64,000 nt of DNA from Mesaphorura yosii. Lineage: Eukaryota > Arthropoda > Collembola > Poduromorpha > Tullbergiidae. The notes below the pieces were generated by a model that worked only from the letters and a program-made list of their open reading frames with translations, was not told the origin of the DNA and ran no database searches. Where the stretch lies: positions 1-64,000 of the forward strand of contig WIXG01000007.1 of NCBI GenBank assembly GCA_009869945.1. Reading direction: 5' to 3'. A program made the position numbers and the translations under genes. Within the stretch, counting starts at the first letter, position 1. Each line of letters begins with the position of its first letter. Below are positions 1 to 64,000 of the stretch, piece after piece.

Positions 1-453
1 AGCATTTTTGGCCAATTTGACCCGGCCGTAACTTTTTCCTGCTTCAGCCGATTGTGCTGAAATTTCACATGCATACTCTTTGGAAACTTTGTGGAGGGTG
101 TTTCCGGCCGCAAACTCCCTCGTCGCCTGCAGCGCCTATGGCGGAGCCCCAAAGTACCCCTCTCAGCCCCAAACCAAAAATTAAGAAAAATGGCGAATAA
201 AGACAGCCTCAGGCTTCTTGGCCATCTCACAGAGTGCCACATGGTGCAACAAGTGATGTGCAGAAGCTGGAGGGCGATGGAGGAGCTGAAATGCACCGCC
301 AAGGTAAGTTTTACCCTAATGCTAAAAACATTAAATTCGATGCGAAAGATGATTACTACTCGCCTTTCTCATGCCTACAATTATAATTTAAGCATCTCAC
401 GCATTATTATATTATTTTAGTATAAAAAATTGCTACATCGTGGTGATGCTGGC
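1..453. other. Left edge, possible decayed coding remnant
   Basis: No confident gene. On the plus strand, one frame reads Pro/Lys-rich, coding-like sequence from about 90 to 350, but a TAA near 198-200 interrupts it. A good donor (AAG then GTAAGT) lies at about 302-303. No family is recognised. It may be the tail of a gene outside the window or transposon debris, since it directly abuts the left end of an inverted-repeat element. Confidence 0.25.
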
Positions 454-552
454 ATCAACAATTTTTCTCATTCCCATTCACATGCCGTGATTACATATTA
501 AATATAAACAAATTTTTGATGACAACACGAGATTTTATGAAAGATCTTGTGA
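454..552 (+). repeat. Left terminal inverted repeat
   Basis: Runs outside-in from ATCAACAATTTTTCTC to the motif AAGATCTTGTGA. It matches the complement of 1599-1697 with about one mismatch (ACACGAG against ACAAGAG). The match stops abruptly at 552. Confidence 0.85.
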
Positions 553-1598
553 TGATTCTATATGTGGTGATAATGGGTCTTTGAAAATTAGAGTCCATTT
601 TAAGGAGTCCGTTTTAATACGAAGTTTTAATGTAAGTTTCCAATGTGCATCACACAGTTGCAGACTAACTCATGATCAATCAAGGTGTCTGGCGTCATCC
701 GGGCTAAGGTTATAAAGTCGCCCTGTCTGTGTTGTAGGCGGTTCCACTCTTCACATAATTTCTGCATTAGTGACGATATCTTCCATATGCGCCAGGTGGC
801 CATGCGCCCAGGAGAAACTGTTCCTAACTCTACCCCTTCTCATGTACTTTATCTGATAGCTGTTGTCTTCGTTCACATTCACGATCTGTCCTAGATGCAC
901 ATTCATGTTCATCTTGACCAGCACATACTCTCCGTTTCTATACTGTGCAACAGGAATCTCGTGGTCTCTTCGCACTTCGTGATCAATAAATGTTTCTGAG
1001 TTGGAAAACCGTCGAAGCCTAATCGTCGATGCGTCCAATGGTACATACGAGTGGAAGGACCGAGTACCTGTGGATGAGGAATAAAATTGGGCAGAACATT
1101 ACATTATACTCCAGGGCGGAATACGTAATTTAGGAAAGTCGGTCAAGCACCTGGAATTGTCGTTCCCTTCGCATATCGTTCATCCAGGCGCATAGTAGCC
1201 ACATGTGTCAAGATCTCGTCCTCTGACACAAAGTCGAAGTTTCGGTTCGGTGCATCCATGTAGTGCTTGCAAAATTCGTAAAACTCCTTGGGTGACCGAA
1301 CGTAGTAGTTGGGTTTTAGAAAGTGCCTCTTGGCAGCCGCTTTTAAGACTCCTCCTATTGTATCGCACTGGTTTGTTTACACGTTCATTATGTTTCAACA
1401 CACCCCATTGGTGGTAGGATTTTATTTTAGCAACTACGGCCTTGACCGGGTGCCAGTGATCACGGCGAAGTTCGCCGTAAATAGACATTTTGCCATGCAG
1501 AGTACGTGAGAGCAAGAAATGAAATAGATTCCGATTGTGTAAGTGATTGGGATGGCACTCCTCAGCATCCGCACTTAGAATGTCAAACACTGTCATCT

Positions 1599-1697
1599 TC
1601 ACAAGATCTTTCATAAAATCTCTTGTTGTCATCAAAAATTTGTTTATATTTAATATGTAATCACGGCATGTGAATGGGAATGAGAAAAATTGTTGAT
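1599..1697 (-). repeat. Right terminal inverted repeat
   Basis: Complement of 454-552. On the minus strand it contains an ATG followed by a short open frame that runs inwards, so element transcription may have started in this end. That last point is inference. Confidence 0.85.
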
Positions 1698-1859
1698 TGA
1701 AGAAACTCAGGAGAGTTACTCATTAGCAAACAAATGAGGTTGAGGTTTGGCGAAGCAGGGGAATAAAATAGCGCGACAACAGTGTCTTTTTGCCCCAATC
1801 GACTAATGCTGTCCACTTGTCACACTGGCTTCATGAATCTAAGCTTATGCTAAACTTAC

Positions 1860-2199
1860 CGGAAATACAATTTGGGCTTCTTGAACTTCTGGGTTCAGCA
1901 ATTCTGCAATGCAAGCGATTCCCTCGGCGATTTGAGCCTCCTTCGACAAGTTGCTGTTGGGAGAAGTCAAAGCGGTTTCAATTAATTGCCAGAAAATGAC
2001 AGTGTCAACAAAGCTGAACTTACGTCGAAAGCAAAGAGCGGACGCGTTCCTCAGACAAAAACTCCATCACTCTGAATGGGGCCCCGATCTCTTTGGCTCG
2101 CCTTCTAACAGCCTCATTCTGCACCAAATTGAGTTCTGCGATACGGGGAAACAAAAGGCGCTGCATGGCTGGCAGGTGCTTTAGACTGTGCGAGTGCTC
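1860..2199 (-). CDS. Partial gene of unknown function, two exons
   Basis: Two exons can be joined with correct phase: 2199-2024 (after TTTGCTCAG, ending before GTAAGT, two bases over) and 1953-1860 (after CTCCCAACAG, ending before GTAAGT). Together they encode about 90 residues that look helical: a start rich in H, S, K and L, then Q-R-L-L-F-P-R-I-A-E-L-N-L, then E-A-V-R-R-R-A-K, then A-E-G-I-A-C-I-A-E-L-L-N-P. No family is recognised. Flanking exons were not found. The downstream donor points straight into the inverted-repeat transposon, so the gene may continue beyond it past the window edge or may have been broken by it. Confidence 0.55.
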
Positions 2200-2202
2200 C
2201 TG

Positions 2203-3209
2203 AGCAAAAGTGAAACTGAATGCAAGTGAAATTTTTCAAGCAAGAAAGATTTTATATCCTCCTGCACCTCCGCCGCCGTCGTCACAAATACGTCTGTACT
2301 CTGTGCCTTTGCATATCGCCATCGTTTTGCACTGTTGGATGTTGGAAGCGTTATTATTATTATAGGCGTGCGTAATCAGTGTCACTAGTAGGAGACAAGG
2401 ATTAGGGACTGTCTCCTTCTTAGGAACATCCAATGTGTAGCTATTTTTTGCTTGTTTGTTTATGATTGGCAAATGGGCGAATGGAATGGGCTTCGCCAGA
2501 AATGACCATCCAAACATTTGAGCATGAGCGCTGGCGATGGGTCCACAAGTTATTGCGCATGTCCACTCAAAAACAACTTGGCAGCGGATGATAATTGAAG
2601 GATAAATGAGGCAAGTGAGCAGATTGATACCTGCTGGATTCAATTCGCAAATATGAAGGACGGGTGCATTTGAGACTGTGTTAGGCTCTCTGATAAATCA
2701 TGGAAACACAAATTATCATGTACCTCAAAATGCTAAATTACCTAATCATCAGTCAACAATATTTAATGTTGTATACGTCAACCTCAGAGAAGTTAAAATG
2801 TTCTATTTTAGCATCGACATTCGACAAGCAGAGAAGACGGAAAGGGGATAGCTTCGCTTTGCGTTGTTTGTCGATATCGTGGACTTTATTGATCTTTAAA
2901 CTGAACGGATTTTGAACTAACCCTAACATTTTTGCAAATTTGTTTACTTTTACCTCAGCCAGCACTCAATTACAGTAGTCAATACGGCAAAAATAAAATT
3001 TAATATGACGCACGTTTTTGTTCTTCAGAGCGAGACAGGAGGATGTTGATCGTGGCTGTCTTATCTGCAATTTTGTATTCTTTGCACTTGTTACTCCGGT
3101 AAAGAAGTTGTGTACAGAAATTGCGAAATCATTTTGATGCTTTTGAATAAAATATTAAGATGATAGCACTGACTGGACGAACTTCCAGCAAATGTAATCA
3201 CTTTGCTTC
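2203..3209. other. No clear gene; AT-rich, intron-like
   Basis: Open frames here are short and lack good splice contexts. It may be intron or 5' sequence of the minus-strand exons at 1860-2199. A minus-strand stretch at about 3120-3004 reads K-I-A-D-K-T-A-T-I-N-I, which faintly resembles the ADKTGSINI strand of SOSS-B type OB folds. It is too short to call. Confidence 0.4.
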
Positions 3210-3214
3210 ATCTT

Positions 3215-3300
3215 CTTACTCTGTGCCACAAATCTTTGAGCACGTGTGAAGGGCAAAAGAAGGGTATGGAAATGGATAAAGCTTCCAATTTCCATCATTT
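3215..3300 (-). pseudogene. Relic of the STAT zinc-finger tail exon
   Basis: On the minus strand, a 27-base stretch encoding S-I-P-F-F-C-P-S-H differs by only about three bases from the end of the last STAT exon (4081-4135). The relic continues a little past the Cys/His pair to a TGA. Upstream of it the match decays, and the homologous frame carries stops where the working copy reads G-I-Y-L-S-N-Q-I-E. It is best read as a decayed tandem copy of the zinc-finger exon lying on the 3' side of the STAT gene. No STAT part is seen nearby. Confidence 0.5.
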
Positions 3301-4071
3301 AGATATTCAAATTCCAAGTTTTTAACTCCGTTAGCGATATTTACGTGTATGATAGACGCAAATGTCTCTAACTGTGTTTGTGTGTGCAAATGTTTCTTTG
3401 TACTCCGCATGAAGACGCCAGGGTTTTCCGATTATATGATTCAATGATTGCTGATTGTTATGGATGAACCTAAACACACAAACCTTCTTCTTCATACCCG
3501 ATACGTTTATAAATCGCTTCACTGAACTACCCTGAACACATAATGCAAATATCGCATGATCACAGCCAATCAGCAGTGTCTCCTAGTTGGGACCCTGTCT
3601 CTTGATCTGGAGACAGCGAATTCGCGATCATTTGTCCTTGTTTGTTGCTGGCAGCTTGACGCTTCGCCGGATACTCCGCGTGCAAATATATTTGCCAAGC
3701 GTTATCTGACTATGACCAATGTACGTTTCAGTAAGAGATGAACGTTGGAGTGCGAGTGGAGAGAAGACAGACAGAGCGGATTGGCTGAGGCAGCTCAGCC
3801 TATGAACATTCAGTAAATGATAGGGTCCTGCTTATTGAGGCTCCTATCTGCACTGTGAACTTGTTATTGCAAAGCACAAGTTGAAATTTATTAGTCGGTT
3901 GTGCAATCATGCATTAGCATATTTCTATACATTGGATCCTATATATTCATTCGTTACGAGATCACCAGTATCGCTAAGATTATCATTATCACATACTCGT
4001 CCTTTGGTTGTAGCTTATGACTAACGCACATGCGGCTGCTGAGCGCATGCATGCTGAATATTAATTATCTG
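3301..4071. other. STAT 3' flank, no gene seen
   Basis: No coding frame with splice support. It holds the STAT downstream region; I did not find a convincing polyadenylation signal close to the stop. Confidence 0.4.
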
Positions 4072-7000
4072 TTAGGTTCTGCGCAGCAGTTCTCGAAGAT
4101 GTGAAGGACAGAAGAAGGGTATGGACTGAGCTTCTATTTGATTACTCAGATAAATTCCTGCACAATTAGCATGAACGTAATAATTGCACTGGGCGACCAG
4201 TGTTTTGCACTTGAGCCATACGGTGGTGGTCATTTCCACTACTTGAGAAAGTGGATCTTTGACTGAATCACATATTCTGCAACTGACATCAACGCTTGGC
4301 CTTCGGTTTTCTATTGCACCTGGCTGACTATTGTCTGTACTGCTCGAAGGACTAGAGCTATCGGAAGGCTTGAATCTTTTGATTCCAGACGAAGACGCGC
4401 GTTTTGTGATATGCATATTTTGGAAAAGTCTTTTCAGAACCTCGTCGGGAATTGAATTTGGCTCTCGCCGCACAAACTCGTGTTTCACGGAGTCCGGCAG
4501 TTCAATGGCGTCCCTGCCTCCATCCAACGAGTCACAAAGAATTGAATTTTCTATCATCAAGAAAACGCGACAGCCGCAGGTGTTGGTCAAGTCCTTTGCC
4601 TGTTCGAAAATGAGAACTCACATAAAACATTGCAGTTATTTCTTTGAGCTTGAGCCTGATTTCTGACAATTTCTGATTCCTACCCATTTTGCAAGGGACT
4701 TTTTCCGCTTGGATTTTGACTTGTCGCGATCCCGTTTCTTCATGATAAATCCCGCATCAACTTTTCGACGCGTGGCTTTCAATGTACCCTCTGCAGTTGT
4801 CGCCATAAGCTTGTCCGCGGCAGTCCCGGTGCTGTCCTGAGAAGGAAGAACTGTGCCACTTTCCATCCAGTCGACATGGTCCACGCACACCATGGTCGGA
4901 AAATTGGAGGACACTTCAGCAGATTGAACGGCACTACCAGCTGATGTTATAGTTTGATTGTCAAGGTTCATGAAAACTTGCTCCCGAGCGCTCATCACGT
5001 CGTCAAACTCGTCATCGAGCGCCTCTAACTGGACAGTCTCCACCGTTGAAATGCTGCTGCCCGGGCCTAAAGTTGATAGTTCGGAAGTTGCATCAGCTTC
5101 GTCTGGCCAGTTGGAAATGTCCTCCAGAATCTCTTCAAATACAGCTTCAGAGTTTGCATGTCTAAGATGAATAATAGGAAAAAATTGTGCAAAAAACTGA
5201 CACTAATCATGGCGGAATGGCTACTCACTTACTCAGGTGGCGGTATCGGGAAAGGGGACGGGGCTGAGTCCAAGTACCCCAACGAATCGGTCACCCTGCA
5301 TAAATGTCAAAATTATGCATCAAGAGAAGCGGCCGGCTAACACCCATTTCTTGTATTCCTTACCCAGGTAAGAAGGTTCTCATTAATGGCTTGATGTAAC
5401 TCATGTGACTTTGCTTGTTGATTTGCTCACTGGTCATATCAATCGGCTTGACAAATAGTGCGAGCTTCTCCTCCAGTGGAATATTTGGATAAACGAACTT
5501 GAAGGTATTCATGTCCAGTAGACGATTAATGAGGCCCCGCTGCCTCAAGTCAGCGGATGTGAACGGAGCCACATTGAACACAATTCTATCTTTGTACAAT
5601 TGAGAAAGAATTCAATTAATAAAGCCACACGGATCGTTGGCGGCAGGAATTGAGCTCACCTGCAGAGATGCAAGCAACTGACAATCCACCAAGGCAAGAG
5701 TCGGAAAACCGCAAGATGATGGTCCCTGCTTTGCACCGTTTCAGCAATTCCTCAGTTCTTTCTCTCGAAACAAACCCCATAACCAGGCCCTCGTTCCAAA
5801 GATCTTTTAAATTTGACTCCAGTTTAAATAGTCCAACAGCTGATTGGAACCAGTTCCAGAACGTAAAGTTACGATGTGACAAAATTTCACGGTAGAATTT
5901 TGAGCCGATGATGTGGTCATTGTCGCTGACATTGAGCTCTCGATAAAGCTTTGACTTCAGACAAGTCAGGCTCTCATCGTTGAGGTTGCATCCAGTTTTA
6001 TCGTGGAAGAACTTCTTTAGTTCTGCGGCTAAAACTGGCCAGGTTACTTTTTCTAGCATGTTGAACACCCAACCAGCAATTGAATCATGTTGGTTGCAAA
6101 GGACATGGTTCCAGAATATTGAAGCTGATGCGTTCGTATACTGAGCCGTGTTAGTTATTGCCACAAATGGATTGGAAAGCACAGCTACATTAAGCACCAA
6201 ATCCGATATTCTTACGGTTGTCTTGAACTGAAACCAAAATGCTTCCTCAAATACCGGCCTTCGAAACTCCCTTCCTTGTCTTCGAAGTCTTTGGATTTGT
6301 AAATTTTTGAACGTGGCTAAAACTCTTTTAGTATGTTCCACGTATTTGAAAGTAGTCGTATTGTTGAGCAAGCTGCTGGAGTCCCCGGAACTGTCAGAAC
6401 CATTTACGCAGTCACGCTGCAGCTGGACGTCATCTTCGTACACCACAGAAGCGGTGACCATTTGCCCAAGCCAGTTTGTACTGAGGGTGTTTCCAATGAG
6501 GAAGCGTAGTATGATGCCTGGAAGACGCGAGCTGTGTTTCACAACTTGAGGTGGTTGTATTTCGACTATGAACGACGCAGTCACCAGCTCCTTCAACAAA
6601 TTTTCTGCCTGCTTCAAGAAATCGGCAACAAGGCAAATATTTTAAAGTGGCAGTTATTTTAAGTCCTTTTTACAAAATAAAATTACCTACCTCAGATCGG
6701 CGATCGCTCTTAAAAACACAAGCCAGCATCTTGTACTCATTCAGGTCGCCCATACGTCTTCGGAAGCCGTCCATAACACTTAAATTCGACCGCAGCTTCA
6801 GTAAACTATCAGCCAGCAATTCGCAGTGACGTTGAATATCGTCCAACCGTAGACTCAGTTGCTCGTTCTCCAGATCTTGTATATCTTTCTTCCGTTCGTA
6901 GAAAACACAAGAATTTTGGGAGGCCTTCCACGTTTTAATGTCTTCCTGGATTTTAACAAGTGCAACGGAAAGAGTGTGAAGAGTCAAGGCTGACTTTTCC

Positions 7001-7397
7001 TCGGCGTCACGCCCGAGAAGTCGAATCTTCTCTTGTCGATGCTCGATCAGTTCATTCAGCGTCGCCATTTGAGAGCTCAAATTTTGGTTTGCACTCAGTG
7101 GTGAATTTTCATCTTCCAGGAGCTGTGAGCCTGATCCTTGAAACGTGTGAATTTTCATGACTCCTGAAAAACATCAAGTTTGCAGCTGTAAATTTTGCGT
7201 ACGAGCAACCATTTTAGCGACTTACTGTATAACTTCTGACGGTCACGCCAGTTAAGTCCGAGTAGCTCCAGTTCATCCTCAAGCATTTTTAACACGTCAC
7301 TTAACTCCTTGTGCATGGCTTCCAGAATTTGCGGGTCAAACCTTGAAAAATGGTCAGGAGCCGCTGGTGGCGCCGCCGGAGCATCCGCCCTGTCCAT
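4072..7397 (-). CDS. STAT: STAT transcription factor with C-terminal PHD-like zinc finger
   Basis: Signal transducer and activator of transcription: a latent cytoplasmic factor that dimerises through pTyr-SH2 contacts after JAK-type phosphorylation. Seven exons join in phase: 7397-7226, 7163-6691, 6608-5660, 5589-5364, 5295-5233, 5161-4684, 4599-4072 (2889 nt, 962 aa). The order is coiled coil (about 30-215), beta-barrel DNA-binding region, linker with L-W-N-E-G-L-V-M-G-F, SH2 domain (I-L-R-F-S-D-S, Arg about 515), then a single-Tyr motif L-G-Y-L-D-S (Tyr about 614), an acidic stretch and a basic K/R tract. The last exon has Cys/His at about 894, 897, 918, 925, 930, 933, 951 and 954, arranged like a PHD finger. 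The usual ~120-residue N-terminal domain is absent, and a TATA box 84 bp above the ATG argues that this is a true start. Failure to splice the last intron would give a shorter protein without the finger. Confidence 0.88.
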
Positions 7398-7480
7398 GTC
7401 TACTCTTTGATGTTCCCTTTTTGTCTTCCGTCAGAAGGGCACTGACGAGCGGAAGGGCAAAGATCAGTTCCTACTATGGT

Positions 7481-7488
7481 TATTTATA
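7481..7488 (-). promoter_or_regulatory. TATA box of the STAT gene
   Basis: TATAAATA on the minus strand, 84 bp upstream of the ATG at 7397. The spacing fits a core promoter with a short 5' UTR. It supports initiation just before the truncated N terminus. Confidence 0.5.
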
Positions 7489-8785
7489 CAAACTCAGCCA
7501 ATGACCTGAAGGGGATTTCTCGAGAAATCGTTCTAACTTCGAGCATAGAACACACGAAGCTTTCCTGTGAAACAGCACAGATGTGATAACACTTATCACA
7601 GCACTCTTTTCAAAGACCTTGCTCACCACGCGCACATCGTGCACACAGCACAGCTAAACAGTCAGTTCATCCAATTCATGAGATTTCCTCAGAAATGGCT
7701 TGTGCAAAGTGCAAATGAAAACACAAACATGATAATTGTTCAATTTCTGAGAATTGGGCTTCATATCTCTGACCCGTAGCTCAAACTACCTAGAACTTAT
7801 GAATAATTCATGTCCTCACAATTCAAATCTGCTAGCTCACGGCTCTCATCTCAGTGCGTGCATAATTCTCATGCACATCCATTACATGCAATGTTTTTTG
7901 CGGAATGAGGATCGTAATTCGTATGGCAAAAAGGGGTACGTCTTTGCTGCTACTGCCAACGCAGACTTCCCAGAGATAAAGTTAACTTCAGTCATGAGAT
8001 TGGCGAACGTGAAATACTGTATACGGCGTATATTCATCAGTTCCAAAGAATGAAGCAATCGAATGAAAATGTGCGCATCTCTAGCGTGCCAATTTTTAGG
8101 TCAAAGGATCCTCGCATTGTTTTCTATGCTTTAAAATCCTTCATGAGATTTCAGCTACAGAAGAGGAAGTAGCAAGTTTTGGAACTTCTGCTGCTCTTTA
8201 TACGAGAATCTGTCTCTCCTAGCAATTTCTCACCTTCCCAATGTATAAATGACAGCTCACAGAAATTAGAAATTTACAAAAGCAGGAAAGAAATACTTGC
8301 GTGAAATGAGGTCATCCACAACCCTAACAAAATCAATGCTGGAACAAATTCGAGTAGAGTAATAAAATGCCAAGGAATGTATCCTGCAAGCAGCTTTGCT
8401 AACAAAAGGTCATCACGATGCTCTGAATCTGAACTACAACCGACCTTTCTCAGATTCGCAAGCCACCTCAGTACTCAGTCACTCCACAGTTTTAATTCGT
8501 AACGTTCAACATTATGTCCATGAATGTGAATTAAAAGATGCCCAACAAGGAACTATTTATAGCGCCTTGCACTGCATAAATCATACCATGAAGTCGATGA
8601 CTTAATTTTAAATTCCTACTTCCAATCTTAGCTTTTAATCTGGGGTTTTACGCTAATTGCAAGAAGATTATTGTTAAAGAGCTTGATTGTGCTTTGAAGT
8701 GACAGGGATCATTTTTCGACGAAGACGGAGATGCTTTCTGCAGGAGCATTAGACATTAGTGAATTAGTCACCATTGCCCACTGAG
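7489..8785. other. Divergent intergenic region, STAT / MACPF gene
   Basis: About 1.3 kb of AT-rich sequence between two genes reading outwards. No exon with splice support was seen on either strand. It presumably holds both promoters. I looked on the minus strand for exons encoding a STAT N-terminal domain and found none. Confidence 0.5.
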
Positions 8786-11700
8786 ATGGAGTCCAGAAGC
8801 AGAAATCCAATTGGGTTCATTTGGTTGGCTTGCTTGTTGTTTCCAGTGTCGTCGCTTTCATCGGCTCTTCTTCCGGGTACAGGTATGGACAATTGACTTT
8901 TCTTTCAATACTAAGCCACTAATACGCTCAGGACTCATACAATGCATTTTTATCAGATGTCATCAACCAGTTATCGGCTGCTGGAAACGGTAGTTTGACT
9001 GCTGTTCAGGTTCGAAATGAATCTCTCCCAGAAAGTTCAAACATATCCGACATCAGCACAGAAAGTCCTTATGTGCTGACAGCAACAACTTCGGGTTCGA
9101 TTATTGAAGACGAGTTCGGCAACCAGACGACGGTGGAGGAATCTGAATCTAAAACGACGGTTCAAGAAAGCGCACAGGATGATCTTCAACTCAAGAATCT
9201 GAAACATGGCAAAGGCAATGATTCAATGCCCCTGAATATTATAGTGCTTGGGCTGACGGGTGAAGAGAAGTTGTCGGTGGTAAGTACAGTTATTCAGTAT
9301 AATAAAATCGTGCATGATTTTAATACAATTCATTGATTAACAGTTACAGAACATCATCGGACATCAATTTATTCAGCCAGTGTTCCCAGATTCAGACGCT
9401 TTCATTACGGAATACTTTCTTGCCAACACGTCGTCAACCTCACGTCTTCGTATTGTCGATACTCCAGCAATTACGGGACATTCGCAGAACGCATCACACG
9501 ACGCCAGAATATTCGCCACTGTCCTTGACTATTACTCCGAGCCTTCCAATCTTTCACCACTTCTGATTTTAATCGCTCTGCCATTGGAAGCTGAAGGAGA
9601 AAATCGGCGTGCTCTGTTTACCTTGCTACAAAGAACCGCCATTTTGAGGGAAGCCTTCGCAGAGTCTGAGAAGGAGACTAATTCTCCTGCAACTTCAGTG
9701 CTGATCGTTCAAATCAATACAAATCAAGACAGTTCCACTGAAGAAATCTGTCCTTATTCGGAATCTAACACTGGACCTCTGATCTCACTACTTTTACACG
9801 AGCAAATAAGAACTTGTTTCATAATATTGCTGCCAAGATTGAAAGGAAACGGAGTTCGACTTCAACCGTGCAACTGTTCTTCGGATATCAACAAATTGCA
9901 ATTGGAACAACAATTAAACTTACCTTTTTTTGACAGCCACTTTTCGTCAGATGACCAGAATTCCAATCCCTACTCACACTTCGTCAACCAGACTTATCCG
10001 TTGACCAACAATTCTGATCTTGCCGGTCTTGTGATGCGGATGTGGGCGGCAGACGAAGTAGTTCGCGCGCAACCACCAACTGAAGTTAACATCATGCTCG
10101 AGGCAAATTATGCCAAGCTGGACTTAGAACTGCGAAGAAAGTATCCAGGATCACTCCAGTTGCTGCAGAAGCAGATGCTAACAAGGAATGTCACGAGAAG
10201 GGGCCAAGTACCGAATGAACTTCGTCGTCTCCTGCACAATTCAACAGACCTAAACCCCGCTATGCTCGCCTTGCTCCAGGCAGCGTTCCCAGTCGTGGTT
10301 CCAGAAATTCATTTCGAGCCGCTGGTTGGAAAAGGCTACGACCCCATCACTGATTCACCAGTAGAGTCGCCCTTCACGTTTGATAGCATGGAATTCTGCA
10401 AGTTGGGCTTCATGCTACCAAAGTCCATACGCATGACACTGATACTGAGAAGCAGCAACGCAGAAGTCAATCATATCAAATTCCACATCAGTGCCAAATC
10501 TTTGGTTGCATCCCGGATGAAAGAACTCAATGTGACAATCAAATTGAACGAAACCAGTTTTGGTGGCGAATTCCGTCCGGGAGATATTTTGCTCAGTTTG
10601 TTCAAGAACACTGCAGTCACTCGAGCCAGGATCACTGCCACCAGAGAAATTCACAAATTTCAATTCACGTTGAATCGCGACGATGTAAAGTTCAAGCCGG
10701 AGTTTCTGGACCAAATTGCGACCATGCCCGCGTTTAGCGTTCATGACAGAGATTCGGTGCAAGAGTGGAAGGTCTTGCTGGATGAATATGGGACTCACGT
10801 AGTGACTTCAGCGTTTGGTGGTGGTTACCTCGAGGTCATGATCGAATTGAAGAATCACGAATTCCGACTATTTCAGTCCGGCAACGTAACCGCAGTTCGA
10901 AGAGTTCTGGAATCCGTGCTCTCAAATCCCGTGCAATTCGTGAACTCAAATTCCAACCTCACAGTTTTATCATTGAGTGCCAAAGGTGGTGGTGTACAGT
11001 ATCATGATGTGAATTTAATGAAGCTTAATCGCACGGTTATGGCCAGCACTCTGGAATCATGGAAGAATTCTCTGATATTCGACCCAATCATGGTCGAAAC
11101 TAGACTTAAATTGGTGCCGCTATCCGAGTTTGTGCGTAGATTCAATGCTAGCGCTGCAAGTGAGTTGACAAAGGCGGCGAGAGCCGTATTTCAGGGCAAT
11201 CTCAGATACATTCTGCTACCTCAGCCCAAACCTCCTTCACCTTCACCTGTGCAAAGTGTTAGAACATCAACAGGTAGTGACCATAGTGACCAACTAAATC
11301 AGAAGTTGAAGCGGGCCGAAGATTCCGTCCTCCCGCCCAGGACAAGTGCGGGCACCAGCGTCGGCAGGCCTTCTGGTCCAATCATCTCGACTGTCGTGCG
11401 AAACCTGCTGCCAACACGAGAACAATTTGAACAGAATAACAAATTACTTGAGTGCTTGCAAGCTTTTATAGCAAGTCTTGATGCCCAAATTCAGCAATCC
11501 CCCGACGATTCGACACTCGCACCACTTGCAAATGATATCGAGCAGCTTTACAATCAAATCGCAAATACGGGGACAGCAAACACACGTGAACGGCTACTGA
11601 TTGAAGTGATTTGTCTGAATTTTTCAAAGACGCAGTCATTGCCACTCGAGCAACTCAAGAATTTGGTACAGTTTCCTGAAGATTTGAGACCTGAAACGAA

Positions 11701-13162
11701 ACTGCCGCCGGTGAGCACGGCGCAGTCGCCGACCGAAGACATGAACGGCTTCCCTCAACTTCACACAGCCAAGCTGAGGAGCACGGATGCAAACTTGATG
11801 AGTCGAATGAAGAATATTGCCGGATCTGTGTGGCAGCTCGATGGCTTACCGAAGCCACAGCGACAAATCACTGATTATAGATTTATTGGCTACGGTTACG
11901 ACTTGCTGTGGGACGAAGTCACGTCACACTCGCCGTTCCTCCTTACAGAAAATTCATATAACAAGGTTAACATGCGAAGTTTTCCACGACCGGAAGTAGT
12001 ATTTCAATATTTCACCAGCAAGTCCGAGTGCATCGCTGCTCGATGGCGCACTTTGGTATCAAGCTCATTTCGGCAATTCATGCCGTCAAAATTCCGAGGC
12101 AGATTGCAGCCTGGGCAGAGTTATGCGGAGTCGGATTACGTTTCAATTGTGCTTGAGTACAGGAAATCACTGGTCAGACTGCCAGTCAATGAGCCTCATC
12201 ATTTGCGGTTGAGTGAAGATTTTAGAAACGAACTGGGACGTCTTCCGCTTCCATTTGACTCCAACAACTGTACTTTTACAAACGCTTGGAAGCGATTTCT
12301 AAATCGGTACGGCACACATATCGTAATTGAGGCATTTCTTGGTGGCGGAATAGAAGTCAGAGGGTCTGGCCGTTTGAAGGAGTCTTTGCTGCAACTCCGT
12401 GGTGTTAGGTCCGATGAAGTCTTGTCAGCACTCAAGTTTTCATGCACAGCGACAATGGAAAACTCAGACTGCACATTCCGCGTGACTGGTGGGAATTCGT
12501 CGATATTCACATCATGGAATGTTTTTGATTCAGAACAATTTGAATCCTGGATCGCCTCAATTCCAAGTAACTTGGTCGTCCTGCCTTCAAGCATCAAGCT
12601 GAAGAACTTATACCACATCATCACGAATTCGTTCGGCTTAGGCTCAGTTTCTTTTGTTGAAGTCGGGACTCAATTCCTCGCCAACTCAAATGCCTACCAT
12701 TCGGGAGAACTGACGGCTTGTCGCGGGAGTACCCGATGCAGACCTTTTGAGAGCTACAATGAGACGAGTAATTCGTGCACGTGTCCCGCTGGACAGATTC
12801 GAAACCTGCAGACAGGAAGCTGTGAGGCTTTGGTTGGTCACAACTGCTCGCCATCATCATGGGATAATTGCATACAAAACGCGATCTGTGCTGCAGCTGC
12901 AACGCCAGCGCCAGCAAAGCAGGATGGAAGTTCGGTTTGTAAATGCAGGCACGGTTACGAAACGCTGCCATCAGGGAAATGTTCCGTGTCAAGCTCTGAC
13001 CCTGACCGTCAAAGCTGTCATAACTGCATTCCGACGACGCTACACACAAACGCGACGATGACTTGTAATTCCGAAGGAGCGTGTGGAAATTTTTCATTTC
13101 ATGTGCACAGTTCCATGAATAAGTCAAGTAGCAGCCAAGTAGTAGCAGTAAGTAGTAGTTAA
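8786..13162 (+). CDS. Secreted protein with two MACPF domains
   Basis: Three exons join in phase: 8786-8882, 8957-9279 and 9350-13162 (4233 nt, 1410 aa). The first exon encodes a signal peptide (hydrophobic L-A-C-L-L-F-P-V core, then S-S-A). Two copies of the membrane attack complex/perforin signature are visible: E-Y-G-T-H-V-V-T-S-A-F-G-G-G with Tyr about 620, and R-Y-G-T-H-I-V-I-E-A-F-L-G-G-G with Tyr about 1127. The C terminus (about 1260-1400) is Cys-rich and EGF-like, with C-T-C-P-A-G and C-K-C-R-H-G-Y. Before the first MACPF lies I-I-V-L-G-L-T-G-E-E-K-L-S (about 127-139) and, some 40 residues on, R-I-V-D-T-P, resembling degenerate P-loop and switch motifs of a GTPase fold. An intron falls directly after the P-loop-like motif. 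MACPF proteins form or derive from oligomeric pores; whether this one does is unknown. Confidence 0.85.
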
Positions 13163-13741
13163 TCACTGATAAACCATAGTTTAAAAAAGGATTACTGCCT
13201 TGTACAAAGTTAAAAGGTGAAACTACCTTGCTGCTTGCAGTGGCTTGCCAGACTTGACCTCTGCCTCTGCTCTAGGATTACATTTACGAAAGTACAAACT
13301 AGTCTTCTAATATTGAGCTGGGATGACGGCGACTGTAACTGTAACCTTGATGAATGTCTTCTCTCAATACTGTAATTCCTTTAAGTGTTTTTGCTTTATG
13401 GTACAAAATATATCACAACTGAAATAAAACTATTGATGTGTTATTTTAGCCTAATAATTTTATTCAGTGATTCATTTGCATTGATTTCAAGATCCAAGTG
13501 CTCGTTAATGATGCAATTCAATTACATATTACAAAGGACCAAGCCGGACTCTTTTATAAAAGGCTTAAACGAGACGAAATCGAAAGTAACGTTCATTGAG
13601 CAAAGATCAGATTCGTAGAGGTACCGGACTCCGAAGGTATTTTATTGGCTACAGAGCTCGACTTCAAAAAGTTGCAGGGAAAGTGGACGTGCTTCTGGCA
13701 GCATCAGCAGTTTTGAATTTATTCGAAATCAGCAGTCAAGG
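13163..13741. other. Short intergenic region
   Basis: 3' UTR of the MACPF gene, with a polyadenylation signal AATAAA at about 13421, followed by the 5' flank of the threonine synthase-like gene. No gene seen. Confidence 0.5.
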
Positions 13742-15268
13742 ATGAGGTACTTCAGCACCCGAGGGCAACTCGCCGCCACTTCCTTCGAAGAGGCTCTCTT
13801 TTCTGGCTACGCAGGCGATGGTGGGATTCTCATGCCTGAAACAATACCCCAGCTAAGCCCCGAGACCCTTGCTCAGTGGAAGCACGAGAAGTTAACCTAC
13901 CCACAAGTTGTGCAGCGAATTATCAGACTGTATGTGCCTTCGGAGGAGATTCCTGACGAAGATCTGGACAGATGTATTCAGAATAATTATGCGACCAAGT
14001 TTACGCGCAAGGAGGTCATTCCCATCACTGAAATCAAGGGGAATCAAAACTCGAAGGTGAAGATTGCTGAGTGCTACCATGGGCTGACGAAATCGTTCAA
14101 GGATTTGGCGATGTCTCTGGTCGGATATCTGATGGGCTACTATTTGGATAAGAAGAGGAGGCATGTAATCGTGCTGGTAAGGAGTCGCTTAGGGATTAGA
14201 GCGAGATTCGCAGCTGCATTTGCTAATCGCTTAAATTGACAACTTCGACAGGTTGGAACGTCAGGGGATACAGGCAGCGCCGCGATGGAAGCAGTGCGAG
14301 ACTCCAACAACATCGACATTATTGTTCTATATCCTGGGAACGGGAGAATTTCAGCAGTGCAAGAGCTACAGTTGAAGTCCATCACCAGCAAGAATATTCA
14401 TCTGATGGAGGTGGACGGAACGTCGGACGATTTGGATGTCCCGATTAAGAAGTGCTTTCCGAGCGAAAATCTCATGTCAATAAATTCACTCAACTGGGCC
14501 AGGATTATGATTCAAATTTCTCACTACGTGTACTTTTATCTCCTGGAGTCCGGTGCTGGCGCAAAGGAAGTGAACGTAATCGTTCCGACAGGCGGTGGCG
14601 GAAACCTCACTGCTGGACTTTTCGCAAGCAAAATGGGAGTGCCGATCAAACTCCATTTTGCGACCAATGAGAATAGAAGTGCGGACCAGTTTCTTACGGA
14701 CGGAGTGCTGAAGTACGGGACCGACATCATTCCAACACCGGCGTGCGCAATGGACATTGGACAACCATACAACGTGGAAAGAATTGTGTATCTTTTGTCC
14801 AATGGCGATGGCAAGTTCGTGGCCGGGTTAATGAAGGACGTTGAGAGTGGGAAGGGCGGAAGAATTACAGATCAGATGTTGACCAGCCTGCGCGAAGTCG
14901 TGAAAGGGTCTACGAGCGTGTCCAGTCAGAATATTTACGATACGATGAAGAATTGCTGGACAACAAATAAATACGTCGTTTGCCCTCACACTGCGACGGC
15001 ACTGCATTACCTCAACCAGAATTGTGCCGCTGCCGCAGCAAACGACTCCAAGTCATTCTACATCGTGTCAACAGCATCGCCTCACAAATTCCCCGAGGCC
15101 GCTGAGGTAGTTGGAATTCCAGTGCAAGATTGGAATGGGAACGAACTGCTGGACAAATTGAAGTCGGCCAAGCTTGGGATTCCTAAGACACTGTGGAAAG
15201 GAGACAACTGGCATAAAATTCTACTAGATGAAATCAACACAATCAAGGCGGTGCGGTCGACTAACTGA
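13742..15268 (+). CDS. THNSL2: Threonine synthase-like 2, PLP-dependent phospholyase
   Basis: Fold-type II PLP enzyme related to bacterial threonine synthase; animal THNSL2 acts as an O-phosphohomoserine/O-phosphothreonine phospho-lyase and does not support full threonine synthesis. Two exons, 13742-14176 and 14252-15268, join in phase 0 to give 483 aa, the normal family length. The start matches the family (M-R-Y-x-S-T-R-G). The PLP lysine sits in T-K-S-F-K-D-L-A (Lys about 120). V-G-T-S-G-D-T-G-S-A-A follows the intron as the phosphate-binding loop, and P-T-G-G-G-G-N is the later glycine-rich loop. A polyadenylation signal AATAAA lies at about 15323. The gene looks intact. Confidence 0.92.
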
Positions 15269-16710
15269 CACTTGAGTCTCAAGATACCTCTTCGCATTTT
15301 GCATGAAGTTGATCTTTAAAATGAATAAACTACACTACAAAGAGTGAGCGCCTGCACGTAGCCGGTTATATCAACGACGGGAGGTCACCTTGACTCGGTT
15401 GTAACTTGTAACGTGGCGATCCTGCACTTTACTTTGCATCGAAATAGCGCGATGACCATCCAACGTACCGTTTAATTCAAAAGCAACGGCGCGTTTAAAG
15501 ACTTTATGGAGAATTGCATTGGGTTAAGGCCGAATTCATTAATTACTAATTGCTCACGCCGTCAGCTCATCACAAAGAACAGGACCAGTTTCAGTGTACT
15601 TGTTAGTGCGTGTTCATAAAGCTCATCGTTGTGCATTTGCAAGTCAAGTAGTAGCTTCTGCCTCGTTTTTTCTTGGGAGCTCTTTCCTTTTAAATGTGTT
15701 ATGTTATTATGTAAGACGGACGAGAGAACGTGTAACTTGCAATGAGCTGGAAAGTGTAGGGCTGGACAGTTCACTCCTAACGCCCCAGCCTCCGCTCCAG
15801 TCAGTGAATCTGTGCTATTGTGTTCTCATTTCTCACACCCCGCTTTATACTCAATCAGTTACAGAGATAATTGCGAGATAATTAAACTGCGGCTGCTATT
15901 CTAATTATCGCTTCTTAATTACGATACTTACATACAAAGAAGCTCTGAGGTGTTGGGGCGTTGGAGTTGGAATTGCAAGGAGTTTGGTTCCATTTTCCAC
16001 ACACCCATCCGCTGACCCACTGTCTACCGTCTACCACTCCTCTGGAGTATTATCTTATCGACAACATTGATTGCGTCTCATCGGTAAGCGCTCTAAAATT
16101 CACATTTATTGTATTGCGTGTTTCATTGTATCATCACTCCACTCCTTAATTTATATCTTTTTGTGCAGTGACGTTTGGACTTGGACACTTGCCCGAGAGA
16201 CAGGCGGATCTCCTTCGTTGTGTTTGCGTGTCGTGTCATCAAACCCAAAGTAAAACAACAGATTGTCGCTATCATTCATACTTATATCTTGGTTTATTTT
16301 TGTCGAAATACCCTTCGGTCATAAGTAATTCTACTTGCGCTTGTCATTCGTCACCGCCTTTCTGCTTCAGCTGTTTAGCAGTATCTGCTTTCTTGGTAAG
16401 CTGGCATAGCATAAATATTAATCTACTCCTTTCGTGTTTGAACGTTGAACACTAAAACTTGTATTTTTGGATTCTGTTTTGATTTAAGATTTAGTCACAC
16501 TAACCACGACCCACATCACATCCGAAGCACGAACTTCTTGCGTGTTATGAGTCTTGTTATTGATCTCTTGTCAAGTCTGTCACTTGTCACCCGAGTCATT
16601 GGTTGTGGTTTTCTCCCTCCGAGTGCGTGCGTGATTACCTGTCCTGAAGTGAAATCAACCCTGTGAGCTGGGGCTCATTGGTGACTCACGTAACTAAAAT
16701 TTGAGGTGCC
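15269..16710 (+). other. Intergenic region and probable 5' UTR exons of the carrier gene
   Basis: No protein-coding exon. From about 15960 the plus strand has paired splice signals that would suit noncoding leader exons: a donor at 16084 (TCG then GTAAGC), an acceptor ending at 16168 (TTTTGTGCAG) and a donor at 16396 (CTTG then GTAAGC). These could form the leader of the SLC25 gene that starts at 16711. RNA evidence is needed to settle this. Confidence 0.35.
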
Positions 16711-18477
16711 ATGAAGGTTTCGGCGGCAGCTACGGACGCTGGATCCATTTCTCCTCCTGCTAAGAAGGAATTTGCGTGAGTATTGTTTAATTGCATCATG
16801 CTTAATAATAATGGTGATAATGATAATAATACCCTGCGGAATTTACCTACTTTCTAGTCCCAGTGCTGGCACCAATATGTGACAAGTGCCAATACCAATT
16901 CCAGTTTAACATTCAATATAGTCCAGTCAAGCCTAATGTAAACAAAATACCTATCTCATTTTTTACATTTTCAGGTTATTACCGAAAATTATCAACGGCG
17001 GAATCGCCGGTATTATTGGAGTCTCATGTGTATTCCCACTGGATTTAGTCAAAACAAGGCTGCAGAACCAGCAAATTGGTCCAAATGGGGAACGAATGTA
17101 CAGTTCAATGTAAGCTGAACCGTAGCAGGTGATTACTTTGACAACCCCGGGATTAGGCACCACCAATTTAGACCCTTGGAGGCAGACACGCGACAGATTC
17201 CAGAAACATTTGTCAGCAGATAGACGCTGACCAAATTTTGCATTATTGCATAAATTATTGCAATTCATTCATTCATTGCACTGCATTGTCTGTCATTGTG
17301 CATTTCTACCTTCGTGCATGTCTGCGTTCATTGTTGTCTAAACTCGCGTGCCTGCCTTCAATGGTCTAAACTGGTTGTGTGTAACCCCGGGTTGTCTTAG
17401 TAATCACATGGAAGCAGGTGAACTGAATTTCATGGATTAAGGTTTAAGCAATTAAGTGATTTAATGTCTGACCTGTCTATATTCTAGGGTGGATTGCTTT
17501 CGCAAAACGTACCGAGCGGAAGGGTACTTCGGAATGTACCGAGGATCTGGAGTGAACATATTACTCATTACACCGGAGAAGGCGATCAAGTTAGCAGCGA
17601 ATGACTTTTTCCGACATCATTATAAAACCAAGGATGGGAAGTTACCCGTGTTCCGGGAGATGCTGGCTGGTGGTTCTGCCGGATTTTGCCAAATCGTCAT
17701 TACCACTCCGATGGAGTTGCTGAAAATCCAGCTGCAAGACGCCGGTCGTATAACTGCCGTTGCAAAACTTGCAACTGCTGGAGGTTCCGGAACAGCTGCA
17801 GCTCCGAAGATGTCAGCAACGACGATAGCGTTAGATCTGTTGAGAACGAAAGGGTAAGACAAAGCTGTCTTTTAATTAGGAAAGACTACATCATTCAGCG
17901 CGATTTTTCCGTCTCAGAATTGCAGGTCTGTACAAAGGTACAGGTGCTACCATGTTAAGAGATGTATCATTCTCAGTCGTTTACTTTCCATTGTTTGCAC
18001 GACTTAATTCGCTGGGCCCCCGAAAGGTGAGACATAATTAAAGTGCTTGCCATTTCGAGCGCGACTGATTGCCCTCGACTACTTCTTTTCTAGGCTGGTA
18101 ATTCCGATGAAGCTGTATTCTATTGGTCATTCCTGAGCGGAATGGCATCTGGCTCTATTTCGGCCTTGGTTGTGAATCCATTCGATGTAGTCAAGACGAG
18201 ACTGCAACTGCTTAAGAAGGCGGAGGGCGAGGTGACGTATTCTGGCGTGCCGGATGCATTTTGGTAAGTGTCCCTTAAATTGGTCAAAGTACTCAGTATT
18301 CGGAAACGTTTGAATACCCCACCTTGATCATTCAGGAAAATCATGAAGAACGAAGGGCCGAAAGCATTCTTTAAGGGAGGAGCATGCCGAATGATTGTGA
18401 TAGCTCCACTCTTTGGAATCGCTCAAATGGTCTACTTCTTCGGAGTGGCAGAATTCTTACTTGGAATAAAGAAGTAG
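16711..18477 (+). CDS. SLC25A22: Mitochondrial carrier, glutamate carrier type
   Basis: Inner-membrane transporter, most like the glutamate/proton symporters SLC25A18/22. Six exons join in phase: 16711-16775, 16975-17109, 17488-17853, 17918-18026, 18094-18263, 18336-18477 (987 nt, 328 aa). The three Px[DE]xx[KR] signatures of the family are present as [18 protein letters not shown] and N-P-F-D-V-V-K-T-R, one per repeat. Other matches are I-I-N-G-G-I-A-G near the start, [19 protein letters not shown], and [12 protein letters not shown]. An Ala/Gly/Thr-rich stretch of about 25 residues lies in the second repeat, as in insect orthologues. The symbol is by subfamily resemblance; A18 and A22 cannot be separated by eye. 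Confidence 0.9.
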
Positions 18478-19416
18478 ACGACCAGAAAGCATAGGGGAAT
18501 TCTCCGGCTCCATTCCTTGCTACTCAGCATTTCCTTCTTGTGACAGTCAGTAGTCATTCTGAGATTGTAGTGAAGATGTTCCGTGATATTTTAAATCTCA
18601 ATGTATTCAGTAGTTCCAAGGGCGATATTGATCTGTATTAACGGCGTCAGCAAACAGCGAAGGTGCTACAATCGTCCTGTCCAGGCCAGACTCTGCCTGA
18701 AATAGTCATCGGAATTGACCGATTGGATAGATTTAGTTTAAAAATCTTAGGCAAAGGTTTTATAAAAACTTACGTGTGACAATAACAAAGGACAAGACCT
18801 TGCACAATCTCAAGCGAATCGCCTTGATCATCATGCGTTGATATCTGAAACTGGAGTTAGTCAGCCGGGGCACGATAGAATTTTAATGTGATCAAGTGTC
18901 AATATTTAATTATGATAGCTGAATGGATTTTAGTCAAGTTTACAACTTCCGTGCATGATTTAAGTGAAAGTAGTTACTCTTTATCCATCCAGTGTGTTAG
19001 TGACTTTGACCAATTTGAGGGGAGCTGCGTTCTTTTTACTTTCATGTAAGAATTCCACTGTCAGAATATGCTTTTTACGTTACGATGTAACGAACTACTA
19101 TTTTGCACAGAGCGAGTTTATTTCAATACTTTGTCTAGTCAAAACTAAAAATTGAATTGATGTCAATTTCATTGTAGCTTAGTGGAAGAATCGCATTTTA
19201 TTCAACACATTGCCGTTTTGAGATTATTTTACTCAAGAGGAATGAAATTCTTTATCAGCATTCCTCCTTGCAATGGACAATAAGTCAAGTCGGTCGAGGT
19301 AGAACCGTTATAGTGATAACCAGATAATAATCACCACCTAGCAAAGTAAATGTTGCAATAATCAGCAAATAAATGTGAAGTGATTTATTTTAACTTCGAG
19401 TGTATTTGCGATTTAT
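18478..19416. other. Convergent 3' flanks, no gene seen
   Basis: Lies between the carrier gene (plus) and the Thr-rich secreted gene (minus). It holds their 3' UTRs; a minus-strand AATAAA occurs at about 19384-19389 and another near 19408. No supported coding exon. Confidence 0.45.
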
Positions 19417-20438
19417 TCACGCAGCGCACTTTCGTGCCAATGGCAGCAAGTTTGCATCGCTGAAGTACGCGTCTGATAAATAAATGATGTCAGAATGTTT
19501 GTAGTTGCTAATCCAGAAGATGAGCTCTTCTTCGACCTTCGACATGTAACTTTCGTACTTAGTCATGCCGACACAGGCTCGCTTCACAATGGAGTTGAGG
19601 ACATGAATTATCTCCTCGAGATTTTGCTTGGCCTGCAGGCCATGGTCGAAGCCAGCAGCTTCGGTTTCAGTCTCTCTTCGCGCGCCTTCGCCGGCTTTTA
19701 TCGCATAGTTGGCATTGGCACGCGCAGCAGCGACTCGCAAGTCTCGTTTTCCACGCAGGACCCGTGTGACGAAGTCGGTCGTTTTTGTGTACATGTTTGA
19801 GAATGAATTGAGCATGTCGTTCCAATGATTCAAGATTGTGTCCTTCCTACGCGTCTCAGCATATGAAGATTGTGACACTGAAGATGGGGTCGTGGTAGTC
19901 TCCTGCGGCACCTCGCTAGACGTCGTCGTTGGAGTTGTCGTCATCGTTGGCGTGTTCATAGTCGCAGTGGGCTTGGTTGTTTTGCTTGCTCCTTTTCTCT
20001 TCTCCATCAAGTCCCTGTGACATTTGTTAACCTCCGCCTTGAAGTCATGAAACTCGCCCTCATGGCGCTCTTTGAAAACCGAATTCCGTGCACGACCCCT
20101 CATGAAAGCCTTCATGGAGCGGGTGACGGTTTCGTTCAACAGCGGACAACCAAGCAGGCTTATCTCCACAATATAGTCGTTGATCATGTGCAGTTCCTCA
20201 AAGGACAGCTTGAGTGGGAGCCCAGTTGTATGGGTGCTGGGAGATGTTTAGATCGTAGAAATGTCATTACCAAGGTCCACTTCTAAATACGGCATAGTTT
20301 AAGGTTCAGCTGTACCTTTATGCTTTGCCAGAATAATTGCAGTGGCACGTGATCCTTACCTTGGTCACTGGCTGCCCTTGCACCGAGCAGACAACCTGCT
20401 AGCAGTAGAATTCTGCCAACAATGGCGTATGATTCCAT
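19417..20438 (-). CDS. Secreted protein with Thr-rich central region, unknown function
   Basis: Two exons fit best as 20438-20316 (ending A-T-A-A-A-G before GTACAG) and 20208-19417, giving 304 aa. Another donor (CAA-G before GTAAGG at about 20363) is stronger but leads to a stop in the next exon with the acceptors I tested. The N terminus is a signal peptide (R-I-L-L-L-A-G-C-L-L-G-A-R-A-A). The middle (about 115-155) is a run of Thr, Pro and Ser typical of an O-glycosylated linker. The C-terminal half is helical and charged, with an Ala/Glu/Thr segment and few Cys. No domain is recognised. The flanking helical segments could form a bundle, which is inference only. Confidence 0.6.
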
Positions 20439-20980
20439 GTCCGAACACTGCAATTGTGCCAAATTACTCCTGTACGTGAGTTGAGCCCGTGAAGGAATAA
20501 CGCCAGAATCGATCAATAACTGGTTTAAGATGTAGTCTTCGTGGCTAATTAATAATTACAGGCTTTTCCTCCATTAAACTGGTCTGTTTACGTCACATTG
20601 TTTTTAGCTTGTATTCCATACAATAAATCTCTCTTTACTCGTAAAAGCTACCCTCGTCCCCTTGTGACTTCAAGCGCGGAGCGCTCATATAGCTCAATCG
20701 GGGTACCTCTCGAAATTCTCGAGGTTGCACACATACATATAGGCTCCAACTTCCAAAGCCGGACTCCCAACAATAGGACGATCTGGACGGCAGGTTACAA
20801 TGACGTTTGACTGCCGGAACTTTTGTTCTTTATTCAGAGCAATTAAGACGAAGCTAAATTCTCAATAATTGCTTTCGCATATAACAACAGAGAGCAATTA
20901 GCTGTTTTAGTGTCAATAACTTAAAATATTTAAGACTTTAAGATTTTTGCTGAACTAACTAAGCAATTGCAACTATCAAT
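20439..20980. other. Intergenic, no gene seen
   Basis: Upstream of the Thr-rich secreted gene and downstream of the chemoreceptor-like gene, both on the minus strand. No supported exon and no clear TATA box. Confidence 0.4.
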
Positions 20981-22465
20981 TCACTCGACTCCCTTAAACA
21001 TGATGAGCAGATTGCAAGTCAGGATCGTGCAATTGCAGATTGTCGTAAGGACAATCGAATTTTCAAAGGTGTAGAGCGATCCAGACGTACATTGAATGAA
21101 TCGACAGGAGCGATGAAACTTTTGAATCCATCGACGGTCATTTTGATTGTTCAAACTCTTCTCGACGTTTGAAACCTCCGTCTTCCATTCCATCAACACC
21201 TTGCCACATTCGTAGTTGACGTATCCGGCCAGACAGAGGGGTGTAAATGTTTCGAAGGTGCAACGAAATCCGCAAAGTGGGAACATCATGTAAGAGCGTA
21301 GGTCCAGGTACCAAAACCGGATGATAGCAAAGCTCAGGAAGCTGATAATGCCAAGGAGAATGATTGGGAACCAGGTCAGGTAGAGATAGAAGCAAGAATT
21401 CATCAGGATGGAAAGGGATTGGACAAGGCGATAGTTTGACGGAATGCGTTCCATCGTCGCGAGGATTTTCTCGTTTTCGGATGAGTCACGATGAATCCTA
21501 AATTTGTACAAGCGGAATCTTTACATCAAATGGAACATGGACACAATCTAAGGAATAGCGACATATTTACTTCGATTTCTCGAGCTCAATCTTCATCCAT
21601 GCCAGCCCTACAAAGATCATGGTCCAGTTGAAGGTCAGCACATAAAACACGGTGGTGATGGTAAAATTCTCAATCAAGACGAAAGGAACCTTGTGGAGAA
21701 AAGGTTGTGACTTGTCATCGGTGGCCTTGCACTCCAGGAACAGGCTGCTCAGAAAGTGTGGTGCGCACGGATTGTCGGAGAGCATGATGGAGTGCGTTGG
21801 TGGGTTGGCGATCAGGAGAAATGTGCTGATTTGAACAAAGAATGAAATCCAGTCTCTGCCATTCGACTGACCTTCTGGCATTTCAGATACTTTACCATGG
21901 GTGACGGCGATCCCGTTGGGTGGTTCGTGGTGTTCTTCCTGTTCTGAATCCACTGCAGACAGGGAAAATTTAATTAAAGTGATACAAGATTATGGTCAGA
22001 GGCCAAACCGAGAATCAGAAATTTACCAGGCATTGATCCAAGCCAGTATTCACCGCTGGCATCTCCTTGGACCACGTTTTCCTTATTGTCTCGCTGATCA
22101 CCTGCGAGACTCTTCTCAATGCGTGCAAATAACTGATTCGCGTACTGACGAATTTGGTCTCTGTTCACGTGGAATTGTATGAAGCCAGCAATTTCGAGAC
22201 CATAGACCAGCGTCCAGAGAGTCGTCATTGTTTTGATGCGGTTGGGCACAGCCTTGTCGGCTAATGCGAAAGCAAGACGCACTGCACTGAAGCTGCCCAT
22301 AGCCAGTGAGGTCGCGAGATGAAAGTAAAACACGACCAAATGCCACATGGGCGCCTGGACGAAACGACGAGCGTTGGCTTCCCAGACGTACGGCACAAAC
22401 TTCATGAAAGAACCGACTTTCATGATTTTCTGCACGTAGCGCCATGCCTTCTCGTTCAGCAGCAT
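20981..22465 (-). CDS. Seven-helix chemoreceptor-like membrane protein
   Basis: Three exons join in phase: 22465-22027, 21952-21571 and 21497-20981 (1338 nt, 445 aa). Several hydrophobic segments are visible, including L-V-V-F-Y-F-H-L-A-T-S-L, W-T-L-V-Y-G-L-E-I-A-G-F-I, F-F-V-Q-I-S-T-F-L-L-I-A, T-T-V-F-Y-V-L-T-F-N-W, F-P-I-I-L-L-G-I-I-S-F-L and a last one near the C terminus. The length, the spread of helices, the lack of Cys-rich ectodomains and the intron pattern resemble arthropod gustatory/odorant-type receptors, which are very divergent. The typical TYhhhhhQF end motif is not seen, so the family call is tentative. A minus-strand TATA box lies about 90 bp upstream of the ATG. Confidence 0.55.
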
Positions 22466-22552
22466 TGTTGCTCTTTGATCTAGGACAGCAGCCAAGATTC
22501 TGTGAAGCTTACAGACTTCTCGACTTCTGGATGGGCGTCCTGTGCCAAGGTG

Positions 22553-22562
22553 ATTTATATAA
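22553..22562 (-). promoter_or_regulatory. TATA box of the chemoreceptor-like gene
   Basis: TATATAAAT-type motif on the minus strand about 90 bp before the ATG at 22465, a normal distance for a core promoter. Confidence 0.4.
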
Positions 22563-23528
22563 AATTCTGGACCTTTAATTTATGTACCTTTCAATTAAAT
22601 TGAATTCTGAATTTGAAGACTGCTCTCATAATTTTCTGGTCTGATAATTGCTTGCAATGTTTCCTCGACAGAAGAAGACTCAAGAACTCTGTATTTGGGA
22701 TTGTCCAAGTAAACAGCACGGACCCATCTTAATTAGTTTGCTTTGAGTTATCTAATTATAATAATGTTAAACTTAACTTCAGGCATGTGGCATTAATTGA
22801 AGCTCGAACTCATTAATGCTGCGTATAACAGCAGCACTTAATTGAATATGGAGCAAATATTGACACATTGCGACTTCAGCTAGTTCAATCCATTTTACCG
22901 TTTCAAGCTTCAATTACATTCTTCAAAATTCCAGTCGGACTCTGGAAGCCAGTGCCGAGTACTCAACATGATTATGACTTTAACAAGGGCAAAAGGTCAT
23001 GCATGTGAACTTGGAGATAACATGATTTCACTGAGCTGCCTTACGACGCGACGCGTCAGTCAATATCCAGGACAAAAGGCATAAAAGTTTGAATCGGTCA
23101 CAGCACATATGCGTCTCGAACCAACGGAACCCCGGCTCCACGCCAGAGAAGTTACGAAATCGAGAGTTCCGTTATGCAATAAAAGTCTACCCTGCTGAGA
23201 AAGGTTCGGGACAGCTCTACAGGCTCAAGACCTCATCGGTTCATCGAGTCAAAGACGAGACGGGGAGAATGAGACGGAGACAGTGCAAAACAACACACGT
23301 TTGGTGTGGGTGATGGACCGATTATGAGATGACCTTCAAGCAAGCTTACTTAAGCAAAACTTATAGCGCTGAAACTGAAAACGGCACGAGGCGCAGTAGA
23401 TTCTCAGCTGGCAGTCGGCTTCCATCGTACGCAGTAGTTTAAGAAAAATTACATCAACTCACAGCGGTTTTTGTTAGGTCGAGAGGCCGAAGTCGGACAC
23501 AACTCATTTGTCGAGGTTCTCATTCAAA
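22563..23528. other. Divergent intergenic region
   Basis: Between the chemoreceptor-like gene (minus) and AGXT2 (plus). No supported exon. The stretch just before 23529 is probably the AGXT2 promoter and leader. Confidence 0.4.
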
Positions 23529-25415
23529 ATGAAGCTTAGCAAAACTTTACTACAGGTGAGTTCACAGCAGACAAAGTAAAGTATTAAGTTGCTGGCACCC
23601 ATGCAATTAAGGATCCATATTGACTTGTAAATGATATAAAGGAAGCAGCCAAAAGAGCCTCTGCAGAGAAGATTCTGAAGACTCGGGCCGACAACGTACA
23701 TCCGTTGGTGGTGAAGAACACACACTTCAAGAAGCCGGTTATTGCGACGCGGGCTGCTAAGCAATGGATCTACGACGATCACTCCGGGAAAAAGTACCTG
23801 GACTTTTTCGGAGGGATCGTGACGGTATTAAATTCAAATACAACGAAAATTAACATGATAATGAATGTGATTTTGTCGTACTTCAGGTCGGTGTAGGACA
23901 CTGCCATCCGTAAGTTTCTATTTATAAGATTTTAACGAGACCCCAGTAAAAGTTTGAAGTTCTCATGTCTGGTGGTTGTTTGTCAAATCTATTCACTTCA
24001 CAGGAAAGTGAATGATGCTCTAATGCACCAGACGAAGAAAATCTGGCATACGACCAGCATCTATGTCACTGAGCCCTTGAGTGAGTACGCCGAAAAATTA
24101 GCATCGACACTTCCAGAGAAGTTGAGTGTCGTGTACCCAGTCAATTCCGGGTCTGAGGCAAACGATCTTGCGTTTCTAATGGCCAGAGTGGCCACCGGGA
24201 ACTTTGATATCATTTCCTTGCGGTGAGTTCACTACATGTTCGAATTCTACTCATTCGTGTATCATTTGGCCTTTCATGCGTTCACTTCGAATGGCCAATT
24301 CGCAGAAATTCGTATCATGGGATGAGTCCGATAACAATGGGTGTGAGCGGCTTGTCCAACTGGAAACAGCACACGCCCTTCGCCGGATTTCATCACGTAA
24401 GTGCAAAATTCAAAACACATATATTAGTATTTCCAGTCGCGTTTTAATTGCTCTGTTTCCAGACGATGTGTCCCAATCCGTACAAAGGCATTTGGGGCGG
24501 AAAGCATTGCCGAGACTCCGCCGTTCAGACTGACAGGAAATGCGACTGCAGTCCAGGGCAATGCAATGCGACCGATAAGTACGTAGATCAGCTGGATGAA
24601 CTGCTTGCATACACCGTGCCGCAGAAGAAAGTTGCTGGTCTCTTCGTGGAGTCAATTCAGGGAGTCGGAGGAGTTGTTCAGTTCACAAAGGATTACGTAA
24701 AGAAAGCGTTTGAACTCGTTCGCAAGAACGGGGGCTTGTGCATCAGTGACGAAGTTCAGACTGGATTTGGGCGAACTGGCGACCACATGTGGGGATTTGA
24801 GTCTCATGGAGTTGTTCCCGACATCGTGGTCATGGCCAAATCCATTGGGAATGGATTCCCATTGGCCGCAGTTGTGACCACGGCAGAAATTGCAAGCAAA
24901 GTGGCTGGCGCTTCTCATTTCAACACCTTTGGAGGCAACCCGTTGGCGAGCGCAGTGGGAATTGCTGTGCTGGACGTCATTGCAGAAGAGAAACTCCAAG
25001 CCAATTGCAAAGACGTTGGAACGTACATGCTGCTCGAGCTGAAGAAACTCCGCGATAACTTTGACTCGGTCGGCGACGTGCGAGGAAAAGGGCTGATGCT
25101 TGGAATCGAAATGGTGGAGAACAAAGAGACAAGGGAGCCACTTCGAGCTGAGCGAATGGGCGAGATCTTCGAAGGCTTCAAAGACGAAGGACTTCTGGTT
25201 GGCAAAGGAGGATACAAAGGAAATGTATGTTTTTGTTTCTGCCCATGCCCATGACATTGGATATCCTTGTAAAAGTAACAAAACATGAATTAATTCATTC
25301 ACTGCACGAACAGGTTTTCCGCATCGCGCCTCCAATGTGCATAACAAAGCAGGATGTGGACATGGCTCTGGATGTAATGCATCGAGTTTTGACAAAGTTC
25401 GAAAAGGCAAAGTAG
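23529..25415 (+). CDS. AGXT2: Alanine-glyoxylate aminotransferase 2, mitochondrial
   Basis: Class III PLP aminotransferase that uses alanine and glyoxylate, and also clears beta-aminoisobutyrate and dimethylarginines in mammals. Seven exons join in phase: 23529-23555, 23642-23824, 23887-23909, 24004-24222, 24306-24396, 24463-25224, 25314-25415 (1407 nt, 468 aa). Exon 3 is a 23-nt microexon encoding V-G-V-G-H-C-H-P. Family marks are [15 protein letters not shown], the Cys-containing loop [18 protein letters not shown] (Asp about 277), the PLP lysine in [11 protein letters not shown] (about 307) and H-F-N-T-F-G-G-N-P. The N terminus is short (nine residues in exon 1); a basic helical start could serve as a mitochondrial presequence. 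A polyadenylation signal lies at about 25440. Convergent with the ALDH3 gene. Confidence 0.93.
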
Positions 25416-25559
25416 ATTTTATAAGACGGTGTTCCTCTTTAATAAAAGACTGATTCTGAAGCAATTATTTATTGCATTACGCGAGTATTGTTAAAATAAA
25501 TCCAATTATGACATGATGAGAAAAATGGCAAATATCAAGAAATCGAAGAAACGACGGAC

Positions 25560-27137
25560 TCAGGCGAATCGGAAGTAAATGCCAAGAAGTACGGCGAGAA
25601 TTGTGACTCCAAAGAATGTGATGACGCGTGGTGAGTTGACATTGAAGTGCTTGAAATTGTACATGATAGTCTTGAACATGTCGAGTTTAGATTGATTGTA
25701 CGGAGGATAACGCGATTCTCCAAGTTTCTCGCTTACATACGAGAATCCACGCTGAAGAATGGCTTTCTTGTGTGAGAATGTGTCGAAGGAGAACTTGCCG
25801 TGATAAGCACCCATGCCAGAGTCGCCCACTCCGCCGAACGGCAAGCCCGCCCAAGCACACTGCCAAACGCAATCGTTGACGCAGACACTGCCGCTGGAAA
25901 TGCGTTCGAGAACGTGCTTGATAATTTGCTCGTCTCTTGAGAAGACGTACATGGCCAACGGCTTGGCTTTTGTGTCCAGAATTTGTGCAATTGCTTCATC
26001 AGCTGAGTTGACAGTCAGAATGGGAAGAATAGGCCTGAATAAAGGATTCATATAATTAACAAATGAGTAAACTTTTAGTCATTGTAAGTGCAGTTTTGCT
26101 TGAACATACCCGAAGATCTCTTCCTGCATCAGAGAGTCGCTCAACGTGACATCGGTGACGATGGTCGGCTCAATCCACAGGTCCTTTCCGTCAGTTTTTC
26201 CTCCAAATGCAACGTTGCCTTTTGTGGACTTGAGAATGAGTTCCAACCGCTTGAAGTGGCGCTCATTGATAATTCTTGGCAAATCGGGGTTACCCTGTAG
26301 ATCACCACTTGTGCCGTACCACTCCTTGATGACTTCGCTGTACACGTTGAGGAATTCTTTCTCTGCATTCTTGGAGCAGAGAATGTAATCGGGAGCGATG
26401 CAAGTCTGTCCTAAGTTGATGAATTTAGCCCAAAGAATCCGCTTGGCGGCCATCTTGAAATCTGAGGACTCGTGAATGAAGCAAGGGCTCTTGCCTCCCA
26501 GTTCGAGAGTGCATGGTGTCAGGTGCTTAGCGGCTTCAATGGCCACAGCACGGCCGACGGCGGTTGATCCAGTCGCGAAAATGTAATCCCATTTGTGTTG
26601 GAGCAAGTCCTTTGTGCGCCCCACATCACCCTCAACCACAAAATAGCATTCTGGATCCAGATACTGTGGCAGACGTTTCGCCATTACCGCAGACGTGTGC
26701 GGTGCAACTTCGGACGGTTTCAGGACGGCCACGTTGCCGGCGGCTATGGCACCAATCAACGGCACAATAGTAAGGTACGTCGGATAGTTCCATGTGCCGA
26801 GTATGAGTATGACCCCGTACGGCTCCGGAAGGATACATCCGCTGTCGAGGAAGGCGAGTAAATTCAACGGTAGCACCTCCGGTTTGACGTAGGAATCCAA
26901 GTTCTTTAACATGTCCACAATCTCGTGTCTCGTGGTTTCAATTTCGTACAGCATAGTTTCATGTCTCGATTTCCTCAAATCCTGACGGGCCGCTTCGATA
27001 ATTTCTTCCTGGCACTCATCCATAAACTTCTTCAGCTTCTCCAGCTGCGTTCGTCGATACTGGGTTGGACGCGTTTTGCCTGAAGCGAAGGCTTTGTGGG
27101 CTCTTTCGACGATTTCGGAGTTTTGTAGAGAAATCAT
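25560..27137 (-). CDS. Fatty aldehyde dehydrogenase, ALDH3 family, C-terminally anchored
   Basis: NAD(P)-dependent oxidation of medium- to long-chain aldehydes to acids. Two exons, 27137-26110 and 26034-25560, join in phase (1503 nt, 500 aa). Marks: L-G-T-W-N-Y-P (cofactor site), the general base Glu in T-L-E-L-G-G-K-S-P (about 212), the catalytic Cys in L-G-Q-T-C-I-A-P-D-Y (about 246), Q-E-E-I-F-G-P-I-L-P across the intron, and L-P-F-G-G-V-G-D-S-G-M-G. The last 22 residues are hydrophobic (F-F-G-V-T-I-L-A-V-L-L-G-I-Y-F), a tail anchor as in microsomal ALDH3A2. The open frame extends upstream of 27137 without another ATG, so this start is the first in-frame Met; an upstream exon is possible. 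A minus-strand polyadenylation signal at about 25466-25471 lies in the gap before AGXT2. Confidence 0.9.
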
Positions 27138-28302
27138 GTTGAAATCTAGTTTGAACACGGCTTTAATCAGTCCCAAGTGACGAATGGAGACAGTTGAGTC
27201 AATCCCGCTTCTATTTACCTTTCCGTTAGATAGGAATAATTGCGGTTCCGGTTCCAGCAGGTACAAAACTCAGAATGGGATCAAAAGAGAAATCGACAAT
27301 TATTTTGTGTAGCTGTTTCTTGAAGGACAACCACGCACTAAACAGTCGCTGGTAACTAACGTCAAGTTATAGTGCTTGTGCCTGTTAACAGTTTGACTAC
27401 TGAAAGCTGAATGTGCATGAAGGCAAGCAGTAAACATATATGAAGCAAAATGCATCATATGATTTCGTGCAGCATGATATTCTTTTTTTTTGTACACAAA
27501 TCAACAATTTGTGGACGTGCAGCAGTGCAGCCTGAGCCTGAACCTGCTCTATATATTGAGCTTAGTAGCAACACGCACAAGGCCAGCAACTTATCCATAC
27601 ATCAGTAGCTTTCAAATTAGGATTCAAACTTTGTCGGCATAAGCATGATATAAAGTAGATTGAGACAATCATAAGGACTCATTCTGCTAAAGCACAGTAC
27701 AGCACAAGGACGAACTTGGAGTAGGATTCACCTTTGAGACATGCTCGTTACATTACTATTACTGTTACTGCTGTGTGTGGTGGTAGTCGAAATGAGCTGA
27801 CAGCATCACCTGAGAACTGCGATACGATCCGTGGGTTGACCACAGCAAATAATTACCACTTTGAGCGAGCACGACTTTTGTCCAGATTCAGTAGTGTTAA
27901 GTGAAGAGAGATCGCTGGTTTGAGCACGGACTGACAGGTTTAAGGTTGTGTCAGTAATCGTGGTTTGGGGCAACTCGATTGATTTCTTTTACCTGGTACA
28001 AAGTCCAACACAGCGACCACAGCCACGTCCACAGTTACGTTAGTCACGTAAAATCAGGATTTGTGCACGTATTCAATCGTTTATGAAGACGTTCCCAACA
28101 CGAATTACCCTGGCCAAATAGTCGGAAAGTGATTCAATCAGAAACTAATTAATTTGCACATACTACCTCTTTCGTCCTCTCGTTATTAATCCGCATTCAT
28201 GCCTGCCAATTACTGGTACTTGGCAGTCATTTTTATTTCAGGTGCATCAAATTGCGTGGCAATTGATAAGCAAGGCTAGCATCAAATCAGGCAGTTCAGA
28301 AT
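27138..28302. other. No gene seen
   Basis: Probable 5' flank of the ALDH3 gene and 3' flank of the broken BSP gene. Open frames are short, with no splice support. Confidence 0.4.
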
Positions 28303-29014
28303 TCACCCACGCAGTAGTATTTCATTCCACAGCTGATCCAGTGACTTGCCTGTGAACCGGGGCCAAATAGTGTCGGCGCATGGGCCTTCCCTTGCGGGGT
28401 TGTTCACCCAGTAAATCAGGTCGTCTTTCACCCGGGTTTTGACGTAGTTCAAGAGGCACGCCGTGACACCGTACCCGTCTGTGTACGAGTGTGATGGGTT
28501 GGGCTTCCAAGGTCTCCGATTCCTGTCACCAGTGTCCTCGTAGTACCGAACGTAGTCGGCATTCCCTCCCAGATCCACCGGGGCGTGGTGAAATTGTAGG
28601 ATTGGATCACGTGAACCATCTCATGGATCATGTATCCAATATCATCTTGATGACCGCGGTAGTAGTTGGCACTTCCTATTATTTTTGCTTTCACTATTTT
28701 CACAATGCCATCATAGTTTGGGTCAAAGTCCATCAAAATGATGGATTTTGGCGTGTAGTTCGGCGACCGCAAAATGTAAGCAATGTGGCCAAACTATTGC
28801 TGCATGTCCTTCTTGGCTCGTCGGGCAAAGTCTTTCAAGTCGAGCGCCTTTGAGACATTGTATTTCACGGTGGTGGATTCAGTGGCAATGGCAAGGCAAG
28901 TTCGACTCTTTAAGGAAACGAAAGATGATAATGATTGACTATGGACTTACGTGCCACGCTAATTACCAGCATTAGCAAACCAGTTAGGATAATTGCTACG
29001 GAAGAACTCCGCAT
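28303..29014 (-). pseudogene. Broken basic secretory protein (BSP) family peptidase
   Basis: Reads like the plant/fungal/bacterial basic secretory protein family (putative zinc peptidases). The metal motif H-E-M-V-H (28625-28611) is followed by P-R-W-I-W-E-G and A-D-Y-V-R-Y-Y, then D-G-Y-G-V-T-A-C-L-L-N-Y and F-T-G-K-S-L-D-Q-L-W-N-E, all in family order. A signal-peptide exon starts at 29014 (A-I-I-L-T-G-L-L-M-L-V-I-S-V-A) and ends before GTAAGT. Two lesions are seen: an in-frame TAG at 28796-28794, and a one-base frameshift at about 28560 inside the conserved E-G-x-A-D-Y motif. The phase from the signal exon also does not fit the first body exon. So this is a pseudogene, unless the assembly has errors here. 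Confidence 0.75.
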
Positions 29015-29262
29015 GCCTGAATTTTCCACCAAAACTGAATGTAAAACTGTTCCAAGACGCCAAATCATGTTGTGAAGACTGCATCAACATACACTTACTG
29101 CCTTAATGAGTTCAAGGAATTTGCAATCGGGTACGATTTTTTGTTGTTTTTGACGATTAGTCTAAAGACTGATGACAGCTAGCGGTATTGTAAGCGATAA
29201 ATGGGGCAAATTCATCAATTCTAACTTCATGCCTCATTTTTAAGCAAATAAATGAACAAAAC

Positions 29263-29460
29263 ATGCTATGCAGCTTCACATCGAAGCGTCTTCTGCCACG
29301 AGTCCCAATTCCAGTGAATGACTTTGGTGGTACATTCGCCAACGGGACCAAATATCCATTGAACGACACATTGGAGACTCAGTGCGTGCTGCTGGATTTT
29401 TGCAGGTCAAACAACAAGGCATTTGGCATTTTAACAGCCAGAGGTCTTCCATCAGTTTTT
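29263..29460 (+). other. Possible degenerate paired-domain-like exon
   Basis: A plus-strand frame reads P-V-N-D-F-G-G-T-F-A-N-G, then about 40 residues ending L-K-I-F-F. The start resembles the beta-turn motif that opens a Pax paired domain (V-N-Q-L-G-G-V-F-V-N-G), and the spacing to the following helical part is similar, but later identities are few. An acceptor-like ATGCAG lies just upstream at about 29265-29271 and a GTCAAA donor-like site at about 29406. It could be chance or a fossil of a transposon or Pax-like gene. Confidence 0.2.
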
Positions 29461-32400
29461 CAAACAAGACTCAAAATTTTCTTCATGTATCATCTACACT
29501 GAACTTCGCCGTGTCATCGCGCATAAATCAGTCAATCACGATGTCTTCGGCCCGAAGGCTGAAATTAGAAAACTTTTTCGATTTATGGGTTGTGTAAATA
29601 AAAGTTAACCAACACCAAGGCCAGGAATAGTACGATCCCTTTAGTTGAGCTGGTAAAGCGTAATGAACTGTAAGAAATACAAATATGCCTGGGCAAGTTT
29701 CTTATTTAGCCTGCAAAGTTTTAGACAGCAGAAGCAGTCTAGCATTGGTGTTCGTAGCCGAAGCTCGTAAGAGACGACACTGTCGCTGTCCAACTCCTGC
29801 TGAATTCTATTAACAATTTGTCTTTGCTCTGAGTCCACATTTCTGAAATCCAATTTCAATTCCTTGTGCTTCCAGTGAAGTGCCTGAGAATGGAGGAACC
29901 AGAAAATTATAAATCTAATCTTAATCCACGCTATGCGTCCTCGTAATTACAAGCGCCATGCTGTTTCATGCGAAATACATTATGCAAGAATCTGCTGTAT
30001 GCGCTGGACGCACTCGTACTAGTAAGTGCTTAGCGGCAGTAAAGCTCCAGGCTTCCGTCTCTTACGTACTCGTTTCCCATTCGCTGAACATAAAAATTGA
30101 CACAGACATTGAACGAAAACTGTTATGACGAACCGCAAGCGTAACAAGAATTAATTCCAACCCATTACTACAGTTTAGCACGTAGCACACATTTTATGCT
30201 GATGACAATCGTGCCTGGTCATACAAATGAGCTCGCAGTTTCAATTTTCGCAAAATGCAAAGAATTCCTGGAATTTTGCATCTTTCAGCCTCGTCTTCTC
30301 TGGCCCACGAATTTCACGCTTCGGTGAACGCAGGCGGTAGGCGGCAGAGATCAAATTCTGATTTAATTTCATTCGTTTTCATTTTCACCTGGCTGCGCCC
30401 ACAACTAACTAAACTTCTGAACATGACATAAAAACGTGGAAGAAAATGGTTACGCATGCATGCCAAACAATGAGATCAAATGCATCTTTATTCCACATTT
30501 TCAACCTCAAAAAACTGCTATTTAAGAACTTTTCCTGAAAACTTTTTATTTCCTCGAAAACTTGTTTCATTCGCTTTCATTTCGAATAATAACTTTTTAT
30601 TGAAGCAGCGAAAGCCAACCCTTCATTAAAAAACTAAAGCCACTTGAGTCTGAACTCTGAATGCGAGCAGCGAAAGAAAAACTTTGTAAAGCGAAAATCT
30701 TTGAATTTGAATTCGCGTTCTTTTGTGTTTTCGCATTCGCATCAATTCCGCAACGGATCGCGTCGGTCCGTGGTTCGTGATCGTGATTATCGTCATCGTA
30801 TTATTAACCCTTGAAGTATCTTTGGCCACGTATGCGAATGGTCTCGACTCATATCTCATATTCGTGCCGTGTATGAATTTCTGTCATGTTCACATCAAAC
30901 ACATGCAAATTTTCACCCGCATGGCCTACATTTCAATTCACTCCATGCATATTTCGGAGCAGAGATCACACATATTGCATACGGCATGCAATGCAAGACA
31001 AGAAAATTGTAATTCGATACGTCAATACGATTCAAAATTCAAGCATGCTCGCACAAGTAAGTTATTTTGTTGTTTGTTCCTGTTCTGTTCAAAATTCCAT
31101 TGTTTGTTCCAGCAGCAACAAGCAAGCAGCAGGCGGGCAGGGCAAGAAAGATGGAAACTTCTGGTTCATAGATTCCCTATTTTTATTTATGCCCTCCTGT
31201 CCCATTCAGCATTCAGATTCTTGCCACTGTTGCTCTGGTTTTATGATCGAATCGATTCGGTACTCGCACCACGCCGTGCCACACCGCGCTATGTGATCCG
31301 AGTCTCTATTCGGATTCGGGGGCAGAGCAGAGGCACGGATGCAAAATAACAATAAATGAAGGGAATAAACAAGAAAAATCTAAAATTTGTATTCGAACCA
31401 GTTTGGAAATTGAAAATATACTGCAAGCGTCTTATTTACATCATTCTAGCGAGTAAGTTGTTTGTGAGCTTTGATATTGACGCGAGCTCGTATGCGTTTT
31501 ACATTTTACCCGCAGAGCAGATGCGAGTTATGTGGGCCGCAATATTTTACGTTGTATCACGTTGACGTTAGAAATGGTGCAAATATTTTGTGTGAGAAGT
31601 ATAGGAACAAAATGAGAAAGCTTGGCACTTCCTTCGATGACTCCTTCGCAAATTGCATTGTCTTTTGGATTCCATGTCTGTGTAAAGTGAAAGGGGTAAG
31701 TTCGTATTCGTAGCACAATTATAGGCAGACCAGAATGGACTCGAAGCTCCAGCCTACAGCCGTGGGCACCACGGTCCAAATAGAAATGAAAATGAAACTC
31801 AGTCTCAGTCAGAATCAGTCCGAAGTCCATGTGCAATGTCCAAGACTAAGACGGCGAGAGCCAATGCAAGTTTCTACTGGCATGGTCCAATGTTCTGTTC
31901 TGTGCAATCTACAATGTAAACAGTGCTTGTCCGCTCGGGTAGTGAGCAGTAAGCAGTCTTCACTCGCCCCACTTCATAAAGTATAAAATGGAATAACAAA
32001 GCTGAGACTTTCCTTCAGTTTCCAACTTTCTCTTCTTCTTCACTCTTTACTCAGACTCACACGCTCTTCGTCTCAGTGTCTCACGCTGCGGACGCCGACG
32101 CGGAAAACGTTGTCTAACCATAAAAGCATAAGTCTCCTCTGTTTTCTTTTCTTGTCTCTGTGACATGAATAATCTTGTTAAAGCGCACTTTCTCTGTCGC
32201 CGTAATTAATTAGTGAGAACAGATTTTGGTTCCGTAAACACGCGCTCGTCGCGTCGGGCGCCTGCAACAGGAAATTTCAACTTCGCGTGTGAAATAGTGC
32301 AAAGAATTGCAGCCGTGCCTCCAGAATTTTGTCATCGTTATTGGCATCGATGACATCGGCCAGTTTGTACATTTAGCAGTTACACCACCACTGAAAATCA

Positions 32401-34556
32401 ATCCACATACTGTGAATTGTGAACAGTGAATCCATTGACCTCCTGCCGAGTCTCAAGTACCGAATTCATATATCAGAGCACGCTTAACTCGAGTGCCCGT
32501 ACCCGGACGTACTTAAGTCTCACCGCTTAACAGACACAGGATACGCACTGCGAGAGTACACTGCACTTTCTGCCTTCACCGTGCGCGTCGCGTACGCGAA
32601 TACGTATTCTGCGTGCTGCGTATTCTCAAAGTAAATACAGAAGAAGAAAATACGGGAATACGGGCAAGAGATCAAAGAAGTTAGGAGTATTGCATTATTG
32701 TATTGTGAAGTTTCCAACTTTTCCTTCTTTTCCTCAAAGAAAAAGAGAAAAACGAGACGAACACTGAACTCGAATGAATGCTACAAATGCTACTTTCTGA
32801 TGCTCTTTGCTCGTTTTATTGCACTCATTCATACTTTCGCTACGCGTACGGCTTACCCTCACAATCTCATTGGAAATTCCATCCCGGTTCTGTGCCGTGC
32901 GTGCATCATTGTACTGCTAACAAGGGACAAGAACACAGCGAGCAGGCAGGAAGTCAGCAAGTTGTACATTTGTGTATCAAACCAAACCGAATACAATTCT
33001 CAGCGCAATAACAACTAACATTCAGCAGTCAGCGTTGACTTTGTACTATTTGTGTTTGTTTGTAGCAGTAACAGCAACGAAGTCTGTTTAAGCTGATCCT
33101 TTGTGAATTGCGAATTGCAGGCAACAGTGAAAGTGAAGGAAAAGGGGCTGGTGAAAGTTGAGAACAAGAGCAACAACGCATTAACGATCTACTTAAACGG
33201 TTACATTAGCGTAATGCTAGTAAGACAAAGACATAATCACATAAGCTAATTCACTTGAGAGAACCAAACAAGACAACAAATAAGATTCAAGATAAACAAG
33301 CGTTGGCTCACGCTGACAAACACGAAGTACCGCACGCGCCGGAGCTTGAACTACAACGACAACGACAACGCCTGTAATTTTACACAATAATTTAAAAAGG
33401 TTAGTCGGCTAATCCATAGAAATCGTAGACGCGACCGCGCGGGGCCTGGAATGACAAATTGACTTTCCAAGCCTCACAATCTGACTGCTGGATCAAAAAA
33501 GAATTTATTACCCACGCAGTTTACTTTATGCTACAGTTGAGCCCGGCACAATGATCCATGCAATGAGAATTGAGGCTTTCGAATGACGGTTTTGAGTAAT
33601 TCATTAATATTATTTCTTGTTACAGTCTATTTACTAATTCCCAGGCTGATTTCTACGCGCGCTGTGGCGGAAGTCACGGAAGCGTACGACAATCTCATTT
33701 AAATAATATAAATTGTCTTGTTTCTGTCAAGTTTTCGGTTTCGGTCTTATTCACTAAGCAGGCCAGGCCATATTCGAGCATTTCCATCGCTATTACCATA
33801 TAATGTCACCATAATATTCATATTTCAGTAGTGCGTGGTGGTGGTGGTCCATGTCCCGTGTTGTATCACAGTTACAGTTACAGTTACATGGCTCGGCTAT
33901 TGTGTAAGTATTATGTATTCAGTCGCCCGTTCCTGCCATAGTCATGCCCGTTTCCTGACTCGCCTGGGCGTAATGGCTCTCGTATGTTTACATTCATGAA
34001 TTATGAATGAAAAGCGGATGGAAGAACACTGTGAATGTGCAAGCTTTTGATTCATCTCATGCCAGCACTACATCATGTAATGTGCCCTCCTGTGTTTGTG
34101 TCGGAGAAAATGTTCTAAACCGTTGCTTTGTCGAATTCAAACTTTTTTCTCAGAAAAGACGGGTAAGGAGAATCCTTCGTAAAATTCTATATGGCACTGC
34201 ACTGTTTAAGCATTTCGGACATCTGTCAACTAGTTCGGCATATTTCGTAACAGTGTCCGGTTTTCTTGTCCATAATCACTTCGGATGAATTTTGGCATTT
34301 ATCTGACAAGTAATATGATGGCAGTGGTCAGTTTTGGTGACGCTATCTAGTATTTCCGTAAACAAGTTGTCTGTTATCTGTAAAGAAGTTGGACAAGTGA
34401 CCCAATTTCTTAAACCAACGAATATACCAATAGTCTTTATTTAACAAAATCAAATGTTCACAATTTCACAATTTTGTGTCGTAGTTTGTAGTATTTAAAT
34501 GTACAATACTGAATCTAAGTCTACAAATTGTCGTGAAAGAAATAGGAACGTTTGTA
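29461..34556. other. Long stretch without convincing genes
   Basis: About 5 kb with only short open frames. Several GTAAGT-type donors occur (for example near 31059 and 31450), and low-complexity patches such as a short ACAGTT tandem near 33868-33890. It may contain noncoding leader exons or the promoter of the dpr-like gene that starts at 38881, or a noncoding RNA. Nothing can be assigned from sequence alone. Confidence 0.4.
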
Positions 34557-35931
34557 TTAAACGTCTGTACACTCAATGTCCAAAGCTCGACTCGGCCGAG
34601 TCTCTAAAAATGTGACTTGAATAGCATCCATGACCCCATAGTTGACGACCTGTTCAACATTAATTTCTTCACAGATTGCCAATCGTTTGCCCGTGTTCGT
34701 AAATGCTTCCCCTTCCAGAGCGACAGTGTTCGGAATCTTGACAGTTTGGAAGATCAGACCTTTGAACTCTCCGCCCGGAACGACATGATACGAATTGAGC
34801 TTCTTGGCGACAAGCTCGGCAGCAACCTGCACAAAGAAAAAGAATATGTAGCAGGAAAGCAGGATTTCCCGCTGCTAATTGCTGACTTGACTCGCCACAC
34901 TTCATACTCACAGCAACTTTGTAGTAGTGATTTGAGGCCTCTTCAGCGTTGTCGAATGTCCAATGACGGCGAACAATAATTGAGTCCGTCATTCGAAACT
35001 GGTGGGCCGCTCTCTTGAATTTTATGCGATGGAGACCCCACCAAGTATCCTGGGAGAGTCCAGTGCCGAAGTACTCGTCCAAGATGCGATTTCTTAGCTG
35101 CAATTCTGAATCATTGGTTCCATGTGAAAACATCAGGTTGACATGTTCCATTCCAACGGCGACTGTGCGGCCGAGCACTACCTCCCTGAATAAGATCTCC
35201 AGGACTTCGAAACTTGTTTTGTCACCCTCGTGTTCGATGCACCGTCTGTTGAGCGTATGCGGGGAGAAGTCAGTAGAGTAGCAAGCTAAGGAAAAGAATA
35301 TTCACGTTGAGACTCTTGGATTCACAAACAGCTGTAATTTGGAATTTGAAAGTGACTAAACTAACATGGCTGACTGCAGACTGGTTTCATATTTGAGCAC
35401 TTGAAGAGGATACCTTCCCTTTTGATTAGAATAGTATTGTGTCCCATTTGAAGCTTGCCATCTTTCATGATTTGTTCTCTGAATTTTACCCAACTGTACG
35501 GTGTGATTCTGTGGCTCTCAGCAATACGAGGGTCAACTGTTCCATTTTTAACGCAGGTATGCAGAAATTCGTAACACGCTGTTCGCATCAGGCATCCTGC
35601 AAGTTGCAAACGTCCGTACTTCATCTGCATATACCCATCACCTACTAACCCAACCCTTGAGTTCTTCAGATAACCCTGAAAAGAACTTACTTTCTTTTCT
35701 GGCGATATCCTCAGCACTGAGTGAAAGACGTGAAGATGATGGTGAGGGACTCAGCATATTTTCACTTCCATCATCCGTATCCATCATATGAATCGTCCGA
35801 AACCAATATTGGCCAGCAAGATCAGTGAATACCTGCAGAAATGAAACGCGTTGTCCGCTTCCAACAGTCGGCTCAGCCGGTGAAGACCAGGACTCTAGGG
35901 TTCTTTCTTCTTCTCTATTTGCTTCAGCCAT
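34557..35931 (-). CDS. Protein of unknown function, four exons
   Basis: Exons 35931-35691, 35641-35414, 35285-34912 and 34826-34557 join in phase (1113 nt, 370 aa). The first intron is very short (49 nt). The second donor is uncertain: GAAG before GTATCC is used here, but a later site near 35370 also keeps phase. The N terminus is charged and then Ser/Pro-rich. The body is mixed alpha/beta, with Y-S-W-V-K-F-R, H-N-T-I-L-I-K-R, I-I-V-R-R-H-W-T-F-D and V-E-Q-V-V-N-Y-G-V-M-D near the end. There is no signal peptide or membrane segment, so it is probably intracellular. I do not recognise a domain. Confidence 0.6.
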
Positions 35932-38880
35932 GATTAAAGATGTTCTTTAGTTACTTCAGTCCACACAAAACTCAAGCAAATTAACTTCAAATCATGTTAA
36001 CGCCAACTTTAAATTATACAACCTATCAGCGGCTTGGTAAGTGTTGACTCGACAGTATCAAGAACGATATTGATTCAATGCAAGCATTTTCCGTCGACTC
36101 GCCGTTCTTGCCGGGCTGCAGAAAGCGCGAGTTATGTTGAGAAAGTTGAGATAACGTGCGGTAAGCGATATTCAAAGGATTCCATTCATTCGCACCCTTT
36201 GCCTTCAGCGCTAACGTTGAGCCTTCAAGCAAGTGCAGGGGTCCGTTATCTGTCGAAACAAACGTCACTACGCCACGAAAGAAAATTACAATTATTGTGG
36301 ATGTGGCTATGACATGGCTAAACACTGACTTCCCTGCTGATTGGCGATACCGGCGCTGACATGTAAGAACACGTCATCAGCCTTATCAGCTTATTAGCGG
36401 GTGTTGTTCTCAACTCTCCAGCGACGACCGCTTGCGCTGTCAAGATGGTTCATGCGATATAAGATACGATGTACGATTTGGATAGCCTGAATTGAAATTA
36501 CCAGCACCTGTTAGCATTCAGAAGAAACCGAACCGCTTTCTCGACGTGCTATCACCAGACTATAAAGTATTCATGAAATGCACTCAACCATAATGTAATA
36601 ATCTCTGTAATACGGGATTTTTCGTGATATTAAACCATAATTTGGAAGTACTTCCCTCATTTTGTACTACGCCGGTTCTTTTCTCTTTTAACGTCTCAAT
36701 AACGTACGGAAGAATTTGTGAAGTGAAACTTGCTATTTGGATCCATGCACAGATCAGCTATACCAAAGAATTCTTTATTTTCTCCTTCACGTTCGCGTCT
36801 TGATCTCTTCCTTTCTCTCGCGAGTCGCGATCCAGGAAAACTAGAAAACCTCATACTTTATAAATCCTTCGACTTTTCCTCATGGTTGTGTCGATGCTCT
36901 GGGCTTGGATCGTTCTTTGGTGGTGTCTGTCTGGTCCTGGCCGTAAATTCATTTCGAATTCTTGTCGTGTTATCCTTATAATTTAGTACCTAGCAGCAAT
37001 TTAAAATTCCAGTAAATGACTTTTTTCCCGTCTTTGCCGCGGCCACCTTGAGTGGTGCTATTCATTATAAATGCCATCTGACTTGCTGCTTGCTAGCTGG
37101 CTTCTTGACTTCTCTTCTCCAACCATCGGCACAATGACAAAAGACAATGGATCATGCATCATGCTGTTGTTGTCATCAGTGCGTGTCGCCCACGTTCTCT
37201 TGAATGAATCCAAAAATGCGTGGCGTGGACTACTTTCCCTTCATGGATATGGATCTCTTCTTTGGAGCAGATTCCAGCTTGCAGTGCAGCGCTGCTCGTT
37301 GGAATTCGTGATCCGCGACGCACTGTACAGAAGAAAACTTCATTACAGAGACAAAAGATGTTCAGCTTGGCGCTCAGTAGCCGTTTTTCAAAGTTTGGGT
37401 TAAGGAGAGATGAACCGTGGAAGGAAAGCTGGAAAAATGGCGAATGTTATTGCATGTGAAGCACGTCATCCATTTTGTCTTTGTGAGTCACGCGAGAGTG
37501 GTTAATGGCTTCGCGGCAGCGGCCTAATGTCTCAATCTCCGAAATGGGTGACACAGATGAGCAATACTCGTCTGGATGTGGGCCAGTGTGCCGTGTCGTG
37601 TAGGGAATCGTCCTGTCCCGTATAAGTTTGATGTGAATCGTCGCAGTCACTTGGGAATCTTCGTGTCATACCACGATGACGTAATTAAGTGACGGTGTAT
37701 TCAACGAGTGTCAATTTTGCAGGAATTGCTGTTGCCGTGTGTAGTCAATTTCCCTGCGGGAATTATAATGCTTGAGAAGAGAGATAATGATTTTAACTAC
37801 TGTTCTTTGTGAAATCGGATTATTTGCGTCTACCACCGATTGCGAAAGAATTAATGGCTTATCGTGATACTGAAATTGTTTTGATTAGCCTGGGTATTGC
37901 TCATTGCAACATATGAATTCGAACGAGCACATGCATTTCAAAATACGTACTGCATTCATGTGACTGACGATTACGCAATTGCATTCCATGTCTATCTCCC
38001 CGACCGGCCGGATGATGAAAGAATGAATTCCAATAATTTGAGCAATTAAAGGGCTTCCCGAGCTGGTATTACCCGGCAAGAATGCAGTGGACTGATCAAT
38101 AACGATAAAAATCTTGTTGTTTGTGGCATGCCATTACAATTTTCCAAACTACTTTTCTTTATCGTGATATGTTAAAAGATGGATTGGTTCGGGGGATGGT
38201 TTCTAGCAAGTTTCATGTTTAACGAGCCCTGGAGTGATGTGACTGGAATTGTGATGTTTTACTGCGATGTGATGATGATCAGCAGTAACTTGTGGCTGTA
38301 TACCCTTATCTGATAAAGGCTATGCATATTATGTCATTACTGCTTTGAACCGTGTCATAAACCGTTGCGAAACTGGATAATTGTCTCACGAGTCAGATAA
38401 ACTCGCAAGCAAGGGTACGTAGGCGTAGTAGCAATCGCAAATTAACTCTTGAACGAAGAAAGCATGCACATATGTGAGCAGTGCAGTGTAATTGCAATAA
38501 TATGAAAAGATAATGTGTCGTATGAAAGTGATGAGACTCACTTTCACTGGCAGCGTGGTGACGTGGGTCGTCGGGAACGTCTAGAGTTTAGAAAGTGTAG
38601 ATTTGTGATTGTGCGAGCTGGGTTTCAGCTCGACTCGTATGCAGCAATATTTTATTCATGATTGCATGCAAGCCAAGTCGGCCCAGGCCACGCAACGCGT
38701 GCCTATGTTCAGTACATAAAGCCTGAGTAATCTCAAGAGTCCAAGTCCAAGTGCGCGATTGCTGATAGTGATAGTAAAAGTTTGTCAGTTTCTCTCATCT
38801 TGTTCTCCCTTTCTTTCATGTCCATGCACACACGCATGCACGCGACTCGCAGGCGGCTGATCGCTCATTTCTAATGGATT
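35932..38880. other. Intergenic region, no gene seen
   Basis: About 2.9 kb between the four-exon orphan (minus) and the first coding exon of the dpr-like gene (plus). No exon with coding character was found. The right part probably contains leader and promoter of the dpr-like gene. Confidence 0.4.
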
Positions 38881-41800
38881 ATGACTGAAGTTCCGCCACC
38901 ACTCATCATCACCTTCATCCACTACGGCTTTCTCCTCGTATCAAGTAAGTTATCATTCTCTACTCTGCACTAAACTGTAAATAATAGCAATGGTTAATGA
39001 CATGGGACCCTTGGCTCATCGTTATACTTCGGACCAAAGCTAAGCATTATTTCACACGACAAAATTCATGAACCCCGAAAGGCAAGACAGTCACGCCTCA
39101 TGTGAAAATCGTAGCAACTGTAGCATTTACAAGCTATGAGGATGAGTGAAATTTACTTTATCTAGTATCACTGTGTACGAGGACGGAGGAAGTTTAAAGT
39201 GAGCTGTAAAGACGAGGGCCTTGCACACTTCAACGTCTTTATTTTCCTTTCTCCATTTGCTGCGGCAGCCGCATTTCTTATACGGCTTGTTTTAGGAGAA
39301 AGTAAATAAAGACGAGATGCATTTATCTCGTCAGAGATGTAGACTCTCCAACTCTTCATGCATAGAGTAAGACTAACCAAGGAACGTAAGGGCCAGAACT
39401 AGAAAATGTTAGCACAAGCCCGAAAATCGACCCCAATTTGTCTAAATGAAAAGTACTCGCAATTACGATTCGCAATTTGCAAAATTGAGATTCTCAATTC
39501 TTGATAATGCTCAGGACACTGTGCAAAAATGCTGACTGCACTGCTCGGTTCTTTTCCTGACTGGTCAATGCCTGCACTCTACGGAATACGCATCCCAACC
39601 CCCCAAAATGCTCTAAAAGGGCGTCAAGATTTTTCTAGAGCGCGAGCGGAGTGAAACTAAATAACATATTTGGTAGCTGGACGTGGACGGTAGACGTAAG
39701 AGATTACAACAACAGGGGAAGTATTTTTTATCACGAACACGAACATGAGTGCAGGAGCCTAAGAAAGCAATGATAAACTAAATTGCACATTTCCTCGTCT
39801 CGTGTTCACATTTTTCTGAACGCGTGTACGCAATAATTTCTTTGTATTTCGCCATTTCATAGTGTGCGTGATGCAGAGTTTTGGATTCAATCATACTGCT
39901 AATACAAATACGGACGTGAACGTGACATCAGCCATTCATTCAACTACAACTGGACCGACTGCTGCCATTTCTTCTTTTGTGAGCGCGAGTACGGCCATTG
40001 TGAATTACACGAGCACAGTTCCAAGTTGGAGTCAGAGTTCCATCAGCAGTATAACTAAAAGAACAAGTACAAGTACGAGTAATTCAATATTGAGGACCAA
40101 TAACAATAACACGGTCAAGCACGGAGGCACGAGTACGAGAAAGACGACTATTTCATTTAACAGCGGCACATCTGCAGCAACGCCAGCACCCACTGCACGA
40201 GGTCTTTTTCCTGGTCCTGCTCCAATGATGCAAGTCACTGCCCTGAATCTGAATCTGAATCTGAGTCCAGGTCTTGACTTATATCATGCCACTTCATTGC
40301 CTTTGACTTCCACACTTAGTCCTTCAGCAGGGCAGATATCATCGACAGCTACTTCTGCATCTACTGCTTCTAATGCTTCATCGTCTCCTGCGACGTTATT
40401 AAATTCAACAACTCCAAGCACCAGTAACAGCAGCAGCAGCGGGTTGAATGCAGCCTCAGCCTTATTTGTTCGTGTTCATGATTCTTCGCCCTACGCAGCC
40501 AACCTCAGGTCAGTAAGTTCTGAGACAGTAGTAGCAGTTAGAAAGTCCAGTTGTTCGTATTGCTCTTGCATGAAATATAACTTAGCATGAGCACCAAACA
40601 GGACAATAAGTCAATGATGCGAAGACTTTGTGCGTGCTGCGTCTTTTCATGCTGTCCGATTTCCATTAAGTCTTGGCCCAGACTCAAATTCATCCGTATC
40701 TGGGACACAAAGCGAATTGATTGCGAGTATCAGCTGCTGTGTGCTATGGGCCACTGGCTTCTGGGTGTTTTGTTATTGTTGTTGGATATTCAATCATACA
40801 TTTTTTGCCCTTGCTCACGGGCTCAGTGCCTCGTGGCTGGATGACAAACGTAATTCATTTTGTCGTCTTAAATTGGTGTACGAACTCAGCCACCATCAGC
40901 AACCGTACGACCCAACTTTATAAAAGAATGAGTGTGTGACTCGTATCTTGTGAAAAATGAAACGACGACACTGGAATTGATATTTTGCGACGCGACAAGT
41001 GAATTTCGTTGTTACCTATTAGGAGAAGCAAAAACGCAATGCGCAAATAGACAGAAATAGACAGAAATAGCAAAATGTCAACGGCTTGGCTAAAAGGCAC
41101 CCTTGTTCGGACTTTTCTAAGTGGTTTTTTCAGTGTGTATCTAGAATTCTGAAATCACAATCAAGCCACCCGGAAAGCAAGCGTGGAGAATGTGTCAAAA
41201 GTGCTTGGGACACACGCGGTTGGATTAAAAGTTGAAAAATTGATTTAACTCAAGCCACGACTCGAGCTTTGTCAAATTTGTCCCAAATACCAACTGCTTT
41301 CACAACGTGACAGAGAAAACAGAGACACTACAATTATATGCACTTCTACATATATTCTGTTCTTTATATGTTCTATTCTGCATTGGCATTACAAACCTTT
41401 CTTTCATCCTGCGAATCTAGTCTGCTTCGTGCTACTGTGGCCAATGTTTCCGAAGCGGGCCGGCATTTGATTCTAAGCTTTGACTATCAAGGCTTGTTTC
41501 TTTATTGATTCCTGTCTCTTTCCTGTTTTGGTCGCAAGCATCTACCGTCGATTTTCGAATCTTATTGTCCTACTATACTTATTCGGTTGGCCAACTTACC
41601 GCTCCTAACCTCAATATTCTCAAATGCAAAATGACTTCTTGTGTTGACAATACGTGTGCAAAAGCGTATTACAAATACTTTTTCTCCACGATAAAGTCTC
41701 ATTCCATTCCCGCATTTTCAATATTTTCCTGGGTTCAATTGAAATTGTTACAATAAAAGTAAAAGCAATGCCATACCATGCGTGCATTACATGCGTTAGC

Positions 41801-44800
41801 CCTAGCGTCCTGCATTGTAGAATTCGACGATGGCAATGGGTGCGTCTGCCATTTACAATTCCAAAGCATCCCGTCCCATTGCAATATTAGATTCATTTGA
41901 CATGGCATTGTTGACTGAAAGTCCACAGCACACGACAGACAGCGGGGCCCAGTGCTGCTGCAGTAAATGTAAACGATCTCCACATTGCATTTATTGTGCA
42001 CATTTGAATTCTAAAGAATCCATCGCAATTCGCAATACCCATGCATTGTGACTGACTGTTGAGAGTGAGGTGATTCACTTCGAGAGTCATTCAGTATTCA
42101 GATCACACCAGGCATTCAAAATACAAGACTTGAGTTCCCATTGAGTAAAGTGTTGTTGACTTCTCTTGAAGGAGGCACTATCAATATTGACTGTAGACAA
42201 GCAAGCAGCTTGATTTTGATTTCTACATCTGTGACAATGTCAATATTTCATTGCTTATCATTCAAGCATGGTGTGGATGTCTCTTCAGCGTTGAATTTAC
42301 ATGCAACATCTTTCTGGCGGCCCAAATTTCAACTCACCACCACGAAACAGCTTCCGACTGGATAGCCGATAGCATCTTCACTCCGGCCAGCACACCGTAA
42401 ATAGGAAATTGAATCGGAAGCTTCTGCCATTGCCTGATATATCACTAAATCATGAAATCATGATCGGATGCGACATGAAATATTGAATCAGTAATAAGAT
42501 ATGTTTTTCTCCCAACACAATGCAATGCAGACACCATCAACACAACGTGAATACGTGGGGTCCACACTTCGAAGACGTTGATTCCATAAATACGAACGTA
42601 ACCGTCACTGAAGGGGAAGATGTGCTCCTGGACTGCCGTGTCGGATTACTCGGAGATAAACTTGTAAGTACGCAGCGCAATGCAATGCAGTGCAATACAG
42701 CAATTTAACAAACACGAATTCATTTCGCGATCCATTTGATTCTGATGCTCCGCTTGCAGTCGTCGATTTGACGTGCAGTACCGCCTGCACAATAAAATAT
42801 TGCTCGTACTTATTCCAGGTGTCTTGGGTGCGTCGTAAATCAGACCAGCTTGACTTGCTCACATTTGGCTCCACAAATCATAGCGCAGACAGCCGCATTT
42901 TCTCAGACTTCAAATATCCAAACAATTGGCGGCTCTCGATTCGGAATACGACGGGGAATGACTCAGGTGTTTACCTCTGCCAGATCTCTACGCATCCGCC
43001 CAGAGTCTTCGAAGTTGAACTGGCGGTTCTAGGTAAGTGAGATCTGACTTGAAATATGTGCAATGACTCGGCGAATGAATTTCCAATAACTGAGCGTCCT
43101 CATATTTTACGGTGGCACAAGTCAGAACTCCCGGCGCGTGGCACTTTTCGGTCTCCTGTGTCTCGTATTCATTTTCAAATTATGTCACGTTTCACTGATT
43201 TGGAGCATATGTCACGAACTTCCCGTTTCTGATGTCCCGATGTCGCGATGCAATTAAGACCTGTGATAAATGAGAACCTGTCGATTGATACTTTATACCC
43301 CATTCCTGTGTCTCGCAATATCTCGTGTGAACAATTGATCTTACTTTGATACACATAAAATCGAAGTATTTTAACAGGATATTAATTAACTCACCACTAC
43401 TGCGTTTGTTGATTTCAGCGCCAAGAGTCTTCATTGTCAATTCGAGGGGAGAGCGTATCAACGAAGTGCATTACAAAGAAGGGTCCACATTGCAGCTCAT
43501 CTGCACCGGTACGTGCCGAATGTCGGATACGAGTTCCGTGTTTGCAAAATTGCAAGTGCAAGGGCGACATTTTGTAAAAATGCATGCATGAAATTCCAAG
43601 TGCGGTAGCCATTTGCTGTGCTAGAAAGTGCACCACCACGGACCCCAAACATTTTTAGTTGTATTTTATTACACGTCGTAATAAATCAATTTTGAATGGC
43701 TTCGGTTCAGCGTTTTGCCTTTCATTTCCTGAATCTTTATTACCGTATCATCCGCATACTCTTGCCTCTCCTTCGAATTGTCCCAGTCATTTCATTACCC
43801 ATTTCTTCCATTTGCTATTTGTAACATTTTGTGTTCAGGCCATGTCCCGGTCAGGCCACTCCAGTGTCCACTCAATGCTGGTCGCTGCCTATAGTGCAGG
43901 ATCGGTAATAAATAATAACTGGCGTATTCCGTATTTCAGTAAATAACATCATGTCAAAGACCATGAACTGGTTCCGCAACAAAGACTTCCTCAACCAAGA
44001 CGTGGTTCGTGGCGGAGTTAGCATCAAGACCGACATGACTTCTTCGGACCAGGCCAAGAGCATTTTACGGGTTGCGGGCGTCACGCGAAAGGATGGAGGA
44101 ACATATCTTTGCTCAGCACCACCACAAAACGCATCAGTGACCGTCCATATCCTCGTCGGTAAGCACAAATCTTCGAAACTCAATGTAAAAGCAGAAGCAG
44201 AACACAGAGCCGTATTCTTAAGAAATCTCACATCTGCCTGCTTTTATTCGGGCACCTGCACTTGGAGTCGTGGAGTGAAAAGTTCAGGCAGCCTCGACTC
44301 GACTTTCTTCAAAGCTAAAGATCAGAAGTTTCCCAGAACACCACGGAAATGAATTATGAAAGTGATGAAAGTCTGAAAGCTGAAAGCACTGCACGCACAG
44401 AGAAAAGAAAGGAAATGGATAATGTAGGATAAGAATTTAACGTCGTATTTACCCTTGGGGCACGTCTTAACCTAACCGCGTCGGTGACTCGCGTGCTAAG
44501 GGTTTCCTCTTTGCGTTTGCTCTCATTTCTCTAAGTAATTTAATACTTGCGGGTGCTTTTACAAAGTCGCAGTCAAACAAAAGCAAACAAACATAATTTT
44601 GGTAATGGGTTTTTAAATTCTTGCTCCAGCTGTCCTTTATTAGTTTGAGCTGGCTGAGAAAGTACAAATTCATGTCAAAGGGTTTCCAACTCCACGCGCG
44701 CCAGGCCACGACGCCTTCGTTCTTTGTATTTACTTTACTTGCACAGCACCTACGACCGGCCCGGCCAGTTGGTGTGCGGTTGAAGTAGAAGATTAATCAT

Positions 44801-45095
44801 AAAAGAGTTGCAAACAATATGCTACACGAATAACTTTGGCAAAAACATTTATTTTGGTGTCGGTCTCTGATTTGATGTTTGATTTAATTATCGTAGTAAT
44901 TAATGTGGTCTGCTCTTTCTGTTTTTGTGTGTAGGAGAGAATCCAGCTGAACTCTATCGCAACCGAGCGCCAAGCCTTCTATCGCTGTCTACCTCAACTG
45001 TGTCCATGGCTTTGTGCTGGATTTGCGCCTTGCAGGCCACCATTCTTATACTGGAAAGAACTTGGATTCAATTATCAGGGCCAGCAATTAGATAG
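38881..45095 (+). CDS. dpr: Dpr-family two-Ig cell-surface receptor
   Basis: Dpr proteins are neuronal surface receptors that pair with DIP proteins in synaptic partner choice. Seven exons join in phase: 38881-38944, 39863-40508, 42531-42663, 42819-43032, 43419-43508, 43940-44158, 44935-45095 (1527 nt, 508 aa). Exon 1 gives a signal peptide. Exon 2 is an unusual insert of about 215 residues made mostly of Ser, Thr, Asn and Ala. Ig1 has G-P-H-F-E-D, L-L-D-C (Cys about 272), V-S-W-V-R-R and D-S-G-V-Y-L-C (about 335). Ig2 has L-Q-L-I-C (about 381), M-N-W-F-R and D-G-G-T-Y-L-C-S (about 440). After Ig2 comes G-E-N-P-A-E, the usual Dpr closing motif, then a hydrophobic tail compatible with a GPI signal. 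The family call is firm; which of the many dpr paralogues it matches is not. Confidence 0.88.
40509..42530 (+). other. Large intron of the dpr-like gene
   Basis: About 2 kb between the Ser/Thr-rich exon and the first Ig exon; donor GTCAGT, acceptor TGCAATGCAG. Open frames within it (for example 40587-40940) lack family features and are taken as chance. Confidence 0.6.
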
Positions 45096-45710
45096 TGCGC
45101 CCTTCAAAGCGCATGCCTGCCTGGCTGCATACATGTCTAATTTCTGAATATCACTTTGAGAGTTCCAAATATATGTGAATGTTTTTAGATTTATGCAATG
45201 AGAAGCGTTAATAAAATGATGTTATTTGTATCCGACGAAGGCTGTTTGTGTTCCATCGTTGCATAAAGCAGGGGCGAGATGATTAATCAATTAGGCATAC
45301 TAATCAAAACACGTGAGTGTGAGAAGGATCGTGCCACATTTATGCATACAGAACGGGGATACTGCAAGCTGGAATTTGTGCTCTGAAATTTTGTTAGCGA
45401 TTCGTCAGTCAGCTCGGAAATTCAAGGTCTTGACGATGTTGCCTTAATGCAACGTGACAAATCGTACACCGTTGAGTTCAAATCTAAATTAACCAAATAT
45501 CAACGGAATTGAAACAGATTACACGATTGCGGTCGAAGTAATTAATCGCGTAGTTGAAACAATTCGTATAAAAATCCTTCAGTTCCCTCGAGGTCCTAAG
45601 TCACATGCTGAAAGAATTGCCGTTTTTTTTTATTAATCTGACACTGAATTATGTAAACACGGCCAACCTTCAAATTCAAATTAAGGTGTGCTGCCTGTTT
45701 GCTTTTGCGC
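45096..45710. other. Intergenic, dpr-like 3' flank to lipase promoter
   Basis: No coding exon. Contains the dpr-like 3' UTR, with AATAAA at about 45212, and the sequence leading to the lipase TATA box. Confidence 0.45.
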
Positions 45711-45719
45711 TATATAAAG
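45711..45719 (+). promoter_or_regulatory. TATA box of the lipase gene
   Basis: TATATAAAG, 84 bp upstream of the lipase ATG at 45795; a standard position for a strongly expressed digestive gene. Confidence 0.55.
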
Positions 45720-45794
45720 AATACCATTTCATGATATTTCAGCAAAACATAGCTGACAGACTTGGGCACCGGTAGATCAGTCTGTTTCGACACA

Positions 45795-47373
45795 ATGAAA
45801 TACAAGAGTCAATTATTGGCGTGGGTGCTCTGCGCTCTCGCGGCGAACTTATGTGTCACCGTCGAAGGTAATCGTGAGTATGGCGAAGCTGATGAACGAG
45901 AGTCAGTCTTCTTTGAGCTCATTCCACAAGACAATGTGACGGACATTGGCGATCTGACCGATGAGGAAGCGTACAGGCTCCAGCTCGGCGTGCAGTTCTT
46001 CGCGTTTCCAAATAGAAAGTAAGTACACCAATCGGTCATCTGTTTTGCCCGTGTTCATCCTGTTCTGCTTCTTTTGTCAACTCTTGCCGACTATAATTTT
46101 GAAACAGCAATCCGAAGCAATACGCCGAGATTAAGTTTGGAGACCCGAACTCCTTAGCAAGGTCCGGGTTAATCCCTGGTCAACCTGTGCATATTTTCGC
46201 ACATGGATTCGGAGGGAGAGCACCACAGAGAAAGCATTACTCGATCATTAACGGTATAAGCAATCGCACAATCTTCCTGCCAGAAGAACCCGCAATCGAG
46301 CCTTGCCTTAAAGTTGTCCTTTGAATTTAGCATACATCAACGAGGACACTCCGAATGTGGTTGTTGTCAATTACCAATCTACGTATCCTAATCTTGACAA
46401 ACTTCCTGTTGTAATGGGCGTTTCCTGGTTCGCTGCGCAGTGGAAGTATGCGCCAAGCGCTGGTCAACGCGTTGCCGACTTCATCGTTTTCCTCCAGAAG
46501 AACAGAATCATCAGCGACTCCAGTCAAGTACATTTGCTTGGTCATAGCCTGGGTGGCCATGTGATGGGCGTTGCCGGGCATCGACTCCAAACTCAGCATG
46601 GAATGAGAGTCGGACGAATCACTGGTCTGGATGTTGCTGGCCCGCTTTACAAAAACATGCCTCGAGAAAACAAGCTGGATTCCTCTGATGCGTCATTTGT
46701 GGATGTCGTGCACACTAATATCGATGGAGTTGGCATTGCAGACAGCATTGGTCACGTGGACTATTATTCCAATGGTGGATTGGGTCGGAGTCAGAACGGA
46801 TGCCAGTTCAGGAATGGTTTGGTTCCGATCGTGTCATGTAAGTGTAAATATGCAACACGCGGAGCTGGTTAGACTAAATTACTAATACGATTGTATCTGT
46901 CTCCGTCCTCAGACGTCAGGACAATTATTTGTGCGCATGACGAAAGACCATTGCGAATTTGGGGCTACGGAGTATCTAGACGTGTCAATCTTCAGGCATG
47001 CCCGTGCTCGTCATATGGCAAGCTAAGACGGGTCAAGGTGAAGAATGCTACACGCACTATCGAAGCTGCCAGCAGCAATTCTACAAGCACAGGTGTAGCT
47101 GTGCCAGATGATGATAACGAGACTCAGGAAGATGCATTGAGACTTGATCGGGGAATTTGCGAGCGACCGGGCAGGAGAAATTGCATAAAATTTGGGGAAC
47201 AAACACCTCCGAAGTAAGTGTTGTACGCAAGATGATGAGGATTATATTTCGCTTAAACCAACTCCTCTAATCCATAAAACGAAATTCTCAGCTCGAGAGG
47301 GCGATATTACTTGCCAATCACTGACCGCACGTTCAGACAGATAATGGACGTTTCCCGGCGGAATGAAGCCTGA
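45795..47373 (+). CDS. Secreted lipase of the pancreatic lipase family
   Basis: Alpha/beta-hydrolase of the animal pancreatic lipase / phospholipase A1 family, secreted. Five exons join in phase: 45795-46018, 46108-46253, 46331-46837, 46913-47213, 47292-47373 (1260 nt, 419 aa). The open frame at the end of exon 4 has a stop three bases beyond a GTAAGT donor. Splicing to 47292 instead adds S-R-G-R-Y-Y-L-P, the expected family ending, so five exons are preferred. Marks: signal peptide (W-V-L-C-A-L-A-A), oxyanion strand I-F-A-H-G-F-G-G, nucleophile elbow G-H-S-L-G-G-H (Ser about 196), acid G-L-D-V-A-G-P (Asp about 224; the family usually has GLDPA) and C-A-H-D with His about 301. An insert rich in N, S, T, D and E lies at about 325-360. 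The triad is complete, so it is probably active. Confidence 0.9.
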
Positions 47374-48893
47374 ATTCTCCCAAGTTAATTTCAGCAAATT
47401 TGGCAAATAAATCATATTTACGAATCAAGCCTAATAAAAACTTTGTAATAACCGCCAATGGCCATGTCTTTAATAGCAGCACAATAACTGAACAACTTCA
47501 ATACAGTGAAGAAATGCAATGCAATTAAGGAGAGCTTAACTTCCAGCCCCGAAATGACTTTGTTAATGGGAATGGTCGAGGCGAGTGTCCCCAAGCGAGA
47601 CTGTACTGGCTGGCTGGCTGGCTTTTATTGAGACCGGACGAGGGTGTCGTAATAATTGAACTTGACAGTAATAGTAAAAATGACGCAAATAAAAATATAT
47701 TTATAAAGTTTTGTCGTACTATTAAAAGGCAATAATCATAAAATATATTTCCACCATTCCACGCTCCACGAAAGAACCATTTGGAAACTTTGCCGTCCAC
47801 TCCTGACTGTGCATACACTGCTTATTATTTGTTATTAAGATCTTAGCAAGAGCTTACAACTCTCTTACGACAATTGACTACCGAACTGCTTGCCCCTACC
47901 ACGGCACGAGAAATGAAAACGAACAATAATTGGAGTGCCCCTGTCCAATCGAGTAACCTTCCACGTACGTGCAGCAGTTGTTAATTCCGACTGATGTACT
48001 AATGTCATTAAAAGAGGCTTAAGAACACAGCCTTCACTACTTCGTTCGCAGGAAAATTCGTGCCAACTGTCGCGGAAAGGGAAAAACCAAGACAAAAACT
48101 TTAAGAACTCCAAAGCGAAAACGTGGTCTCAAAAATGTTGGTCAGTAGGTTAAAACTCAACACACACAGCATGGCAGCGTAGGCGACACTCGCCGGAGAT
48201 TAAATCTTTACGATCACAAGAGACGAGTCAACCCGCTACTTGCACCATCATCATCAAAGTAAAAGTCTTGAAATCTGAAAATAATGAATGCAATCAAATT
48301 CAACTTTCTACAGCAGCACAAAGAAATTCCAAACCCCAAAAATGTCTTTTGTACTTTCATATCTCTTTCATCTCTATACTTTCCCTTCTGATTTGACTCG
48401 AGTTGACTTGAGCTGTAAAAAGAAACTTCTTCAGACTAAACTCGCTAGTTTGCTCTTGCCTTTGTGCATTTGCTACTTGCTACAGCTACACTGCTTGGTA
48501 GAGTGTAGATGTCATGTTCAATTTTATTGTTTACAAGCAGCAATCCATAATTTTTGAAAATGACAAAAAGTGATTCTTCTTATTCAGAAAACTTGCGGAG
48601 TTTTGCTGTGGTAAATTACCAGTGTAAAAAGTTTTGGCGAAGTACCGACCCGCCCATCGTAAGTCTAAGCTATAATACGCTATAGATGAAAAGGAATTTG
48701 TAACAAGAATTGCCAGAGGCGGGATTGAAATGCTACAAGAGCAATTTTAAGTACTTTCATTTTTATCGATTTGGTCTGTAACGAATTGCGAAATAGTCCT
48801 TTCGTTCGATAATCTCTACTCTTACAAATCTCCTTCAATTTTATTAGCAGCGGATATATTTCAGAAACAATAGCCAACACGGGATTAGAAAAA
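47374..48893. other. Convergent 3' flanks, no gene seen
   Basis: Between the lipase (plus) and amylase A (minus). AATAAA-type signals for the lipase occur at about 47404 and 47431. Open frames here are short and without family signal. Confidence 0.45.
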
Positions 48894-51012
<2,119 letters not shown>

Positions 51013-51470
51013 TTATAACGGTTGCGGATTCAAGATTTGTGCCTTCAAGAACAGCTGGGCTGTAGCACAGTTCGAAATGCTTCGGTTTGCTTGACTTCTG
51101 TATCACCAGATTAGCTTCACAGAAATCCGGCGTGGTTGAATCGTCGAGTTATTTCGGTGAGTGGTTGTGTGCCAGGAATGGAGAGTTAAGTTTAAACCTA
51201 AATATTTACATTTGGCAATGTGAGAACCTGGATGAGGCTAGTGATTTGAGAATATGTATAAGATCGCTTTGCATTTGTCATGCTCGTGGCTCAAGTGCGT
51301 TTTCTGTTATCAGCGGCAGGAACACAAGTGTGTTTCAAGTGCTGCCGATTCTTCAACGCTGAACTTCATGCACTTGGTTTATTTGTTCAAGAGGAGTGGA
51401 CAGTGTAACAAGTCAACTGATATTGATTTAATTAATTGGCCGATGAGAAGTTGCAATTGTCCAAGAGACC

Positions 51471-53590
<2,120 letters not shown>

Positions 53591-53723
53591 GGTGTAAACT
53601 TCACGGCTTTGAGCCAGGTAAAGAACTGAGACGAACTGGTTGAGCGACAACCATCGAAATCAATTCATTCGCTGCAAATTCGTGCAGTGACATTACAAAA
53701 TGTCAATTCGACACTCTCAAGTG

Positions 53724-53731
53724 CTTTTATA
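53724..53731 (-). promoter_or_regulatory. TATA box of amylase copy B
   Basis: TATAAAAG on the minus strand, about 134 bp before the ATG at 53590. No equally clear box is seen before copy A. Confidence 0.5.
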
Positions 53732-54355
53732 ATTGTCGGCTATTTTTAATTTATCCAAGTACGCGAGTTCCACAGACGTGGAATTACCTTAGAACTTAAC
53801 ACTTGAGTATCATGCTGTGATTATATGATAAATTCCTGAAACCAAGCTCTATTTGCATTGCAAATGCAGTACTACAAATTTTAGCAGCTGATTACCACAC
53901 CACTTGCATTTTCAATACGTGCAAATACTACAATTTTTCCAGGCATGATTGATTGAATCCAGGTCGTGACTCATCGGTCATTAGATTCTCTTTCTCGAAG
54001 CCACTGATTATATTCCAAGATTTGACCACATCGGAAACACAAACACGAGGCTCTGTGCTCGTGCTCAGAGCGGTGTTTGGTTTTCTTAAGCTTTTCCTCA
54101 AGTAATGCATGCGACGATGGATGATGTCCTCAGTCTGTGAGAAATACAGAAGTTGAGAATGTTGTTTTGTGATAATTTGGAGCAAGAAGGCGAAAACATG
54201 CACGCGTGATCCTTGAATAAAGCATTTCCTTAATTTCGCCTCGAGAAGCTATAAAACAATGCACAAAAATTTAATTCTTTTGAAGTATACTTTAGAGCAG
54301 AGTTATAAGATAAGAGCTATTTCGGTATGTGATCACTGGGAACAATTAAGCAAAG
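53732..54355. other. Intergenic, no gene seen
   Basis: Upstream flank of amylase copy B. No supported exon. Confidence 0.4.
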
Positions 54356-54975
54356 ATGAAGTACGCCATAAATAAAATTAGACTCGCATTAAAAAACGGA
54401 AAAGTGTATCATAGGTTTGGTTTCCTTTCTCAACTAACCGAAATCTACGGAGGAGAGCCACATACAAGAAGACGGGTGGCCATGACCGAAGGACAAATTG
54501 AACTAATCAAGAGTGACGAATTGCACTTTAATATCTTAAACCGCGACGTGCAGTATATAACTCGTACATGTTCATGCTTATGTACGTCTCAAGTGACCAC
54601 GCAAAGCAATTTAGGCAGGATTTATGCACGCATGCAGGATTTGAAGTGAATATTACTGAAATTCGTGATATTCTGGCTGGCTTCATAGCAAATGCTCGGT
54701 CTGCGCAAAAGACGTTGGAATGCATTTCTTTTCTCACAAACGCAAGGTTCAGTAAATGTACGTTGATACGTTCAACTTTCACTCAATCTGGTAATTTCCT
54801 TATCCCACAAGATCAGATGCAACCGGCCACAGGAATTACTGGTTATGGTTATGTCTTTATGATGCACAGTGCAAGTGGTAGTTTAAGTCCGGCTGCTGCT
54901 GCACGAAAACATGCGAAAAATGTATTTACTCAGTCAAAAATCAAATATTTGATCAAACTGCAGGGAGGGAATTGA
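54356..54975 (+). pseudogene. Frameshifted single-exon orphan
   Basis: A coding-like stretch starts at ATG 54356 and runs about 65 codons. It then appears to pass into a different frame at about 54540-54570, which continues to TGA at 54975. The whole would be about 205 residues, with R-L-A-L-K-N-G-K near the start and S-S-D-H-A-K-Q-F-R-Q-D-L, then I-L-A-G-F-I-A-N-A-R in the second frame. No intron signals separate the parts. A one-base lesion in a recently dead intronless gene, or a sequencing error, would explain it. No family is recognised. Confidence 0.4.
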
Positions 54976-56041
54976 AATAATTGAAGGGTGCGTAGCGTAT
55001 AAGTAGTGCGTGGCTGTGGCTGCGTAGACGAGAGTCATTCCGTCTGCCAAACTGTTCAAACTGCGTCTGTGGTTTCGGTCTCGACGCCCTTTCTTTTATT
55101 GAATTGTAAACTTTCCCTGTCGTGCACTACAAAGTGATTCTAATATCAGAACCCAATCCAGTTCTGCATTGACTTCCAGTTTCAATGAGAATAAAGGACT
55201 CACTCGCATTTCCATCTGCTTGTTGGCAATCACACCAAAAAGTAATTTGCATGCATTTCTTTTATTACCAGACCACGACAATGACCGTCGCATACTTGCA
55301 TTGCTACTTGTTAGGTTGCTCACATACTGCCATTGCCCTTCTCGGATTGAGTGTGTGATTCATGTTTACATAATTAAATATGCAACTAAAACTAAATGAA
55401 TGAAAAACATCGGTCAACGACTTAGAACTGTTGGAACTGTTCCAATCCTCAGCACACGGAAAGGCACTGAAAATTATGATTGCAATACACTTGTTTTAAT
55501 TTGTAACGCATCTGAACTCAAGAAAGAAGCATGATTCAAAGTACTACGACGGTAATTCAATGCGAGCAAGTTCAACTTGTTTGAGATGTTATTAAAGCAC
55601 AGTGACACGACGGCACGCGACGAAGATCACGAAGAGGTGAGAGGGTTTTTCATAACAACGCAACACACGGCGCACAGACTCAAGACTTCGCACAATTTGT
55701 TTGAATTACAAGATTGCCATCGGTTGAGCAGAGTCCAGCACTGATGATTCTTGGTTGTTGGTTAGTTGTGTTCTTGTGATTTATCCATTCAGAAGTTTCA
55801 TTCAGGTTGTTGGAAAGGATTTCAGTTCAATTAATGTATCAGTTTTTAGAATCGGCTCTGCTGCCAAGACCTCGATCGCTTGAATTGGACTGATTAAGTG
55901 GTTGTTTTAGTTGGATCTGAGTCACACGATTCAGTATTACGTTTTAAACACTAACTTTAATGTTTTTGGAAAGTACTCGATTTTAGAAGACCGATTAATT
56001 GATCCCTGTTCCATTGATTAGTCAGAAATCATCAGCTGGAC
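54976..56041. other. Intergenic, cyclin 5' flank
   Basis: About 1.1 kb with no supported coding exon. Its right end is probably the leader of the cyclin gene. Confidence 0.45.
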
Positions 56042-57940
56042 ATGGAAATGACATCCCGAACAGGTATTACACCCAATATCAATGCTGTCAAGCTGACAAA
56101 TTTTGAGTCCAGAATCACTCCAGTGCCAAGAAGACTCGACCCTCCGCGGGTGACAACTGGTTGGTCAGCTTCGGCAGAGCCTCCTGTTCCAAGGTTTGGT
56201 CCTAGTGCTTATTGGAAGACCAAACAAGCCCCTGGACTGACTGAACCTACGACACCTTTATCAAGATACGACAGTGCATTTGCAACTACAAAATATGCCA
56301 ATGGAGCGACTCCGGGGTCAAGATTCGGCTCCAGTCTTCCTGTTGCCGCGTTAGGTCAACCTCCTCCAGTGCCAAGGTTCAACCTAGAAGCTGAAGCCTC
56401 TCAAAGATTGGTTGCATATTCCGAGCCTCCACACCTGAATTCAATATCCAACGCTAATGGTGTTCCATCATTTTCTCCACCTCCTGTCGAACGAGTTCCA
56501 GGGCCTTCGAGACCCGAAGAGTTCGCTGGAAGTCCAATCGGCTCGATTCAGTCCGAAGCAGACTTCGAGGAAGGTGAAGTAGAAGACGATACACCATTTG
56601 AGAAAAGATCTCCGAATCGCTGGATTTACACCAAAGAGCACTTGCTCGAACGAACTCCCAGTAGGGCTGGAGGCACACCAGCCCATAAAGAACTATTGTA
56701 CAGGCAAGAGGCAGCTGGCTTCATTTATGCAATGGGTAGAGAGTTAAATCTGTAAGTTTGACTCGAACTAAACTAGACTGGTAGGTAGGATAACTAGATA
56801 ATTTGATTCTCTAGGAATGGGAATTATGACTCGGGTAGTGGAGTGCGAAATCAGACAGTGACGATTAGTTGACTTTGTTTTATGAATTTCATAGGCGACA
56901 ACTTTCATTGCATACTGCAACTGCTTACATGCACCGTTTCTACATGCTCCATCCATTTACAAGTGGCCTTCATTGGAAGCCGGTGTGTGTTGCAGCATTG
57001 TTTCTGGCTTGTAAGATTGAAGAAGAACCACAATCTGCCCATAGAATTGTCAAAGCTGGATGTCGGATTATTTTCGCTGAAGACAGCCCTCCTGAGGACC
57101 CAAAAGTAATTTTGCTGCCGTTTCTTTCTGATAGACCTTGACCATCCGATTAATATTAATAATGAACAATTATTATTAACAGTACAAAAAGCTGATGAGA
57201 GAAACCTTCGAATTTGAAAACATCTTAATTCAGTCTCTTGGGTTCGAATTTCAAGTTGATCATCCACACGCACATGTTGCCAGTTTTTCAAGTCTTCTGA
57301 ATGACTACGCAGGTTTTACATGCTAATCTGTACTAATGATAAATTTTTAGCATTTGAACAACTTTGAACTAATCTTTTCCTAAGGCATTTTGAGTCAGTC
57401 CTTCTTGAGGGCCTGCTACTCGTTGGCAACGAAAAGGTAAGCCGGTGGTGGGAGTGGCGCGGCGCTCTCGCTATCCAAATAATACTTGATTTCTTAACAG
57501 CCTTTGCTACACTACCTTGACCTTGGAAATGAGTTCAAAGGTCGTGGCGTGCGTTTGTATTCACGCTTCTGCTAAACAATGGCAATTGAACGTAAGTTAG
57601 TTTTGGTGGAAATAAATGCGACTGGTAGTTACGTATTTTTCAGATCGAGTTCCTACGAAGCAATTATTATCACTTCCAGATTCCAAAGAAGGACGGTAGG
57701 GATTGGTTTACCATGATTGAGCCATCTCTCACCTATGAATTACTTGACAAGTGCACAAACGAATTTCTTGAGGCCTGTAGAAACGTACCAGAGCACATGA
57801 AACAGAAATTCCGTGGTTATGACAGTAATGACAGACCAATGGTCAAGCCGTCACCTTCGAATGGAGCAACCTCGCCATGTTCACCGGAGTCCACTCAGTC
57901 CACTGATTCTGGCAAGGGTACAGGCTCTGGTTCTGGTTAA
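56042..57940 (+). CDS. Cyclin T/K-type transcriptional cyclin with long N-terminal extension
   Basis: Cyclin partner of a transcriptional CDK (P-TEFb type), nuclear. Six exons join in phase: 56042-56751, 56895-57105, 57183-57312, 57385-57436, 57501-57591, 57644-57940 (1491 nt, 496 aa). The first cyclin fold starts at W-I-Y-T-K-E-H-L-L-E-R-T-P-S-R (about 194) and continues K-E-L-L-Y-R-Q-E-A-A, H-R-F-Y-M, L-F-L-A-C-K-I-E-E-E-P, then E-N-I-L-I-Q-S-L-G-F-E-F and D-H-P-H-A-H-V, as in cyclin T. The second fold has V-V-A-C-V-C-I-H-A-S-A-K and K-K-D-G-R-D-W-F. Cyclin T/K proteins normally begin with the box and carry a long C-terminal tail. Here about 190 residues rich in Pro, Ser, Arg and Gly precede the box, and only about 50 Ser/Thr/Gly-rich residues follow it. 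Confidence 0.88.
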
Positions 57941-58239
57941 TGCTGCTGCTCTGCTCCTGAATTCGCCAATTCGTCTGAGTCCCGCCATAAAGTCTTGCTC
58001 TAGCTTCTAGACTCAGTTGTAATTTGCTTATTACTATTTGCCGATCTTAGTTCGGGTTTGCATACAGTTTGTCGTAGTTTATTAGTTAGAATTTATCTAA
58101 CGTCCTATTCCTTTATTGTGATAAGCTCTCGTAGCCTTAGGTTAAAATATAGCAGGTGCGAGTACAATGACCATTTACGATGAATTACTTTAGCTAATCT
58201 TAAGTTATGGAAACTTAAATGTTTAAGATATGCTGAACA
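57941..58239 (+). other. Cyclin gene 3' flank
   Basis: 3' UTR region of the cyclin gene, with no coding signal. The DUF229 relic begins just after it. Confidence 0.5.
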
Positions 58240-58379
58240 GCCGAATTGATGACGAAAGATGTATTTTTTGGCACTGTACTGCAGGTGAGAAGAAAGTCAT
58301 GTTGGGAACAAGTGAACCTTATTTAGAAAACGATAGATTTATTAAACGAATTCTGTATTATCTTATAGGAATAAAATGG

Positions 58380-58545
58380 TGTGATTTCACAATTTCTTGT
58401 TGCTTAGTGGAGTCAAATAATTCATACACATCTATCAAGTATTCTAATGAGAGTTTTGCAAAACTCATCGTACTTTGCATGCGTTATTCGCTTTCAGCTC
58501 TAACGCCTTGTGAAGGAGGTCAGCAACCACTCAAATCGTGTTCGT
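58380..58545 (-). pseudogene. Fragment of a second DUF229 gene
   Basis: Read on the minus strand, this stretch encodes S-F-A-K-L-S-L-E-Y-L-I-D-V-Y-E-L-F-D-S-T-K-Q. It matches S-C-A-Q-L-S-L-E-Y-V-M-Y-A-Y-E-I-F-N-S-T-K-Q near the C terminus of the complete DUF229 gene next door (DNA about 58970-59040). The similarity is also visible at the DNA level, and fades on both sides into stops. It is a decayed tandem copy, truncated to part of one domain. Confidence 0.65.
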
Positions 58546-58716
58546 TCGCATCAAATTAAGCGATCATCATTACATGTTTATGCTTGGCAACTTTCGGCTG
58601 ATGACAGGAAAGACGCTGCGAAGAGTAATTAGAAAACGATGGCTTTATTACATGAATTTCGTATTGTCTCAGGAGAGTTAAATCAGGTATGATCACAAAT
58701 CATATCATCTCAGCTT

Positions 58717-61700
58717 TCAGGAACAGTAACAATACATTTTGAGACGATAGTCTGAGATGCAACGGCTTTGAGAGCCGTACTTGTTGATTCGACTGATGTC
58801 ACCGGAAGTGGTCCATTTGTTTTCTTCTTCGATTAGAGTTGCTTCGAAAATCGCGTCGTTGGGTGAAGTCTTAAATATTATCATTATCACACATGTTACG
58901 TTCGTACTCGTGGTCAAATTCGTATGATATGACTTAAAAATGGAGGCAGACCCGAGCTGCGTTTGATTTTGCTTGGTGGAATTAAATATTTCGTAAGCAT
59001 ACATCACATACTCTAACGAGAGTTGAGCACAACTCGAGTGTTGCGCCAGTTTTTTGTTGATGATCTTCACTGCGCTGTCAGCGCCTTCCAGAACTTTGGA
59101 GTCATTCGTCACCAGCGAAGCAGGCGGACTGCAGGCGCAATAGTGCAAGTCGATCCCGGCGTCTTGGCACTTTCGCTTTGAAGCATCGGGCACCTGGAGA
59201 AATAGACTAAATGATCGTGAGATTGTCGATGCCGATGAGTTTCCAAGCTGTAGGTCGCGTTTGAGTATTTGTTGATTCTCAATTTGTCTCAAATCAAGTA
59301 AGTCTTTCAAGGTTTCGTGGACGTCCAGCGGAGTTGTGAGTTTGTCCCGATTTTGTTTCACATTGGACACTGCGACTTCATACTTCTTTGAAAACCACTC
59401 GGGAAACACAAAGTACAGGAACGGCATGCGAGCTTCGAGGCGTCCCTGCTCGGTCTGTCGAAACGGTCCGAATCTTGCCCCGTGGTCGCTCATGAAAATA
59501 AAAATTGTGTTCGACAAATAATTCCCCTCGTTCATCCACTGCAGGAATTCCTTCAGGACTCCATCGCCTGCAGATGCCAAGTTATGATTTTCATGAGCCA
59601 ACGACGTTGCCCATGTGAATTGAAAGTATTTTCTCGAGTCTCCCATTACGTGAAGGACCTTTCGTATATTGTCCAGCAAGATTGAAAGTCCCAATCGCGA
59701 CCCGTAGCAATGACCATTCCGTATTGTACTGTTTCCTTCATGCTCAAGTGCGTTGTCCAATCCGCTCAGCAGTGGAATCAGGTAGTAGTCAGTTGGTTGC
59801 TCTTTGAATCCCTGCTTCTCGTACAGAAAGATGCCAATCGACGTAGCGTCTTCAGCATACGATGTCCGATAGCCTTGTCGCGAGAAATTCTTCCACAGAA
59901 ATGGACAGTCGTCAAAGTAGTCAGATCTGGACTTCCAGCATACGGACTTCAGCTCTCCGGTAAGCAATCCGCTGAACATTGGGACCATATTCGCAAATGT
60001 ATTCTCCTCAAATATGGAATAGCCATTCATTCCCACTGCTGACAAGTTCTTAGTAAGGTAAGCAAATGACTTGGGCATCGTTCGAATGAAATTCATGTGA
60101 GAAACAGAGTCCAGCCCCAAAATCACAATGTTGGGCGTGCGTGTCTGATTCTGATCGCTTTGCAGGGTGTGGAATGAGTTGAGTCTGGCCTCTACTTCAG
60201 GCTTGAGATGCACGAAATGCAGCATGTCCACTAGCGTCCTTTTGTTGAACAACCAATTAAAGAGATCCCTGAAGAATGACGTGGACCGGGGCTGGCGGCA
60301 GTACACAGCGACGAACTCGCGTGGAGGCGGCACTGTGACTTTCCTGGCTCGGATTCCGTAACAGTTGACTGAATATCTGCGAGAATACAGTTTCTTATTC
60401 GCTTTATATACCAATAGGGGCCCGTGCTCGCCGAAAATTCGGCGAATAGAACAACTACACTAACTTAGGTTTCACCTCAAATATATTCAATTAATGCATA
60501 AAAAAACGATTTAATAACGGTGATGGTGGTGGATATTCACCACCCGTCCTTTGCCTGGGTGTGAAACTCTAGGAGCGAGTGGTTGCTGATTGGCAACATG
60601 CCGCAGCTACTCACTCCGTGACGATTCATGTCGCGGTGAAGGTGGAGCGCGTCCGCCTCTTCCTCTACCACCAGCATGACCGCTTCCTACAATACCTCGC
60701 CCTCCTGCGACGACGACTGGTTTACCTAACTCCAGCTCCTCCACTTTCACCTACGTCCCATCGCCAACCTGAACATTACGATAGCCGACCCGGCTACCTG
60801 AAGTAATCTTTCCGCAATCCGAAGTAACTTTTTTTATCTTTTCATATCTAAGCCAGCGGGCTCATACCATGTTGTACATTGGCACGTGTAGTACAATGTG
60901 CAATGGAGACTCGATCCCCCGTTTCTGGGAAAACTGGTAACAAAATGGCGGATCCGCTAATTTTTTACCCGGACAGCCTATGATGAGTCCTTGCAAACAG
61001 GGTACCATAGGAAAGCACTGATCATAGCTTTCCAAATGTAGATATCGCAAGTTCTCACGATGCCCCGGTTCCGAGTTACGTCGAAGGTTCCGGGTCAAAG
61101 GTCAATTTCCACCCGAGCGGGGCACTTTTTCGAAAATCAAATAAGAACTCAGCGTCAAAAATTACTTAAGAGCCACTGAAAGAATACGCACCGTTCGTAT
61201 TTTCAGACAGTGTGCGTGAGTGAGGTTTCCATAAAATCTCGGAAATTTTCCGGGAAAATTTCTTGGTGCTTTTAGTGGCTAACAACACGTCGGAAGGGTC
61301 CGAGAATTCGAATCCGAAGTCGGTTTTTGCTTATCTATCATGCTTCCCAAGTTATAAAGCCGCAAACAAACTGCCTTCGATTAACATTAAGATAAGCTCA
61401 AAATTGAAACCCCTCGTGACCTACATAAACTTACATTTCATCTTTGTCACCATTTCTCGTAAATGGAGTGTAGCAGCAGTCTTCATATCCAAAGTCTTTC
61501 GGGTCCTGGACAACAATTAGGTTGGAGTCCAAGTCAGTCTTGAAGAGCAAAGGATGGTGCTTGGCCGTGCAGTCAACGCGTTGGGGAGGCAGCATGAACT
61601 TTTTGGCGAATGCATGGAACGGGTTCAGTTTGGGAATGATACATGGACCGTTGCGAATTTTGTGACCTTGAAGAAACCACATGAGAAAGAAGAGCTAAAT

Positions 61701-61953
61701 TCTCAGTCCAACGTCTCAATGCACGTCTCAATGTCGCATGCGTAGAAAAAATCTTACCGGCCGAAGTCAATTCTTCTTTCGCCGCATATTTATTTGGCAA
61801 AAGTAATTCGTAATTCAGCACCGTGTACACTGTAAATGTGGTAATGGCCACAATACCGAAGAGAAAGATCAGTTTCGACTTCCGGTTCAAAGCACTGACT
61901 CGACGTAGCATGTGCTTAGAGGTTCCGATAATTATCTTCATCTTCAGGAGCAT
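58717..61953 (-). CDS. DUF229 membrane protein, alkaline-phosphatase/sulfatase-like fold
   Basis: DUF229 proteins are common in nematodes and arthropods and have a sulfatase-like core; no activity is established. Three exons join in phase: 61953-61758, 61666-61435, 60454-58717 (2166 nt, 721 aa). Exon 1 carries a basic start and one membrane helix (L-I-F-L-F-G-I-V-A-I-T-T-F), giving a type II topology. Exon 2 has the usual C-x-I-P-K-L-N-P-F and D-C-C-Y. The core starts P-N-I-V-I-L-G-L-D-S-V-S-H-M-N-F, where Asp and Ser are in the metal/nucleophile positions of the superfamily, and has I-F-I-F-M-S-D-H-G-A-R-F-G (metal-binding D-H). The C-terminal part has paired Cys (C-S-P-P and others) and ends I-N-K-Y-G-S-Q-S-R-C-I. 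The acceptor of exon 3 (GTGTAG at 60455) was chosen by phase. Confidence 0.85.
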
Positions 61954-62146
61954 GGAGCAAAAATATGCCACCACCAGGCACTCGGATCACACTGGGTCAT
62001 CAAGTGCTAAAAGCTTCATGCCCAGCCCCATTGACCTTGATGGGATGAGATCGTGAGCCCTGCCAGCAGATGTATGGAACAGACTCACTTCCTTGAAAGC
62101 TGAGCAATTCCAGGGAATATTAAATTAAGTCTCGTGTAATCACTTT
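61954..62146. other. Short gap
   Basis: DUF229 leader and promoter region next to the end of the interrupted coding stretch at 62147-62900; no further feature seen. Confidence 0.4.
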
Positions 62147-62911
62147 TCACGTATCACACTTAAATGACCCATTCACCTTCCCGCATTCGTAATAACGTGT
62201 CAAGATAGTCAAGTTGGGCTTTGAAAAGAAGCTGAACTCGTATCGTTCCACAAAGGTCAGTCCACTGCCGCGGCATGCATAGGACGGAGTCGCATCGTGT
62301 CTCAACTTGGGCCCTAATTTCACCCAGCTCAAAGTCCTCTTGGAGATTTCGTGTATGGTCGCACGCAGGGTTAGGATTTTATCCACGTTTGCAGGTTTCG
62401 TCCAGGCCACTGGATGAAATGGGACGAAGTTGAATGAAATGGACGAAATTACTACGAGCTGCTAATTGTTGAAAAAATACTCGAATCGATAGTCTCGACT
62501 GATATGATTGAAGGACTACTATTTTATGTTGTTTGAGTGATTTTGTGCACAGATCCACACATTCTAATGCACTTAACGAGAAAATAATTTGCTAATGGGG
62601 CTTCAAAATTCGTGCTCGTAGCGATTGATTCGGCCTGGACCTTGCTTAGATATTTGAAAAAAAAATAGAAAATATTTCAATGGGAGAAGAGTGTCACGCT
62701 CAAGTTATGTATTTTTAATTTCGTCCATTTTGTCCACCTTTTGGAGGTGGATGAAACCAATTTTGTCCAATGGATGAAACCAGTGGATGGATGAAATTGC
62801 CAACCCTGGTCGCACGTGCGGTTGTGAAGGATGGTCGTACTGTACTTCTTGAAATGAGTGACTGTGGTCTTTACAGACTTTAACTGCTCTGGCACACTGA
62901 TTTTGACTACA
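62147..62911 (-). pseudogene. Unrecognised coding stretch split by a transposon
   Basis: Minus-strand coding-like sequence lies on both sides of the element at 62366-62808. Upstream: after an acceptor-like TTTCCTGTAG, the frame reads I-S-V-P-E-Q-L-K-S-V-K-T-T-V. Downstream: I-S-K-R-T-L-S-W-V-K-L-G-P-K, Y-A-C-R-G-S-G-L-T-F-V-E-R-Y-E-F and Y-Y-E-C-G-K-V-N-G-S-F-K-C, then a stop at 62147. With the element and one target duplication removed, the upstream frame runs on without stops, but the more protein-like downstream frame is offset by one base. So either an intron or an older frameshift is involved. No family is recognised. The element adds 451 bases and would break the original reading. Confidence 0.45.
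62366..62808. mobile_element. hAT-like non-autonomous element (MITE), 443 bp
   Basis: Ends read CAGGGTTAGG and, on the complement, CAGGGTTGGC, which fits the CAGNG-type hAT terminus; the outer 7 bases are identical and similarity continues with gaps for about 20 bases. A perfect 8-bp target duplication GTCGCACG flanks it (62358-62365 and 62809-62816), the hAT size. Subterminal copies of TGGATGAAA/TTTCATCCA cluster at both ends, as often seen for hAT transposase binding. There is no transposase coding inside, so it would need another element for mobility. Confidence 0.85.
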
Positions 62912-64000
62912 GGAAACGTGACCGCCTGTTAGCTAGCCCGGCATCCGGCTCAAGTGGAAGTGGCACCCGATTTCCAAGTCAATCCAAGTTTAGCATGTAA
63001 TGATGAATTTCTTTCTACCTCACCATGCGATGCGACTGAAGGACGAACTCTAACATTTCATTGTCAGCACTGCGGTAATACAATCCACCTTTTCTTAGTC
63101 AGTACCTTCAGAACTTGCACAGAAGAATTAAATCACACTGAATAAAGTACTGTACACAACAGACTGGGCACACACTTGACAGTTTACACTTTTTATCGAT
63201 TTGCTGGTGAAATATAGACTATGACTCTTCTGTTCTGAAAATGACCCAAAACGGTATCAATTTTCATCGAGGCAATTTAGCTATAAATACGATATTCTGC
63301 ACAACACAAAAGCCGAAGAGCAGAACCAGTTTAAACTTGAACCAAACGTGGTTTGAACTGAAGGCCACTGAAAAGGGACGTAGCACGGAGTTAACTTCTT
63401 TGAATTTTTAATAATTTTATTGACGTTTGCAAACCGTCTACCGTCGTGGCTTACTTTGCTTTGACTGGGTCGAGAGTCGAGACTCACCATTCACCAAGCT
63501 AAACACAAATTGAAAGACAAAACCAGCTAAGCCGAAGAAGAAACGCCTGTTTCACTGCCACTGCCGTTTTCTAATCCGTTGAATAAAGTTTGAAACTCAA
63601 TTGCCGATATGATGAACAACATTGAACCGCACTGCACTGCGCCACATCTTGAATCTGGCAAAGGATCTTCGCCTTGAATGGTATTCGCATTTACTTTGCT
63701 TTGCTAATTGAATACGATTGAAATATGATGCCGCTGTTGACGTTGGCCAGTGATCACTCTCACTACTACGCGGAGTACGGTGCTGGCCTCACGCATGGTT
63801 TCACCGTGAGCGAAACCGTACGGGAATAGGAAAATAATGAAGTCAAGCTTCTTCTTACCTTGCGGTCTAACTAAATGCTAGGTTTATTTACGTTCAATAC
63901 TGCAGAACAGAACAGACAGCAGTGCATAAATTATGGAGATTTCATCCTTCGATTAGCGTACAAAGCTTTATAGCGCACTAGCAGCAAAAAAATAATAATG
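62912..64000. other. Right edge, no gene seen
   Basis: Short open frames only. One at 62954-63145 (plus) has several Cys/His but no splice support or family match. The rest is AT-rich. It could be intron or flank of a gene outside the window. Confidence 0.35.

Follow-up and report, generated by a model that had tools for sequence, protein, structure and literature searches.

In a window of 64,000 nucleotides from the collembolan Mesaphorura yosii (the whole stretch of DNA that was analysed), we predict a single spliced gene encoding a STAT5-type protein without the STAT N-domain, followed by an acidic region, a divergent MADS box related to that of SRF, and a C4HC2H PHD-like finger. We assign this reading a probability of about 0.6. 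Its scope is one species, and the sole other copy found is a dead duplicate. As part of the same reading, the tail MADS box would have descended from, or share an ancestor with, an SRF-type MADS gene. The observation of the first-pass annotation from which the study started, a STAT reading frame running into a last exon with Cys/His ligands, is confirmed by sequence comparison as more than chance. No description of the combination of a STAT, a MADS box and a finger-like end was found in the titles and abstract openings listed by literature searches.

Gene structure

The predicted gene occupies the minus strand from 7397 to 4072. It consists of seven exons with 962 codons in an unbroken frame, separated by six introns that are all of the GT-AG type and 62–84 nt long each. 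The features of the locus are as follows.

7483–7488, minus strand: TATAAA promoter-like site, 91 nt 5' of the ATG
7226–7397, minus strand: exon 1, start codon and beginning of the STAT coiled coil; no match to the STAT N-domain
6691–7163, minus strand: exon 2, STAT coiled coil (gene model, Pfam)
5660–6608, minus strand: exon 3, STAT DNA-binding domain, linker and first half of SH2 (GTIILRFSDS)
5364–5589, minus strand: exon 4, remainder of SH2, with Y596 (SYIKP) as the tyrosine of activating type
5233–5295, minus strand: exon 5, second tyrosine motif GYLDSAPSP (Y614), which is GFMDSVPSP in the duplicate
4684–5161, minus strand: exon 6, encoding an acidic tail that may serve transactivation and, after it, the MADS-box N-terminal arm and basic helix
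4600–4683, minus strand: intron 6, 84 nt, phase 0, within the MADS box; GT-AG also in the duplicate
4072–4599, minus strand: exon 7, remainder of the MADS box, constrained segment aa 816–865, Ser-rich linker, finger, stop codon
4546–4770, minus strand: MADS-box-like domain, aa 759–805, split by intron 6 (4600–4683)
4099–4281, minus strand: C4HC2H PHD-like finger, aa 894–954, eight ligands; PHD_NSD and PHD matches below cut-off
3887–3892, minus strand: AATAAA poly(A)-signal-like site, the first such site 3' of the stop codon

The claim that the frame passes in phase from the SH2 domain into the last exon is borne out by this model. That the last exon belongs to the STAT gene also holds as a prediction: the sense strand contains a single TATAAA from 7700 to the stop codon at 4072, namely the one at 7488, and no AATAAA or ATTAAA between the sites at 6939 and 3892. 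By these motifs, nothing indicates another promoter or poly(A) signal separating the STAT part from the last exon. The 5' region (7737–7398) aligns with the duplicate on contig C251 with 261 of 314 aligned bases identical.

Two other coding regions were seen on the plus strand of the window. The first (9341–13159) is an open frame of 1273 codons with two MACPF (perforin-like) stretches (6.8e-28). The second (13619–15268) corresponds to a pyridoxal-phosphate enzyme, with a PALP match of 2.1e-9 in the frame 14240–15265; taken together, the frames 13619–14239 and 14240–15265 look threonine-synthase-like by eye.

STAT core and tyrosines

Pfam STAT_bind (3.6e-16, 60.4 bits) and STAT_linker (9.5e-16, 58.4 bits) both matched the protein above their cut-off of 27. 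Matches below the cut-offs were obtained for SH2 (0.0014, 19.1 bits, cut-off 21) and, weakly, for STAT_alpha (0.016, aa 25–195). When residues 1–646 were compared with PDB sequences, STAT5B was the best match (E 6e-56), followed by STAT5A and STAT6, and then by STAT1 and STAT3. The SH2 motif LRFSDS is aligned within the STAT5B match, and its Arg is presumably the phosphotyrosine-binding residue.

The alignment with STAT5B stops at Y596, where MSYIKP stands opposite GYVKP; on this ground Y596 is the activating-type tyrosine. A further tyrosine, Y614, lies downstream in GYLDSAPSP. The protein had been said to carry a single phospho-tyrosine motif, which is wrong, since there are two tyrosines and it is Y596, not Y614, that pairs with the activating tyrosine of STAT5B.

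No Pfam match to the STAT N-domain was found in the 962-codon protein, whose model begins in the coiled coil. This start lies behind the TATA site, the surroundings of which are kept in the duplicate. A passage of PMC3296744 describes the STAT N-terminal domain as variably conserved; in the light of that passage we read the absence of the domain as a mark of a variant STAT and not as grounds for exclusion from the family. The protein is thus, as predicted from its sequence, of the STAT5 type without an N-domain.

MADS box in the C-terminal tail

The MADS box is the DNA-binding domain of SRF and MEF2. The Lys/Arg tract noted between the acidic region and the last exon is indeed present; however, it appears to form the basic helix of a divergent MADS box lying over the exon 6/7 junction and not to be a linker. 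The Pfam SRF-TF model matched aa 766–804 of the full protein with 1.1e-4 (22 bits, cut-off 26), a 106-aa piece of the tail with 1e-5 (25.3 bits, just under the cut-off of 26), and the joined fragment of the duplicate with 1.7e-6 (27.8 bits, above the cut-off of 26). A phmmer search of the PDB with the 106-aa piece returned 18 matches, 17 of which were MADS proteins (MEF2, MCM1, SRF) with the best E of 0.0017; the ten best MEF2 chains had E from 0.0017 to 0.0034. A profile made from the SRF and MEF2 of the same genome aligned with aa 759–804 without gaps, scoring 25.6 bits on the piece and 20.8 bits on the whole protein, whereas no shuffle of the piece, out of 20000, scored above 11.5 bits. The matched segment is encoded on both sides of the exon 6/7 junction.

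Elements retained in the tail are the R-x-K of the N-terminal arm, the helix with SKRK and the strand C-x-C/VxLMI. Where SRF and MEF2 have a conserved T-T-F stretch, the tail has K-S-K, which counts against our preferred reading, and no alignment to MADS proteins was obtained beyond about aa 807. Because of these two losses, DNA binding may have been lost. Thus, judged by sequence similarity, the tail appears to carry a divergent MADS box with its DNA-contact part partly kept.

Intron 6 hints at a source of the domain. In the SRF gene of the same genome, a phase-0 intron interrupts SKRKTGIMKK|AYELS at the same MADS codon as intron 6 does in SKRKKSLAKW|AKDLT, while the MEF2 gene of this genome has no intron at that codon. 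Given the common position and phase, splicing of intron 6 and derivation of the tail from a MADS box are both very probable. Descent shared with SRF-type genes is supported as well, even though MEF2 is closer in amino acid sequence, and the shared position suggests acquisition of MADS exons as the route of origin. If intron 6 were retained, the protein would gain the tail VGIRNCQKSGSSSKK followed by a stop, and the same reading in the duplicate gives VRS and a stop. The proposal that the gene yields two isoforms, one of them through this retained intron, finds no support, as the tail (VGIRNCQKSGSSSKK versus VRS) is not conserved.

Probable zinc finger

The spacing of Cys and His in the last exon is as had been described: C894-x2-C897, C918-x6-C925, H930-x2-C933 and C951-x2-H954. 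This ligand order is that of PHD fingers; the x6 spacing between the third and fourth ligands (C3 and C4) is unusual, the usual PHD spacing being x2, and the last ligand is His, which we take to be as in some NSD-type fingers. The best Pfam families were PHD_NSD (6.4e-5, 23.6 bits, cut-off 23.9) and PHD (0.0019, 18.6 bits, cut-off 24). A scan of the genome with the PHD_NSD model lists the locus at 23.1 bits; a scan with the generic PHD model at E 0.01 gave 41 places, the STAT-tail locus not being among them. No PHD was present among the PDB matches found by phmmer with exon 7 (15 matches) or with the finger (1 match).

A genome-PHD profile of 16 sequences was derived from 30 loci taken from among these 41 matches; 17 that covered nearly all of the model were chosen, and one of them (L054, empty) was left out. 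On this profile the finger scored 9.9 bits, and the same or a better score was reached by 22 of 20000 free shuffles and by 694 of 20000 shuffles with Cys and His fixed. In the profile-profile comparison with PHD, 4 of 200 Cys/His-fixed shuffles equalled the finger. In Pfam, the only PHD_NSD match among ten fixed shuffles scored 12.8 bits, not close to the score of the finger, but one RING-type match reached 21.1 bits; a sub-threshold zinc-finger match can therefore arise from the ligands alone. Of the assignment made in the first-pass annotation, the ligand pattern stands; PHD is the class with the best Pfam scores, but these lie below both cut-offs and similarity beyond Cys and His is weak. 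On sequence criteria the region is likely to be a zinc-binding finger, and its identity as a PHD is plausible.

Duplicate copy and selection

A second copy of the gene was found on contig C251 of the genome (G000:C251, in L004), with coding remains at about 52626–54209. It aligns with the window gene over the 5' side, exon 1, part of exon 2, exons 5, 6 and 7, introns 1, 5 and 6, and the 3' flank. Only 168 of 473 bases of exon 2, 7 of 949 of exon 3 and 0 of 226 of exon 4 are aligned. The copy contains frameshifts and an in-frame TAA in the finger, and Y614 is replaced by Phe; by its sequence it is an internally deleted pseudogene. It retains the order of exons 5-6-7 together with intron 6, all eight ligands of the finger, and exon 6 from its first codons (HANSEAVFEE) to the last. 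A divergent STAT-like gene (L004:1263–3335, minus strand), which by eye ends soon after SH2, adjoins the dead duplicate.

The identity between the two copies is 63% in intron 5, 72% in intron 6, 81% in exon 6 and 84% in exon 7. Omega was calculated by the NG86 method between the window gene and the duplicate, leaving out gapped codons and the TAA codon. It equals 0.295 for exon 6 (130 codons) and 0.213 for exon 7 (155 codons), with 0 of 2000 codon bootstraps reaching 1 in each case. The lowest value belongs to the MADS part (0.113, 51 codons, bootstrap 0.026–0.32), followed by aa 816–865 (0.138, bootstrap 0.043–0.335) and exons 1–2 (0.198). For the finger omega is 0.296 (64 codons) with a wide bootstrap range of 0.121–0.723 and 0.5% of bootstraps reaching 1; for the acidic part it is 0.385 (bootstrap 0.215–0.71), and for the 21 codons around Y614 it is 0.523 (no bootstrap).

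From these values, exons 6 and 7 are seen to have diverged as coding sequence under purifying selection. The low omega of the MADS part and of aa 816–865, with one copy now dead, suggests that both copies were constrained for long; for the finger and the acidic part the constraint may have acted on one copy alone. To judge from the duplicate, the STAT-MADS-finger unit is old and was formerly constrained. The segment aa 816–865 (window 4366–4515, minus strand), between the MADS box and the finger, has no convincing Pfam match, and its constraint is similar to that of the MADS box.

Relatives in the genome and in the literature

The genome assembly comprises 93.0 Mb in 1127 contigs. MADS matches above the cut-off were found at two loci, MEF2 (C463) and SRF, the latter in two exons (C405). 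The STAT-tail locus is absent from the matches of the six-frame MADS search; an intron divides its MADS box, so that this is the expected outcome. Further STAT loci were found on C391, twice on C55, and on C1062 (L020, L021, L022, L023), in addition to the neighbour of the duplicate on C251; the locus on C391 contains GYVKP and has the strongest STAT_bind match. The STAT family thus seems to be expanded in this lineage. The genome scans with the MADS, PHD_NSD and PHD models list none of the other STAT loci, with the reservation that an intron-split MADS box could escape, as it did here. The cuticle family Chitin_bind_4 has 66 matches in the same genome, as suits an arthropod.

Searches of the genome at E up to 10 returned for exon 6 only itself and the C251 duplicate, and for exon 7 six matches: itself, the C251 duplicate in three pieces, and weak matches on C86 (E 0.58) and C84 (E 6.2). 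The C86 match was rejected as a relative of exon 7: its frame of 99 codons lacks the eight ligands, and the matched piece has no Pfam match. No relatives of exon 7 were found in viral contigs or in bacterial and archaeal contigs, which says little about animals. In the literature no description of a STAT with a MADS box or a PHD finger was found in titles and abstract openings among the matches listed, most subscription journals and bioRxiv-only preprints being outside the coverage.

Alternative explanations

The locus could instead hold two adjacent genes: the STAT would end in exon 6 (or in a retained intron 6), and a MADS-finger gene would start inside exon 6. Internal ATG codons in exons 6 and 7 would allow this, and the single gene is itself a prediction from DNA. 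However, exons 6 and 7 are both covered by the MADS match, which makes exon 6 common to the two parts, and this exon is conserved between the copies over its entire length, starting with HANSEAVFEE. Moreover, the sense strand is free of TATAAA, AATAAA and ATTAAA between 6939 and the final stop, the unit was duplicated in the same order on C251, and the retained-intron tail is not conserved. We consider the two-gene arrangement improbable.

Two other alternatives concern the function of the tail within one spliced gene. The MADS-derived tail may no longer bind DNA: the basic helix would then serve nuclear import or bind a partner (e.g. SRF), and the finger would bind proteins or have a structural role. 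Such a change would fit the missing T-T-F stretch and distal MADS fold, as well as the preserved basic SKRK and the strong constraint; but the N-terminal arm with R-x-K, the helix with SKRK and the strand C-x-C/VxLMI are all kept under constraint, which would exceed the needs of nuclear import. We hold such a change of function to be a serious possibility, somewhat short of even odds. Nearly even, though still on the doubtful side, are the chances that the finger is a true PHD reading histone H3 tails. PHD_NSD and PHD are its best Pfam families and the ligand order fits, and, by comparison with BPTF, we assume that W915 and Y927/Y928 could supply the aromatics of a cage. Against this, both Pfam matches are under the cut-off, C3-x6-C4 exceeds the usual x2, the generic PHD model at E 0.01 misses the locus, PHD is absent from the PDB matches, and Cys/His-fixed shuffles equal the finger on the genome-PHD profile (694/20000) and in the profile-profile comparison (4/200).

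Possible mode of action

STATs are phosphorylated on tyrosine and then pair through SH2-phosphotyrosine contacts, and MADS halves work as dimers. In the single-gene reading, phosphorylation of Y596 would lead two molecules to pair in the manner of STATs. The pairing would bring two tails together so that the MADS halves could pair in turn and add a second contact, with DNA or with a partner such as SRF, while the finger might tether the complex to a cofactor or to chromatin. Two DNA-binding folds and a finger of chromatin type would then act together in delivering a cytokine-type signal. In its full form, a signal-activated factor with STAT and MADS folds and a histone-reading finger, in which SH2 dimerisation switches on the MADS dimer and composite STAT and CArG-like sites in marked chromatin are recognised, this scheme is speculative and we think it unlikely to hold in every part.

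Tails are the variable part of the STAT family, and we found none described as built from the DNA-binding domain of another factor. If the protein is made, one polypeptide would tie cytokine-type signalling to a target code of the MADS type and might also tie it to chromatin.

Comparison with known proteins

With STAT5A and STAT5B of the STAT5/6 subfamily, its top PDB matches, the predicted protein shares an alignable DNA-binding domain, linker, SH2 and tyrosine (SYIKP/GYVKP). It differs from them in having no detected N-domain and in a tail composed of an acidic region, a MADS box and a finger. The C-terminus of STATs is characterised in part of PMC3296744 as the least conserved region, responsible for transactivation.

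The C251 duplicate resembles the window gene on both flanks, in exons 1 and 5–7, in a portion of exon 2 and in introns 1, 5 and 6, and differs by the loss of most of exons 2–4, the frameshifts, the TAA and the change of Y614 to Phe. PHD fingers (PHD_NSD, PHD) have the same eight ligands in order and are the best Pfam families for the finger in the window, which in contrast has the C3-x6-C4 spacing, scores under both gathering cut-offs and shows scant similarity beyond the ligands. SRF and MEF2 share 46–48 ungapped columns with the STAT tail, whose amino acids are nearer to MEF2, whereas the position and phase of intron 6 are as in the SRF gene of the same genome. The STAT tail has conserved neither the T-T-F stretch nor the portion beyond about aa 807, and, unlike in SRF and MEF2, the MADS box in the window sits in the tail of a STAT.
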